Positions 1-64,000 of a stretch of DNA of 64,000 nucleotides are shown piece by piece. Each line of letters begins with the position of its first letter. Within the stretch, counting starts at the first letter, position 1. The notes beneath the pieces are model-generated. The model was not told where the DNA came from. It searched no databases and saw only the letters and a program-made list of their open reading frames with translations. Made by a program: the position numbers and the translations under genes. Source of the DNA: Candidatus Alistipes faecavium (lineage in GTDB: Bacteria; Bacteroidota; Bacteroidia; Bacteroidales; Rikenellaceae); contig DWYP01000010.1 of NCBI GenBank assembly GCA_019118605.1, positions 1-64,000 on the forward strand, written 5' to 3'.

Positions 1-1
1 A

Positions 2-1120
2 GCTTTCATAAGAAAAGTTGAGCGAGATATAGTCCGTAAGACCTTTGTAGATATGGATGGATTGCGGACCTCTGTGTATGCATCCTTGATTCGTTATTTG
101 GAAGAGAAGGAGTATATCAGGTGGAGGCCATTCGATGCTTCTTACGACAATGGGGCGACGATAGATGATTTGGATGAAGATAAGATTCGCAGTTTCATTC
201 AGGTTGCCCGTTCAAAACGAAATTTTCCACTTTCAGTGGATACGCCAATAAAAGAGTTGCTTACTCATTTAGATTTAATCGATGAGAATGATAGGATTGC
301 CAATGCTGCAATTCTGCTTTTCGGAAAGAAACCTCAAAAATATTTTATCACTTCGGAAGTGAAGTGTGTGCAGTTCTATGGTAATGTCGTGAGAAAACCG
401 ATGCCTGCATATCAAATATATCGCGGTGATGTGTTTGAATTGGTGGATCAGGCAACAAGTTTTGTGATGAGTCGTGTAGATAATTGGGTAGGAACTCGTG
501 ACGAAGGAGAAACAGCATCTGTTCCAACGCGTCCGGAATTGCCTATTGATGCAGTTAAAGAGGCGATTGTAAATGCCGTTTGCCATAGAGATTACACAAG
601 TAATGCAAGTGTTCAGGTGATGCTATTCCGAAATAGGCTGGAGATATGGAATCCGGGGCAATTACCGTATGGACTTACGGTACAGAAACTTCAAGGCCCT
701 CATAAGTCGCTGCCGACTAATCCTCTGATAGCTGATCCGATGTATTGGAAAGGGTATATCGAGAAGGTTGGTACCGGTACGGAGGATATTATTGAGAAAT
801 GTCGTGATTATGGATTGAAGACTCCGGAGTTTTATCAAGAGGAAGATTTCAGAGTAGTCATCTGGAGGGCAGCAGAAGAAAGGCAAAGTGATCCAAAGCG
901 ATCCAAAGACGATCCAAAGACGATCCAAAGCGATCCAAAAGAAGTAGAAGACCTTATAGGATTGATAAAAAATAATCCTTCGATATCAAGAGCAGAACTT
1001 GCAAGACAACTTGATTTGAGTGAACGACAAGTGCGTAAGATGATGGATCAGTTACGAGCAGATGAAAGACTGACCAGAAAAGGAGGTAAAACAGGAGAAT
1101 GGATAATAATTGATAAATAA
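2..1120 (+). CDS. AlbA_2/divergent-AAA4 (Schlafen-like, 'RecG-like') putative DNA-binding/transcriptional regulator with C-terminal winged HTH; 5' end truncated by window
   Basis: Reading frame stays open upstream of the ATG at 53 to the window edge (AFIRKVERDIVRKTFVDMDG...). Motifs EAIVNAVCHRDY and GTGTEDIIEKC are typical of the family. C-terminal wHTH (SRAELARQLDLSERQVRKMMDQL). Confidence 0.85.
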   Translation, partial: AFIRKVERDIVRKTFVDMDGLRTSVYASLIRYLEEKEYIRWRPFDASYDNGATIDDLDEDKIRSFIQVARSKRNFPLSVDTPIKELLTHLDLIDENDRIANAAILLFGKKPQKYFITSEVKCVQFYGNVVRKPMPAYQIYRGDVFELVDQATSFVMSRVDNWVGTRDEGETASVPTRPELPIDAVKEAIVNAVCHRDYTSNASVQVMLFRNRLEIWNPGQLPYGLTVQKLQGPHKSLPTNPLIADPMYWKGYIEKVGTGTEDIIEKCRDYGLKTPEFYQEEDFRVVIWRAAEERQSDPKRSKDDPKTIQSDPKEVEDLIGLIKNNPSISRAELARQLDLSERQVRKMMDQLRADERLTRKGGKTGEWIIIDK

Positions 1121-1128
1121 GATAAAGT

Positions 1129-1167
1129 AGCCAAATCCTTGCATTATTAAGGATTTTGGCTATTTTT
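1129..1167 (+). terminator. Rho-independent terminator
   Basis: AGCCAAATCCTT-loop-AAGGATTTTGGCT followed by ATTTTTG, just after the stop at 1120. Confidence 0.7.
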
Positions 1168-1353
1168 GCAGCTGAGTTATTTGACAGTCAAACATAGCGA
1201 AACGTTGAAATTTGCACGGTCTCTTAGTCGTTACTACTATTTCTCAAATAATTCGCTAAAAGTTTATTCTTCAACTGGTTAAGTCAAACTGTTGAAAATC
1301 TAAAATAATGCGTGAATCGGATGCCGGGGCACACGATTGCCTCTTCCGAAAAA

Positions 1354-1569
1354 TTTGTCTCTGCGCTCGGCTTTGCGTATCTTTGACTTCGTCTTAGATA
1401 GGATGCGCCTCGGCATAGCCAAATCGGAAAACTCCGTTTTCGTTTGTCTCTGCGCTCGGCTTTCTCTATCTTTGACTTCGTCTTAGATAGGATGCGCCTC
1501 GGCATAGCCAAACCGGAAAACTCCGTTTTCGTTTGTCTCTGCGCTCGGCTTTTCACTATCTTTGACTTC
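1354..1569 (+). repeat. 89-bp direct tandem repeat (about 2.4 copies), each starting with a promoter-like TTTG-N20/21-TATCTTTG
   Basis: Unit starts at 1354, 1443 and 1532. TATCTTTG at 1378-1385, 1467-1474 and 1557-1564. Confidence 0.9.
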
Positions 1570-1603
1570 GAACTCCGGCTTCCGGGCCGAAAAACGTAAC
1601 GGT

Positions 1604-2923
1604 ATGAATCTGACGAAGAACCTTCTTCTGCTTGCGATGTCTCTTGTGGCGACGCTGTTCCCCCTGTCCCGTCCCGTGGCGCAGAATGCTGCGAATCAGA
1701 CCATGGCCGCACTACTGAATGACGGGGATCTTTTCCGCCTCGGAGACGGCTACACACGCCTGAAAGACTCCCTGTCATACGACCTGTTGCGATTGCTTGC
1801 CGAGGCGCAGCTCGACGTAGGCTTCAACCGTCTGGAGCAGGCCGCCGTCGCAATGGACAGCCTGCTGCTCTGTCATCAGGACGCTCTGGGGCCGGAGGGA
1901 TCCCTGAACCTTGCTTCGCTGCGGGCCATGAACCTGCTGAACCTTGGCCTGTATGCGGCGGCCGGACAGGCCGGAGCGGATCTTGTTGCGGCCCTTAATG
2001 ATAACCTGCCGCTCGAATCCATGTTCGGATTGGTCTTCATCGAACGTGTAGGCCGCAGCCTTGCAGACGTTCCGCCTCCTACCGTATCACGCCCGGCTCA
2101 TACGGTCAGCGTGCCGCTGCGCAAGGACTCTGTCGGCCGGGGCCAACACCTTTATATACCTGTGGAGGTCAACGGTGTAACGCGCGATTTCATCTTTGAT
2201 ACGGGCTGCTCGTTCGGCCATTTTGTATCCGAACGCTATGCACGGGATGCAGGCCTGCGGATTCTGGCCGATTCGATTCCCGTTGCGGGTATGAACCTCG
2301 GCTTCGTAAAACTTGCCACGGCCGATTCGATGCGGGTGGGGGAGATCACCCTCCGTCATCCGGTGTTCCTGGTTGCCTCTCATGACCCGAGTGTCGATTC
2401 GCTCTTTTCCTACGACGGAGTTCTCGACAATCGGTTCCTGTGCGAAGTGGGAGAGGTTACTCTCGACAACGAAAACGGCCGCTGCCTGTTTCCCGCTCCG
2501 AGCGACTCCTCCGACTGGGATGTTCATCGGCTGCCGAACATGTATTTCTCGTCGAATCAGCCCTACGTCCGGATTGCGTATCGAGGAGAGTCGCTCGACC
2601 TGCATTTTGACACCGGAAACGTGAAAAGTGACCTGGGCCCGGCTTTTGCGCGGCGTTTCCCGGATGCTGTTGCGGGACTTGATGCGCATGCCACGCAGCG
2701 GGGCGGTTTCGGTGGGGTAGTCGAACAACGGAGTGTGACGCTTCCGACGTTCGAGTTCACCCTTTCAGAGCTTCCTGTGCGACTCATCCATACGGAGGTT
2801 CTTCTGGGTGATCCTACCTCGGCGATGCCGGATGTCTCCGGCTCCCTCGGCGCCGATTTTGTGCTGTACTTCAAACGCTTGACAATAGACTACCGGAATA
2901 TGTTCGTTTCCGGAGACCTCTGA
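1604..2923 (+). CDS. Secreted retropepsin-like aspartic protease (pepsin/retropepsin-like fold)
   Basis: Signal peptide MNLTKNLLLLAMSLVATLF; two catalytic-type motifs FDTGCSFGHF and FDTGNVKSD. Internal ATG preferred over ORF start 1562. Confidence 0.8.
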   Translation: MNLTKNLLLLAMSLVATLFPLSRPVAQNAANQTMAALLNDGDLFRLGDGYTRLKDSLSYDLLRLLAEAQLDVGFNRLEQAAVAMDSLLLCHQDALGPEGSLNLASLRAMNLLNLGLYAAAGQAGADLVAALNDNLPLESMFGLVFIERVGRSLADVPPPTVSRPAHTVSVPLRKDSVGRGQHLYIPVEVNGVTRDFIFDTGCSFGHFVSERYARDAGLRILADSIPVAGMNLGFVKLATADSMRVGEITLRHPVFLVASHDPSVDSLFSYDGVLDNRFLCEVGEVTLDNENGRCLFPAPSDSSDWDVHRLPNMYFSSNQPYVRIAYRGESLDLHFDTGNVKSDLGPAFARRFPDAVAGLDAHATQRGGFGGVVEQRSVTLPTFEFTLSELPVRLIHTEVLLGDPTSAMPDVSGSLGADFVLYFKRLTIDYRNMFVSGDL

Positions 2924-3420
2924 AAACCTCTTGCGAGGACAGATTGCCGCACGACGGCCCGTGACAACACGTGCGAGACCGAAGACAACATGCTTGTTGC
3001 TCTTTTGTACTTATATATAAGATATTGTAATATAAGAAGTTGCTGCTGTGCCGATTTCCGTTGAAATGTCTGCCTGCCGCCAAGAGCCTCGGAAGTCGGC
3101 GTTGTAAGACACCCCGGCACTTGCAGCTGTTTGCTGCAAACTCCTCGGCAAACCCGATATTTGTATGCGAGACAGTAGAACCGGTCCGAGTAATTCTTTA
3201 TATAGGTAGGAACCCCGCAAGTCCGCGAACCAATGCTTCTTCCGGCGGTTCTTCCAGCGGTTCTTCCTCACGTGTCAGCCTGTAATCTCCATGTACTTAT
3301 TTTCTCGTATGTCAGCTCGCCGGTGCCTCCTGATGCGTTTTGAGCCCGTGGGTGCTGATTTCGCATTCATGCGCAGCGAGAGAAGATGATAAGAGAAGTT
3401 TCGCGTTTTAATTTTGCAGC

Positions 3421-3540
3421 GCCGCTTATCAAAGTCATATTTAGCCTCACAATGCCGCTTATCAGAGGCATATTTAACCTCGCAGCGCTGCTTATCAAAG
3501 GCATATTTAGCCTCGCAGAACCGCCTGTAAAAAGTCTTTT
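3421..3540. repeat. 33-bp tandem repeat, about 3.5 degenerate copies
   Basis: gccgcttatcaaagtcatatttagcctcacaat / gccgcttatcagaggcatatttaacctcgcagc / gctgcttatcaaaggcatatttagcctcgcaga. Confidence 0.85.
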
Positions 3541-3719
3541 AGCATAGCTTGTTACAAGCCTCACTGCTTATCTCCGCTCTATTATTTAACATAATGTAAA
3601 TATTATTTCATATCTTTGTGCTGTATTGATTATCCGACTATTAGAAAAAATCCGTACTCACGTATCGTCACAAACCTAAGGTAACATTTGTATAATCAAC
3701 CCATTAACACCAAATTACC

Positions 3720-3890
3720 ATGCTCTCAGAAAAACAAAAGCGCGTCCTTTTCGGGACGACAATCCGGCGCAGACCGCAGTACGTGCGGGTGCCTTTACAG
3801 ACCGTAAACGGAGTGCACGAACTCAAATCCGATCTCCAATTCGAAAGAATTTTACCCGCCTATGAGGCGGCAAGGGTTCCGGAAGTTTAG
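3720..3890 (+). CDS. Small hypothetical ORF, 56 aa (MLSEKQKRVLFGTTIRRRPQYVRVPLQTVNGVHELKSDLQFERILPAYEAARVPEV)
   Basis: Below the ORF-track length cutoff. Preceded by TATCTTTG (3611-3618) and a roughly 100-nt leader. Confidence 0.4.
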   Translation: MLSEKQKRVLFGTTIRRRPQYVRVPLQTVNGVHELKSDLQFERILPAYEAARVPEV

Positions 3891-4080
3891 CTCCTGAACA
3901 TGATGCCCGGCACCCCTCATATCCCGTGCCGCCCGGCATTCCTGCACCGATACACGTCGCCTTGCAACCCATCGACGGCACAAGACCGACCACCGGCACC
4001 CGGCGTCGCCGCGACATTGCGCACGGCATACGGCATGCTGCGGCATATGCCTGCGACAGCCCGCCGAATGCCACGCCTCG

Positions 4081-4611
4081 CTATAGATCGCATACCATAA
4101 TATATTCCTTTTCGGTCTCGCGAAAGACCCTGAATCCCGCCTTGAGATACATGGCGTATGCGAAATTGGCCTTCTGTACCGACAGCGAGACCCTTGCAAA
4201 ATCCTCTTTTTTCAGCGCCTCAAGCATCGCCCGCAAAAGCCGCTTTCCGATTCCGCGCTTGCGGAACAGCGCCTTGACGGACATCGCCAGCTCGGGAATC
4301 CCGCCTGCCACCTGCCCGAATCCTGCCGTGGCGCGACACCATACGACCCCGACAATCCGACCGCCGATTTCGGCACACAGGGCCCTATCCGACCTTTGTG
4401 TCCCGAAACCCTCGTAATAGATGCTCAGCGCGGGGTCATCGACGACGTCCCGGGACGGGGGATCCGCACCTTCGGGCACAAAAATCGCGTCGTATAGGAA
4501 ATCTTTCAACAGCCCGTATTCCTCTTCCCGCAGCGGGCGAACGATGCCACCGCCGGACGTTGTGTCCTGCGGCAGATCCTCTTTTGTGGAGCTTATCGGA
4601 TTGTCCGGCAT
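4081..4611 (-). CDS. GNAT family N-acetyltransferase
   Basis: RKRGIGKRLLRAMLEALKKEDFARVSLSVQKANFAYAMYLKAGFRVFRET acetyl-CoA binding core. Confidence 0.85.
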   Translation of the reverse strand: MPDNPISSTKEDLPQDTTSGGGIVRPLREEEYGLLKDFLYDAIFVPEGADPPSRDVVDDPALSIYYEGFGTQRSDRALCAEIGGRIVGVVWCRATAGFGQVAGGIPELAMSVKALFRKRGIGKRLLRAMLEALKKEDFARVSLSVQKANFAYAMYLKAGFRVFRETEKEYIMVCDL

Positions 4612-4921
4612 TTCAGTTGTCTTTTGTTTTCATGAATCCGTTCCGGAGCATGCAGTCCCGGTTTTCCGCTTCGCCGCCGCCAAACGCCTCCTTGCCCTTT
4701 GGCGTTGACGGAGGCCCCGCGTTCATTTTTCTGTGGAGGATGTGCCCGGCTCGGGTCGAAATATGCCTACCGCATATGCCGTTCCGGTGAATTCCCGGGC
4801 GGTGAAAAACCTTCAAAATCGAGCCCTGACGCTTCCTGACGGGGCTTTTGACCCTTCCGGAGGCGCGATTTTATCCCTCCGAGAACGCGATATTCCCTAC
4901 CGCAGGCCGGGAGGCAGGATT

Positions 4922-5464
4922 TTATCGCATTGTCGGGAGGTAACTTTCGCACGTTCCGTCGGTGTAGCAGATCACCACGCGCGCGACTTCCGACTGTCGG
5001 GTGTGTCCGTATGTTTCCGCACCCGGGGACACGGCATTTCGATCGGTTCGGACGTCCGGCCCTCCGACGCTTTGCCCGGAGCCGAATCCCGGGATGTTAC
5101 CCTGCGGGGCCGCCGACCGCCCGGCTGCGGGTTGGTGCGCGGACATTGCTTCGGCAATATCGAAGAGTCCGCCCTGAAACGTCCGGTTCGTGTTCTCGTC
5201 CGCTGCGGATCCGGTGGCAGCTGCCGACGACGTATTTTCCCGGGCGGGGACATCGGAGCGGTACATGTGCGGGGAGTCGAGCAGCAGCCAGTCGGGATTG
5301 ATCTGCGGGAAGCGGCGGAGGATTTTGCAGAGGAGGTCGAGGCTTGGTTTGTTTCTCTCGGAGAGGATGTGGGAGATGACGGCCGGACTGATGTCGAGGA
5401 GTTCGGCCAGCTGCCCGGGCTTCAACCCTTCGCGCTGCATCAATTCGAGAATTTTGGCTTTCAT
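4922..5464 (-). CDS. XRE-family HTH transcriptional regulator
   Basis: MKAKILELMQREGLKPGQLAELLDISPAVISHILSERNKPSLDLLCKIL HTH_3. Internal Met preferred because the promoter lies inside the longer ORF. Confidence 0.85.
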   Translation of the reverse strand: MKAKILELMQREGLKPGQLAELLDISPAVISHILSERNKPSLDLLCKILRRFPQINPDWLLLDSPHMYRSDVPARENTSSAAATGSAADENTNRTFQGGLFDIAEAMSAHQPAAGRSAAPQGNIPGFGSGQSVGGPDVRTDRNAVSPGAETYGHTRQSEVARVVICYTDGTCESYLPTMR

Positions 5465-5520
5465 GGGCGTATTTTTTACAAATATAAAGACTTTTCTTTT
5501 GTAAAGCAAGAAAATTCTAC
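5460..5520 (-). promoter_or_regulatory. XRE-gene promoter with putative autoregulatory dyad (copy 1 of a 61-bp repeat)
   Basis: Minus strand: TTGC-N19-TATATTTG, with TTTACAAA...TTTGTAAA inverted repeat spanning the spacer and -7 element; ends in the ATG of the XRE gene. Confidence 0.7.
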
Positions 5521-6044
5521 ATTTGTAAAATGTTAATAAGTGTGGATAAAGTTTACAATTGTCAATGTAAAAATATGGTTAAAAGTGAATGAACCGACAA
5601 ATATGAACCGGATATTTAAATATAATGCATAAAATACTGGTAAATCGATAAGTTACATATCTATTTTACCCTGATGCGCCTGCTAACCCGCCCGTACGTC
5701 CTTCCGGGGCCCAAATGATTCAATTGACACTTTAATACATTTTCGTAAAATACTGGTTGTAGTATACTTAATTATGAAAGTTTAGTGCTTTGATTCCGGT
5801 TTTTCGGGTGAAAATCGGCGCTTTACCACCCTGTTTGCCGATTTTACTGATTGTAGAAATCAACAATGTGTCGACCTTTACGTATTTTACAAACGTAAAT
5901 GTTCATCCTCCTTACATCGGTTGCTGAGTTTAACAAATGTAAATTACCCTACCCTTTCCTACCGATTTTTGACATTTTGACCGTTTTACGAACTGCGCTC
6001 GATTCATTTTGCTGAAAAATGCTGAAAGCGGATATATTATGTTA

Positions 6045-6095
6045 AATAAAAAAGAACAGGGCAGTGTTGATAACACACTACCCTGCTGCAAATCA
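6045..6095 (-). terminator. Terminator for HIT gene
   Basis: Minus strand CAGGGTAGTGTGTTATCAACACTGCCCTG hairpin followed by TTCTTTTTT. Confidence 0.7.
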
Positions 6096-6122
6096 GCTAA
6101 ATGTATATTTGTTAACAGCCGT

Positions 6123-6509
6123 TTATTTCGACAGCTTCTCGGCGATTTCCCGGAACTCATCCGGAGTGAGCTGGAGCTTTTCGCGGTGGAAATCGACGTC
6201 GCTTTCGCTCTGAATCGGGATCAGATGGATGTGTGCATGCGGCACTTCGAGGCCCAGCACCACCACTGCGACCTTTTTACAGGCTATTTCGCGCTTGATT
6301 TTCGCAGCAACTTTTTTAGCGAAAACCATCATCCCTGCAAGCGTCTCGTCGTCGAGGTCAAACAGGTAGTCCACCTCCTGCTTGGGTACTACGAGCGTGT
6401 GCCCCTTGGCGAGCGGATTGATGTCCAGGAATGCATAATAACGGTCGTCTTCGGCGACCTTGTACGAGGGGATCTCCCCTGCGATGATGCGTGAGAAAAT
6501 GGTTGCCAT
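6123..6509 (-). CDS. HIT family (histidine triad) hydrolase
   Basis: LGLEVPHAHIHLIP: HxHxH triad. Confidence 0.95.
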   Translation of the reverse strand: MATIFSRIIAGEIPSYKVAEDDRYYAFLDINPLAKGHTLVVPKQEVDYLFDLDDETLAGMMVFAKKVAAKIKREIACKKVAVVVLGLEVPHAHIHLIPIQSESDVDFHREKLQLTPDEFREIAEKLSK

Positions 6510-6524
6510 GGTGTTGGTTGTATT

Positions 6525-7037
6525 TTACAGGATTGTTATATCGACTACAGCGGCCCCTGCGGGCAGCTTGTTGTAAAGTCCCCAAAAGTAAAAAGTCGTC
6601 ACTACTGCCGGACTCGCCCCGTGGAGCCGTTTGTACCTCACGTTCCATATTATCGGGTCGGACTGGATGTCAACGGCCTGGGCGTCGAGTTTGTATCCGG
6701 GGTCTCCTGTGCGGTATTGTCCGATGAGCAGCGAATATTTGTCGAAGTCGATTGCGGGCAGATCGGTCCCCGACGGCGCAATGGCCGCGAACTCTTCCAT
6801 GCTGTTGATCAGGAAACACTCCGATTCGCCGTAATTGATTTCGCTGAATCCGAACTCCGGATCGGAATGCGAGTAGGAACTCGGGGGCAGGCAGGTTTCG
6901 AAAAAGGCACTCACCTCCTCGGGGGCGCTGGCGGGCGGTGTCCCGGTGATGTGAGAATCTTCCGTGTCGTCGCATGCGGCGAAACCTCCGCACAGGAGAA
7001 ACAGCAGGGCTGACATTGTGATGGCATTCGTTTTCAT
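6525..7037 (-). CDS. Hypothetical lipoprotein
   Basis: MKTNAITMSALLFLLCGGFAAC signal peptide with candidate lipobox. Confidence 0.7.
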   Translation of the reverse strand: MKTNAITMSALLFLLCGGFAACDDTEDSHITGTPPASAPEEVSAFFETCLPPSSYSHSDPEFGFSEINYGESECFLINSMEEFAAIAPSGTDLPAIDFDKYSLLIGQYRTGDPGYKLDAQAVDIQSDPIIWNVRYKRLHGASPAVVTTFYFWGLYNKLPAGAAVVDITIL

Positions 7038-7156
7038 ATTTTGAGAGTTTTGGTGTATGTCCGAATTTGATCTTTATGGAAAAGGCTGCTTCCGTAAAAG
7101 GCTGCTTCCGTGTTCTCCCTCTCGCCTTTCTCCCTCTCGCCTTTCTCCCTCTCACC

Positions 7157-7217
7157 TTCATGGGCGTATTTTTTACAAATATAAAGACTTTTCTTTTGTA
7201 AAGCAAGAAAATTCTAC
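7157..7217 (-). repeat. Exact second copy of the XRE promoter plus start codon (61 bp)
   Basis: ttcatgggcgtattttttacaaatataaagacttttcttttgtaaagcaagaaaattctac is identical to 5460-5520. Flanked by CTCCCTCTCACCT at 7145-7157 and 7219-7231. Confidence 0.95.
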
Positions 7218-7316
7218 TCTCCCTCTCACCTCTCACCCCCCCCCTGTTGCCGGGGACATTCTGGCGTTTCTCCGTTTTGCGGATCTGCGTTCCTGCTTTT
7301 CCTCCTGCGGGAAGGG

Positions 7317-7895
7317 TCAGGGCTCCTCGAATTTGGGCTTCAGGATCTCCGAATAGATGACGGCGCGTCGCAGGTCGAATTCCTCGCCGAGGGGCGAATC
7401 GGGCGCTTCCTGTTGCCCGGCGGCCTGCAGGGCTGCCGCGATGTCTGCTTTGGCCTTGGCTTCGTCTCCGGTCTCCGGGGCCGAATTCTTGCGCCGGGCG
7501 CTTGTCCCGGACGAGATTGCCTGCGGGGCGTTCCGCGGCGTTATTTCGGCCTCTGCGGCCCGATTTCGGGGTGTCGGGACGGATGCCGCGCCTTCAGACG
7601 CGCGCTCCCGCCCTGCCGCTTTGTCCGCGGACGTTTCCGGGTGCCGCGGCGTCCGGGGTGCGGCGGGCCTTGCCGTGGGGGTCGGCAGGGTGTCGAAAAT
7701 GTCGGGGATGCCGGGGATGCCGGGGATGCCGGATTCTTCGCGCCGGGGCTCCTCCTCTTCCTCCTCCGACGAGGGCCACGCCTCCCCGGTGTGCGGAGTG
7801 CCCTTTCCGCGGCTCTTTTGTGCCTTCGATACGTAGTTCGAAGCCACAAAGCCGATGATTACCAGCACCCAAAGGATTGTTCCGAAATCTCCCAT
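7317..7895 (-). CDS. Hypothetical protein, N-terminal TM helix and low-complexity region
   Basis: MGDFGTILWVLVIIGFVASNYVSKAQK, then EEEEEE and GIPGIPGIP repeats; ends FDLRRAVIYSEILKPKFEEP, a common Bacteroidales tail. Confidence 0.75.
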   Translation of the reverse strand: MGDFGTILWVLVIIGFVASNYVSKAQKSRGKGTPHTGEAWPSSEEEEEEPRREESGIPGIPGIPDIFDTLPTPTARPAAPRTPRHPETSADKAAGRERASEGAASVPTPRNRAAEAEITPRNAPQAISSGTSARRKNSAPETGDEAKAKADIAAALQAAGQQEAPDSPLGEEFDLRRAVIYSEILKPKFEEP

Positions 7896-7912
7896 CTTCT
7901 TCTTCCTCCCTG

Positions 7913-10129
7913 TCAGTTGATCATGCGTTTGACACTCTCTATGCCCTTGATCTGGCGCAGTTTGTCCATCAGGGCGTTCAGGCTCTCGGCGTCCTTGACG
8001 TAAAGGCTGACGCTGCCCTCGAATACGCCGTCGTGGCTGTGGATGTTCACCTCGCGGATATTGATGTTGAAGTCGGTGCTCACCGTGCGTGCGAGGTCGA
8101 GCAGGAGGCCCTGGCGGTCTATTCCGCGCAACTCGGTGGCCACGAGGTACGACATGGCCTTGTGCTGCGACCACTTGATCTCCTCCTTGACGATGTTTTT
8201 TCCGTATTGTGCGGCCAGGCGGTTCAGTTCGTCGCACGTGGCCTTGTGGACGATGATGTTTCCCGTCGCGGGGTCATGGTATCCGATGACCTTGTCTCCG
8301 GGAATGGGCTTGCAGCACTCGGCGATGACGAACTGCGGCTCCGCGGCGGGAGAGTCGGCTGCCGGGGCGATGTCGCCGGGTGCGGAGTCGTCGCCCTCCT
8401 CCTCCTCTTTTTGGGGGATGAAGAGTGTCCAGAACTTCAGGATCTTGCTTTTGGAGTTGACCTTGAGGGCCTTGTCGAGGTTGTCGAGCGAGACGATGCC
8501 GGCTCCGATCTTGCTGTAGAGCTCCTCCTTGTTGTTGCTGTCGTAGATGGGTATGATCTTGCGCAGGACGCGTCCGCTGAGCTTGACATTCAGCGACTTC
8601 ATCTTCTCGTCGAGCATCTGCATGCCGCGTTCGATGTTGTTCTGCCGCTCGCGCTTGAGGAAACTCTTGATCGCCTGCTTGGCCTTTGCCGTGGTGACGA
8701 TGTCGAGCCATTCGGGCTTCGGGCGCGCGTTGTCGGCGGTGATGATCTCGATCTGGTCTCCGCTGTTGATCTGCGTGGTGATGGGCTCGAGCTTGTGGTT
8801 GATCTTTGCGCTGATGGCGTTGTTTCCGATCTTCGAGTGGATGTCGTACGCGAAGTCGAGGGCCGTAGCGCCGTAAGGCATCTTCCGGACTTCGCCCTTC
8901 GGTGTAAACACCACGATTTCAGACGTATAGAGCGATAGCTTGAAGTTATCCAGGAAGTCCACGGCATTCTCCGTCGGGCTGTTCAGCGCCGCGCGGATCT
9001 GCTTGAGCCACTTGTCGAATTCGTCCTCGTCCTGCGAGATGGTGGCATGCTTGTATTTCCAGTGTGCGGCGAATCCGCGCTCGGCGATATCTTCCATGCG
9101 CTGCGTGCGGATCTGCACCTCGACCCAGACTCCGTCGGGCCCCATGACCGTCGAATGCAGGGCCTCGTACCCGTTGGCCTTGGGCATCGAGATCCAGTCC
9201 CGCAGCCGGTCGGGCTTCGGGGTGTAGATGTCGGTGATCGTCGAATAGATCTGCCAGCACTGGGTCTTTTCGGATGGGAACGGCAGGGGCTTGAAGACGA
9301 TGCGTATGGCAAACAGGTCGTAGATCTCCTCGAAGGGTATCTGCTTGCGCTGCATCTTGCTCCAGATCGAATAGACGCTCTTCACACGCCCGGAGATCTC
9401 GTAGTTGAAATTGTCGCGGTTGAGCGCGGCGATGATCGGGGCGTTGAACTTGTCGATGAACTCCCGGCGTGAGGCCTCGCTCTCCTGGAGTTTCTGCGTG
9501 ATCTCGGCGTACTGCTGCGGGAAGCGGTACTTCATGCAGAGATCCTCCAGTTCGCTCTTGATCGAATAGAGGCCGAGACGGTACGCCAGCGGCGCAAAGA
9601 GGTAGATGGTCTCCCCTGTGATCTTGATCTGCTTGTTCAGGGGCATGGCGCCGAGCGTGCGCATGTTGTGGAGCCGGTCGGCGATCTTGATGAGGATCAC
9701 GCGCACGTCGTCCGAAAGGGTGAGCAGCACCTTGCGGAAATACTCCGCCTGCTCGGAGGTGTCGGCGTTGAAGACCCCGGACATCTTCGTGAGGCCGTCG
9801 ACCATCGAGGCGATCTTGGGCCCGAAGATTCGCTCCATGTCCTCGACGGTGTATTCGGTGTCCTCGACGACGTCGTGGAGCAGGGCTGCGACGACCGACT
9901 TGACGCCGAGCCCGATCTCCTCGATGACGATCTTTGCTACTGCAATAGGATGCAGGAGGTAAGGCTCGCCGGACCGGCGCCTCACCCCCTCGTGGGCCTC
10001 TTTGGCCAGGAAAAATGCCCGTTTTATCAGGTTCCAGTCCTCGTCGTTCTTGCAGATCTTGGTGCACGACAGCAGGAGGTCGTCCCATTTTTCCTTTATC
10101 AAGGCTTCATCCTCGGCAGTATATCCCAT
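7913..10129 (-). CDS. rel: Bifunctional (p)ppGpp synthetase/hydrolase (RelA/SpoT family)
   Basis: HD domain (HDVVEDTEYT), synthetase domain, TGS domain (VFTPKGEVRKMPYGATALDFAYDIHSKIG) and ACT domain. Confidence 0.97.
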   Translation of the reverse strand: MGYTAEDEALIKEKWDDLLLSCTKICKNDEDWNLIKRAFFLAKEAHEGVRRRSGEPYLLHPIAVAKIVIEEIGLGVKSVVAALLHDVVEDTEYTVEDMERIFGPKIASMVDGLTKMSGVFNADTSEQAEYFRKVLLTLSDDVRVILIKIADRLHNMRTLGAMPLNKQIKITGETIYLFAPLAYRLGLYSIKSELEDLCMKYRFPQQYAEITQKLQESEASRREFIDKFNAPIIAALNRDNFNYEISGRVKSVYSIWSKMQRKQIPFEEIYDLFAIRIVFKPLPFPSEKTQCWQIYSTITDIYTPKPDRLRDWISMPKANGYEALHSTVMGPDGVWVEVQIRTQRMEDIAERGFAAHWKYKHATISQDEDEFDKWLKQIRAALNSPTENAVDFLDNFKLSLYTSEIVVFTPKGEVRKMPYGATALDFAYDIHSKIGNNAISAKINHKLEPITTQINSGDQIEIITADNARPKPEWLDIVTTAKAKQAIKSFLKRERQNNIERGMQMLDEKMKSLNVKLSGRVLRKIIPIYDSNNKEELYSKIGAGIVSLDNLDKALKVNSKSKILKFWTLFIPQKEEEEGDDSAPGDIAPAADSPAAEPQFVIAECCKPIPGDKVIGYHDPATGNIIVHKATCDELNRLAAQYGKNIVKEEIKWSQHKAMSYLVATELRGIDRQGLLLDLARTVSTDFNINIREVNIHSHDGVFEGSVSLYVKDAESLNALMDKLRQIKGIESVKRMIN

Positions 10130-10134
10130 AGGCG

Positions 10135-11151
10135 TTACTCCTTAATCGGGTTTTTGAGCGCTTCGCGGACCTTCGCTTCGATTTCCGCGGCGAGTGCCTC
10201 GTTGTTTTTCAGCAGCTCCTTCACGGCGTCGCGTCCCTGACCGATCTTCTGGTCGCCGTATGAGAACCACGACCCGGCCTTCTTGATGATTCCGTAGTCG
10301 ACGCCCAGGTCGATGATTTCGCCGATCTTGGAGATGCCTTCGCCGAACATGATGTCGAACTCCGCGCGTTTGAACGGGGGTGCGACCTTGTTCTTCACGA
10401 CCTTGACTTTCGTGCGGGTTCCGAGCTGCTCGTCGCCGTCCTTGATGACCGAGACGCGTCGGATGTCGATGCGCACCGAGGCGTAGAACTTCAGGGCGTT
10501 TCCTCCGGTTGTGGTTTCGGGGTTTCCGTAGACGATTCCGATCTTGTCGCGGAGCTGGTTGATGAAGATGCAGACGGTCTTGGTCTTGGAGATGCTCGAG
10601 GTGAGCTTGCGCAGGGCCTGCGACATGAGGCGGGCCTGGAGTCCCATCTTCGCGTCGCCCATTTCGCCTTCGATCTCGGCCTTGGGGGTCAGGGCGGCCA
10701 CCGAGTCGATGACGATGATGTCGATGGCGCTCGAGCGGATCAGGGAGTCTGCGATTTCGAGAGCCTGCTCGCCGTTGTCGGGCTGTGAGATCAGGAGGTT
10801 GTCGACATCTACGCCGAGTTTCTGTGCGTAGAAGCTGTCGAAGGCGTGCTCGGCGTCGATGAAGGCCGCGATTCCTCCGGCCTTCTGGGCCTCGGCGATG
10901 GCGTGGATTGCCAGGGTGGTCTTACCCGACGACTCGGGGCCGTAAATCTCGATGACGCGCCCCTTGGGATACCCTCCGACCCCGAGTGCCATGTCGAGGG
11001 TGATCGATCCGGTGGGGATTACGGGGATGTCGTTGACCTCCGCGCTGTTCATGCGCATGATCGACCCTTTGCCGAAATCCTTTTCTATTTTTTGCATGAC
11101 GGCGTCCAAGACCTTGAGCTTGTCCGCGTTTACCTGTACTTTTTCTGCCAT
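10135..11151 (-). CDS. recA: Recombinase RecA
   Basis: [10 protein letters not shown] Walker [33 protein letters not shown]. Confidence 0.99.
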
Positions 11152-11214
11152 ATTTCTCTTTTGTTGTTGTCCCGGCTTGTCCGGGTTTGTGTTCGTTTTG
11201 TTGTCTTTCGTCTC

Positions 11215-11766
11215 TTATCGGTTCGCCCGGCGCATCCGGTCGAGGGCCCGCTGCTGATCCGTGCGCTTGTCGGCCCGGGCATCCCGGCGCATCGGGAAGG
11301 AGAGGTTGCGGGCATCCAGCTCCCGGTCCGGATAGGGACTCCAGTTGCCGTTGTTTCCGACGCTGAACCTCCAGTCCCCGACCTCCACCGACGGATCCTG
11401 GGGCTTCGAGCTCCGGGGCGCCTGCTGCGCGGCCTCCATCGTCTGACGGATGGCCCGTTCACGCAGGGTGCGGCGGATGCGCATGCGGGCCTGGAGGATC
11501 GGGTCGCTCTGCTCGCGGATCAGCGGCAGGTACTCCTCCACGGAGGGCAGGCGGAGTTCCATCTCCCCTGCCGCGTCGTGCGCCATCTCCCCGAGCGGGG
11601 CCGATGCTTCGAGTCCCCGGGGGTTGTCCGGGAGCTCCTGCGCCCGGGCCGGGAGAGCGCCGCCCGCGGCTCCGAGGAGCAGCAGCCCCGCTGCGAGCGC
11701 TCCGGACTTCCGGAACCCCGCACCCGTGCGGCGGCGGGAGGCTGAACGGTCGGACGGTGCTTTCAT
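11215..11766 (-). CDS. Hypothetical secreted protein
   Basis: MKAPSDRSASRRRTGAGFRKSGALAAGLLLLGAAGGALPARA signal peptide. Confidence 0.65.
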   Translation of the reverse strand: MKAPSDRSASRRRTGAGFRKSGALAAGLLLLGAAGGALPARAQELPDNPRGLEASAPLGEMAHDAAGEMELRLPSVEEYLPLIREQSDPILQARMRIRRTLRERAIRQTMEAAQQAPRSSKPQDPSVEVGDWRFSVGNNGNWSPYPDRELDARNLSFPMRRDARADKRTDQQRALDRMRRANR

Positions 11767-11794
11767 TTCCGTTTCGGGTTGCTTGTTTCTTGTG

Positions 11795-12259
11795 CTACTC
11801 CTTATAGGCGTCGGCAATCTGGCGGTAGTGGTTTTTGGTGTCCACCTTGCGGAAGATCTTCTCGATGCGGCCTTCGGCGTCGAGGACGAAGGTCGTGCGC
11901 ACGACGCCCATGTATTTGCGTCCGTACATCGATTTCTCGGCCCATACGCCGAAAGCCTCGCATACCGAGTGGTCGGTGTCGGCCAGCAGGGTGAAGTTCA
12001 GCTCGTGCTTCGCGCAGAAACTGCGGTGGGAGCTTTCGCTGTCGGGGCTCACGCCCACGATGCGGAAACCCATGCGTGCGAGCTCGTCCTTTCCGTCGCG
12101 AAGGCTCTTTGCCTCGAGCGTGCATCCCGAGGTGTTGTCCTTGGGATAGAAGTAGAGGATCGTGCGCTGTCCGCGGAGGTCGGTGCTCGCAAAGGGCTCA
12201 CCGTCCTGGGTGGTCGAGCGGAATTCGGGAGCCCTGTCCCCTTCCTGCAACTGTGCCAT
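11795..12259 (-). CDS. bcp: Thioredoxin-dependent thiol peroxidase (Bcp/PrxQ)
   Basis: FYPKDNTSGCTLEAKSLRDG peroxidatic Cys context. Confidence 0.93.
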   Translation of the reverse strand: MAQLQEGDRAPEFRSTTQDGEPFASTDLRGQRTILYFYPKDNTSGCTLEAKSLRDGKDELARMGFRIVGVSPDSESSHRSFCAKHELNFTLLADTDHSVCEAFGVWAEKSMYGRKYMGVVRTTFVLDAEGRIEKIFRKVDTKNHYRQIADAYKE

Positions 12260-12342
12260 AACGTTCCGATAAGTCGATAATACTTTTCAAAGATAGTAAA
12301 AATCCCGATATGTCTGACGATTCCCGGACACTTTTTTGCCGC

Positions 12343-12555
12343 CTAATCCCACTGGTATGTCACTTCGATCTGCTCGTTGAACTCCTCCTGCGAGGGGTTT
12401 ATCCGGCGGCGGCATGCCGGGCATCGGATGACGGTCTGGGTTTCGACATACTCTCCGCATCCCACGCACATGGGCAGGATGCCGTATCCGGGCTGCATGT
12501 AGTGGTCGAACTGCGCACCGCAGTGCTTGCATCTGATCTTGTAGGCTGTTCCCAT
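12343..12555 (-). CDS. Small zinc-ribbon protein
   Basis: CKHCGAQF...CVGCGEYV...CPACRR. Confidence 0.75.
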   Translation of the reverse strand: MGTAYKIRCKHCGAQFDHYMQPGYGILPMCVGCGEYVETQTVIRCPACRRRINPSQEEFNEQIEVTYQWD

Positions 12556-12669
12556 AGCTGTACGTTTTTATTGGTTCACACTGCAAAGGAACGGCGCCGC
12601 AGTGACAACTTGTGACACCACAAAAAAAAGATCGCACGCAACGGGAAAATTATTATGCGGCGGGGCGCG

Positions 12670-13890
12670 TTACTTCCTGACCCAGCGGTTCAGATGGTTG
12701 GAAGGAGTGGAGAGCACGAACTTGAAGAACCCCGTGTCGGGCATGCGCGCACCCTCCACGCGGAAACTTTCGTCGGAGGCCGGGACACGCCCGAGCTCGA
12801 TCCAGCACTCCTTGCCCCCGGTGCGGAAGAGGTTGTCGGCGGCCCCCCATACGGTGACCTCCGCCCCGGGATTCAGACACTCCCACGTGAGGATGATGTC
12901 GTCGTCATAGGGCATGCTCCCCATGCAGGCGATGTCCACCTGCCCGATGAACGGCATGCCGTCCTGCTCCCAGAGGACGTCGCGCGGGACGTCGAACCCC
13001 ATGAAGCGGCAGATCGAGGGCGCAATATCGGTGATGGCCAGCCCGGGGCTGTGGAAATGGCTGTTCACGGGGCGGTTCGTCGCCACCCAGGTGGTTCTTT
13101 CGCGCGCCGACTGCCCGCCGTGACCGTATCCGTTCTCCGTGCGTCCGTGGTCGGTCGTGACCACCACCATCCACTCCTCGTCGAAGTGCTCCTCACGGTA
13201 GCGGACAGCCTCCCAGATTTCTCCGATCTGCCGGTCGGCCTTCAGGGTGTATTCGTCGAAGAAGGCGCCGTTTCCCTCGAAATGCCCGGCGTCGTCGGTG
13301 TACCACAGATAGACCCAGCTCAGGTCGGGGGCGTCGTTCGCAATCCCCCGGGCGGCTTCGCGGGCGACGTGCTCGTCGATGTCGAAGATCTGCAGATCCT
13401 TCTCCCGCTTCGGGAAGCGCACGGTGTCGAGCTCGTAGCCGTCGCACACGAAGTCGATCTTCAGGTGCCCGGTCTCGGGCTTTCCCTCGCCGAGCAGCAC
13501 CGTGCGGTTGTCGGTCCAGCTCGAATAGAGTGCCGTGCGGAACTCCTTCGGCTGCTCCTTGGCGATGCGGAAGATCGTCCAGTAGTTGTAGTTGGGCTTC
13601 AGGTCGGAGTTCCCGTCGACGTTGTGCTTGTTCATCCATGTGGCCGTCAGGAGGTTCGTGTACCCGATGGCCGAGATGGTCGGGGTCTGCGAATAGCCTC
13701 CCACCTCGCCGCCCGTATAGGCGCGTGCGTAGGCGCCGCGTGCGGCGATTTCGTCGATCGCGGGGGTGTGCAGGCGTTCGATCATGTCGGCCGGGACGCC
13801 GTCGACGATGATGAATACGGCCTTTCGGGTTTGGGCGGAGGCCGCTCCGGCCAGGAGCAGGCAGAGCAGAGCAAGGATTCTTGTTTTCAT
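12670..13890 (-). CDS. Alkaline phosphatase family / nucleotide pyrophosphatase-type sulfatase-fold protein
   Basis: KAVFIIVDGVPADMIERLHTPAIDEIAARGAY; WMVVVTTDHGRTENGYGHGGQS. Confidence 0.9.
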   Translation of the reverse strand: MKTRILALLCLLLAGAASAQTRKAVFIIVDGVPADMIERLHTPAIDEIAARGAYARAYTGGEVGGYSQTPTISAIGYTNLLTATWMNKHNVDGNSDLKPNYNYWTIFRIAKEQPKEFRTALYSSWTDNRTVLLGEGKPETGHLKIDFVCDGYELDTVRFPKREKDLQIFDIDEHVAREAARGIANDAPDLSWVYLWYTDDAGHFEGNGAFFDEYTLKADRQIGEIWEAVRYREEHFDEEWMVVVTTDHGRTENGYGHGGQSARERTTWVATNRPVNSHFHSPGLAITDIAPSICRFMGFDVPRDVLWEQDGMPFIGQVDIACMGSMPYDDDIILTWECLNPGAEVTVWGAADNLFRTGGKECWIELGRVPASDESFRVEGARMPDTGFFKFVLSTPSNHLNRWVRK

Positions 13891-13944
13891 GCGGTTGCAG
13901 TTTGGGTCGTGTCGAAAAGATGTTGCGAAGGTCTTCTGGGCGGG

Positions 13945-14490
13945 TCAGTTTCCGATGGGCCGCAGCTCCCCGGTCGTGGAGTCCATGATGTATCCCTTGA
14001 CGACGATGTCGTCGGGGACGAGCGGATGGTTGCGCACCAGGTCGACCGTCTCGAGGACGGCGGCTTCGGTGTCGTCGAACCCGTGGAGCCATTGGTCGAG
14101 GTCGATGCCGCAGTGCTTCATCAGCGAGATGTGCTGCTCGGGGATGCCGCGCTGCTTCATCAGGCGCTGCATCTCGGCGCTGTCCATCCCCTGCACGCCG
14201 CAATGGGTGTGTCCGATGATCATCACCTCCACGACGCCCAGTTCGTAGATGGCCACCAGCAGGCTGCGCACCGTGCTGTCGAAGGGGTTCGTGATCGTGC
14301 CCCCGGCGTTCTTGATGATCTTCACGTCGCCGTTTTTGAATCCGAGGGCCGCGGGGAGCAGCTCCACCAGCCGCGTGTCCATGCACGTCACGATGGCGAT
14401 GCGCTTGTTGGGGTATTTGTCGGTGATGAAGCGCTCGTAGCCCTTCTCGGCCACGAAGCGGCGGTTGTATGCAAGAATCTCGTCAATCAT
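13945..14490 (-). CDS. Beta-carbonic anhydrase
   Basis: TCMDTRLVELLPAALGFKNGDVKIIKNAGG ... IIGHTHCGVQG. Confidence 0.93.
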   Translation of the reverse strand: MIDEILAYNRRFVAEKGYERFITDKYPNKRIAIVTCMDTRLVELLPAALGFKNGDVKIIKNAGGTITNPFDSTVRSLLVAIYELGVVEVMIIGHTHCGVQGMDSAEMQRLMKQRGIPEQHISLMKHCGIDLDQWLHGFDDTEAAVLETVDLVRNHPLVPDDIVVKGYIMDSTTGELRPIGN

Positions 14491-14511
14491 GTTCCGTTGT
14501 TTTTAAGGGTT

Positions 14512-15408
14512 TTATTTCAGGTTTTCGGCAATATATGCGCGGATGTATTCGGTCAGCTCGGGACACTCCGCGATGCGGATGTCGTCGAGCAGCCCCACGA
14601 CGAAACGCCCCACGCCGGCCATCGAGGCCACCTCGGTGTCGAGCACCCAGCGGCCGTGCCCCAGCGGGCGGACGTCGCGCTCGGCGAGCGGATACTCCTC
14701 GCAGAGGAGGTTGTATGCCAGCAGCCCCATCTCGATCCGAACCCTGTGGCGCACTTCGCCGTGGATGCGGAAGGCGTCGATGAAACCTTCGCGGTGCGCG
14801 TCCCCGTGCTCCCAGGGAACGTCGGTCGGCACCACCTCGCCGATGCGCGCCGTCTTGAAGAGCTTGTTCGCACGGTCCTCGGTGTCGAAGCACCACACCT
14901 GCACGTAGTTGGTCGTGAAGGCGAAGGGCTCGACCCTCCGGTCGCGGACCTCTCCGCCGTGCGCCGACTGGTATCCGTGCAGGATGACCTGCCGCTGCTC
15001 CTCGATGGCCTCGACCAGGCGGCGGATGTTCGGGGCGTTTTTCCCGCGCACGACCGTGTCGGCGAGCGTGCGGTTGTCGTAAACCGAATAGAGTTTTCGC
15101 TTGAGGTTCTGCTTCAGGAGGTTCGTGTCGTCGATGTTCTCGATGGCGCTCTTCAGGATCACGGCCTCCTCCTCCGTAAAGTGCACCAGCTGGGAGATGT
15201 CGCGGAAATGGGGCGACTCCTTGTCGAGGCGGATACAGTCGCCCGACTTCTTGATGACGAATCCCGCTTCGCGGAAGGTGTCGATGTATCGGTAGACGGT
15301 GCGCCGCGACATGTCGAGGCGCTCGGCCAGCTGGTCGACGTTGTAGGTGGTGTTTGCCGTGAGCAGCTTCATGAGCCGCAGCAGGCGTTCGAGTTTCGGC
15401 TGGTCCAT
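14512..15408 (-). CDS. HTH/WYL-domain transcriptional regulator
   Basis: N-terminal DeoR-like HTH (LAERLDMSRRTVYRYIDTFREAGF) and C-terminal WYL-like region. Confidence 0.85.
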   Translation of the reverse strand: MDQPKLERLLRLMKLLTANTTYNVDQLAERLDMSRRTVYRYIDTFREAGFVIKKSGDCIRLDKESPHFRDISQLVHFTEEEAVILKSAIENIDDTNLLKQNLKRKLYSVYDNRTLADTVVRGKNAPNIRRLVEAIEEQRQVILHGYQSAHGGEVRDRRVEPFAFTTNYVQVWCFDTEDRANKLFKTARIGEVVPTDVPWEHGDAHREGFIDAFRIHGEVRHRVRIEMGLLAYNLLCEEYPLAERDVRPLGHGRWVLDTEVASMAGVGRFVVGLLDDIRIAECPELTEYIRAYIAENLK

Positions 15409-15424
15409 GGGTGGTGAGGCGGTT

Positions 15425-16489
15425 TTATTCCATGAGCAGTTGAGCGACTTTCCCGGCGAGGGCCTCGCCGCGAAGGTTCTTGGCGACGATCCTCCCGTCG
15501 CGGGCGTCGATCAGGAAGCAGGCGGGGATGCCGTCGAGCGCATAGTCGTTCCATGCCTCGGTTTCGCGCGGCGCGCGGCCGAATCCCTGATGAATCTGCG
15601 GCCACTCCATACCGTAGGTCTCGATGCACTCGCGCCAGCGTTCGGGCGAGGCGTCGAACGAGACGCCGAAGATCTCGAACCCTTTCGCGGCATATTTTTC
15701 GCGCAGCGCCGCGAGGTGGGGAAACTCCTCCCGGCACGGGCCGCACCACAGGGCCCCGAAGTCGAGCAGCACGTAACGGCATCCCGGGCGGCGGATCACT
15801 TCGCCGAGCGAGAGCGTGTCGCCGCGGGGTGTCTGTCCGGAGATGTCGACACAGGGCCTGCCGATGTCGGTGCGCATCCGGGCGATGCGCGAGCGCAGTT
15901 CGCACAGCCCGGGATGCCGCTGCATTGCCTCGGGGAAGGAGTCCAGCAACGCCGAAACCTCCTCTCCCGATTTCTCCTGCAGCTCCATGTCGAGGAGCGT
16001 CAGGGCCAGGGCGCTGCGGTTCCCGAGCACGATGGCGCGCAACAGGCTGTCGCGGGCCTCGGCGCGGCGGAGCGCCGGGCGGCCGCTGGCCTCGATCTCG
16101 GCGATCCTTCGCGGCAGGTCGTTGTAAAGGTCGTTCTGGGGCGTTCCGGCGAGCAGGAAGACTCCCTCGCCGCGTTTCTCGACGACGATCTCGCCCGATT
16201 CGAGGATGAAGTCCGAGGCGCTGATCTGCACGCCTTCGGCTCCGCGCCCCATATAAAGGTAGGCGCTGACCGGATAGGGATAGCGGCCCTTCATCGTGAA
16301 GGCGTGGTTCTCGATCCGAGCCGAGTCGATGATCTCTTCGTCTGCGGAGGCAAAGGAGAGCACATACATCCACCGCCCGTCGACGAACGATGGATCCTGC
16401 CCCTGAATGGTATAGGAGATTGAGGAGTCGGTGACGCATCCGACCGTCAGCGCGGCGGATGCCAGGGCGGAGGCAAGCGGAATTTTCAT
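15425..16489 (-). CDS. TlpA-family thioredoxin-like (AhpC/TSA) protein with N-terminal DUF4369-like domain
   Basis: LDFGALWCGPCREEFPHLAALREKY CxxC; lipobox-like N-terminus. Confidence 0.88.
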   Translation of the reverse strand: MKIPLASALASAALTVGCVTDSSISYTIQGQDPSFVDGRWMYVLSFASADEEIIDSARIENHAFTMKGRYPYPVSAYLYMGRGAEGVQISASDFILESGEIVVEKRGEGVFLLAGTPQNDLYNDLPRRIAEIEASGRPALRRAEARDSLLRAIVLGNRSALALTLLDMELQEKSGEEVSALLDSFPEAMQRHPGLCELRSRIARMRTDIGRPCVDISGQTPRGDTLSLGEVIRRPGCRYVLLDFGALWCGPCREEFPHLAALREKYAAKGFEIFGVSFDASPERWRECIETYGMEWPQIHQGFGRAPRETEAWNDYALDGIPACFLIDARDGRIVAKNLRGEALAGKVAQLLME

Positions 16490-16535
16490 CCTGTTGCTAC
16501 GTTTTTGGGGTTCTGTGCAGGCAAAGATACGAAAA

Positions 16536-16565
16536 AAAGTCGTGACAGGGTTCTGTCACGACTTT
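16536..16565 (-). terminator. dnaA terminator whose T-tract abuts the next promoter (CAAAGATA = TATCTTTG on minus strand, 16522-16529)
   Basis: AAAGTCGTGACAG-GGTT-CTGTCACGACTTT; minus strand then reads TTTTTTTCGTATCTTTG. Confidence 0.85.
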
Positions 16566-16612
16566 GCGGTGGCGGATATTTCACGGCGGCATTCACTCCC
16601 GCCGTACCCTGG

Positions 16613-18025
16613 CTATTGGGCCAGTACGCGCTTCTCGATCTCCTCGACCTGGCGGCGGAAGGCCTTGTCGGTCTCCAGGAGGTTCGAGACGGCCTTGCAG
16701 GAGTGCAGCACCGTGGCGTGGTTGCGGCCTCCGATGGCGGCTCCGATGGTCGTCAGGGGCGCCTTGGTGTGCTGCTTGGCCAGATACATGGCGATCTGCC
16801 GGGCCTGGGCGATCTCACGCGTGCGCTCCGAGGAGTTGAACCGCGCGAAATCGAGGTTCAGGTAGTCGCAGACGACCTGGATGATATGGTCGATGGTGAT
16901 CTCCTTCTGGTAGAGTTTCACGTAGACCTTGAGGATCTCCTTGGCGAGCGACGTGGTGATCTTGCGTCCGAGGAACGAGGCGTTTGCCACCAGCGAGGAG
17001 AGCGCACCCTCGATTTCGCGGACGTTTGCCGAGATGTTGTCGGCCAGGTAGATGACAACTTCGTCCGAGATCTCGGCCTTGAGCTTCTGGGCCTTGGCGC
17101 GGATGATCTTGATCTTGGTCTCGTAGTCCGGGGTGTCGAGGCGCGCCGAGAGCCCCCACTTGAAGCGGGTGAGCAGGCGCTGCTCGATGTCCTTCAGCTC
17201 CACGGGGGGCTTGTCGGAGGTGAGCACGAGCTGCTTTCCGGCCAGCTGCAGGTGGTTGAAGATGTTGAAGAAGGCGTTCTGCGTGCCGGGCTTTCCGGTG
17301 AGCTCCTGGATGTCGTCGATAATCAGCACGTCGACCATCTGGTAGAAGTGGATGAAATCGGGGATCTCACCGTTCTTGAAGGCGGTCTGGAACTGTGCCT
17401 GGAACTTGTTCATCGAGACGTAGAGCACCTGCAGCTCCGGGTGGCGGGACTGCACCTCGTGGCCTATCGACTGCACGATATGGGTCTTCCCGAGCCCCGA
17501 ATCGCCATATATATATAGGGGATTGAAGGGGGTGTTCCCGGGATCGACGGCGACGGACATTCCGGCCGAGCGGGCCAGGCGGTTGCATTCGCCCTCGATG
17601 AAGGTCGCGAACGTAAGGTTCGGGTTCAGCTGCGCATCGATAATGATCTTCTTCAGGCCGGGAATGACAAAAGGATTTTTTATATTTGCCGTGTTGGTCT
17701 GGGTGCTGAACCGCGAGATGGCCGTCGTGTCGGCGTCGGAGGCTACGGGAACGCTCTGCGCCGCGGCGCGCGGCACGGCGTAGTGGAGCCGTGTCTGCTG
17801 TCCGTATAGCTGCGAGATGATCGGTTTGAGGAACGGGATGTAGTTCTTCTCGATCTGGCGGACGTAGCTTTCGTTGGGGACCTTCAACCGCAGGGTCGTG
17901 CCGTCGAATTCGAGCGGGACGATGGGCTGGAACCACTTGCGGAACTCCTCTTCGGAGGTCTGGGCCTTGATGCGGTCCAGGCAGTGCTGCCACATATCGC
18001 CGTATGCCTGCTGGTTGTTGATCAT
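16613..18025 (-). CDS. dnaA: Chromosomal replication initiator DnaA
   Basis: IYGDSGLGKTHIVQSIGHEV; C-terminal GGRNHATVLHSC DnaA-box binding motif. Start MINNQQAYGDMWQHCL preferred. Confidence 0.98.
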   Translation of the reverse strand: MINNQQAYGDMWQHCLDRIKAQTSEEEFRKWFQPIVPLEFDGTTLRLKVPNESYVRQIEKNYIPFLKPIISQLYGQQTRLHYAVPRAAAQSVPVASDADTTAISRFSTQTNTANIKNPFVIPGLKKIIIDAQLNPNLTFATFIEGECNRLARSAGMSVAVDPGNTPFNPLYIYGDSGLGKTHIVQSIGHEVQSRHPELQVLYVSMNKFQAQFQTAFKNGEIPDFIHFYQMVDVLIIDDIQELTGKPGTQNAFFNIFNHLQLAGKQLVLTSDKPPVELKDIEQRLLTRFKWGLSARLDTPDYETKIKIIRAKAQKLKAEISDEVVIYLADNISANVREIEGALSSLVANASFLGRKITTSLAKEILKVYVKLYQKEITIDHIIQVVCDYLNLDFARFNSSERTREIAQARQIAMYLAKQHTKAPLTTIGAAIGGRNHATVLHSCKAVSNLLETDKAFRRQVEEIEKRVLAQ

Positions 18026-18060
18026 GATGGATTGAAGGGTTGCTTTTGATGACACAAAGT

Positions 18061-18069
18061 TGTGCATAA
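18061..18069 (-). promoter_or_regulatory. Perfect DnaA box upstream of dnaA
   Basis: TGTGCATAA = reverse complement of TTATGCACA (consensus TTATNCACA), next to an AT-rich stretch 18090-18250. Confidence 0.6.
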
Positions 18070-18251
18070 TTTTGCGAAAAGATTTTTGAAAAAGGGTTGC
18101 AAATCTCTTTTTTTTATATATAGAAAAACAACGGTTTTCGGCGTTCCGATTTTAACTCGTTGATATTGAATTATCGAATTTTATTTTTTATATTTGCATA
18201 TAAATATTTTGGTTTGGCACCAACATAAATTATAAATAAAACCGATGACTT

Positions 18252-19994
18252 ATGGCTAATGAATTGGAACAGCAAGTACTGAAAAAAGCACAGACCTGGC
18301 TCGACGGCAACTACGACGAGGCGACGAAAAAGCAGGTCAAGTACCTGATGGAGAATGATATGAAGGAGCTCGTGGAGAGCTTCTACAAGGATCTGGAATT
18401 CGGCACGGGCGGCCTGCGCGGGATCATGGGCGTGGGCTCGAACCGCATGAACGTCTACACGGTGGGCACCGCCACGCAGGGCCTCGCGAACTACCTCAAG
18501 AAGAACTTCGCGGGCGAGCAGGTGCGCGTGGCCGTGGCGCACGACAGCCGCAACAATTCGCGGATGTTCGCCGAGCGCGTGGCCGACATCTTCGCCTCGA
18601 ACGGATTCGCGGTCTACCTGTTCGACGCCCTGCGTCCGACCCCGGAGCTGAGCTTCGCGATCCGCGAGCTGAAATGCCACTCGGGCGTGGTGATCACCGC
18701 ATCGCACAACCCCAAGGAGTACAACGGCTACAAGGCCTACTGGACCGACGGCGCGCAGGTGACCTCTCCGCACGACAAGAACATCATCGCCGAGGTGGAG
18801 AAGATCACCGACGTCGACATGGTGCTCACGGGACTGCACCCCGAAAACATCACCGTGCTGGGCGAGGAGTTCGACGAGATCTACCTCAAACGCATCCATG
18901 AACTCTCGCTTTCGCCCGAGAGCATCGCGAAGTACCACGACATGAAGATCGTCTACTCGCCGATGCACGGCGCGGGCGTGCGTCTGGTTCCGGCGTCGCT
19001 CCGCAAGTTCGGCTTCACGAACGTCATCATGGTCAAGGAGCAGGCGGTCATCGACGGGAACTTCCCGACGGTGGAGTCCCCGAACCCCGAGGAGCGCAAG
19101 ACGATGGCGATGGCCATCGACCTCGCGGCGAAGGAGGGCGCCGACCTGGTGCTTGCCACCGACCCCGACTCGGATCGCATCGGCGTGGCGCTTCGCAACA
19201 AGAAGGGCGAATACGTGCTGCTGAACGGCAACCAGACGCTGGTGCTGCTGATGAGCTACCAGCTCACGCGCTGGGCCGAGCGCGGCGGTCTGGACGGCAA
19301 CCAGTATGTCGTGAAGACGATCGTGACCTCTCAGATGGCCAATGCCGTGGCCGAGCACTTCGGGGTGAAGTGCTACGACTGCCTTACGGGCTTCAAGTAC
19401 ATCGCGAAGATCATCCGCGAGAACGAGGGCAAGGCGAAGTACATCGGCGGCGGCGAGGAGTCGTTCGGCTACCTGGCCGGGGACTACGTGCGCGACAAGG
19501 ACGCCGTATCGGCGTGCTCGATGGCCGCCGAGGCGGCCGCCTGGGCGCGCGACACGATGGGTCTGACGCTCTACGAGTGGCTGCAGGAGCTCTACGTGAA
19601 GTACGGCTTCTACCGCGAGGGCCTCGTTTCGGTAGTCCGCAAGGGCAAGGAGGGCGCCGAGCAGATCCAGCAGATGATGGTCGACTTCCGGACGAATCCC
19701 CCGAAGTCGATCCTCGGGTCGCCGGTGGTGCGGATCAACGATTTCCAGTCGCTGGAGTCCATCGACACGAAAACGGGCGTGAAGACGCCGATCGAGCAGG
19801 ACAGCAGCAACGTGCTGCAGTGGTTCACCGAGGACGGCACGAAGGTTTCGGTGCGTCCTTCGGGCACGGAGCCGAAGATCAAGTTCTACTTCGGGGTGAA
19901 GGAGCCGCTGGCCTCTGTCGAAGAGTTCGACGCGACGCTGGCCGCGCTGGACGCCAAGATCGAGGCGATCAAGCGCGAGCTGAAGCTCGTGTAG
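18252..19994 (+). CDS. Phospho-sugar mutase (phosphoglucomutase/phosphomannomutase)
   Basis: TASHNPKEYNGYKAYWTDGAQ active site; ATDPDSDRIGVA; RPSGTEPKIKFYF. Confidence 0.97.
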   Translation: MANELEQQVLKKAQTWLDGNYDEATKKQVKYLMENDMKELVESFYKDLEFGTGGLRGIMGVGSNRMNVYTVGTATQGLANYLKKNFAGEQVRVAVAHDSRNNSRMFAERVADIFASNGFAVYLFDALRPTPELSFAIRELKCHSGVVITASHNPKEYNGYKAYWTDGAQVTSPHDKNIIAEVEKITDVDMVLTGLHPENITVLGEEFDEIYLKRIHELSLSPESIAKYHDMKIVYSPMHGAGVRLVPASLRKFGFTNVIMVKEQAVIDGNFPTVESPNPEERKTMAMAIDLAAKEGADLVLATDPDSDRIGVALRNKKGEYVLLNGNQTLVLLMSYQLTRWAERGGLDGNQYVVKTIVTSQMANAVAEHFGVKCYDCLTGFKYIAKIIRENEGKAKYIGGGEESFGYLAGDYVRDKDAVSACSMAAEAAAWARDTMGLTLYEWLQELYVKYGFYREGLVSVVRKGKEGAEQIQQMMVDFRTNPPKSILGSPVVRINDFQSLESIDTKTGVKTPIEQDSSNVLQWFTEDGTKVSVRPSGTEPKIKFYFGVKEPLASVEEFDATLAALDAKIEAIKRELKLV

Positions 19995-20018
19995 TGTCTT
20001 TCCTGCCGACGAGAGTAA

Positions 20019-20054
20019 GCCGGAATCCGATGTGTCGGATTCCGGCTTTTTTTT
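20019..20054 (+). terminator. Rho-independent terminator
   Basis: GCCGGAATCCGA-TGTG-TCGGATTCCGGC-T8. Confidence 0.95.
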
Positions 20055-20293
20055 GAGGCCGGACCGCGCGGTATCTCCTGCTGTGTCTCTCCTGCTGCGT
20101 TGCGCCTCTGTTGCGCTCCGTTCTGCCCTGTTGCGTCCGCTCCTGCCCATACCGCGCATCTGTGCCCTGCCCCGATCGTCCCTTTCCTCTCTTTCCTCTC
20201 TTTCCTCTCTTCATCTCTTTGTCTCTCCTTGCCTTGTTTCTCCCCCCCCCTCCTCCGCGATCTTTTCGTACTGCCGATAATAAAATTAAGCTT

Positions 20294-20328
20294 TTAGTTG
20301 TATAACTAAAATATTAGTTATATATTTG
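20294..20328 (+). promoter_or_regulatory. BlaI-type operator overlapping the blaI promoter
   Basis: TTAGTT-GTAT-AACTAA perfect dyad (20294-20309), TTAGTTATATA half site, TATATTTG -7 (20321-20328). Confidence 0.7.
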
Positions 20329-20353
20329 TGACATATCAACCAAGTTTTTCGTT

Positions 20354-20737
20354 ATGGTAGAAATCGTAAAAAAACGCCCTCAGGAGCTGACCCGCGCCGA
20401 GTTGGAGATCATGCAGGTGCTGTGGGCCAAAGGCGCGACGGTGGTTCATGGGATTCTCGACGAGATGCCCGAACCCCGCCCTGCCTACAACACCGTCTCC
20501 ACGATCGTCCGCATCCTCGAGAAGAAGGGCTTTGTGGGCCACAAGGCATACGGCAAGACCTACGAGTATTATCCACTCGTTTCAAAGGAGGCCTATGCGC
20601 GCCGCTATATGGATACGGTGCTCGAAAACTTCTTCGACGGCTCGGTGAGCCGCCTGGTGTCGTTCTTCTCCGAAAACCGGACGCTCTCGGCCGAGGAAAC
20701 CGACGAAATCCTCACCATGCTGCGAGGCCGCCGCTGA
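20354..20737 (+). CDS. BlaI/MecI/CopY family transcriptional repressor
   Basis: LTRAELEIMQVLWAKGATVVHGILDEMPEPRPAYNTVSTIVRILEKKGFVGHKAYGKTYEYYPLV. Confidence 0.97.
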   Translation: MVEIVKKRPQELTRAELEIMQVLWAKGATVVHGILDEMPEPRPAYNTVSTIVRILEKKGFVGHKAYGKTYEYYPLVSKEAYARRYMDTVLENFFDGSVSRLVSFFSENRTLSAEETDEILTMLRGRR

Positions 20738-20770
20738 AACACACCTTTGTCTCCGAAAAACGCAGAAGCC

Positions 20771-22534
20771 ATGAAATCACCCTTGCTATACCTCATCGAA
20801 GCGCTCTTTTGCAGTGGCGTCCTGCTGGCATTTTACCGTCTGCTGCTGGTACGCAGGGTCTCGTTCCGCGCCTGCCGCCGCTATCTGGTGGCATCCTTGC
20901 TTCTCTCCGTTGTCATTCCGGCCCTCGACATTCCGCTCTATCCCGCTCCGGAACCGATTCCGGGGTCCGTCGCGGAGCCCGTCTTTCCCGTGTCGGCCGC
21001 CGCGCACACCGAGGAACGGGATTTCGCGGCCGTTGCCGCACGTGAGCCGCTTCAGCCCGAGCCTGTCGACCGGCGCAGGTTGCTCCGCGGAGGTCTCGCC
21101 GCCGTCTATGGTGCCGTGGTCGCTGTGTCGCTGGGGTTTCTGGTCGTGCGCCTTGCCCGCCTGCGGCGCCTGCGCCGCGGGGCGCGCCTGACGCCCTGCA
21201 AGGGCTACACGCTGGCCGAGAGCCCGCAGGTGCCGACCCCCTTCTCGTTCCTGTGCACGGTCTATATGGGCCCGGGCTACGCGGGTGAACGGCGCGAGAT
21301 GGTGCTCTGCCACGAGGCGAGCCATGTCCGCCACCGCCATTCGGTCGAGAACCTCTTTGCCGAGACGGTGCGGTGCCTGCTGTGGATCAATCCCTTCGTG
21401 TGGATCGCCCAGCGGTGGCTGCGCGAGGTGCACGAGTGGGAGGCTGACCGTGATGTCCTTGATGCGGGCTACGACCTTACGCGGTATCGAATCGTCCTGT
21501 TCCATCAACTCTTCGGTTATAATCCGGATATAGCCTGCGGGCTGAACCATTCACTCACCAAAACCCGATTTGCCATGATGACACGATTCAGAAAACAGCG
21601 CCACGCCGCCCTGCGGTTCGGTGCAGCCATCCCCGTGGTGGCCGGTATGATGATGCTTTGCAGCTTTACCACGCGCGATCCCGAGCCGCCCGCCGCCACA
21701 CCCCGCCCCGCGGCCGACGATGCCCCCAGGCTCGAGGTCTGCTTGAGCCGCGACTCGATGTGGATCGACGGCACACCCGGTACGGGCGACGACCTCCTGC
21801 GGCGCATTGTGGAGAAGCGGGACAGCCTTTCCGAGGAGGAGCGTTCACGCATGACCGTGACGATCCGTGCTGCCCGTCAGGTACAGATGGGCGCCGTGGC
21901 TGACGTCAAGGAGTTGCTGCGCAGGTCCGGTACGCTGCGCGTGTGCTACGAGACGGTCGACGGCCGGGCCGGGATCGCCCGGCTCCTTCCGCCCCGGATC
22001 GAGACGCTGCCCGACACCTCGAACGCCAAGGTCGAGGTCTGGGAACTTTCGGAGACCGTCCCGGGTGATTCGAAATACCCCGACTCGTATCATTTGAAGA
22101 TAGCGGAGCGCAATTATTTTATGGTGCTGATCAATGCCCGGGGAGAGATCCTTGCGGGAACCTGGGGCCATTTGGAGTTGTGCGATGTGGAGGCGTTGAA
22201 AGTCCGGGCCCGGGAGTTCATGCTCAACCCTTCGGACGACCGGACGCTCTCCGAGAGCCGTCCGCAGGAGATCCTCCTTCCCGACGGCCGCACGGAGCAG
22301 TATGGGGTCAGCCGGGGTGTTTTCGGCATTCAGACGACCCGCAAGACCCCCTATGCCGTCTATACCGATGTGCAGCAGGCGTTGTCGGAAGTCTATGCCG
22401 GACTCCGCACCGACCTCTCCCGCCAATGGTTCGGCCAACCGTTCGATGCGCTGGATGAGGCGCAGCGCAAGTCGGTGCAGCAGGCCGTGCCAGTCCGGAT
22501 CTCGGAGGTCAGCAGGAACTTCGCGACCAAATGA
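20771..22534 (+). CDS. M56 family (BlaR1-like) membrane metallopeptidase with C-terminal extension
   Basis: CHEASHVRHRHSVENLFAE (HExxH), N-terminal TM segments, adjacent to BlaI. Confidence 0.93.
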   Translation: MKSPLLYLIEALFCSGVLLAFYRLLLVRRVSFRACRRYLVASLLLSVVIPALDIPLYPAPEPIPGSVAEPVFPVSAAAHTEERDFAAVAAREPLQPEPVDRRRLLRGGLAAVYGAVVAVSLGFLVVRLARLRRLRRGARLTPCKGYTLAESPQVPTPFSFLCTVYMGPGYAGERREMVLCHEASHVRHRHSVENLFAETVRCLLWINPFVWIAQRWLREVHEWEADRDVLDAGYDLTRYRIVLFHQLFGYNPDIACGLNHSLTKTRFAMMTRFRKQRHAALRFGAAIPVVAGMMMLCSFTTRDPEPPAATPRPAADDAPRLEVCLSRDSMWIDGTPGTGDDLLRRIVEKRDSLSEEERSRMTVTIRAARQVQMGAVADVKELLRRSGTLRVCYETVDGRAGIARLLPPRIETLPDTSNAKVEVWELSETVPGDSKYPDSYHLKIAERNYFMVLINARGEILAGTWGHLELCDVEALKVRAREFMLNPSDDRTLSESRPQEILLPDGRTEQYGVSRGVFGIQTTRKTPYAVYTDVQQALSEVYAGLRTDLSRQWFGQPFDALDEAQRKSVQQAVPVRISEVSRNFATK

Positions 22535-22596
22535 TGATATTTCCATGTGCGATCCGCCGTGTTCCGAAGTGCCAGGAAGCGGCCGCGTGATCCGTC

Positions 22597-22923
22597 TTAT
22601 CCCTTCAGTTTTTCGTTGTGGAGGTGGCGCTCCCTGTCGCGGGAGGTTTTCTTGGCGAAGTTCGCCTCCACGGCCTCGGTGAGATCCACGCCCGTCTGGT
22701 TGGCCAGACAGACCAGCACCCACAATACATCGGCCATCTCGTCGGCGAGGTTGGCCTTCTCGCCCTCCTTGAACGACTGGTCGCCGTACGTGCGGGCCAT
22801 TACGCGGGCCAACTCCCCCACCTCTTCCGTCAGACAGGCCATGTTCGTCAGCTCCGAGAAGTAGCGTACGCCGTACTGCTTGATCCAGGTGTCTACCCTC
22901 TCCTGCAACTCCTTGATTTCCAT
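22597..22923 (-). CDS. MazG-like nucleotide pyrophosphohydrolase
   Basis: LTEEVGELARVMARTYGDQSFKEGEKANLADEMADVLWVLVCLAN. Confidence 0.93.
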   Translation of the reverse strand: MEIKELQERVDTWIKQYGVRYFSELTNMACLTEEVGELARVMARTYGDQSFKEGEKANLADEMADVLWVLVCLANQTGVDLTEAVEANFAKKTSRDRERHLHNEKLKG

Positions 22924-22937
22924 ATTTCGAGACTGTT

Positions 22938-23585
22938 TTATTTTACGCGGATCAGATTCAGCCCGTCGCGCAGCGGGACGATGACGTTCTCCACGCGCGG
23001 ATCCTCGACGACCATGCGGTTGAACTCCACGAGGGCCTGCGTGTGTCGGTCTCCGTGCGTGATGGGCTGCACGACCTTCCCCGACCAGAGGATGTTGTCG
23101 GCGATCATCACCGAGCCGCTGCGAACCAGCGCCTCCGCGCCGCTGTCGCCCATCAGCATGCGGTAGTAGTCGGGGTATTCGCGCTTGTCGCCGTCGATGA
23201 ACACGAGGTCGTAGACCTCGCCGAGCCGGGGGGCGATGTCGAGGGCCGAACCGATGTGCAGGCGGATCTTCGCGCCGTGCTCCGAGCGGTCGAACCACGA
23301 CTGCGTGAACTCCTCCAGCTCGTCGTCGACCTCGATGGTGTCGAGCCGGGCTTCACCGTCGAGCCCCGCGGCCATCGAGAGGGCCGAGTATCCCGTGAAA
23401 GTTCCGATTTCGAGCACCCTCCGGGGCCGGAGCATCCGCACGAGCATCTCGAGCAGCCGCCCCTGAATATGCCCCGACAGCATGCGCGGGGCCACGGCCC
23501 GAAGGTTCGTCTCGCGGTCCAGTTCGTGGAGCAGCTCCTCCTCGGGAGCCGAATGCGCGTGTACGTATTGTTCGAGGGCGTCCAT
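22938..23585 (-). CDS. O-methyltransferase (class I SAM-dependent)
   Basis: RVLEIGTFTGYSALSMAAGLD; DLVFIDGDKREYPDYY. Confidence 0.95.
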   Translation of the reverse strand: MDALEQYVHAHSAPEEELLHELDRETNLRAVAPRMLSGHIQGRLLEMLVRMLRPRRVLEIGTFTGYSALSMAAGLDGEARLDTIEVDDELEEFTQSWFDRSEHGAKIRLHIGSALDIAPRLGEVYDLVFIDGDKREYPDYYRMLMGDSGAEALVRSGSVMIADNILWSGKVVQPITHGDRHTQALVEFNRMVVEDPRVENVIVPLRDGLNLIRVK

Positions 23586-23589
23586 GTAT

Positions 23590-24804
23590 CTATTTGTATA
23601 TCAGTCGTGACATATCGGAAAAGACCTCCTCGGCGACTTCTGTCAGCTGCCGGGCGGTCAGCGCCTGGATCTTGGCGTAAACCTGCTCCATGGTGTCGAC
23701 CTCGTCGTGGGTCAACAGGCTTTTTCCGGCTCCCAGCATGTAGCTCTCGTTGCTCTCGCTCGAGATGGCCAGCTGGGCGATGAACTGCTTCTTGGCCATC
23801 GAAAGGCGGCGTGCCGTGAGCGGCGCGGTGCGGAGCTTGCGCAACTCCCCTTCGATGAGCTCGATGCACTGCTCGGCGTTCCCGTGGTCGGAGCTGAAGT
23901 AGATGGCCACGATCCCCGTGTCGCCGTAGGGGGTGTAGGAGGCCTCGATGTTGTACGAGAGTCCGTGTCGTTCGCGCACGACGACGTTGAGCAGCGAGTT
24001 GGCGCAGGGTCCCCCGAGGATGTTGCACAGCAGGGCCAGGGGCAGCCGGCGCTCCTCGGCGATTCCGTACGCGCGGCTGCCGATGATGCAGTGCACCTGA
24101 TGGGTGTGCTTCGTCACGCTGCGGTCGAAGGGGCTGCAGGGCGCGGGCGCCACCCTCTCGAACCGGTGCACGGAGGCCTCCTGCGCGCCGAAAAAGCGCG
24201 CGGCGACGGCTTCGGCGGCCCGGGGCGAGAAGTTGCCGATCGACGAGAAGACCATGCGGTCGGTAGTGTGCGTGCGTGCGAGGAACGTGCGGATCGAGTC
24301 GCCGTTGTAGCGTGCCAGCGCGGCCTTGCGCCCGAGGATGTTGTGCCCGAGCTCCGAGCCTTCGAACAGCAGGTCTTCGAAGGTGTCGTAGATCAGGTCG
24401 GCCGGAGAGTCCTTGTAGGTGTTGATCTCGTCGACGATCACCTCCTTCTCGCGTTCGAGCTCCCGCTCGGGGAATGTCGAGCGGAAGGCGATGTCGGCGA
24501 TCAGCTCCGCGGCCTTCGCAAAGTCGCCGCGCAGCGTCGTGGCGTGTATCGTCGTGTCCTCCTTGGTGGTGAAGGCGTTCAGCTCGCCTCCGAGGTTTTC
24601 GAGGCGGCAGTTCACCTGCCAGGCCTTGCGGCGCGCGGTGCCCTTGAAGAAGGCGTGCTCGGCGAAGTGCGCGAGCCCGAATTCTCCGGGGTGTTCGTCG
24701 CGGCTTCCGGCGCCGATGACCAGCGCGCAGTGGGCCACCGAGCCCTTCACCTGGCGGTGGATGCCGCGGATGCCGTTGGGTAAGGTGTAGGTATGGAATT
24801 CCAT
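23590..24804 (-). CDS. M16 family zinc peptidase (insulinase-like)
   Basis: GLAHFAEHAFFKGT (HxxEH) and N-terminal MEFHTYTLPNGIRGIHRQVKGSVAHCALVI. The 950-aa ORF start is spurious read-through. Confidence 0.95.
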   Translation of the reverse strand: MEFHTYTLPNGIRGIHRQVKGSVAHCALVIGAGSRDEHPGEFGLAHFAEHAFFKGTARRKAWQVNCRLENLGGELNAFTTKEDTTIHATTLRGDFAKAAELIADIAFRSTFPERELEREKEVIVDEINTYKDSPADLIYDTFEDLLFEGSELGHNILGRKAALARYNGDSIRTFLARTHTTDRMVFSSIGNFSPRAAEAVAARFFGAQEASVHRFERVAPAPCSPFDRSVTKHTHQVHCIIGSRAYGIAEERRLPLALLCNILGGPCANSLLNVVVRERHGLSYNIEASYTPYGDTGIVAIYFSSDHGNAEQCIELIEGELRKLRTAPLTARRLSMAKKQFIAQLAISSESNESYMLGAGKSLLTHDEVDTMEQVYAKIQALTARQLTEVAEEVFSDMSRLIYK

Positions 24805-24812
24805 GATGCGGT

Positions 24813-27599
24813 TCAGTGTTTGGTGCGCAGGCGCAGGAACGCCCCCGTGTGGCTTGCGGGGCACTGCTCCAGCTCGCGGGGCGTGCCTTCGAAGACGATG
24901 CGCCCGCCTTCCGACCCGGCTTCGGGCCCGAGGTCGACGACCCAGTCGGCGCATTTGATGATCTCCATGTTGTGCTCCACGACGACGATCGTATGGCCCT
25001 TTTCGATCAGGGCGTTGAATGCCGCGAGGAGCTTCGAGATGTCGTGGAAGTGGAGTCCCGTGGTGGGTTCGTCGAAGATGAACATTACGTTCCCTGCGGT
25101 GCTCTCCTTCGAGAGGAACGACGCGAGCTTGATGCGCTGGCTCTCGCCTCCGGAGAGGGTCGAGGACGACTGCCCGAGCTTGATGTACCCGAGCCCGACG
25201 TCCTGCAGGGGCTGGAGCCGCTCGACGATGCGGCGGCACGTGGCGTTCGAGGCCTCCTCGCCGAAAAAGGCGATGGCGTCGTCGACGGTCATTTCCAGGA
25301 CGTCGTAGATCGAGCGGTCGCGGTACCTGACCTCGAGGACCTCGTCGCGGAAACGCTTTCCTCCGCAGGCCTCGCAGACGAGCTCCACGTCGGCCATGAA
25401 CTGCATCGAGACCTTGATGACGCCCTCGCCCTGACACTCCTCGCAGCGGCCTCCGGCGACGTTGAACGAGAAGGCCGCGGGGCCGAGTCCGTTGTGCTGG
25501 GCGTATGGCTGGTCGGAGAAGAGCTTGCGGATCTCGTCGTAGGCCTTGATGTAGGTCACGGGATTCGACCGCGTGGACTTCCCGATGGGGTTTTGGTCGA
25601 CCATCTCCACGGACTTCAGCAGCTGGACGTCGCCCTCGATGCCGTCGAAGTCGCCGGGCTTGACGCCCGTGTCGTACAACATGCGCCGCAGGGCCGGATA
25701 GAGGATCCCCTTCGCGAGGGAGGATTTTCCCGAGCCGCTGACGCCCGTGATGCAGGTCATCGCTCCGAGGGGTATGCGCACGTCGATGTTGCGCAGGTTG
25801 TTCTCCCGGGCGCCCTTCACGACGATCGAGCGGCTCCAGCCGCGCGGGCTTTCGGGAACGGGAATCCCGCGCCGTCCGGTGAGGTAGTCGGCCGTGAGGC
25901 TCCGCGGCGCGGCGAGCAGCTGCTCCAGGGGGCCGCTGAAGACGACCTCCCCGCCGTTGTATCCGGCCTTGGGGCCGATGTCGACGATCCAGTCGGCGGC
26001 GCGGATCACCTCCTCCTCGTGTTCCACGACGATGACCGTGTTCCCGAGGTCGCGCAGCTGCCTGAGGACCTTGATCAGGCGGTTCGTGTCGCGGGGATGG
26101 AGTCCGATCGAGGGCTCGTCGAGGATGTAGAGCGATCCGGTGAGGTTGCTGCCGAGCGACGTCGAGAGGTTGATGCGCTGGCTCTCGCCGCCCGAGAGGG
26201 TCGACGACAGCCGGTCGAGGGTAAGGTATCCGAGCCCCACGTCCGAGAGGCACTGCAGGCGGTTGCGGATCTCCACGAGGATCCGCGCGGCGGTCTTCGC
26301 GTCGTGGTCGTCGAGCTGCAGCGTGCCGAAGAAGCCGATGAGCCCGTCGACGGGCATGCGCACCAGGTCGGCGATCGTGTACCCCCCGACGCGCACATAG
26401 AGCGCCTCGCGGCGCAGGCGCGAACCGCCGCATTCGGGACATACGGTCTTACCGGTGTAGCGGGCCTTCATCACGCGGAACTGGATCTTCCGCCGCTCGG
26501 AGTCGATGTACTCGAAGAACTCGTCGAGGCCGTGGAAATAGTCGTTTCCGCGCCACAGGAGTCGTTTCTGCTCGGGGGTCAGCTCGTAGAAGGGCGTGTG
26601 TATCGGGAAGTCGAAACGGTAGGCGTTCTCCACGAGGGCGTCCTTCCAGCGGCGCATCGTCTCGCCCCTCCAGCAGGCGATGGCATCCTCGTAGATCGTG
26701 CGGCTCTTGTCGGGGATGACCAGATCCTCGTCGATGCCGATCACCTTTCCGTACCCCTCGCAGCGGGGGCACGCCCCGAGGGGGTTGTTGAAACTGAACA
26801 GGTGCTCGGTCGGGGGTTCGAATTCGATGCCGTCGGCCTCGAAGCGCGAGGAGAAAGCCTGCGTCTCTTCCCCGGCCGTGACCGTGCAGACGCCGTCCCC
26901 GTAGGAGAAGGCCCTCGCCACGGAATCGCGGATGCGGGTCTGGGTGTCGTCGTCGGAGGCCACGCGCAGGCGGTCGATGACCACCTGTATCTCTTCGGCG
27001 CGGGTCGCGGGCCCGATTTCGGGCAGCACCTCCTCGATCAGGCGGGTCTCCCCCGCCTTCTGCACGCGCATCAGGCCGTCGGAGAGCAGCAGCGTGAGCT
27101 TCTCGATGATCCCCTGCCCGGGGGCGAGCACCATCGGCGCGGCGATCACCGCGCGCTGCCCTTCGCGGGCGAGGATCCACGCCGCCACGTCGTCGACGCT
27201 GTAACAGCGCACCTCGCGCCCCGAGACGGGCGAGAAGGTGTGCCCGATGCGCGCGAAGAGCAGCTTGAGGTAGTCGTAGATCTCGGTCGTGGTGCCGACG
27301 GTCGACCGCGGGTTGCGGGTGTTGACCTTCTGCTCGATGGCAATCGCGGGGGCGATTCCCGAGATGATGTCGACGTCGGGCTTGTTGATCTTTCCGAGGA
27401 ACTGCCGGGCATAGGCCGAGAGGCTCTCGACGTAGCGCCGCTGCCCTTCGGCGAAGATCGTGTCGAAAGCGAGGGTCGACTTTCCCGAGCCCGAGAGCCC
27501 GGTGATGACGACCAGTTTCTCGTGCGGGATCTCGACCTCGATGTTGCGCAGGTTGTGGACGCGCGCGCCCTTGATGTATATGCAGTTATCGTGTTTCAT
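24813..27599 (-). CDS. uvrA: Excinuclease ABC subunit UvrA
   Basis: [35 protein letters not shown]; two ABC signatures; CxxC zinc modules. Confidence 0.99.
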
Positions 27600-27653
27600 C
27601 GTGATGTCTCGCCGGGGCGCACCCCGGGCATTCGTTGTCGTTCGGCCGGGGGT

Positions 27654-28259
27654 TCAGCTTTCGTCGGCAATCGACCCTCCGGCCTTGCGGAGCTTTTCGG
27701 CGAGGAGCTCCGCCCGGCTCTCGCGGATCACGAGGCGCAGCGTGCAGAGGTTGTCGAACGCCTGTCCGGCGATGCGGGGCTGCTCCTCCTTGACCACGCG
27801 CATGATGTCGTTCATCGCCACATAGGGGAAATCGACCGTCAGCGTGCGGTCTACCGTGCGCTCGACCACGCGGGCCGCGGCAATGGCCTCGGCGGCCGAT
27901 TCGCGGTATGCGGCGATCAGCCCCGGTACCCCGAGCTTCGTGCCTCCGAAGTAGCGCACCACCACCGTCAGACAGTCTGTAATGTCGTTCGAGAGCAACT
28001 GCCCGAGAATCGGCTTCCCGGCCGTTCCCGAAGGTTCGCCGTCGTCGTTTGCGCGGAACCGCTCGCCCCGGGGCCCGAGCCTCCAGGCGTAACAGTGGTG
28101 CGTGGCGTCGAAGTACCGCTTGCGCAGCGAGTCGAGGATCTCGCGGATCTCCTCCTCGGACTGCACCGGATAGATGTACGCGAGGAACTTGCTGCTCCGC
28201 TCGCGGAGGGCCGCCTCGGCCGGGGCCTCGACGGTGCGGTACAGGTCCCCGGGCTCCAT
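27654..28259 (-). CDS. YigZ/IMPACT family protein
   Basis: [15 protein letters not shown]...[18 protein letters not shown]. Confidence 0.95.
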
Positions 28260-28260
28260 C

Positions 28261-29613
28261 TCAGCGCACCTTTCTGAACATCCGGCTCCAGCGGATGTTC
28301 GAGGGGAAACTCTTCTTCGCGTCGAGCGAGAGCCATACGAACGAGGCCTTCCCGACGATGTGGTCCTCGGGGACGAAACCCCAGAAACGCGAATCGGCGG
28401 AGTTGTGGCGGTTGTCGCCCATCATCCAGTAGTAGTCCATCGCAAAGGTGTAGCTCGTGGCGGGCTCCCCGTCGATGAGGATCTGTCCGTCGCGCACCTC
28501 GAGCTCGTGTCCTTCGTAGGCCTCGATCGCCCGGCGGTAGAGGGGCAGGTTTTCGGTCGTGAGCTCCACCGTGGCACCCTTCTTCGGGATCCAGATCGGC
28601 CCGAAGTTGTCCTGGCTCCAGCGGGCGTCGTCCCACTGGGGGAATACGTCCGTGTTGGGCGAGAAGACGTAGCGGCGGACGGAGATCACGTTGTCGAGCG
28701 CTGCGACCTTCTCGGCCGTTTCGTCGGTGAGCGCCATGTAGTATGCCGAACCGTTTCCGCTGTACTCCCGGATTCCGAGGTTGTCGATGGCGTACTGCGT
28801 CATGGGCGAGGAGGTCTGCACGATGTACTGGTACTGAATCCCCGGTACGGGCTCCTGGGGCTTCCCGTTGATGAAAGCCTGCCCGTCGCGGATCTCGAGC
28901 GAGTCGCCGGGGAGGGCGATGCACCGCTTGATGTAGTTCTCGCGCTTGTCGACCGGGCGGCTGATGACCGTGTACTGCTCGTTGAGGCGCCTGCGCCCCT
29001 CCTCCTTCCCGAAGGTGGACTCGAATTCGCGCAGCACGTCGTAATAGGTGACGTTCTGGTTTTCGAGCAGCACGGTGTCACCTGCCGGGAAGTTGAAAAC
29101 CACCACGTCGTTGCGGCGGATGGGCTTGAGCCCCTTGAGCCGGTGGTATGGCCACTTGACGGCCTCGCAGAACGACTTTTTGGTTTGCGAGAAGGGCATC
29201 GTGTGGTGCACGAAGGGGAACGCGATCGGGGTGTTGGGCATCTGGGGCCCGTAGGAGACCTTGCTCACGTAGAGGTAGTCTCCGATGAGCAGGGACTTTT
29301 CCATCGACGAGGTGGGGATCACGTACATCTGGAAGAAGAAGATGTGCACGAGCGAAGCCACGACCGTTGCGAAGATGATTGCATTGACCCACTCGTAAAC
29401 GGTCTTGTAGGTTTTGCTCTTACGGCACAGTTCGGCGTTGTGGCGCCAGACGTAACGGTAGAAGAGCTTCGAGATGTAGAGGTCATAGATGACGGGCAGT
29501 CCGAGCAGCAGCCAGAGGTTTCCGGTCCAGACTACGAACCAGAGCGTATAGAGGATCGCCGCGACGGAGAATCCGAACCACTTGTTTCGCAGTATTTCCT
29601 TGATTTTATTCAT
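28261..29613 (-). CDS. lepB: Signal peptidase I
   Basis: VIPTSSMEKSLLIGDYL; RCIALPGDSLEIRDG; YYWMMGDNRHNSADSRFWGFV. Confidence 0.97.
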   Translation of the reverse strand: MNKIKEILRNKWFGFSVAAILYTLWFVVWTGNLWLLLGLPVIYDLYISKLFYRYVWRHNAELCRKSKTYKTVYEWVNAIIFATVVASLVHIFFFQMYVIPTSSMEKSLLIGDYLYVSKVSYGPQMPNTPIAFPFVHHTMPFSQTKKSFCEAVKWPYHRLKGLKPIRRNDVVVFNFPAGDTVLLENQNVTYYDVLREFESTFGKEEGRRRLNEQYTVISRPVDKRENYIKRCIALPGDSLEIRDGQAFINGKPQEPVPGIQYQYIVQTSSPMTQYAIDNLGIREYSGNGSAYYMALTDETAEKVAALDNVISVRRYVFSPNTDVFPQWDDARWSQDNFGPIWIPKKGATVELTTENLPLYRRAIEAYEGHELEVRDGQILIDGEPATSYTFAMDYYWMMGDNRHNSADSRFWGFVPEDHIVGKASFVWLSLDAKKSFPSNIRWSRMFRKVR

Positions 29614-29632
29614 CTTGCAATTTTTAATTCAA

Positions 29633-30388
29633 CTATTTCAGGAGGTCGTCCATTCCGTACACGCCCTGCTTTCCGCAGAGGAACTCGGCGGCCACGACAG
29701 CCCCCTGTGCCAGCGTGCGGCGGTTCTTGATCGTGTGCCGCAGCTCGAGGATGTCGTCCTCCGACTCGTAGCTGACGGTGTGGATGCCCGGAACCGCGCC
29801 CTCGCGCACCGAACGGATCTCGATGCAGTCGGCCGGGGTCTCCTCGCTGCGCGCCACGCGGTGCGCGGCGTGCTCGATGCCGGGGGCGAAGTTCACCCAC
29901 CCGCTCTTCGAGGAGAGGTTCTCGATGATCCCCTCGGCCAGCGTGATGGCCGTGCCGCTCGGGGCATCCTTCTTCTGGGTGTGGTGCACCTCCTCGATGC
30001 GCACGCCGTAGCCGCCCACGCGGTCGATCATCGCGGCGAGCCGACGGTTGAGGCGGAACATGAGGTTCACGCCCAGGCAGTAGTTCGAGGCGTAGAAGAG
30101 CGCCCCGCCCCGCTCGCGGCACAAGGACTGGAGCTCCGCGAGGCGGTCGGTCCACCCCGTCGTGCCGCTCACCACGGCCACGCCGCATTCGAGGCATGTG
30201 CGGATGTTCCCGTAGGCCGTGGCCGGCGTGGTGAACTCCAGGGCCACGTCGATGCCCTTCAGGTGCGCGGCGTCGAGCTCCGCGGCGTTGTCCACATCAA
30301 TGACCAGGGCCACGTCGTGCCCCCGTTCCACGAGAATGCGCTCGATCTCGCGGCCCATTTTCCCATATCCTATGATGGCTGCCTTCAT
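29633..30388 (-). CDS. dapB: 4-hydroxy-tetrahydrodipicolinate reductase
   Basis: MKAAIIGYGKMGREIERILVERGHDV; EVHHTQKKDAPSGTAITLAEGI. Confidence 0.97.
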   Translation of the reverse strand: MKAAIIGYGKMGREIERILVERGHDVALVIDVDNAAELDAAHLKGIDVALEFTTPATAYGNIRTCLECGVAVVSGTTGWTDRLAELQSLCRERGGALFYASNYCLGVNLMFRLNRRLAAMIDRVGGYGVRIEEVHHTQKKDAPSGTAITLAEGIIENLSSKSGWVNFAPGIEHAAHRVARSEETPADCIEIRSVREGAVPGIHTVSYESEDDILELRHTIKNRRTLAQGAVVAAEFLCGKQGVYGMDDLLK

Positions 30389-30448
30389 GCTGTTTTCCGT
30401 GTTTTGACCTTGTGTTTCAGCCCTTTTCCCCGGATTCGCGCCCGCCTT

Positions 30449-30478
30449 TTCGCGGGCTCCGGGCCCGGAGCCCGCGAA
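30449..30478. repeat. 30-bp perfect palindrome in the predicted dapB 5' leader
   Basis: TTCGCGGGCTCCGGG|CCCGGAGCCCGCGAA, inside longer imperfect outer arms (cccttttccccggattcgcg ... cgcgaatcggaaaaaggg). Confidence 0.95.
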
Positions 30479-30496
30479 TCGGAAAAAGGGTTCCTG

Positions 30497-30596
30497 CAAA
30501 GATACGAATTTTATTTCGAATACAAACGGCCCCGCGGGGCATATTCGTATTCGTCCGGGCGGGAAATCCGCGGAGCGGAAAATTTTCGTATCTTTG
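30497..30596. promoter_or_regulatory. Divergent dapB/truA promoters
   Basis: Minus-strand TATCTTTG at 30497-30504 with TTTG about 18 bp upstream; plus-strand TATCTTTG at 30589-30596. Confidence 0.7.
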
Positions 30597-30614
30597 GGCC
30601 CAAAGAGAGCCCAC

Positions 30615-31379
30615 ATGCGCTATTTCCTGGAACTTCGCTACAACGGCGCCGCCTATTGCGGGTGGCAGCGGCAGCCCGACCAGCCGTCGGTGCAGCAGAC
30701 CCTCGAACGGGCGCTCACGACCCTGCTGCGCGAGCCCGTCGAGGTGACCGGCGCAGGCCGTACCGATACGGGTGTCAACGCCTCGTATTACGTGGCGCAC
30801 TTCGATGTTGCGACACCGGTCGCCGATCCCGCGCAGACGGTCTACAAGCTGAACTTCCTGCTTCCGGGCGACATCGCCGCGGGAAGCCTCACGGCGGTGG
30901 CGGACGACGCCCACGCCCGGTTCCATGCCCGGGAGCGCGAATACCGCTACTACCTCGAGCCGCACAAAAACCCCTTCACGCGCCACGCCACATGGCAGTA
31001 CTACGTGCCGCTGGACGTCGCGCGGATGAACCGTGCGGCGGCGACGCTGCTCGAATACGAGGATTTCACGTCGTTTGCGAAGCTCAATTCGAACAACCAT
31101 ACCAACATCTGCCACATCCGGCACGCCGCATGGACGGTCGACGAGCGGGGTGTGCTGTGCTTCACGATCCGTGCAGACCGTTTTCTGCGTAACATGGTGC
31201 GGGCGATCGTGGGGACGCTGGTCGACGTGGGGCGCGGACGTTACACGGAGGAGGATTTCCGGGCGATCGTCGCGAGCCGCGACCTTTCGCGTTCGAGTGC
31301 CGGGGCTCCGGCGCAGGGGCTCTTCCTGAGCGACGTGCGCTACCCTTCCGAACTTTTCACGCGGCAGGTAACGTGGTAG
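30615..31379 (+). CDS. truA: tRNA pseudouridine(38-40) synthase TruA
   Basis: MRYFLELRYNGAAYCGWQRQPDQPSVQQTLE; GAGRTDTGVNA. Confidence 0.98.
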   Translation: MRYFLELRYNGAAYCGWQRQPDQPSVQQTLERALTTLLREPVEVTGAGRTDTGVNASYYVAHFDVATPVADPAQTVYKLNFLLPGDIAAGSLTAVADDAHARFHAREREYRYYLEPHKNPFTRHATWQYYVPLDVARMNRAAATLLEYEDFTSFAKLNSNNHTNICHIRHAAWTVDERGVLCFTIRADRFLRNMVRAIVGTLVDVGRGRYTEEDFRAIVASRDLSRSSAGAPAQGLFLSDVRYPSELFTRQVTW

Positions 31380-32620
31380 TTATTCAAGCCGCTTTTTTGA
31401 GTCTTTTTTTGCTTTCTAAAACCGGCTTCATAAGCTGGGGCGCAGAACGGGGGCGGATTCGGGATGCGATTCCTTTCGCCCCCTAAAACCGGCTTTTTAA
31501 GTCGGCGGGCGCAGAACGAGGGCTGATTCGGGATGAGTTTCCTTTCGCCCTCTAAAACCGGCTTCTTAAGCCGGGGCACCTTTTGATGGCAAAAGGTGCC
31601 ACCAAAACCATCCGCATATCGTTCTTTGCGGAATCCGGAGGGCCGCAACGCTGAACGGGCGGAGTAAGATCGGGCCTATACTCCCTCCCGTTCGGGGCGC
31701 GCTGCGGCTCTCCGGATTTTTTCTCCGCAAAGATCGAGAATGCGGAAAACTCTTTTGCGCGTATAAAAGGGATTTCCGGCCCTGCGAAAAACGCGATCGA
31801 GAAAGAGCGCGTACCGGAATGCAAGCGCCGGGGACGGTTTGCTTGCAAACCCGCGTAGTCGCCCGGCGCCATGGAGGGACGTGCTCTTTCCGTGTTTTTC
31901 GCACGCCGGGCGGTTTTTGCGCCGCTTTTTGCCGATTCAAAAAGCGGCTTAATCCAACGACCGGAACGGTCGGAGAAGTTTTTTACCGACTCTGAAACCG
32001 GCTTCTTAAGCCGGCGGGCGCAAAACGAGGGCTGATTCGGGATGCGATTCCTTTCGCCCTCTAAAACCGGCTTCTTAAGCCGGGCCGGCACCTTTTGGTG
32101 TCAAAAGGTGCCACCAAAACCATCCGCATGTTGCCTTGCGCGGGTTCCGGTTCGTCCTCACCCGGCGCAGGACAGGATCCAGTCCGTGATCTGTCTGCAT
32201 TCGCCCTCTAAATCCGGCTTCTTAAGCCGGCGGGCGAAGGAAGATCAAGCCTTTCCTTCCTCCTTTTCCGAGCGCTCGGAGCCCCGACAAATCTATTTCC
32301 GCGCAACGCGAAAATGCGGAGGGGATTTTTACGCGCAAAAGCAAGAAACAGAGCAGGTAAAAGTAAAGCGGTGTAAAGGTGTAGTAAAAGGAATTCCGGC
32401 TCTGCGAAAAACGCGATCGAGAAAGAGCGCGTACCGGAATGCAAGCGCCGGGGACGGTTTGCTTGCAAACCCGCGTAGTCGCCCGGCGCCATGAAGGGAC
32501 GTGCTCTTTCCGTGTTTTTCGCACGCCGGGCGGTTTTTACGCCGCTTTTTGCCGATCCAAAAAGCGGCTTAATTCCAACGACCGGAACGGTCGGAGAAAT
32601 ATTTTGCCGACTCTAAAACT
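31380..32620. repeat. Structured repeat island 1: 67-69-bp hairpin units, two long-stem modules (A, B) and two copies of a 121-nt nested-hairpin module
   Basis: Stem-II hairpins (CCGGCTT-CTT-AAGCCGG type) begin at 31422, 31489, 31558, 31998, 32067 and 32214. Long-stem modules 31612-31745 and 32124-32319. Nested-hairpin copies 31783-31903 and 32403-32523. Confidence 0.9.
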
Positions 32621-32639
32621 GCCTTCGATCTGAAAAAAC

Positions 32640-32670
32640 GCCTTCTCCGCAAATGGAGAAGGCATTTTTT
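32640..32670. terminator. Bidirectional-looking terminator
   Basis: GAAAAAAC-GCCTTCTCC-GCAAAT-GGAGAAGGC-ATTTTTT. Confidence 0.85.
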
Positions 32671-33570
32671 CATGGCAGGTTGTTGTGGAGGAATCGGGCC
32701 GTTCGATCGATGAACTCATCGAAGGCAATGAGCATGGGGTCTTCGTTGCCTCCGTGTGCCGCATCCTTGACCACCATCAGCTCCCGGGGGGGTATTTTGC
32801 GGCAGCAGCTCCAGAATCTTCCGGCTCATCCACACCGGGGTTCGGATATCGTTTTCGCCGACGATCAGGAAGATTGGTTTCCGAAAATCGGAAGCGATAT
32901 GTACAGGCATCCGTTTTGTCGGGAAATCTGCAGGAACGAGCAGCTGATCCCGGTTCTTGTTGCGAACCTGCATAACCAGCGGGATGAAATCCTCGAAGTC
33001 TGTTGCCAGGGAGCGCCCGATGAATGCCCCGACTTGAGGCATGTCATACGCTGCGATCATTGATAAATAGGCGCCCGTCGACCATCCGACTACGGCGATC
33101 CGCTGCGGATCCACCTCCGGCAGGGCGGCGACTGCGGAGACCACGGCTCTGTAATCCTCGAGCATTTCGGTGTAACACAGGTAATCGGGATCCATTTCGA
33201 ACTCCGAACTTGCCCCGAACCCGCGCCAGTCGAACGTGATGACATGAAATCCCTTTTCGCACCATCTTCGGGCCAGATGCAGCTGGAAATAGGACATGTT
33301 GCCCGCATCACCGTTGCAGATGACGATCGCCGGACGCCGGATGGCGGAATCTCCGGCCGACTGCGGGACAGCCGCCTTCTGTTGAGGAGCCTGCCGGTCG
33401 GCGGGGAAGAACCACGTGGCGATCCGATACCCGTCCTGCGTCCTGACGTCGAGATCTTCGTAGACCAGCCCCACCTGTTCCGGCATGCGGATGTAGGTGC
33501 GGTTCGGCTGGATGGCCGAAACCCCCGGAGAGAGGAACAGGGCGACAAGAATCAATAAGAACGATCGCAT
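32670..33570 (-). pseudogene. Secreted alpha/beta hydrolase, reading frame interrupted at a C7 tract (or phase-variable / sequencing error)
   Basis: Hydrolase motif VVGWSTGAYLS. The 284-aa ORF runs into GGQGCGTRRQRRPHAHCLR, but removing one C at the G7 run (32786-32792, plus strand) restores TPRELMVVKDAAHGGNEDPMLIAFDEFIDRTARFLHNNLP* ending at 32670. Confidence 0.8.
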
Positions 33571-33581
33571 CCGGTATTTGT

Positions 33582-34958
33582 TTACAGGTGGATCGCGGCG
33601 CCGAGGGCTGCCTCCGCAGCCTCCATTACCGCCTCGTTCATCGTCGGATGGGCATGGATCGTGCGGGCGATCTCATGCGCCGTGGTGCCCAGCCTGCGGG
33701 CCAGCGTCGGCTCGGCAAGCATCTCCGTCACCGAAGCCCCGACCATGTGGGCGCCCAGCAGCCGCTCCTGCTCGTCGAAGATCAGCTTCACGAATCCGTC
33801 GCGATCCCCCGCGGCCGTGGCTTTGCCCGAGGCCGTGAAGGGGAAGCGTCCGATCTTCACGGCAATGCCCTGCTCGGCGGCCTGCTGCTCGGTCATGCCC
33901 ACCGACGCCACCTCGGGCTGCGTGAAGACGCACGACGGAATGGTCGTGTAGTCTACCGGCGCGGGATTGAGCCCGCAGATGGCCTCCACGCAGCAGATTC
34001 CCTCGGCCGAGGCGACATGGGCCAAAGCCGGGCCGGGCACGATGTCGCCGATGGCGTAGATGCCCGGGACGCTGGTGCGGTAGAATTCGTCGACGCGGAT
34101 TTTTCCCCGCTCGACCTCCACCCCCAGTTCTTCGAGGCCGATTCCCTCGATGTTGGCCTGAATGCCCACGGCCGAGAGAACCATATCGGCCGTGAGGGTC
34201 TCGGCGCCCTTCTTCCCTTCGATCTCCACCTCGCAGCCTCCTTCGGCGTTGACGCGCACCTGCTTGACGGCCGTGCCGACGAGCACCGCGGCGCGCATCT
34301 TGCGGAAGGCGCGCTCCATGGCCTTCGAGACCTCCTCGTCCTCGAGGGGCATCATGCGGGGCAGGTACTCGATGACGGTGACCTTGACGCCCAACGCGGC
34401 GTAGAACCATGCCAGCTCGCTGCCGATGGCCCCCGAACCGACGACGATCATCGTCTCGGGAAGGCGCGTGAGCGCGAGGGCCTGGCGTGAGGTGATGACA
34501 TGCTCGCCGTCGACGGGAATCGAGGGCATCTCGCGCGGACGCGCCCCCGTGGCGAGGATGATGTGGTCGGCCTCGTACGGCATGCCGTCGACGTCGACGC
34601 ACCCGGGCGCCGTGAGGCGTCCCGTTCCGGCGATCAGGTCGATGTTGTTCTTCTTCAGCAGGAACTGCACGCCCCGCGACATGGTTTCGGCCACCGCACG
34701 CGAGCGTGCGACGATCTTTTCGAGGTTCGGGCGGATCTCTCCGGAGAGCTCGAGCCCGTACTGGTCGGCATGGCTGCAGTAGCCGTAGACCTGTGCGCTT
34801 TTCAGCAGCGCCTTTGTGGGGATGCACCCCCAGTTGAGGCAGACGCCGCCCGCCTCGGCGCGCTCGACGAGCGCCACGCGGCGGCCCAGCTGTGCGGCGC
34901 GTATTGCGGCCACATATCCCCCCGGGCCGCTGCCGATAATCAGAATGTCGTATTTCAT
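33582..34958 (-). CDS. lpdA: Dihydrolipoyl dehydrogenase
   Basis: GGVCLNWGCIPTKALLKSAQVY redox disulfide; HAHPTMNEAVMEA C-terminus. Confidence 0.97.
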   Translation of the reverse strand: MKYDILIIGSGPGGYVAAIRAAQLGRRVALVERAEAGGVCLNWGCIPTKALLKSAQVYGYCSHADQYGLELSGEIRPNLEKIVARSRAVAETMSRGVQFLLKKNNIDLIAGTGRLTAPGCVDVDGMPYEADHIILATGARPREMPSIPVDGEHVITSRQALALTRLPETMIVVGSGAIGSELAWFYAALGVKVTVIEYLPRMMPLEDEEVSKAMERAFRKMRAAVLVGTAVKQVRVNAEGGCEVEIEGKKGAETLTADMVLSAVGIQANIEGIGLEELGVEVERGKIRVDEFYRTSVPGIYAIGDIVPGPALAHVASAEGICCVEAICGLNPAPVDYTTIPSCVFTQPEVASVGMTEQQAAEQGIAVKIGRFPFTASGKATAAGDRDGFVKLIFDEQERLLGAHMVGASVTEMLAEPTLARRLGTTAHEIARTIHAHPTMNEAVMEAAEAALGAAIHL

Positions 34959-35079
34959 GGTGTTATAAAGTTTTTTTCAGATATGCAACGGGCCCGGAGC
35001 GCCGAACAGGACGCCGCCGGAGAAGATGCCGCCGGAGGAAACGCCTCCGGAGAAAGCGCCGCCGAACGGGATGCCGCAG

Positions 35080-36774
35080 TTACTTGCGGACGCGCAGCAC
35101 CTCGCCGTTGTCGGCGGCCACGGCTCTCTTCCACTTCTCGTTGTAGCCCGGGAACTGGATCTTGTCGGGAATCTGCTGCCCGTTTCCGTTGTCTACGAAG
35201 TGCGCGGCCGAAGCGTCGCCGTCGAGGAACGACAGCACGTCGCCGTGCTCGCTCTTGACGTTGCCGTCGATATACTTGATGAGCAGGTATCCGTTGAGCA
35301 GCTGCCAGCGGTCGAACAGCTCCTGTGCCGTCGAGACGCTCAGTTCGGTGAGGTAGTTGCGGCGTGCGGCCTCCGACATGCGTCCCGTGCGGGCCGGGAG
35401 GCTCTCCATCTCCGCGAGGCGGTCATTCTCCCACTTGTCGGTGACCTTGCGGATGTCGGCGGCGATCATGTCGTAGCGCATGTATGCGAAATTCGTCGTG
35501 CGGTTGAAGAGCCAGAATGCCGACGTGGGCGAATACTCGAGCATCGAGCCGTTGCCCTCGCGGAAACATTCGGGAACCTCCTGCGCGGAGCAGAAGATCG
35601 GCGTCAGGCACGACGTGGCGGCGTCGTCGACCCCGAACCAGAGGATGCCCATGTCGGCCTCACGGTCGGCGCGGGCCTGCGACACGAACCAGAAGCCCGT
35701 CTGCTGCGTGGCCGTGGCGCGCTCGTTGAGGTACGTCTCACCGTCGACCTCGAACTCCATCGGTCGCCAGCGGTAGGGGCAGTTGTGGCCCCCGGCCCCG
35801 AGATCCTTGGTCATATCCATCGGGGTGCCCTCGTAGTGGTCGCGCATGCAGTCGAAGACCGTCTTGGGCGACACTTTCGTGCGGGGTTTCACCCACAGGG
35901 GCATGCGGTTCTTGAGGTTGTAGCCCATGGCGTAATCCTCGTAGGCGTCCATTCCGTCGGCCACGGTGCGGAAGAAGGCCCATACACGGGCGTCGCAACC
36001 GCGGACGGTGCCGAAGTCGGCCGGACAGTAGGCATCGGCGAAGCTGAACTCTTCGTCGCGGCCGTCGAAATAGCCCATCTCGCGGGCGAAGGAGATGACG
36101 TCGGGGGCGTAGAGGCAGTTCTCGGGATCATCCTTCGGGAAGGTGGTGATGCGCGCCTGGTTGGCATGGGCCGAGACGTACCCGTCGGGAATGCGACGTG
36201 CGACCCAGACGATGCCCTTGCGGGCGTTCCCGCCCTGTCCGTCGTCCTTGTACCCCTTGCCGATGAGCTCCATGATCCACGCTTCGTTCTGATCGGCGAT
36301 CGAGAACGACTCGCCGCTCGAGGCGTATCCGTGGGTGTTTGCCAGTTCGGCGATCATGAGTATGGCCTCGCGGGCGGTGCGTGCGCGCTGCAGGGTGATG
36401 TAGATCAGCGAGCCGTAGTCGATGCGGCCCGAGGGATCGACCAGCTCCTCACGTCCTCCGTAGGTGGTCTCGCCGATGACGAGCGAGTGCTCGTTCATGT
36501 TGCCGATCGTGGAGTAGGTCTCGCGGATCTGCGGGATTTCGCCCAGGTAGCGTCCCGTGTCCCACTCCCGCACGGGGAGCATCGTTCCGGCCTTGAACCG
36601 CCCGGCGGGGGTGTGGTAGAGGGCTCCGTAGAGCGAATGGGAGTCTGCGGCGTAGCTGACCATGACCGAGCCGTCGGTCGAGGCTCCTTTCGTGATGATG
36701 AAGTTTGTGCAGGCCGAAACGGCTCCGTAGGTTATCAGGGCCGAGGCTGCGAGAATCAATCGGATGTTCTTCAT
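35080..36774 (-). CDS. C69 family dipeptidase
   Basis: Signal peptide then CTNFIITKGASTDGSVMVSYAADSHS (N-terminal Cys nucleophile). Confidence 0.95.
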   Translation of the reverse strand: MKNIRLILAASALITYGAVSACTNFIITKGASTDGSVMVSYAADSHSLYGALYHTPAGRFKAGTMLPVREWDTGRYLGEIPQIRETYSTIGNMNEHSLVIGETTYGGREELVDPSGRIDYGSLIYITLQRARTAREAILMIAELANTHGYASSGESFSIADQNEAWIMELIGKGYKDDGQGGNARKGIVWVARRIPDGYVSAHANQARITTFPKDDPENCLYAPDVISFAREMGYFDGRDEEFSFADAYCPADFGTVRGCDARVWAFFRTVADGMDAYEDYAMGYNLKNRMPLWVKPRTKVSPKTVFDCMRDHYEGTPMDMTKDLGAGGHNCPYRWRPMEFEVDGETYLNERATATQQTGFWFVSQARADREADMGILWFGVDDAATSCLTPIFCSAQEVPECFREGNGSMLEYSPTSAFWLFNRTTNFAYMRYDMIAADIRKVTDKWENDRLAEMESLPARTGRMSEAARRNYLTELSVSTAQELFDRWQLLNGYLLIKYIDGNVKSEHGDVLSFLDGDASAAHFVDNGNGQQIPDKIQFPGYNEKWKRAVAADNGEVLRVRK

Positions 36775-37015
36775 GTAAGGTATGGATTTTCGGTTTCTGT
36801 GCGCAAAAAACTATGCGGTCGACAAATATAGAAAACTATTCCGAAACGGCAAAAAAAGAGACCTTACGAACGCCCTGCCCCGCAGCGGGGCACCTCCTGG
36901 CGGGACCTCCGTGGCCCCGCCGGACGGGAAACACGGGACTTTCGGCCGAAAAAAGAGCCCCAAGGGTGCCATGTGCGGGAAATTTTCCCTAATTTTACCG
37001 ACAAAACCGCAAACC

Positions 37016-37684
37016 ATGTCAGAGATCGCATCCCAACTGGCTCTTGTGCGGAAGTCGCTGCCCGCAGGGGTGACGCTGGTCGCCGTGTCGAAGACGCACC
37101 CCGCGGAGCTGATCCGCGAGGCCTACGACGCCGGACAGCGGATCTTCGGCGAGAGCCGCCCGCAGGAGCTGCGCGAGAAGTACGACGCGCTGCCGCGCGA
37201 CATCGAGTGGCACATGATCGGCCACCTGCAGACCAACAAGGTGAAATACATCGCGCCGTTCGTGGCGCTGATCCACTCGGTCGACAGCGCACGCCTGGTG
37301 GAGGCGATCCAGACGCAGGCCGCGAAGTGCGGCCGTGTGATCGACATCCTGCTCGAGATCCACGTCGCGGAGGAGGAGACCAAGTCGGGCTGGGAGCCCG
37401 GCGAACTGCGCACGTACCTTGCCGCGGATCCCTTCGCGCAGCTTCCGAACCTCCGCGTGCGCGGGGTGATGGGCATCGCCACGAACACCGACGACGCGTC
37501 CGTCGTGCGTCGGGACTTCGAGACCCTGAAGGGCCTCTTCGAGGAGCTCCGGCCACGCTTCGGCGCGACGTTCGACACCCTCTCGATGGGCATGTCGCAC
37601 GACTATCCGCTGGCCGTGGCGTGCGGCGCGACAATGGTGCGCGTCGGCTCGCTGATCTTCGGCGAGCGGGACTATTCGAAATAA
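37016..37684 (+). CDS. YggS family PLP homeostasis protein
   Basis: LVAVSKTHPAELIREAYDAGQRIFGESRPQELREKY; HMIGHLQTNKVKYI; SMGMSHDYPLAVACGATMVRVGSLIFG. Confidence 0.97.
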   Translation: MSEIASQLALVRKSLPAGVTLVAVSKTHPAELIREAYDAGQRIFGESRPQELREKYDALPRDIEWHMIGHLQTNKVKYIAPFVALIHSVDSARLVEAIQTQAAKCGRVIDILLEIHVAEEETKSGWEPGELRTYLAADPFAQLPNLRVRGVMGIATNTDDASVVRRDFETLKGLFEELRPRFGATFDTLSMGMSHDYPLAVACGATMVRVGSLIFGERDYSK

Positions 37685-37717
37685 CGATCGTTAAACGTCA
37701 CACACCATAGAAAAAAG

Positions 37718-38503
37718 ATGAAAGTCGGATTTATCGGATTCGGAAACATGGCCCGGGCCCTGGCCTGCGGATTCCTCCGCTCGGGGGCCCTGGAGCCCGC
37801 GCAGCTCGGCGCCGCGGCGCGCGACCGTGCCAAACTGCAACGCAATACGGAACCGCTCGGCATGCGGGCCTTCGACACGCCGGCCGAGGTCGCGGACTTC
37901 GCCGACGTGGTCATCGTCGCCGTGAAACCCCATCAGGTCGCGGGCGTCGTCGAACCCCTGAAGGAGCAGCTGAAGGGAAAAATCGTCGTCTCGGTGGCCG
38001 CGGGCGTGACCTTCGACGACTACGAGCGGATGCTCCTGCCCGGCACGGCACACCTCTCGACCGTCCCCAATACCCCGGTGGCCGTGGGCGAAGGGATCAT
38101 CGCCTGCGAGCGGCGCCATTCGCTCTCCGACGGGCAGTGGCGCGAGGTGGAGGCCCTTCTGTCGCACGTCGGCATGGTCCTTCCGGTCGACACCCCGCTG
38201 CTGGGGCTCGCCGGGACGGTCTGCGGCTGCGGCCCGGCCTTCGTGGCGATGTTCATCGAGGCGATGTCCGACGCCGCCGTGAAGCACGGCATCTCCCGCG
38301 CCGACGCCTACCGCATGGTAAGTCAGATGATTGTCGGCACGGGGCGCCTGCAGCTCGAAACCGCCCAGCACCCCGGGGAGATGAAGGATGCCGTATGCTC
38401 GCCGGGCGGCACGACGATCGTCGGCGTGGCGGAACTTGAGCGGCGCGGTTTCCGCGGCGCGGTGATCGACGCCATCGACGCCATCCAGCGGAAGAAGGAG
38501 TAG
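37718..38503 (+). CDS. proC: Pyrroline-5-carboxylate reductase
   Basis: MKVGFIGFGNMARALACGF; AVKPHQVAGV; HPGEMKDAVCSPGGTTIVGVAELERRGFRGAVIDAI. Confidence 0.97.
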   Translation: MKVGFIGFGNMARALACGFLRSGALEPAQLGAAARDRAKLQRNTEPLGMRAFDTPAEVADFADVVIVAVKPHQVAGVVEPLKEQLKGKIVVSVAAGVTFDDYERMLLPGTAHLSTVPNTPVAVGEGIIACERRHSLSDGQWREVEALLSHVGMVLPVDTPLLGLAGTVCGCGPAFVAMFIEAMSDAAVKHGISRADAYRMVSQMIVGTGRLQLETAQHPGEMKDAVCSPGGTTIVGVAELERRGFRGAVIDAIDAIQRKKE

Positions 38504-39073
38504 CGTTCCGCCGGGCGGGCGCAGACCGGGAGCCGATTTGTAATGCGGTTCCTTTCGCCCTCTAAATCCCGCCTCTTAGGCGGGTGGATGGCGAAAGAGG
38601 CTTTCGGAATCTCTTCAAGATTTCCTTTGCCGCCCTAAAACCGGCTTCTTAAGCCGGCGGCACCTTTTGGTGTCAAAAGGTGCCACCAAAACCATCCGCA
38701 AGTCGCCTTGCGCGGGTTCCGGCCGTCGCCCCCGCTGAGCGGGCGAAGGAAGATCTTCGCCTATCCTTCTTCCCGCTCCGGGCGCGTGGGCGTTGCCGGA
38801 TCTTTTTCCGCGCAACGCGAGGATGCGGAATTATTTTGTGCGTATAAGAAGGATTCCGTCTTTGCGCAAAACGAGGGCTGATTCGGGATGAGTTTCTTTT
38901 CGCCCTCTAAATCCCGCCTCTTAGGCGGGTGGATGGCGAAAGAGGCTTTCGGAATCTCTTCAAACCCTCCTTCGCCGCCCTAAAACCGGCTTCTTAAGCC
39001 GGGGCGCAGAACGGGGTCTGATTCGTGATGTGCTTCCTTTCGCCCTCTAAAACCGGCTTCTTAAGCCGGCGGG
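38504..39073. repeat. Structured repeat island 2 (same family as island 1)
   Basis: Stem-II hairpins at 38568 (CCCGCCT/AGGCGGG), 38641, 38913 (CCCGCCT/AGGCGGG), 38986 and 39053. Long-stem module 38696-38828. Runs up to the stop codon at 39074. Confidence 0.9.
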
Positions 39074-40279
39074 TTAGCGGACGCGGAGCGTGCGGCCGAT
39101 GCGCAGAATCGTCGTCGGCTTGATGCCGTTCAGACGACAGATGGCCGAGACCGTCGTGCCGTACTTGATGGCCAGGGCTCCGAGCGTATCTCCCGAGCGG
39201 ATCTTGTGGTAGCGCATGGCGGCCTTTTCGGCGGCCTCCTTCTTGTCCTGCTCCTCGTTGGCGATCTCGTCGTCGAAATCCTGCCCGGCGTTGGAGTAGA
39301 TGCTGAAGAAGGATTTTTTCAGCAGGAAGGTCTCGCGGCAGAGTATGCCGTTTTTGAAGTCGATCAGCCGTTCGGGGTCGAAAGCCTGCCCGTAGTAGCG
39401 GGTTTCGAAATGCAGGTGCGGGCCTGTCGAGCGACCCGTCGAGCCGCCCAGTCCGATGATGTGCCCGGCCTCGACCCACTGGTTCGGTTCCACGAGCCGC
39501 TCCGAGAGGTGGCCGTAGTAGGTTTCGAGTCCGTTGTCGTGGCGTATGATGACCAGGTTGCCGTAGCCGCTGACGTATTGCGAGATGCGCACGCGGCCGC
39601 AGAAGGTCGCGTAGACCGAATCCCCGGTTTTGAGCGGGAGGTCGACACCCTGGTGACGTCGACCGCGGCGCGGCCCGTACTTGCCCCGGGGGTTCACGGC
39701 GCCCTTGTAGGGATAGTGGTAGCTCTTGGTCGAGTCGATCAGGTCGATCACCACCGACTGGGGCATCGACGACATGTCGACTTTCTGGTACGGGAAGAGC
39801 GACTTCGTGTCCCAGTACTTCTCGAAGATCGTGCTGTCGCGTGCCACGGCGCGGTTGCGGACATATTTCCAGGTGTTGTTGCCGTAGAGGATGACGAAGA
39901 GCGCGTCGTTGCCCGACGAGAGGGTATCGAGAACCGTGAGGCCGTTTGTGTCGAAGGTCGATTCGATCTGCTTGCGTTCGAGGCGCAGCTGCAGGGCGGC
40001 GATGGAGTCTGCGGCGGCCTGCTCGGGATCGACGGGTGCGGAAGCGTCGCTGCGGAGGGCGTTGCTGCGGGCCATCAGCCGCGCTTCGGCGCCGTCGAGC
40101 AGGCTTTGCAGCGAGTCGATGACGCTCTGCTGCACTCCTGTGAGCGTGCGCAGCGAGTCGGCTTCGGCCATTGCCTCGGTAGCCTGTTCCTGGAGTTTTG
40201 CCCGCGAGGGGCGCTGTTCGCGGGCCTCGGCGACGGATATCGCGGCCAGCAGGGTGAGAATCAGCACGTATCTCTTCAT
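39074..40279 (-). CDS. M23 family metallopeptidase with C-terminal LysM
   Basis: GPRRGRRHQGVDLPLKTGDSVYATFCGRVRISQYVSGYGNLVIIRHDNGLETYYGHLS; LysM RYHKIRSGDTLGALAIKYGTTVSAICRLNGI. Confidence 0.96.
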   Translation of the reverse strand: MKRYVLILTLLAAISVAEAREQRPSRAKLQEQATEAMAEADSLRTLTGVQQSVIDSLQSLLDGAEARLMARSNALRSDASAPVDPEQAAADSIAALQLRLERKQIESTFDTNGLTVLDTLSSGNDALFVILYGNNTWKYVRNRAVARDSTIFEKYWDTKSLFPYQKVDMSSMPQSVVIDLIDSTKSYHYPYKGAVNPRGKYGPRRGRRHQGVDLPLKTGDSVYATFCGRVRISQYVSGYGNLVIIRHDNGLETYYGHLSERLVEPNQWVEAGHIIGLGGSTGRSTGPHLHFETRYYGQAFDPERLIDFKNGILCRETFLLKKSFFSIYSNAGQDFDDEIANEEQDKKEAAEKAAMRYHKIRSGDTLGALAIKYGTTVSAICRLNGIKPTTILRIGRTLRVR

Positions 40280-40322
40280 TGTTCCTTCTGCTTTGTTCGA
40301 TTTAATTGTTCCATTTTAATTT

Positions 40323-40892
40323 TTAACCCTTCATCAGCTCTTCGGCGGCCTCGAGGGCGCGGTAAAACTCCTCTCCGAAGCGGCGGATGATCGGCTCGCG
40401 CAGAGCCTTGTAGACCGGGATGCCGAGCTTCGCTCCGCACTTCCGGGCCGGTTCGCACACCGACCAGCGGTGGTAGTTCAGCCCGACGGTTCCGTTCGAG
40501 AAGCGCATCAGGCGGATCGGATAGAGGTGGCACGAGATCGGCTTGCGGAAGGACGTGCGGCCCTCGCGCCACGCCTTTTCGATGGCGCAGTACGTCACGC
40601 CGTGCTCCTCGCAGGCATAGGCGCACTGGGCGCCGCCGACGAGCGGCGTGGTGAGGTCTCCGTCGTCGTCCACGACCATGAAACCCTGGCGTTCGACGGC
40701 CTCGATGCCCTCCGGGGGCATGTAGGGACGGTAGTTGGGGTATTCGCGGCGGAGGATCTCCACCTCGTCGGCCTCGAGCGGCGCCCCGGCATTTCCCTCG
40801 ACGCAGCAGATGCCCTTGCACTGCGCCAGGTCGCAGGCGAAGCACTCGCGCAGCAGGTCGGCGCTCACGATCTTGTCGTCGATCTCGATCAT
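40323..40892 (-). CDS. DUF3109 family Cys-rich protein
   Basis: CFACDLAQCKGICCVEGNAGAPL; CAYACEEHGVTYCAIEKA; start overlaps the ddl stop by 4 bp. Confidence 0.9.
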   Translation of the reverse strand: MIEIDDKIVSADLLRECFACDLAQCKGICCVEGNAGAPLEADEVEILRREYPNYRPYMPPEGIEAVERQGFMVVDDDGDLTTPLVGGAQCAYACEEHGVTYCAIEKAWREGRTSFRKPISCHLYPIRLMRFSNGTVGLNYHRWSVCEPARKCGAKLGIPVYKALREPIIRRFGEEFYRALEAAEELMKG

Positions 40893-41872
40893 TTGCGGCA
40901 CGTGTCGGCGATAATCAGGTCGTAGAGCTCCCCGAGCGAGAGGCCCATCTCGCGGGCCTGCTTCGGGACGATGCTCCCGGCGCTCATGCCCGGGATGGAG
41001 TTGAGCTCGATGAAATAGGGCGTTCCCTCGGGCGTTACGATGAAATCGACCCTGACGACGCCCGAGCAGCGGCACAGCCGGTACGCCTCGCGGGTCATGC
41101 GGTTGAGCTCGGCGCGCACCTCGTCGGGAATCGGTGCCGGGGTGATCTCCTCGGAACGTCCGGCGGTGTATTTGGCCTCGTAGTCGAAGAAGTCGTTCTT
41201 CGGGACGATCTCCGTGACGGGGAAGATGTACTCCTTTTGTCGTGTGACGAGGATCCCGCACCCCATCTCGCGGCCCGTGATGCACTCCTCGACGAGGATC
41301 TCGTCTCCCTGAGCGAACGCCGCGTCGATGGCCGCGGGCAGCTCCCCGGCCGTGCGGACCTTCGTCACGCCGAACGACGATCCGTTGGCGTTGGGCTTCA
41401 CGAAGAGCGGCAGCCCCAGCTCGGCGACGATCTCCCCGGCATCCCACGCTTCGCCGCGGCGCAGGAAGCGTTCGCGCGCGAGGTTCACGTGCCCGGCGAG
41501 CGTGCGCTTGGTGGTGATCTTGTCGAAGGTCACCACCGACGAGACCATCGAGCACGACGAATAGGGAATTCCCATCATGTCGAGGTATCCCTGCAGGCGC
41601 CCGTCCTCGCCCGGGGTGCCGTGGATGAGGATCAGTGCGTAGTCGAAGCATTTGTGCTCGCCGTCGACCGTCACCGAGAAGTCGTTCCTGTCGACCTGCC
41701 ACTGCCGCCCGTCGGGGGTCGTGCAGTGCCAGTCGCGGTGGTGGAGGTCGATGACCGTGATGTCGTATTTCGTGTGGTCGAGCGCCGCTTCGATCTGTGC
41801 GGCGCTCTGAAGGGCGATCTCCCGCTCCGGGGAGTCGCCGCCCGCCAGGAGGGCGATCTTCAGTCGTGTCAT
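40889..41872 (-). CDS. ddl: D-alanine--D-alanine ligase
   Basis: MTRLKIALLAGGDSPEREIALQSAAQI; HGTPGEDGRLQGYLDMMGIPYSSC; ELNSIPGMSAGSIVPKQAREMGLS. Confidence 0.97.
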   Translation of the reverse strand: MTRLKIALLAGGDSPEREIALQSAAQIEAALDHTKYDITVIDLHHRDWHCTTPDGRQWQVDRNDFSVTVDGEHKCFDYALILIHGTPGEDGRLQGYLDMMGIPYSSCSMVSSVVTFDKITTKRTLAGHVNLARERFLRRGEAWDAGEIVAELGLPLFVKPNANGSSFGVTKVRTAGELPAAIDAAFAQGDEILVEECITGREMGCGILVTRQKEYIFPVTEIVPKNDFFDYEAKYTAGRSEEITPAPIPDEVRAELNRMTREAYRLCRCSGVVRVDFIVTPEGTPYFIELNSIPGMSAGSIVPKQAREMGLSLGELYDLIIADTCRK

Positions 41873-41874
41873 TT

Positions 41875-42687
41875 TCAGGGGTTGTATATGTCTTTGTATC
41901 GGAATTCGAGGATCTCGCGCACCATGTCGGCATACTGCCGGGCTTCGACATGCCCGGCGTCGAGGCGCAGTACGGCGTTGAAGTCGTTCAGCGCCGGGCC
42001 CCAGGCCCCGGTGCGGTAATGGAGTTTTCCGCGCTCGACGAGCAGCCCGACATCGTGCGGCGCGGCGGCAAGGCGCTCGGAGAGGGCCTCGATGCGCCGT
42101 GCGGGGCTCCAGAGCCCCTTGCGGCGGATGTAGCCGAGCACCCCGGCCTCGAGCATCTGCGTCACGTCCTCGCCCCGGGAGATGCGTTCGCGGATGCAGG
42201 TCGAGGAGAAGTCGTGCAGCGGGGCACTGTCGAGCAGCGTCACGCGCCCTTCGTAGCCGCCGGTCGCGGCACCCTGCCGCGGGTAGACGTAGATCGGGTA
42301 TTCGAGCAGCCGTTCGTACTCCTTCCACCCGTCGAGGCGCGCGATCTGGTCGGCGCCCATGAGGATCGAGAAGCGCATGCGGTCGCCGGCTGTCTCTTCG
42401 AGGTAGCGGAGCGTGTCGATCGTGTAGGAGGGCTTCGGGAGCAGGAACTCCACGGCCGAGGGCACGATCTTCCCGGGGTGGCGCGAGGCGGCGCAGGCTA
42501 TTTCGGCCATTTCGAAGCGATCCATCTCCGGGGCGAGCTCCCCGGCCTCCTTGTAGGGGCTCCGGGGCGAGACGATGAGCACCGTGCGCTCGCACAATCC
42601 CTTGTCGAGGACATATTCCGCCAGGGCGATGTGCCCCTTGTGCACGGGGTTGAACGACCCGAAATAGAGCATGACCCGTTCTTTCAT
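41875..42687 (-). CDS. nadD: Nicotinate-nucleotide adenylyltransferase with C-terminal TPR-like extension
   Basis: LYFGSFNPVHKGHIALAEYV; then ALSERLAAAPHDVGLLVERGKLHYRTGAWGPALNDFNAVLRLDAGHVEARQYADMVREILEFRYKDIYNP. Confidence 0.93.
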   Translation of the reverse strand: MKERVMLYFGSFNPVHKGHIALAEYVLDKGLCERTVLIVSPRSPYKEAGELAPEMDRFEMAEIACAASRHPGKIVPSAVEFLLPKPSYTIDTLRYLEETAGDRMRFSILMGADQIARLDGWKEYERLLEYPIYVYPRQGAATGGYEGRVTLLDSAPLHDFSSTCIRERISRGEDVTQMLEAGVLGYIRRKGLWSPARRIEALSERLAAAPHDVGLLVERGKLHYRTGAWGPALNDFNAVLRLDAGHVEARQYADMVREILEFRYKDIYNP

Positions 42688-42698
42688 CTCCGGTGGGT

Positions 42699-43262
42699 TT
42701 ACTGGGCGATGAAACGGTCGAGGATTGCGCGGGTTCGGTCGATGGCCTCCTCGAGGAGGTCGTTGACCACCACGTGGTCGAACTCCGGGGCCTTCGTGAT
42801 TTCGAATTCGGCCTTCGCGACGCGGCGTTCGATCACCTCCGGGGCGTCGGTTCCGCGGTGCACGAGCCGGCGCCGCAGCTCCTCGACCGACGGGGGCATG
42901 ATGAATACCGAGCAGGCGTCGCCGCCGAAGATGCGCTTGAGGTTGATGCCTCCCATGACGTCGACGTCGAAGACGATCACGTGCCCCTTTTGCCAGATGC
43001 GCTCGACCTCGCTGCGCAGGGTCCCGTAACAGGTTCCGGCGTAGACCTCCTCCCACTCGACGAAACGGTCGGCGGCGACGGCCTCGCGGAACGCCTCCTG
43101 CGAGAGGAAATAGTAGTCCACGCCGTCCTGTTCCTGTCCGCGGGGAGCGCGGCTCGTCGCCGAGACCGAGAATTCGAGCTGCGGGTAGAGCTCCAGCAGG
43201 CGGTGTACGATGGTGGTCTTTCCCGACCCGCTCGGGGCGGAGAATATGAGGACTTTTCCCAT
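42699..43262 (-). CDS. gmk: Guanylate kinase
   Basis: IFSAPSGSGKTTIVHRLLELYPQLEFSVSATSRAPR. Confidence 0.97.
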   Translation of the reverse strand: MGKVLIFSAPSGSGKTTIVHRLLELYPQLEFSVSATSRAPRGQEQDGVDYYFLSQEAFREAVAADRFVEWEEVYAGTCYGTLRSEVERIWQKGHVIVFDVDVMGGINLKRIFGGDACSVFIMPPSVEELRRRLVHRGTDAPEVIERRVAKAEFEITKAPEFDHVVVNDLLEEAIDRTRAILDRFIAQ

Positions 43263-43305
43263 TGTCTGTCGTTAGGTATGCGGGGCCGGGCTCCGGCCCT
43301 GCGGT

Positions 43306-44190
43306 TTACAATATGTTCAGGACCTGTTCCTTGATCTTCTCGAGCTCGTCCTTCATCTTCACGACGAGGATCTGCATGTTCGACTCGTTGGACTTCGAAC
43401 CGAGGGTGTTGATCTCGCGGCCCATCTCCTGGGCGATGAATCCGAGCTTGCGCCCGGCGCCCTCCTCCCCTGCGGCCACCTCGCGGAAGTAGCGGCAGTG
43501 GTTCGTCAGGCGGACTTTCTCTTCGGTGATGTCGAGCTTCTCGAGGTAGAAGATCATCTCCTGCTCGAGGCGGTTGCTGTCGACCTCGACCGGGAGCTTC
43601 GAAAGGTTGTCGAGGATGCGTGCGCGGATGTTCTCCGTGCGGGCCTTCTCGAAGGGCTCGACCTGGGCCTTGTACTGTTCGATCAGGTCTACGCGGCGCA
43701 GGAGGTCGGCGATGAGCGTGGCCCCCTCCTGCTGGCGGAATGCGTCGAGGTGCGCGGCGGCCGACTCCACGGCGGCCAGCAGTGCGGCATGCTCCTCCTC
43801 GCCGATCGCTTCGGTCTCCGTGGTCACGACGTCGGGCAGGCGCAGGAGCGCAGCCAGCGCCGCGGCATCCCATTCCTTTGTGTCGGTTTCGAGGCCTGCG
43901 GCCTTCGCCGCTTCGCGCAGCTCCCCGGCATAGGCCGCGAACGCCTCGCGGTTGATGTGAGCGGAGGTTTCGACGGCCTGCGTCTCCACCGAGACGAAGA
44001 GGTCGACCTTGCCCCGCTGGAGGGCGCGGCTCACGAGGTTGCGGATCTCGTATTCCGACTGCCTGTACGCCGAGGGAAGGCGCAGCGAGAGATCCAGCTG
44101 TTTGGAGTTCAGCGAGCGGATCTCGACGGTGATTTTCTTGTTCCGGAAGACGGCTTCGCCCTTCCCGAAGCCGGTCATGGATTTTACCAT
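43306..44190 (-). CDS. YicC family endoribonuclease-like protein
   Basis: MVKSMTGFGKGEAVFRNKKITVEIRSLNSKQLD; GRKLGFIAQEMGREINTLGSKSNESNMQILVVKMKDELEKIKEQVLNIL. Confidence 0.96.
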   Translation of the reverse strand: MVKSMTGFGKGEAVFRNKKITVEIRSLNSKQLDLSLRLPSAYRQSEYEIRNLVSRALQRGKVDLFVSVETQAVETSAHINREAFAAYAGELREAAKAAGLETDTKEWDAAALAALLRLPDVVTTETEAIGEEEHAALLAAVESAAAHLDAFRQQEGATLIADLLRRVDLIEQYKAQVEPFEKARTENIRARILDNLSKLPVEVDSNRLEQEMIFYLEKLDITEEKVRLTNHCRYFREVAAGEEGAGRKLGFIAQEMGREINTLGSKSNESNMQILVVKMKDELEKIKEQVLNIL

Positions 44191-44307
44191 ATGGAGACGG
44201 ATGTTAAATTTCGGCAAAAATAATAAAAACTCTCCAAAAAGCGTCGGCTTCGGGCTTCGGAGTGAAATTTATTTGGCCGGCGGTTGGAAATATAAAAAAA
44301 TTTTATT

Positions 44308-44326
44308 TACATTTGTGTTAGCTAAC
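44308..44326 (+). promoter_or_regulatory. serC promoter with palindrome at the predicted start of transcription
   Basis: TACATTTG (44308-44315) followed by GTTAGCTAAC (44317-44326), then a further CTAAC. Confidence 0.55.
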
Positions 44327-44363
44327 TAACAACAGCGTCAGATCTTTCAAATCCTATACGAAT

Positions 44364-45437
44364 ATGAAAAAGCACAATTTCAATGCGGGACCTTCCATCC
44401 TTGCGGACGAGGTCATCGAAAAGGCGGCACAGGCGGTTCTGGACTTCAACGGCTCGGGGCTTTCGCTGCTTTCGATCTCCCACCGCACGAAGGACTTCGA
44501 CAATGTGATGGCCGAGGCCGACGCACTGTTCCGTGAACTGCTCCACATCCCCGACAACTACAAGATCATCTATCTGGGAGGCGGCGCCAGCACCTATTTC
44601 TATCAGGTGCCTGCGAACTTCCTGGGCACGAAGGCGGGATATGTGAACACGGGCGTGTGGTCGAAGAAGGCCATCAAGGAGGCCAAACGTTACGGCGAGG
44701 TCGAGGTGCTGGCGACTTCGGAGGATCGGAACTTCACCTACATCCCCAAGGGCTTTGCCATTCCCGGCGATCTGGATTATGTGCACATCACTTCGAACAA
44801 TACGATCTACGGCACGGAGTACCACGAGGATCTCGACTCCCCGGTGCCGCTGATCGCCGACATGTCGTCGGACATCCTTTCGCGTCCGGTCGACGTGACG
44901 AAATACGCCATGATCTACGGCGGCGCGCAGAAGAACCTCGCCCCCGCGGGCGTGGCCTTCGGCATCATCCGCGAGGACATGCTCGACCGCATCGTGCGGG
45001 ATCTTCCGACGATGATGTCCTACCGCACGCACGTCGAGAACAACTCGATGTTCAACACCCCGCCGGTTTTCCCGATCTACGTGCTCATGGAGACGCTTCG
45101 CTGGCTGAAGTCGATCGGGGGCGTTCCGGAGATCTACCGCCGCAACCGGGAGAAGGCCGCGCTGCTCTACGACGAGATCGACCGCAATCCGCTCTTCCGC
45201 GGCACGGTCGAGAAGGAGGATCGCTCGCTGATGAATATCTGCTTCGTGATGGCCGACGGTTACGAGGAGCTGGCTCCGGAGTTCCTGGAGTTCACCAAGA
45301 GCCGCGACATCGTGGGCATCAAGGGCCACCGTCTGGTGGGCGGCTTCCGCGCCTCGTGCTACAACGCCCTGCCGATCGAGAGCGTGCGCGTACTGGTGGA
45401 GTGCATGCGGGAGTTTGCCGAAAAGCACGCCAAATAA
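44364..45437 (+). CDS. serC: 3-phosphoserine/phosphohydroxythreonine transaminase
   Basis: [56 protein letters not shown]. Confidence 0.98.
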
Positions 45438-45548
45438 ACGCCTGCCATGCCCCTCGTTACGCGTGTCCCGACCGGCTACGACGCCCTGACGGGCGAAGTG
45501 AGGGCGTGGGACATACAGGAAGTGTTGAACATTGAAAATCCGAAAATT

Positions 45549-46472
45549 ATGAAAATACTCGTTGCAACCGAGAAGCCCTTTGCGAAGAAGGCCGTCGACG
45601 GGATCCGCGGGATCGTCGAGGCGGCGGGCTACGAACTGGCGCTGCTCGAGAAATATACCGACAAGGGCCAGCTGCTCGAGGCCGTGGCCGATGCCGACGC
45701 GCTGATTATCCGCAGCGACAAGGTGACCGCGGAGGTGATCGCCGCAGCAAAGAACCTGCGCATCGTCGTGCGCGCCGGCGCAGGCTACGACAATGTCGAC
45801 CTCGCCGCCGCTTCGGAGCGCGGCATCGTGGTGATGAACACCCCGGGCCAGAACTCCAACGCCGTGGCCGAGCTGGCCATCGCGATGATGATCTACATGT
45901 CGCGCAACCGCTTCACCCCCGGCACGGGCTCGGAGATCCAGGGCAAGACGCTCGGCATCCACGCCTACGGCAACGTCGGGAAGCTCGTCGGGCGCAAGGG
46001 CCGGGCGATGGGCATGACGGTCATCGCCTACGACCCGTTCATTACGGACGGGGCGGTCTTCGCGGCCGACGGCGTGGAGCAGGTCTCCTCGGTCGAGGAG
46101 CTCTACAAGCGTTCCGACTTCCTTTCGCTGCACATCCCCGCCACGCCGCAGACCGTCCGGTCGATCGGCTACGACCTGCTGATGTCGATGCCCAAGGGCG
46201 CGACGCTGGTGAACACCGCGCGCAAGGAGGTGATCGACGAGGAGGGCGTGGAACGCGCGCTTTCGGAGCGAGAGGATCTGAAGTACATCACCGACATCGC
46301 CGCGGGGAACCAGGCCGTGCTGGACGAGAAGTTCGGCAAGCGGGTCTTCGCCACGCCGAAGAAGATGGGCGCCGAGACCGCCGAGGCCAATATCAATGCG
46401 GGCCTTGCCGCGGCGCGTCAGATCGTCGACTACCTGCAGCACGGCAACACGCGTTTCCAGGTCAACAAATAA
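45549..46472 (+). CDS. serA: D-3-phosphoglycerate dehydrogenase
   Basis: VVRAGAGYDNVDLAAASERGIVVMNTPGQNSNAVAELAI; HIPATPQTVRSIGYDLL. Confidence 0.96.
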   Translation: MKILVATEKPFAKKAVDGIRGIVEAAGYELALLEKYTDKGQLLEAVADADALIIRSDKVTAEVIAAAKNLRIVVRAGAGYDNVDLAAASERGIVVMNTPGQNSNAVAELAIAMMIYMSRNRFTPGTGSEIQGKTLGIHAYGNVGKLVGRKGRAMGMTVIAYDPFITDGAVFAADGVEQVSSVEELYKRSDFLSLHIPATPQTVRSIGYDLLMSMPKGATLVNTARKEVIDEEGVERALSEREDLKYITDIAAGNQAVLDEKFGKRVFATPKKMGAETAEANINAGLAAARQIVDYLQHGNTRFQVNK

Positions 46473-46557
46473 ACCAACCGCAAGGCGCTGCGGAGCCGCA
46501 CCCTGAGCAGGCAGGCGGTTCCGCGGTGTTTTTCAAAAGCTATACAACCGCATTACT

Positions 46558-47811
46558 ATGGTACGAATCAAACCTTTCCGCGCCATCCGCCCGCCGAAGG
46601 AGCATGCCTCCGAGGTGGCGTCGCGCCCCTACGATGTGCTGAACTCCGCGGAGGCCAAGTCCGAAGCCACGGAGCGCTCGCTGCTGCACATCATCAAACC
46701 CGAGATCGACTTCGATCCCATTGCCGACGAGCATTCGCAGCCCGTCTACGACAAGGCGGTGGAGAACTTCCGCCGCTGGCAGCAGGAGGGATGGCTGCAG
46801 CAGGATCCCGAGGAGTATTACTACATCTACGCACAGACGATGGAGGGCCGCACGCAGTACGGTCTTGCGATGTGCTGCCATTTCGAGGACTACCTCTCGG
46901 GGGCCATCAAGAAACACGAGCTCACGCGTCCCGACAAGGAGGAGGATCGCATGATCCACGTGCGCAACCAGCAGGCCAACATCGAGCCGGTGTTCTTTGC
47001 CTACCCCGACAATGCCGAGATCGACGCCATCGTCGCCGACGTGGTGAAGAACAACGCTCCGGAGTATGACTTCACGGCGGCCGACGGCTTCGGGCACCAG
47101 CTGTGGGTGATCCGCGACCGGAAGACGAACGACCGCATCACGGAGATCTTCGCCGGGATCCCGGCGTTGTACGTAGCCGACGGTCACCACCGCACGGCCG
47201 CTGCGGCGCGTGTGGGCGCGGAGTGCCGCGACCGGAATCCCCGCCATACGGGCGAGGAGGAGTACTGCTATTTCCTTGCCGTGACCTTCCCGGCGAACCA
47301 GCTGCGGATCATCGACTACAACCGCGTGGTGAAGGACCTGAACGGCCTGACGCCCGCGGAACTCGTTGCAAAACTCCGCGAGTCGTTCGAGGTCGAGGAC
47401 AAAGGGACGGAGGAGTACCGCCCGTCGGCGCTTCACAACTTCTCGATGTACCTCGAGGGGCACTGGTGGAGCCTCACGGCCAAACCGGGAACGTACGACG
47501 ACAGCGACCCGATCGGGGTGCTGGACGTCACGGTGCTGTCGAACCTCGTGCTGGACAAGATCCTGGGCATCAAGGACCTGCGCACGTCGAAACGCATCGA
47601 CTTCGTGGGCGGCATCCGGGGCCTCGGGGAACTGAAGCGGCGCGTCGACAGCGGGGAGATGAAGGTGGCCTTCGCCCTCTACCCCGTCTCGATGCAGCAG
47701 CTGATCGACATCGCCGACACGGGCAACATCATGCCCCCGAAGACGACGTGGTTCGAGCCGAAGCTGCGCTCGGGCGTGGTGATCCACTCCTTCGCCGAGG
47801 AGAAGAAGTAA
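46558..47811 (+). CDS. DUF1015 family protein
   Basis: IKPFRAIRPPKEHASEVASRPYDVLNSAEA; YVADGHHRTAAAARVGAE. Confidence 0.92.
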   Translation: MVRIKPFRAIRPPKEHASEVASRPYDVLNSAEAKSEATERSLLHIIKPEIDFDPIADEHSQPVYDKAVENFRRWQQEGWLQQDPEEYYYIYAQTMEGRTQYGLAMCCHFEDYLSGAIKKHELTRPDKEEDRMIHVRNQQANIEPVFFAYPDNAEIDAIVADVVKNNAPEYDFTAADGFGHQLWVIRDRKTNDRITEIFAGIPALYVADGHHRTAAAARVGAECRDRNPRHTGEEEYCYFLAVTFPANQLRIIDYNRVVKDLNGLTPAELVAKLRESFEVEDKGTEEYRPSALHNFSMYLEGHWWSLTAKPGTYDDSDPIGVLDVTVLSNLVLDKILGIKDLRTSKRIDFVGGIRGLGELKRRVDSGEMKVAFALYPVSMQQLIDIADTGNIMPPKTTWFEPKLRSGVVIHSFAEEKK

Positions 47812-47869
47812 CCCCGGGCCGCCGATGTCGGCGGGGATCTCCCGCCGACGGGCCTGCAATCCGGAAAAA

Positions 47870-47912
47870 GGAACCGGAGCGTTTGTGCAAACGCTCCGGT
47901 TCCTTCTTTTCG
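47870..47912. terminator. Rho-independent terminator between convergent genes
   Basis: GGAACCGGAGCGTTTG-TG-CAAACGCTCCGGTTCC-TTCTTTT. Confidence 0.95.
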
Positions 47913-47951
47913 GGCCGCCCCCGATTCTTGCGGGCGGCGGCCTCCGGGGGC

Positions 47952-48530
47952 CTATTTTCGGGTGTTGTTGGCGATGGATGCCAGGGCGCGGTAGAGCTCC
48001 GCGAGGACGCGTGCCACCACGACGATCAGGAATCCGTAGACGAGGAAGAGCAGGCACGAAAGGAGGCTTCCGCCGATGAGGCCGCCGATGCCGAGCATAT
48101 GTCCCATGATCTGGGAATCCGATCCGAAGAAGAGGCAGGTGATCAGCGAGATGGTGAATCCTCCGATGCCGACATACATGCCAAGCCATTCGCCCGCGGT
48201 CTGGAGGAAGTGCGAGAAGACGGGAATGGCGATGAATTCGTCTCCGTCCTGCGACGAGATATTGACCTTGTCGCGGCGGTTCCACCAGATCTGGAACCCG
48301 AACCAGGAGAGGCCGCAGACGATCAGGAAGACGATGATGAACGCCACGACGAACTTGCCTCCGGCACTGAAGAGCCGGTTGTCGATGGCCGCGACGAGGA
48401 TGGCGATGGGTACGAGCAGGTTGAGGACGGCCAGCAGGGTGTAGAGCCAGCGGAACGGTTTGCGGAAGAAGGCCCCGTTGTCGATAAGCGCGAGCGCGGG
48501 GTCCAGGAAGGTGAAGAACTTGTTTTTCAT
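47952..48530 (-). CDS. Hypothetical multi-TM membrane protein
   Basis: Several hydrophobic segments (LYTLLAVLNLLVPIAILVAAI; FVVAFIIVFLIVCGLSWFGF; LLSCLLFLVYGFLIVVVARV). Confidence 0.8.
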   Translation of the reverse strand: MKNKFFTFLDPALALIDNGAFFRKPFRWLYTLLAVLNLLVPIAILVAAIDNRLFSAGGKFVVAFIIVFLIVCGLSWFGFQIWWNRRDKVNISSQDGDEFIAIPVFSHFLQTAGEWLGMYVGIGGFTISLITCLFFGSDSQIMGHMLGIGGLIGGSLLSCLLFLVYGFLIVVVARVLAELYRALASIANNTRK

Positions 48531-48793
48531 GTCATTGATGTTTGATGGTTAAAACTTATGGGCTGGGTCGGTCTGTTGTCCGGGGGCATCCCGAAGGCTA
48601 AAATAATCAATTTTTTCCGATTTCCGCCATCCCGGGGGCGGGGACGGAAAAAAGAGCCGTTCGGGCCCCGTCGAAAAAAATCACTGCGTCGGCGCCGTCC
48701 GCACAATTTTATCCTGAAAAGGTGTTTTTTATTACGGAAATAAATCGGTACCGGGAATTTTTCGTATCTTTGTAAGAACTTAACACTATCGTT

Positions 48794-49021
48794 ATGGCAA
48801 AAATCAAGGGAACGATCGTTGTGGACAGGGAGCGGTGCAAGGGATGCGGCGTCTGCGTGGCGTCGTGTCCGTGCGATGTGCTCGCCCTGTCGGTCGAAGT
48901 GAACAGCAAGGGGTATCCCGTGGCGCAGATGGCCCGTCCGGACGCCTGCACGGGATGCGCGTCGTGTGCGGTGATCTGCCCCGACAGCTGCATCACGGTT
49001 TATCGTCAAAAATTCGAATAG
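48794..49021 (+). CDS. 4Fe-4S ferredoxin subunit of 2-oxoacid:acceptor oxidoreductase
   Basis: CKGCGVCVASCPCDVLAL...CTGCASCAVICPDSC; promoter TATCTTTG at 48765-48772. Confidence 0.93.
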   Translation: MAKIKGTIVVDRERCKGCGVCVASCPCDVLALSVEVNSKGYPVAQMARPDACTGCASCAVICPDSCITVYRQKFE

Positions 49022-49024
49022 ACT

Positions 49025-50119
49025 ATGGCGGAGAAGGAAGTCAAACTGATGAAAGGCAACGAAGTGATCGCCCATGCGGCGATTCGCTACGGTTGCGACG
49101 GATATTTCGGATACCCGATCACCCCGCAGTCGGAGGTGATGGAGACGCTCATGGAGCTGAAACCCTGGGAGACCACCGGCATGGTGGTGCTGCAGGCCGA
49201 GTCGGAGATCTCGTCGATCAACATGGTCTACGGCGGCGCCTCGACCGGCAAGCGTGTGATGACCTCGTCGTCGAGCCCCGGTATCAGCCTGATGTCCGAG
49301 GGTCTGAGCTACCTGGCCGGCGCGGAGCTCCCCTGCCTGATCGTGAACTGCCAGCGCGGCGGCCCGGGTCTGGGTACGATCCAGCCCTCGCAGGGCGACT
49401 ATTTCCAGGCCTGCAAGGGCGGCGGACACGGGGATTTCCACCTGATCGTCTTCGCCCCGAACTCCGTGCAGGAGATGCACGACCACGTGGCCGAGGCCTT
49501 CGACCTGGCCTTCAAATACCGCAATCCTGCGATGATCCTCGCCGACGGCGCCATCGGCCAGATGATGGAGAAGGTGGTGCTCGCCCCGCAGCGTCCGCGC
49601 CGCACCGACGAGCAGATCGCCGCGGAGTGCCGCACGTGGGCCACGTACGGCAAGCCCGCCGACCGCGCGCGGAACATCGTCACCTCGCTGGAGCTGCAGT
49701 CCGAGAAGATGGAGATCATCAACAAGCGCCTGCAGGAGAAGTACAGGGCCCTCGAAGAGCACGAGGTGCGCTACGAAGCCATCGACTGCGAAGATGCCGA
49801 ATACGTCATCGTGGCCTTCGGATCGTCGGCGCGCATCTGCTCGGCGACGGTCGAAATGGCCCGCGCCGAGGGTCTGAAGGTGGGTCTGCTGCGCCCGATC
49901 ACGCTCTACCCCTTCCCGAAGCGGCAGATCGCCGAACTGGCGGCCCGCGGCGTGAAGGGCTTCCTCTCCGCGGAGCTCAATGCCGGGCAGATGATCGAGG
50001 ACGTGCGCCTGGCGGTCAACGGCAAGGCGCCTGTCGAGCACTACGGACGTCAGGGCGGCATGGTGTTCACCCCCGACGAGGTACTCGAGGCCCTGAAGGA
50101 AAAACTGATTAAAAAGTAG
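49025..50119 (+). CDS. 2-oxoacid:ferredoxin oxidoreductase subunit alpha (VorB/KorA type)
   Basis: GCDGYFGYPITPQSEVMETL; EISSINMVYGGASTGKRVMTSSSSPGISLMSEGLSYLAGAELPCLIVN. Confidence 0.95.
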   Translation: MAEKEVKLMKGNEVIAHAAIRYGCDGYFGYPITPQSEVMETLMELKPWETTGMVVLQAESEISSINMVYGGASTGKRVMTSSSSPGISLMSEGLSYLAGAELPCLIVNCQRGGPGLGTIQPSQGDYFQACKGGGHGDFHLIVFAPNSVQEMHDHVAEAFDLAFKYRNPAMILADGAIGQMMEKVVLAPQRPRRTDEQIAAECRTWATYGKPADRARNIVTSLELQSEKMEIINKRLQEKYRALEEHEVRYEAIDCEDAEYVIVAFGSSARICSATVEMARAEGLKVGLLRPITLYPFPKRQIAELAARGVKGFLSAELNAGQMIEDVRLAVNGKAPVEHYGRQGGMVFTPDEVLEALKEKLIKK

Positions 50120-50124
50120 CAACG

Positions 50125-50892
50125 ATGGCAGAGGTTGAAATCAAACAGGAGAATCTGGTTTACGCCAAACCGAAACTCATCACCGATAACGTCATGCACT
50201 ACTGCCCGGGCTGCAGCCACGGCACGGTGCACAAGCTCATCGCCGAGGTGATCGAGGAGATGGGCCTCGAGGATCGCACCGTGGGCATTTCGCCCGTGGG
50301 CTGCGCGGTCTTCGCCTACAACTACATCGACATCGACTGGATCGAGGCGGCGCACGGACGTGCGCTGGCCGTGGCGACGGCCGTCAAGCGTCTCCACCCG
50401 CAGAACATGGTCTTCACCTACCAGGGCGACGGCGACCTCTCGGCCATCGGCACCGGGGAGTCGATCCACGCGGCAGCGCGCGGCGAGAACGTCGTGGCGA
50501 TCTACATCAACAACGCGATCTACGGCATGACGGGCGGCCAGATGGCGCCCACCACCCTTTTGGGCATGAAGACCTCGACGACGCCCTACGGGCGCGACCC
50601 GCGGCTGAACGGCTATCCCTACAAGATTGCCGAGATGATGGCGCACCTCGAGGGTGCGACCTACATCACGCGCCAGAGCGTGCATACGCCTGCGAACGTG
50701 CGCAAGTGCAAGCGTGCGATCCGCAAGGCGTTCGAGAACGCGATGGCCGGGAACGGCTTCTCGCTCGTGGAGGTTGTCTCGACGTGCAACAGCGGCTGGA
50801 AGCTCTCGCCCGTGGATTCGAACCGCTGGCTGGAGGAGCACATGCTGCCCTTCTACCCGCTGGGCGATATCAAGGACGTAAAAAAGGAGTAA
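50125..50892 (+). CDS. 2-oxoacid:ferredoxin oxidoreductase TPP-binding subunit beta
   Basis: HYCPGCSHGTVHKLIAEVI; FTYQGDGDLSAIGTGE; NNAIYGMTGGQMAPTTL. Confidence 0.95.
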   Translation: MAEVEIKQENLVYAKPKLITDNVMHYCPGCSHGTVHKLIAEVIEEMGLEDRTVGISPVGCAVFAYNYIDIDWIEAAHGRALAVATAVKRLHPQNMVFTYQGDGDLSAIGTGESIHAAARGENVVAIYINNAIYGMTGGQMAPTTLLGMKTSTTPYGRDPRLNGYPYKIAEMMAHLEGATYITRQSVHTPANVRKCKRAIRKAFENAMAGNGFSLVEVVSTCNSGWKLSPVDSNRWLEEHMLPFYPLGDIKDVKKE

Positions 50893-50896
50893 AGCG

Positions 50897-51442
50897 ATGA
50901 AAGAGACATTGATCATAGCAGGATTCGGAGGACAGGGCGTCCTCTCGATGGGAAAGATCCTCGCCTACTCGGGCGTGATGCAGGACTTCGAGGTGACGTG
51001 GATGCCCTCCTACGGCCCGGAGATGCGCGGCGGCACGGCCAACGTGACGGTGATCCTCTCGGACCGGAAGATCTCGTCGCCCATTGCGCACGAGTTCGAC
51101 ACGGCGATCATCCTGAACCAGCAGTCGATGGAGAAATTCGAGCCGATGGTCAAGCCGGGCGGTGTGCTGATCTACGATACGAACGGCATCACGCGGCATC
51201 CGGTGCGCACGGACATCTCGGTCTATGCGATCGACGCCACGGCCGAATGCGCGCGGATGGGCCAGGCGAAGCTCTTCAACACGATGATCCTGGGCGGTTA
51301 CCTGAAGGTCTGCCCGGTGGTAGAGATGGAGAACGTGATGGTGGGTCTGAAGAAGTCGCTTCCGGAGCGTGCGTGGAAGATGCTTCCGCAGAACGAGGAG
51401 GCGATCCGCCACGGCGGGGAGATCATCCGCCGGGTGCGGTAA
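50897..51442 (+). CDS. 2-oxoacid:acceptor oxidoreductase subunit gamma
   Basis: IIAGFGGQGVLSMGKILAYSG; MPSYGPEMRGGTANVTVILSD. Confidence 0.95.
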   Translation: MKETLIIAGFGGQGVLSMGKILAYSGVMQDFEVTWMPSYGPEMRGGTANVTVILSDRKISSPIAHEFDTAIILNQQSMEKFEPMVKPGGVLIYDTNGITRHPVRTDISVYAIDATAECARMGQAKLFNTMILGGYLKVCPVVEMENVMVGLKKSLPERAWKMLPQNEEAIRHGGEIIRRVR

Positions 51443-51604
51443 GGATACTGCCCGTCCCCTTCGAAGGGTTCCGCTGCGGGAAATCCCGGAAGGTTCCGTT
51501 CCGAACCTCCTCTGAACCCCCTCTGAACTCCCAACCGAATCCCCAAAGGATTTATTCCGAACCCTCAAAGGATTCATTCCGAGCCCCTCCCGAACCCACA
51601 TGCG

Positions 51605-51642
51605 AAAAGCCCCGGAAAGCCGAAGCCTTCCGGGGTTTTCCT
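51605..51642. terminator. Terminator between convergent genes
   Basis: AAAAGCCCCGGAA...TTCCGGGGTTTTCC. Confidence 0.8.
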
Positions 51643-51685
51643 TTGTTCCTTGCCGAACGGGCGCCTTCACGATGCGCCCGCTGCC

Positions 51686-52660
51686 CTATTTCCCGAACCG
51701 GTACTGCTGGACGTCGCGCCAGCCCAGGAGCAGCTCGCGCACCGCCAGACGCTTTTTTCCGGCGATCTGCAGCTCGCGGAGCGCGATCCACCCGTCGGCG
51801 CACGCCACGCGGATGAAGGTGCGCGAATTGCTCTCCACCGCACCGCACGCCACGCCCTTGTGCTCCGCCGGCTCGAACGCCGCCGCGAAGACCTTCGCCG
51901 TCATCTCTTCGTCCGACCCCGCGCGGTACATCGCGGTCCACGCCGCCGGATAGGGCGACAGCCCGCGGATAAAATCCACGATCCGCTTGCCCGGCCAGCT
52001 CCAGTCGATGCGGCAGTCCTCCTTGAAGATCTTCGGCGCGGGGTGCAGCGCCGCCTCGTCGGCGTCCTGCTGCCCGACGGGCCGGATATCCCCCGCCGCG
52101 ATGCGCTCGACGGTCTCCAGAACCAGCCCTGTGCCGAGCTCCATGAGCCGGTCGTACATCGTGCCGACGGTGTCCTCCGCGCCGATCGGCACGCGGCGCT
52201 GTCCGATGATGGCGCCCTTGTCGATCTCGTGGTTCAGCAGGAAGGTCGTGACGCCCGTCTCGGTTTCGCCGTTGATGATCGCCCAGTTGATCGGCGCGGC
52301 CCCGCGGTACTGCGGCAGCAGCGAGGCGTGGAGGTTGAAGGTTCCCAGGCGCGGCATGGCCCAGATGACCTCCGGAAGCATCCGGAAGGCGATGACGATG
52401 CCCAGATCGGGCTGCAGGGCCCGCATGGCCTCGACGAACTCCTCGTCGCGGAGCTTCACGGGCTGCAGGATCGGAAGGCCCAGCTCGCGCGCGGCGATCT
52501 TCACGTCGCTCTCGTGGAGTTTCTGCCCGCGACCGGCGGGTTTGTCGGGCGTCGTGACTACCGCCACGACGTTGTATCCTCCGGCGACCAGCGCGCGGAG
52601 CGACGGCACGGCGAATTCCGGCGTGCCCATGAATATGATGCGCAGGTCCTTGCCGCTCAT
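51686..52660 (-). CDS. fmt: Methionyl-tRNA formyltransferase
   Basis: IIFMGTPEFAVPSLRALVAGGYNVVAVVTTPDKPAGRGQKL; NLHASLLPQYRGAAPINWAI. Confidence 0.98.
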   Translation of the reverse strand: MSGKDLRIIFMGTPEFAVPSLRALVAGGYNVVAVVTTPDKPAGRGQKLHESDVKIAARELGLPILQPVKLRDEEFVEAMRALQPDLGIVIAFRMLPEVIWAMPRLGTFNLHASLLPQYRGAAPINWAIINGETETGVTTFLLNHEIDKGAIIGQRRVPIGAEDTVGTMYDRLMELGTGLVLETVERIAAGDIRPVGQQDADEAALHPAPKIFKEDCRIDWSWPGKRIVDFIRGLSPYPAAWTAMYRAGSDEEMTAKVFAAAFEPAEHKGVACGAVESNSRTFIRVACADGWIALRELQIAGKKRLAVRELLLGWRDVQQYRFGK

Positions 52661-52663
52661 ACC

Positions 52664-53887
52664 CTACTCCTTTTTGAGCCCCAGCGTGTGGTGCATGCGC
52701 TCCTGCTTGGTCTCCAGATAGTGTTCGTTGTAGGGGTTCGGGGCGATGACGATCGGCACGATCTCGTCGATGCAGAGCCCGTACCCTTCGAGTCCTGCGC
52801 GCTTGAGCGGGTTGTTGGTCATCAGCCGCATGTGGCGGATGCCCAGCTCGCGGATGATGCTCGCCCCGACGCCGTAGTCGCGCTCGTCGGCCTTGAATCC
52901 CAGCTTGATGTTCGCGTCCACGGTGTCAAAACCTTCGTCCTGAAGCTTGTATGCGTGGATCTTGTTGCAGAGCCCGATGCCGCGTCCCTCCTGGTTGAGG
53001 TAGACGATGGCGCCGCGCCCCTCCTTTTCGATCATCTGCATCGCGCGGTGGAGCTGCTCGCCGCAGTCGCAGCGGTACGACCCGAAGATGTCGCCCGTGG
53101 CGCACGACGAATGCACGCGCACCAATACGGGTTCGTCCTCCTTCCATTCCCCCTTGGTGAGGGCCACGTGCTCCACGCCGTTCGACTTCTGGCGGAAGGG
53201 CGTGATCTTGAACTCGCCCCATTCGGTCGGCAGGGGCACCGTCACGCCGCGTTCGATGATCGACTCCTCCTTGAGGCGGTATGCGATCAGCGAGGCGATG
53301 GAGATGATCTTGAGCCCGAATTTGCGGGCCTTCTCGAGCAGCTGCGGGAGGCGCGCCATCGTGCCGTCCTCGTTCATGATCTCGATCAGCGCTCCGGCGG
53401 GCTGCAGCCCGGCCAGACGTGCGAGGTCGATCGTCGCCTCGGTGTGGCCGGGGCGGCGCAGCACGCCCTTCTCGCGGGCCCGCAGGGGGTTGATGTGCCC
53501 GGGGCGCCCGAGGTCGGTCGGGCGTGTCGCGGGATCGGCCAGCGCGCGGATCGTCGCCGCGCGGTCGTGGATCGAGACGCCCGTCGTGCAGTCGCTGCCC
53601 AGCAGGTCGACCGTCACCGTAAAGGGCGTTCCGAGCAGCGAGGTGTTGTTCTCCTCCATCATGTTGAGTCCCAACTCCTCGCATCGTTTTTCCGAGAGGG
53701 GCGCGCAGAGCACGCCCCGGCCCTCCTTGAGCATGAAGTTGACGATCTCGGGGGTGATCTTCTCTGCCGCGACGATGAAGTCGCCTTCGTTCTCGCGGTC
53801 TTCGTCGTCGACGACGATCACGATCTTTCCGTTGCGGAAGTCCTCGATGACCTCCTCCACGCTATTGAGTAACGTCTCTTTTGCCAT
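52664..53887 (-). CDS. ribBA: Bifunctional 3,4-dihydroxy-2-butanone-4-phosphate synthase / GTP cyclohydrolase II
   Basis: [69 protein letters not shown]. Confidence 0.98.
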
Positions 53888-55388
53888 TGGGGTTGCGTTT
53901 TTTTATTTTCAGTTTCTTGCCTTTTCCGAATTTCCATTTTCCGAAGCGCGCCTCGAATTTTTCGCGGAGCATCTTCATCTTCCCGGCATACCAGTCCGTG
54001 TCGAGGAGTGCGGAGTCGTTCGTGGCCTTGTAGGTGAGGTATATGGCGATCGGCGAGAGGATGAATGTCGAGAGCCACATGCCGTATACGGCGTCCCAGG
54101 TACCCTCCTTGGCCATTTTCTCTCCCGAGAGGCTGATGATGTAGTAGATCACGAAGAAGATGACCGACACGACGACCGGAAGTCCGAGGCCTCCGCGGCG
54201 GATGATCGCCCCGAGGGGTGCGCCGATCAGGAAGAAGATGATGATCGACACCGGGAGGGATATTTTCTTGTGCCACTCGACCTCCGAACGGTAGAGCTGG
54301 TTGAGCGTGTTCTTGGCCGAGGACTCGTCGAACGACGAGAACATGTTGCGCGAGTTCTTGGCCAGGCTCCGGGCCTGGTTCCACACCTGCTCTTTCTTGC
54401 GCAGCGGGAGCTGCGAGACCGAATCCTGCAGGCTCAGGCTGCGGAAGCGGCTCTTGTCGATGCGCAGGCTGTCGGGCTGCGGGAACACGCTGTTGTCGCG
54501 GGCGAAGATATGCTCCTTGAGCAGCGGCTCGTAGGAGGTGGTCGTCGCCTCGTTGACCTTGATCTCCAGGGAGTCGATGTCGTGCTGCAGTTCGTTGATG
54601 TTCTTGGTCTGGCTGTTCGAGAAGAGGTCGGCGTCGGAGCGTCCCATGGCGAACCCGTCCATCGGGATGATCTGTTTCTGCAGGTCGAAGGTGTGGTGGC
54701 GCAGGGCGCTCTTTGTGTACCACTGGTTGTTGCGCGTCTGCTCGTAGGTCTCGCCGTGGAAGAGCGTCACGAGCAGGTAGCGCTTGTCGTCCGAGAGTCG
54801 GATGTACCCCGAGTCGGCGACGATGGTGTTCATGTTTCCGGCCGTCGAGCGGTTGTCGTAGATCAGCACGTTGTGGAGCAGGTGCGTCTCGGGCTCCTGG
54901 TGTCCGACGCGGATCGACATGTTGTCGATACCGTTGAAGAAGAGCCCGTCCTGGAACTCCAGGGCCTGCTTCTGCTGGCGGATGTCGTAGAGTGTGCTGT
55001 ATAGTTTCTTGTTGGCCGCCGGGACGAGGTTGTTGCCGATGAAGAAGCTGCCCACGGCCACGAAGCTCACGAGGATAATCAGCGGCTTGGTGATCTGCAC
55101 GAGCGACATGCCCGCCGACTTCATGGCCAGGAGTTCGTAGTTCTCGCCGAGGTTTCCCATGGTCATGATCGCGGCCAGGAGCATCGAGAGCGGCAGCCCC
55201 ATCGGGATCATGTTGGCCATGAAGTATGTCATGAGCTCGATGATGATTCCGGCGCTGAGGCCCTTTCCCACGAGCTCGTCGATGTAGCGCCACACGACGT
55301 TCATCATCAGCACGAACATGACGATGAAGAACGTCAGGACCATCGGGCCGAGGTACGACTTCAGGACGAGCTTGTGAATGGTTTTCAT
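53862..55388 (-). CDS. LptF/LptG (YjgP/YjgQ) family permease
   Basis: [44 protein letters not shown]; 3' end overlaps ribBA start by 26 bp. Confidence 0.93.
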
Positions 55389-56218
55389 GCGGCGGGTCGC
55401 GGTTTACGGTTACGCAAAGATACGAGTTTTACGACAATAAGCGTAAGGGTGAGCAGAAATATTATGGCTGCGCCGGGCGGAACTTCGAGGTGGTAGCTTG
55501 CGGCGAGTCCCGCGACGTTCCCGGCCACGGCGACAAGCGGAGCCGTGCGGGCGATCGTGCGGTACGACCGCGAGAGGGTGTTGGCGATCACCACGGGCAT
55601 GGTGACCAGGGAGATCAGCAGGACGATTCCCATGATGCGGATCGAGAGGACGATCGTCACGGCGACGAGTGCGGCCATCAGGTAGGATATCAGACGTGTG
55701 GGTATTCCGCGCGAGCGTGCGAACTCGCGGTCGAAGGCGACGTACATCACCGGGCGCAGCCAGAGTGCCGCCCCGACGGTGATTACGGCCGTGAGCACGG
55801 CGAGTGCGCGGACGTCGGCCGCGGTGACGGTGACGATGCTTCCGAAGAGGTATGCCGAGAGGTCTCCGGAGGTGTATCCGGGCCGCAGGCTCATGAAGAG
55901 CGCCCCGACGGCCATTCCCACCGACCAGATGATGCCGATGGCCGAATCCTCGCGGATGCGTCCGCGGCTTCCGGCCCACTCGATGCCCAGGGCCGAGAGC
56001 ACGGCGAAGAGCATGGCTCCGGCGATGGGGTTCGCGCCGAGGTAGAATGCGATTCCGAGGCCTCCGAACGAAGCGTGGGTGATTCCTCCGGCGAGGAAGA
56101 CCATACGCCGGCATACGACGTAGGTGCCGATCACCCCGCACGTGATGCCCGAGAGGATGCAGGCTGCCAGGGCATTCGACAGATAGCCGAATTGAAACAG
56201 ATCGCTGAAAAATCCCAT
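55385..56218 (-). CDS. ABC-3 type metal (Zn/Mn) ABC transporter permease
   Basis: MGFFSDLFQFGYLSNALAACILSGITCGVIGTYVVCRRMVFLAGGITHASFGGLGIAF. Confidence 0.93.
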   Translation of the reverse strand: MGFFSDLFQFGYLSNALAACILSGITCGVIGTYVVCRRMVFLAGGITHASFGGLGIAFYLGANPIAGAMLFAVLSALGIEWAGSRGRIREDSAIGIIWSVGMAVGALFMSLRPGYTSGDLSAYLFGSIVTVTAADVRALAVLTAVITVGAALWLRPVMYVAFDREFARSRGIPTRLISYLMAALVAVTIVLSIRIMGIVLLISLVTMPVVIANTLSRSYRTIARTAPLVAVAGNVAGLAASYHLEVPPGAAIIFLLTLTLIVVKLVSLRNRKPRPAA

Positions 56219-56315
56219 ACTTCGCTCGATAGCGCGCAAATTTACGTTTTTTTATCGGAAAAGCCGCCTACATTCGGGGGGATTTCGTAATTTCGCCGCG
56301 TAAAAACGTGAATCC

Positions 56316-57614
56316 ATGCAACCGCGCAGAGTCAATTTTCATACATTGGGCTGCAAGCTCAACTTTTCGGAGACCTCGACCCTTGCCCGCGAATTCGAGC
56401 GGGGCGGGTTCGTGCGCGTGGCGCCGACGGCCGAGGCCGACATATGCGTCATCAACAGCTGTTCGGTGACCGAGCATGCCGACAAGAAGTGCCGGAACCT
56501 GATCCGGCGGCTGCACCGCCGCAACCCGCAGGCGATCATTGCCGTGACGGGCTGCTACGCGCAGCTGAAGCCGCAGGAGATCGCGGCGATCGAGGGCGTG
56601 GATATAGTCCTGAGCAACAACGACAAGGGCGATTTATATAAACGGGTGGTCGAACTTTCGGGAAAGGGCCGCGCCCGGGTCTACAGCTGCGACACCGATT
56701 CGCTGACGTCGTTCTTCGCGGCCTTCTCGAGCGGCGACCGCACGCGGGCCTTCCTCAAGGTGCAGGACGGCTGCGACTACTGCTGCTCCTACTGCACGAT
56801 CCACTACGCCCGCGGGTCGAGCCGCAACCTTCCGATCGCCGAGTTGGTGGCCGAGGCGCGCGAGATTGCCGCCGGGGGCCAGAAGGAGATCGTCCTCACG
56901 GGCGTCAATACGGGCGACTTCGGCCGCACGACCGGCGAACGCTTCATCGACCTGCTGCGGGCGCTCGACGCCGTGGAGGGGATCGAGCGCTACCGCATCT
57001 CGTCGATCGAGCCGAATCTGCTCACCGACGAGATCCTCTCCTTCTGCGCCTCGTCGCGGAAGTTCCAGCACCACTTCCACATTCCGCTTCAGAGCGGCTC
57101 GGACCGTATCCTGGGGCTCATGCGGCGGCGCTACACCTCGGCGCGCTTCGCCGAGCGCATCGCCGCCGTGCGGCGGCTGATGCCCGACGCCTTCATCGGC
57201 ATCGACGTGATCGTCGGATTCCCCGGGGAGACGGAGGCCGATTTCCGCACGACGTACGACTTCCTCGCGGGGCTCGCACCGTCGTTCCTGCACATCTTCC
57301 CCTTCTCGGAGCGTCCCGGAACCCCGGCCGTCGACCTGCCCGGCAAGGTGCAGGCCTCGGTGGCCACGCGGCGCGTGGCCGAGCTCGAGGCGCTGTGCGA
57401 CCGCCTGCACGGGGCGTTCTGCGCCCGGGCCGTCGGGACGGAGGACGAGGTGCTCTTCGAAAGCACGCGCCGCGCAGGGATGATGTTCGGCTTCACGGGC
57501 GCCTATCGCCGCGTCAGGGTACCCTACGACGCCGCGCGCGTCAACACCATCTGCCGGGTGAAACTCCTCTCCATGGACGAATCTCATGATCTGATAGGGG
57601 AAATTCTGGATTAA
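56316..57614 (+). CDS. mtaB: tRNA t6A methylthiotransferase MtaB
   Basis: VNFHTLGCKLNFSETSTLAREF; VQDGCDYCCSYCTIHYARGSSR radical SAM CxxxCxxC. Confidence 0.93.
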   Translation: MQPRRVNFHTLGCKLNFSETSTLAREFERGGFVRVAPTAEADICVINSCSVTEHADKKCRNLIRRLHRRNPQAIIAVTGCYAQLKPQEIAAIEGVDIVLSNNDKGDLYKRVVELSGKGRARVYSCDTDSLTSFFAAFSSGDRTRAFLKVQDGCDYCCSYCTIHYARGSSRNLPIAELVAEAREIAAGGQKEIVLTGVNTGDFGRTTGERFIDLLRALDAVEGIERYRISSIEPNLLTDEILSFCASSRKFQHHFHIPLQSGSDRILGLMRRRYTSARFAERIAAVRRLMPDAFIGIDVIVGFPGETEADFRTTYDFLAGLAPSFLHIFPFSERPGTPAVDLPGKVQASVATRRVAELEALCDRLHGAFCARAVGTEDEVLFESTRRAGMMFGFTGAYRRVRVPYDAARVNTICRVKLLSMDESHDLIGEILD

Positions 57615-57736
57615 ATTGTTATATTTGCAGAAGTGTAGCCCTGCGCCGTGCGGCGGCGTTCCGCCGTGCAGCGCCCCGATTGCCGGAAAGGTGTCCGGCC
57701 GGGAGACGGGGCCTGGAAACGTAAATCGTTGACGAT

Positions 57737-58525
57737 ATGACAGGTATGCGCAAGCGAGTGACGGTAGGCTTTCTGAGCATCGTCTGTCTGCTGTTTTTCT
57801 CGGGTATGGTGTCGTTCCTCGAATTGAGCCACCTGAGCCGCGATACGGGCGAGATCCTCAAGGCCAACAAGCGCAACATCGAGCTGGCCAAGGAGATGCT
57901 CGATGCCGCCCACGAACAGAATATCGCGCTGATTCACCGCTCGGTCTTCGGCGACCGGAGCTACGACAGCCTCTGCCGCGCCTCGATGGAGCGGCTCGAG
58001 AACACGCTGCTCGTGGCGCAGAACGAGGCCCTCGAGAAGTCGTTCCTCGACTCGCTGGCCTTCGCGACGACCGAGCTGCGGCTGCTGACCGACAACTACC
58101 TCGCCTTCGGATCCCGGGATTCGGTGTCCGTAGCCGCCGGACAGACTCTCGACTCGCTCGGGAGGGTGTGGTACGACGACCAGTACGAAAGGGTGTACGG
58201 GCAGCTGACCTCGGCCATCAAGAGCTACATGACCTCCACGCAGAGCTCCCTGGCCCCGCGTGCCGAGCAGATGAAGAAAAATGCCTACCGGGCGGTGACC
58301 CCTGTGCTGATCTCGCTGGTCGTGATGATCGCCATCGTGCTGATGCTCTTCTACTTCATGTCGATCTACTGTGTGGCGCCCATCGAGCGGATGAACAAGG
58401 GCTTGGGCAACTACCTCACCTTCCGCGCGCCCTTCACGGTGAAGGGCGACCTGAAGGACGAGGTGCTGGAGCTCAAGGAGAAAATCGACCTGCTGATCAA
58501 GCAGGCCAAAACCCCGAAGGCGTGA
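57737..58525 (+). CDS. Chemoreceptor-like membrane protein (4HB_MCP-type sensor module) without a recognisable output domain
   Basis: TM1 (VGFLSIVCLLFFSGMVSFLEL), roughly 170-aa periplasmic helical region, TM2 (VTPVLISLVVMIAIVLMLFYFM), short HAMP-like tail ending KIDLLIKQAKTPKA. Confidence 0.65.
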   Translation: MTGMRKRVTVGFLSIVCLLFFSGMVSFLELSHLSRDTGEILKANKRNIELAKEMLDAAHEQNIALIHRSVFGDRSYDSLCRASMERLENTLLVAQNEALEKSFLDSLAFATTELRLLTDNYLAFGSRDSVSVAAGQTLDSLGRVWYDDQYERVYGQLTSAIKSYMTSTQSSLAPRAEQMKKNAYRAVTPVLISLVVMIAIVLMLFYFMSIYCVAPIERMNKGLGNYLTFRAPFTVKGDLKDEVLELKEKIDLLIKQAKTPKA

Positions 58526-58572
58526 CCCGGCAAGGGAATAACCGGATTTTTTAACTTGACAGGATTGCTGCG

Positions 58573-60018
58573 ATGCGGGTAGACGTTGTTTTGCGATATA
58601 TCGGAGTCGTGATGCTCTTCTTTGCATTCTTCATGCTGCTGTCGGCGGGGATCTCCTACGTCAGCGGCATGGATTCGGCATTTTATCCGCTGCTGCTCTC
58701 CTCGCTGCTCACGGCGCTGCTGGGCGCCTTCCCGCTGATTTTCGTGGGCAAGTGCGACCAGATCACCAACAAGGAGGGATTCTGCATCGTCGTGGGTGCG
58801 TGGCTCGTGGCATGCGTGGTGTCGATGTTCCCCTATCTGATCTGGGGCGGGGAGTTCAGCCTCGTGAACGCGTGGTTCGAGAGCGTCTCGGGCCTGACGA
58901 CCACCGGGTCGACGATTCTCATCGACGTCGAGGCGCTGCCGCGCGGACTGCTCTTCTGGCGCATGGCCTCGACGTGGATCGGCGGCATGGGCGTGGTGAT
59001 GTTCGCCCTTGTGGTGCTTCCGTCGATCGGCCGCAGCCGGATGATGCTCTCCAACGTGGAGCTCTCGACCATGGCCAAGGACAACTACCGCTACCGCTCG
59101 CAGATCGTCGTGCAGATCCTGCTCGTGGTCTATATCGGCCTGACGGCCGTCTCCACGGTGCTCCTCAAGCTGGCCGGGATGAACTGGTTCGACGCCCTGT
59201 GCCACGCCATGTCGGCCTGCGCGACGAGCGGATTCTCGACCAAGAACGCCAGCGTGGCCTATTTCAACAGCCCGGCGATCGATACGATCCTGATCCTGAC
59301 GATGATTATCGCGGGCATCCACTTCGGGCTGATCTACGCCACCGTGACCGGCAAGCGGAACAACATTTTCCGCTCGGAAGTCACGCGCTGGTACCTGGGC
59401 ATGTTCCTTGCCGGAGGCGTGCTGATCGCCATCAGCCTCTACGCCGCGGACATCTACCCCACGCTGGCCACCTCGTTCCGGCATGCGATGTTCCAGTTCG
59501 CCTCGCTGGTGTCGACGACCGGTTTCGCCACGGCCGATTCGAACACGTGGACGCCCTTCGCCACCATCCTGCTGATCTTCGGGTCGCTGGTGTGCGCCTG
59601 CGCGGGGTCTACGGCCGGAGGCATCAAGGTCAACCGCATGGTCCTAGCCGGAAAGATGATGAGCGCGCGCCTGAAACTCCAGCAGCATCCCAACGCCGTG
59701 ATCCGCATCCGGCTGGACGGCGTCATTCAGGACAACGAGGTGCTGCACTCCGTGATGATCTACATCGTGGCCTATCTGATGTTTTTGCTGTTGGGGACGA
59801 TTGCGGGGGCCTTGTTCGGCGTCGACCTGACGACCAGTTTCACCGGGTCGGTCGCTTCGATGGGCAACGTGGGACCGGGATTCGGCGAGGTCGGGTCGAT
59901 GGACAACTGGTCGGCGATGCCCGCGGCGTTCAAGGTCTCCAACACGCTGCTGATGCTGCTGGGCCGTCTGGAGATTTTCGGCCTCATACAGATCTTTTTC
60001 ATGAAATGGTGGAAATGA
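58573..60018 (+). CDS. trkH: TrkH family potassium uptake protein
   Basis: [54 protein letters not shown]. Confidence 0.96.
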
Positions 60019-61574
60019 GCAACAAGAATATGTATCGCAGAACCGTTATTCGCCTGATGCTGGGAGCGCTGCTGCTGGCATCCGGGGCCGCGCTCGCACA
60101 GCAGCCCCGCGTAGAACCCCGTATCGCCGGGCTCGAGGGCAACGAGGAGTACATGTCGCTGCTGCGCGAGGATGCGGCGCTGCGCCAGCGCGAGGATTCG
60201 GTCATGTTGGCGGTGGAGCGTCTGCGGGGACTGCTGCGCGAGGAGCCCGAACGGCGGCAGAACTATTCGCAGGAGATCCTCCGGCTCGAGGGCCAGATTT
60301 TCGACATCCGCAACGCCAAGGGACGCCTGATCGACCGCATCAACACCATCGAGCAGGAATGGGTGCTTGCGAACCTGAACAACGAGGCCGCCGTGCAGGT
60401 GCCGCTGCGTGCGGATCCCGGGGTGTCGATTCCCGATTCGCTGAAAGTCCGCAACCTGGTCGACAACCTCTATTTCCGGAGCCACCTTCCCGAAAGCGAC
60501 TATGCGGCGCTGCTGGAGTCGCAGCGTCTCGAGACCCGGGCCGGGGAGTATGCCGAACGTATCCTGTCCAACCATACGACGCTTTCCGACCTTGTCGACG
60601 CCTATGCGTCGGTGGAGACCGAATCCGAGGCGCTGGAGATCTACGCGCGCTACGACTCTCTGCAGCAGGTGAATGCCCGGCTGGCGGATTCGCTGCACGA
60701 GGCGTGGACGTTCATCTTCGACAACAAGAACTACGCCTACGGCTACGTGCTCGACGTGCTGGGTGCGGAGGATCTCCTGACGCGTGAGGAGGAAGCGCTT
60801 GCGAAGACCGTCCGGCGGATCACGTCGCTGCGCGGCGAAACGGCGTCGGACGCCCTGACCGACTACCTGCTGCGCAAGCGGATGCTCGTGGGCTATGAGG
60901 CCGCCGTGGCCGACCTGCTGACGCTCGACGCCGCACGCGATTCGCTGCAGGGCGTCGCCTCGGTGCTCGAGGGGATGGACTTCCAGCTTCCGCGGCTGGC
61001 CATCCGGGAGCGCTATTTCCTGGATTTCGACAGCGTGGCCTTCTCCTCGACGCCCAAATACTCCACGCAGCATCCGATCCCCGAGTGCAAGGTCTACGCC
61101 AACGGCACGATCTACCGCATCCTGCTCGGGACGTTCAACACCAAGCGTGCCGTTTCGACCTTCCGGGGCGCCTATCCGCTCTTCTACCTCATCAACGAGG
61201 ACAATAAGTGGTGCTACTATACGGGCGGTTTCGCCACGCTCGCCGAGGCCGAGGAGGCGCAGGCGCGGCTCAAGAAGCACGGATTCATCCGTCCGGAGAT
61301 CGTCGTGTGGACCGACGGCGTGGCGCGGAACCTCTCGCGGGATCCCGAGGCCGTGACGCAGGCGTTCCGGGTGGAAATCACCGGGGCGGAGGCGCTGTCG
61401 GATGCCGTCAAGGAGGCGATCTCCTCCCTGGCCGAGGGGTGCGAACTTTCGCGTGTGGGCCAGCTGTTCATCGTCGGGAGTTTCCACGACCGTGCGGTGG
61501 CCGACCGTCTTGCCGAAGCCATCCGCCAGGCCGACCCGTCTCTGAATGCGGAGGTTACCGCGATCGGGCAGTAG
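60015..61574 (+). CDS. Secreted SPOR-domain-like protein
   Basis: ATGA overlap with the trkH stop; signal peptide; SPOR-like YRILLGTFNTKRAVSTFRGAYPLFYLINEDNKWCYYTGGFATLAEAEEAQARLKKHGF. Confidence 0.75.
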   Translation: MSNKNMYRRTVIRLMLGALLLASGAALAQQPRVEPRIAGLEGNEEYMSLLREDAALRQREDSVMLAVERLRGLLREEPERRQNYSQEILRLEGQIFDIRNAKGRLIDRINTIEQEWVLANLNNEAAVQVPLRADPGVSIPDSLKVRNLVDNLYFRSHLPESDYAALLESQRLETRAGEYAERILSNHTTLSDLVDAYASVETESEALEIYARYDSLQQVNARLADSLHEAWTFIFDNKNYAYGYVLDVLGAEDLLTREEEALAKTVRRITSLRGETASDALTDYLLRKRMLVGYEAAVADLLTLDAARDSLQGVASVLEGMDFQLPRLAIRERYFLDFDSVAFSSTPKYSTQHPIPECKVYANGTIYRILLGTFNTKRAVSTFRGAYPLFYLINEDNKWCYYTGGFATLAEAEEAQARLKKHGFIRPEIVVWTDGVARNLSRDPEAVTQAFRVEITGAEALSDAVKEAISSLAEGCELSRVGQLFIVGSFHDRAVADRLAEAIRQADPSLNAEVTAIGQ

Positions 61575-61587
61575 CCGTGCCGTCCGA

Positions 61588-61643
61588 AAAGCCGGAATCC
61601 CGACGATTTTGTGAAGCGAATCGTCGGGATTCCGGCTTTTTTT
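61588..61643 (+). terminator. Strong Rho-independent terminator
   Basis: GCCGGAATCCCGACGATT...AATCGTCGGGATTCCGGC-T8. Confidence 0.95.
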
Positions 61644-61690
61644 GCTATCTTTAGGCCAATTATCATGCACACATTAAAAGGCTCTCGTCC

Positions 61691-62167
61691 ATGTTTTTCA
61701 TCATCCTGCTGATCTTCTTCGGGCTGCTGTTCCTGGTGGCCGAAGTGGTGCTGCTGCCGGGGGTGTCGATCGGCGCCCTGCTGTCGATGGTCTGCTACGG
61801 AAGTTCGATCTACCTCTCCTTCCGCGACCACGGAACCTCCACGGGCATCTGGGTCATTGTCGCGATTCTCGCGCTGTCGCTCCTCGCCGTTGTCATCTCG
61901 CTGCGGGCCAAGACGTGGCAGCGCTTTTCGCTGCGGCAGGAGATCCGCTCCTCGAGCATGCCCGTCACGCCTGCCGAGGAGCTGAAGGTCGGCGACCGCG
62001 GCACGACCGTCTCGCGCCTCTCGCCGATGGGCAAGGTCGAGATCGGCGGCAAGACCTATGAGGCCAAGTCGCAGGGCCCGTACGTTGATCCGCAGCGTAC
62101 GGTCGAGGTTGTGGGCTTCGAGAACTTCAGCGTCGTGGTGCGCCCGGTTGCGGACGCGCAGGCGTGA
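61691..62167 (+). CDS. NfeD family protein
   Basis: N-terminal TM segments then OB-fold-like GDRGTTVSRLSPMGKVEIGGKTYEAKSQGPYVDPQRTVEVV; adjacent to flotillin. Confidence 0.93.
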   Translation: MFFIILLIFFGLLFLVAEVVLLPGVSIGALLSMVCYGSSIYLSFRDHGTSTGIWVIVAILALSLLAVVISLRAKTWQRFSLRQEIRSSSMPVTPAEELKVGDRGTTVSRLSPMGKVEIGGKTYEAKSQGPYVDPQRTVEVVGFENFSVVVRPVADAQA

Positions 62168-62169
62168 CC

Positions 62170-62223
62170 GGCCCCGGCGCGATCCGGCCGCAACTGTGAA
62201 CCGCCCCGGCGCGATCCGGCCGC
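62170..62223 (+). repeat. 22-bp direct repeat, 32-bp period, two copies
   Basis: GCCCCGGCGCGATCCGGCCGCA at 62170 and 62202. Confidence 0.9.
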
Positions 62224-62374
62224 AGCCTGTTTGAAAAGCCGGAGAGCATCCCGCGCGGAGACTGTTCGAGGGGTGTTGCCCGCCCCGGCGGAAAACTGTC
62301 CGAATACCGCACGGTTGCGCGGCCGCAGGATCTAAACCATAAGATGAAATATTTTATATAAAATACTGAAAGTT

Positions 62375-63340
62375 ATGGAAATAGGATTTATTGCACTGAT
62401 CGTCTTCGTGGCGCTGGTTGCCATCTGGCTCGTCTTCTACTTCATCCCCGTAGGGCTGTGGTTCTCGGCCCTGGTCTCGGGCGTGCGGATCAGTCTGCTG
62501 CAGCTCGTGCTGATGCGCTGGCGCAAGGTGCCTCCCTCGACGATCGTCTCGTCGATGATCGAGAGCACGAAGGCCGGGCTGATGCTCAACCCCAACGAGC
62601 TCGAGGCGCACTACCTGGCCGGCGGCAACGTGACCAACGTCGTGCACGCCCTCGTTTCGGCCCAGAAGGCCAACATCCTCCTCGACTTCAAGATGGCCAC
62701 GGCCATCGACCTCGCGGGCCGCGACGTCTTCGAGGCCGTGCAGATGTCCGTGAACCCCAAGGTCATCAACACGCCTCCCGTGGCGGCCGTGGCCAAGGAC
62801 GGCATCCAGCTGATCGCCAAGGCCCGCGTGACGGTGCGCGCGAACATCAAGCAGCTGGTCGGCGGCGCCGGTGAGGAAACCGTGCTGGCGCGTGTGGGCG
62901 AAGGCATCGTCTCGTCGATCGGCTCGGCCGAGTCGCACAAGATCGTGCTCGAGAACCCCGATTCCATCTCGCGCGTGGTGCTCGACAAGGGCCTCGACGC
63001 CGGGACGGCCTACGAGATCCTGTCGATCGATATCGCCGACATCGACGTGGGCAAGAACATCGGCGCGCAGCTGCAGATGGACCAGGCGCAGGCCGACAAG
63101 AACATCGCTCAGGCCAAGGCCGAGGAGCGGCGTGCGATGGCCGTGGCCCTCGAGCAGGAGAACAGGGCCAAGGCACAGGATGCCCGGGCCAAGGTGATCC
63201 TTGCCGAGGCGGAGGTGCCGCTGGCCATGGCCGAGGCGTTCCGCAACGGAAACCTCGGGATCATGGACTACTACAAGATGAAAAACATCATGGCCGATAC
63301 CTCGATGCGCGAGTCGATCGCCCGGCCCGAGAAGAAATAA
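62375..63340 (+). CDS. floA: Flotillin-like FloA (UPF0365) protein
   Basis: [67 protein letters not shown]. Confidence 0.96.
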
Positions 63341-63402
63341 TCCGTAAACCGTCCGACGGGGTGCGCCGCAACCGCACTCCGTCCCTTTTTATGTCTGTCG
63401 AT

Positions 63403-64000
63403 ATGAAAAAAATCCTTTCGATTCTGTTTTTCGTGTGCCTCGTGTCGGCGGCCTCGGCGGCCCGGATCGACACGGTGGAGGTGCACAGCGCCGCGATGCA
63501 GCGCGGGATCCCGGCCCTTGTGGTGGTTCCCGAGGCGGCAGCGGAGCGTCCGCTGCCGGTGTTATACCTGCTGCACGGATTCGGCGGCTCCTATACGGCC
63601 TGGCAGGGCATCACCGACCTGCGTCCGCTGTCGGAGAGCTATTCGATGATCGTCGTATGCCCCGACGGGGAGAACAGCTGGTACTGGGACAGCCCGATGA
63701 ATCCGGCCGTGCGTTTCGAGACCTTCGTGTCGCAGGAGCTCCCCGCGTGGGTCGACGCGCACTACCCCACGGTTGCCGGACGTGAGGGGCGCGCGGTCGC
63801 CGGGTTGAGCATGGGCGGCCACGGGGCCCTGTGGCTCGGGATCCGCCACCGCGACATCTTCGGGGCCGCGGGCTCGATGTCGGGAGGCGTGGACATCCGC
63901 CCCTTCCCCGATTCGTGGCTCATGAAGGAGCAGCTCGGCGCGCAGAACGAGCACCCCGAGAACTGGGAGAGCCATACGGTAATCAACCAGGTCGACTCGC
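63403..64000 (+). CDS. Esterase family protein (S-formylglutathione hydrolase/Est-A like), 3' truncated by window
   Basis: MKKILSILFFVCLVSAASA signal; VLYLLHGFGGSYTAW; VAGLSMGGHGALWLGIRH (GLSMGG nucleophile elbow). Absent from the ORF track because it has no stop in the window. Confidence 0.9.
   Translation, partial: MKKILSILFFVCLVSAASAARIDTVEVHSAAMQRGIPALVVVPEAAAERPLPVLYLLHGFGGSYTAWQGITDLRPLSESYSMIVVCPDGENSWYWDSPMNPAVRFETFVSQELPAWVDAHYPTVAGREGRAVAGLSMGGHGALWLGIRHRDIFGAAGSMSGGVDIRPFPDSWLMKEQLGAQNEHPENWESHTVINQVDS

Follow-up and report, generated by a model that had tools for sequence, protein, structure and literature searches.

Introduction

Structured interspersed repeat families are well described in Proteobacteria and streptococci, and the BOX elements of the latter have an RNA structure. 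In Streptococcus pneumoniae and Streptococcus mitis, BOX elements form intergenic mosaics of separate modules, and related genomes often have them at one and the same position, expanded or reduced (PMC2828477). The REP, BIME and REPIN sequences are palindromic and intergenic, lie 3' of genes, and occur in arrays and inverted pairs; their stems show alternative complementary residues and wobble pairs suggesting RNA (PMC3733652, PMC2817692). CGTC-tagged REPs have also been reported in Bacteroidetes, apparently without a dedicated transposase (PMC3733652). ERIC-type and other stem-loop families are intergenic repeats with a shared predicted secondary structure, and the text of the survey covering them names no Bacteroides or Porphyromonas family (PMC2267715).

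Results and Discussion

A mosaic of hairpin modules downstream of truA

The locus studied here lies in the window, the whole 64,000-nucleotide stretch of Candidatus Alistipes faecavium DNA that was analysed. Directly after the stop codon of truA (31377-31379; PF01416 match) begins a non-coding mosaic of hairpin modules (31380-32630), which stops just short of an ordinary bidirectional terminator (32631-32672). Beyond the island lies a convergent gene whose product is an alpha/beta hydrolase by Pfam. The island is built from A units (67-69 bp), K hairpins, long stems (L), nested hairpins (X) and small hairpins (H). Terminal hairpins of A units are located at 31422, 31489, 31558, 31999 and 32067, with a further one at 32214 inside an L module, and a 193-nt repeat that contains the nested-hairpin module is present at 31761-31953 and 32381-32573 (96% identical). 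The features, with their window coordinates and strands, are as follows.

31380-32630, no strand: whole mosaic hairpin island, truA to convergent hydrolase gene
31422-31438, plus: first of the array, a degenerate terminal hairpin of A type with a TAAAA motif before it
31440-31505, plus: A unit a (GCG...CTAAAA and hairpin CCGGCTT-TTT-AAGTCGG)
31509-31574, plus: A unit b; RNA fold -26.8 kcal/mol, z -2.82
31575-31600, plus: K hairpin 1, GGCACCTTTTGATGGCAAAAGGTGCC, then ACCAAAACC; z -4.05
31612-31745, no strand: L1 long stem with GC-rich cap; minus is probably the preferred RNA strand
31776-31910, plus: X1 long nested stem, with its apical module around 31830-31865
31911-31948, plus: GGTTTTTGC linker region and H1 hairpin GCCGCTTTTTGCCGATTCAAAAAGCGGC (31921-31948)
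31959-31973, plus: small hairpin Q1, CGACCGGAACGGTCG
31999-32015, plus: A-type terminal hairpin with degenerate 5' half
32018-32083, plus: A unit c, 94% identical to unit b in a 93-nt register
32087-32112, plus: K hairpin 2
32124-32319, no strand: L2 long stem, split by A unit d
32165-32230, plus: A unit d within the L2 cap; compare the unbroken L in L032, L033 and at window 38720
32396-32530, plus: X2 long nested stem, second copy
32531-32568, plus: linker and H2 hairpin
32579-32593, plus: small hairpin Q2
38508-39070, no strand: second island with five A-type hairpins, K and L, between proC and an M23/LysM gene

The original prediction had described about 1.2 kb of non-coding DNA, built of hairpin modules, between the truA stop codon and a convergent hydrolase gene, with no credible ORF and no CRISPR-like spacers. 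Gene finder, Pfam and repeat analyses bear this out: the dicodon gene finder called 0 genes at 31380-32715, and the two longest ORFs inside the island had no Pfam match. The predicted unit coordinates were correct to within one base, the A hairpin at 32214 being an addition. A CRISPR was ruled out, as the tandem A units are 72-94% alike over their whole length, without unique spacers.

Folding energies were compared with those of dinucleotide shuffles. For the long stem at 31612-31745 the energy is -83.5 kcal/mol (z -9.25) and for the X region -110.1 kcal/mol (z -6.29), with 0 of 200 shuffles as low in either case. The K hairpin reaches z -4.05, and folding of the A units in the window is modest (z about -3). 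In the neighbouring hydrolase ORF (window 32716-32800), a G run, CCCGGGGGGG, lies near the 3' end and the C-terminus is odd; a frameshift or an assembly error at this end is possible.

Anatomy of the repeats

The core member of the family is polar, spans about 190 nt and has two parts. The first is a long, imperfectly paired stem topped by an apical module that is nearly invariant; the second, an H-type hairpin, comes after a GGTTTT linker. Read on the strand that gives the best X fold, the order is X, GGTTTT(T), and then hairpin H with CTTTT...AAAAG in its stem; in some species, a short variable hairpin (Y) precedes the long stem. The apical module reads GGRGMC, a short hairpin with a CNNG or TTTA loop, CGCG, 2 to 4 nt, and the return strand. 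An H-type hairpin follows within 220 nt downstream in 96 of 103 copies, compared with 4 copies where it is upstream and 0 in shuffles.

On the minus strand, L-K is laid out like X-H, and in An66 and its relatives an L-type stem is capped by the X apical module. We infer from this that X-H and L-K are probably variants of one design with exchangeable caps. In JAMPDE, the copies combine two types of X arm with several types of Y and about three of H in varying assortments.

A units are separate from this core. Across the family they measure 64-69 bp, start with GCG and end with TARAA and a hairpin whose T-YTT-A closure is invariant and whose stem covaries; before the hairpins stands TAAAA or TAGAA. 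Mimicry of a lysine anticodon arm by the TYTTA loop was considered and dropped, as there is no supporting arm. G002 has an array of its own beside X elements (L225, L229, L230), with repeats of roughly 70 bp (CCTTTTCGRTAAGCCGAA...GAAAAGG) that are unlike A units in sequence and similar to them in layout; one copy supplies the queD stop codon.

Relation to described repeat families

Like BOX, the family is a mosaic of independent modules at conserved intergenic sites with change in size. It differs from BOX in belonging to another phylum, in having no known sequence relation to it (compared via Rfam only, with no match), and in combining a bipartite core and its near-invariant apical module with separate arrays of A-unit hairpins. 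With REPs and BIMEs it shares palindromic sequence, the intergenic location 3' of genes, the arrays of alternating orientation, the inverted X pairs, and stems in which complementary residues alternate and wobble pairs occur, but the element measures about 190 nt as opposed to 20-40 bp. Both this family and the CGTC-tagged REPs consist of stem-loop repeats without a known transposase, yet here we saw no CGTC tag and the bipartite element is much larger. Common predicted secondary structure in intergenic repeats also recalls the ERIC-type families, from which this one differs in being polar, two-domain and found in Rikenellaceae only.

Membership in the REP/RAYT system was rejected. A RAYT, the Y1 transposase of IS200/IS605 type for which the original prediction had suggested looking, was found, at the sensitivity of PF01797, in 0 of 61 Alistipes genomes, all BLASTN-positive ones included, while the same search had matches in 5 of 14 named genomes used as a control. 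Neither a GTAG nor a CGTC tag was seen beside the A, K, H and Q hairpins.

Distribution

In the window, the second island (38508-39070) fills the gap between the convergent stop codons of proC and the M23/LysM gene. BLASTN located further islands on contigs 13, 16, 17, 27 and 34 of the source genome (G000, a 2.39-Mb draft in 49 contigs). Overlapping island sequence is present at the ends of contigs 27 and 16 (L031 and L032), so that these two contigs are probably adjacent and joined by an island.

Counting the source genome, 12 of 61 Alistipes genomes contained BLASTN copies, and the other eleven are exactly the eleven closest to it by truA (80-90% identity). A covariance model (R1) detected a diverged form in G002 (truA 73%). 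A model including this form (R3) matched 31 of 180 Alistipes genomes at E<=1e-5. Across Rikenellaceae, R3 matched 33 of 268 genomes, in 3 of 22 genera, and among other Bacteroidales 0 of 344 genomes from 195 genera; this search, which the original prediction had proposed, thus saw the family in Rikenellaceae only. The exact core pattern was absent from 394 other Bacteroidales, and in 85,488 species genomes it occurred in 86 stretches, nearly all from Alistipes. Among the 80 of these 86 stretches that were listed, 78 were labelled Alistipes. One match listed, 'Bacteroidales bacterium C35', is on a contig that matches G060, which is placed in Alistipes. One listed match in Chthoniobacteraceae was judged to be due to chance, although the covariance model gave it 25 bits, because the flanking GGGGMC...CGCCCG, the rest of the core, is absent.

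No Rfam family matched the island above its gathering score, nothing resembling it was found in 50,697 phage and 72,556 plasmid records, and the exact core was absent from 2.9 million viral contigs. In open-access papers on interspersed palindromes or RNA motifs of Alistipes and Bacteroidales we found no description of it. The repeat family is real, restricted to Rikenellaceae and absent from the libraries and open-access papers searched.

Position relative to genes

Gene context was derived with a dicodon gene finder trained on the known genes of the window and applied to all loci, which had been collected around elements; gaps bearing elements were compared with gaps of the same loci. Elements were present in 108 of 672 gaps, of which 35 were convergent, 67 co-directional and 6 divergent. 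Convergent gaps were enriched (35/108, 32%, against 12.7% of element-free intergenic length, p 9e-8), mainly through A/K islands, and divergent gaps were depleted (6/108, 5.6%, against about 26%). In co-directional gaps, some of which resemble operons (L077), X lies on the gene strand in a ratio of 38:15 (p 0.002), a preference that local GC skew, as a proxy for the replication strand, is too noisy to separate from replication-strand bias. The corresponding preferences of A and K were not significant (12:5, p 0.14, and 10:6, p 0.45), and 0 X elements fell within predicted genes. Among 337 flanking genes, the recurrent ones were orthologous or from ordinary families, with no recurrent mobile gene and no transposase.

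Downstream of truA, islands are present in G000, G042 and G023, and G013 has an A-like hairpin there; none was seen at this site in G032, G053, G054, G048, G007 and G060. An A hairpin overlaps the 3' end of truA in G042 (L195, about 2240-2275) and G023 (L199, about 2247-2275) and supplies its stop codon, as TTTTAG or as a TAA within the hairpin. In G060 (L204) and G012 (L205), a heptamer microsatellite (GGTGAAA) directly follows truA, where relatives have an island.

Covariation and strand asymmetry

The stems of the apical module and of the A hairpin change in compensatory fashion. In the apical module, 9 of 17 pairs showed compensatory changes, compared with 0-5 when the partners were slid, and this count was reached by 6 of 500 shuffles, a control that ignores phylogeny. 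There were 69 compensatory cells, against 0-20 when slid. Columns 11 and 38 of the alignment alternate between A-U and C-G (14 and 13 sequences), and the pair at the base of the apical hairpin is G-C, U-A or A-U. Further compensatory counts were 13 of 24 pairs and, for the A hairpin, 4 of 7; the 99% pairing of the A hairpins is partly a product of their selection, since they were gathered with a stem filter. According to the original prediction, a family with neither a preferred context nor covariation beyond phylogenetic expectation would not be a novel structured one. We found both a preferred context and covariation exceeding that in the shuffled and slid controls, neither of which models the tree fully. 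Covariation in itself does not prove RNA function, because template switching at the DNA level can perfect inverted repeats and so mimic compensation.

The predicted RNA folds are also asymmetric between strands. X folds better on the plus strand in 57 of 72 copies (p 6e-9), with 393 G-U pairs versus 232, A folds better on the minus strand in 60 of 78 copies and K-L on the minus strand in 30 of 41. Tolerance of G-T pairs in single-stranded DNA could contribute to this asymmetry. As the sense strands within the island are mixed (X on plus, but A and K on plus as well), its copies cannot all act on one transcript.

Homogenisation, shared sites and nesting

Scattered through intergenic DNA, copies resemble others of their own genome more than those of other species, including the ones that occupy the same site there. 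Mean X identity within genomes was 91% in G012, 82% in JAMPDE, 86% in G002, 92% in G000 and 72% in G054, compared with 59-74% between genomes. Several sites are common to two or three species, and yet pairs from the same or neighbouring sites across species reached 60-67%, no better than average, with one close species pair at 90%. Copies have thus been homogenised within genomes or re-inserted at favoured sites; the low average of the G054 copies shows that homogenisation is uneven. The queD-polA gap has elements in both G002 and JAMPDE, an overlap that is real and, being a single one, could be due to chance. On inspection the gaps at purH-purM differed, and we rejected it as a deep shared site.

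Near-identical dispersed copies occur within JAMPDE and within G002 (identity up to 0.99), with no target-site duplication evident by eye in the JAMPDE copies. Modules are also nested, with an A unit inside the L2 cap and an A hairpin inside an X of An66. The inverted repeats of the island are internal stems, and no transposase or recurrent mobile gene lies near the copies. Two X elements of opposite orientation often lie within about 235-420 bp of each other, an arrangement that recalls REPs in BIMEs. Examples are found at L115, L117, L135 and L182; on G552:C1 such pairs are located at 264381/264727, 2425316/2425644 and 2490420/2490842.

Origin and role of the island

The best-supported description is that the family behaves as a mosaic repeat of the BOX/BIME type. 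Of the possibilities named in the original prediction, REP/BIME-like elements hold as a description of behaviour (mosaic copies scattered between genes, more frequent at convergent gene ends, with covarying stems and folding that differs between strands) and fail as membership in REP/RAYT. Its 3'-end RNA structures are likewise supported as behaviour, by the enrichment at convergent gene ends, the covariation and the asymmetric folding. A non-autonomous mobile family is likely, given dispersed, homogenised and nested copies, though neither a mobilising gene nor a target duplication nor an IS end that matches came to light; the absence of a transposase had been predicted and agrees with the genomes and flanking genes searched.

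We consider it fairly probable that the island is a local pile-up of Rikenellaceae-specific mosaic structured repeats, acting as RNA structure. Judged by their folding and context, the copies probably work, or at least are tolerated, as stable RNA structures downstream of genes. They would be transcribed within 3' untranslated or intercistronic RNA, where they may protect 3' ends and separate convergent transcripts, a role against which stands the ordinary terminator already present beyond the island. Multiplication and homogenisation could proceed via gene conversion, template switching at hairpins or mobilisation by an enzyme acting in trans, and A-unit arrays may arise by tandem duplication and insertion into other modules.

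The same repeats could be REP-like non-autonomous elements at the DNA level, whose single-stranded hairpins are recognised by a mobilising nuclease and whose role as RNA is incidental. Compatible with this are the hairpins that flank the Y-X-H element on either side, dispersed copies that are nearly identical and show no obvious target duplication, closely spaced inverted pairs and A units nested in other modules, but we regard it as rather unlikely, given the lack of a Y1 transposase in 61 Alistipes genomes and of a recurrent mobile gene beside the copies; the co-orientation of X with genes also suits transcription better, with replication-strand bias only crudely tested. The convergent enrichment would equally be expected of intrinsic terminators that have been copied around, each a GC-rich stem with a short U run behind it, serving both directions where genes converge, and the preferred strand does have GGTTTTT after X, GGTTTTGG after L and TTTTA after the A hairpin. 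However, these runs of U are short, and other species have them interrupted, with TTCTA behind the A hairpin; a T run of at least 4 directly follows the folded foot in only 46 of 103 copies, and copies also occupy operon-like co-directional gaps. A terminator scan found 5 sites versus 3.1 +/- 1.9 in shuffles, and these 5 include the ordinary terminator that lies outside the island. Such an origin appears quite improbable. Decay from one ordinary IS, phage or integron remnant is hardly credible. The repeats break contigs, as IS do, but they match nothing in the phage or plasmid records searched, their exact core is missing from viral contigs, and decay would produce neither compensatory change nor a bipartite layout that stays fixed across genera. 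As to integrons, an attC site was rejected, since X of the window lacks the GTTRRRY/RYYYAAC boxes expected at the stem foot, and CTAA/TTAG is found in the stem of some clades only, the window copies not among them.

Within the favoured interpretation as structured RNA repeats, we tentatively raise the possibility, itself doubtful, that the bipartite element is a new, selected class of structured RNA in Rikenellaceae. Its intergenic copies, which can number dozens in one genome, would then be spread or homogenised through a process that works on RNA or single strands and does without a Y1 transposase.

Conclusions

The repeats account for some of the contig breaks and long spurious ORFs in Alistipes drafts. 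The family belongs to common gut Bacteroidota and has a clear, testable two-domain structure, without the enzyme that explains REPs. Whether interspersed repeats are selected RNA or merely tolerated DNA parasites is a long-standing question. As covariation, strand asymmetry and gene context here point to RNA, it can be tested in cultured Alistipes whether these repeats are selected as RNA or tolerated as DNA parasites.
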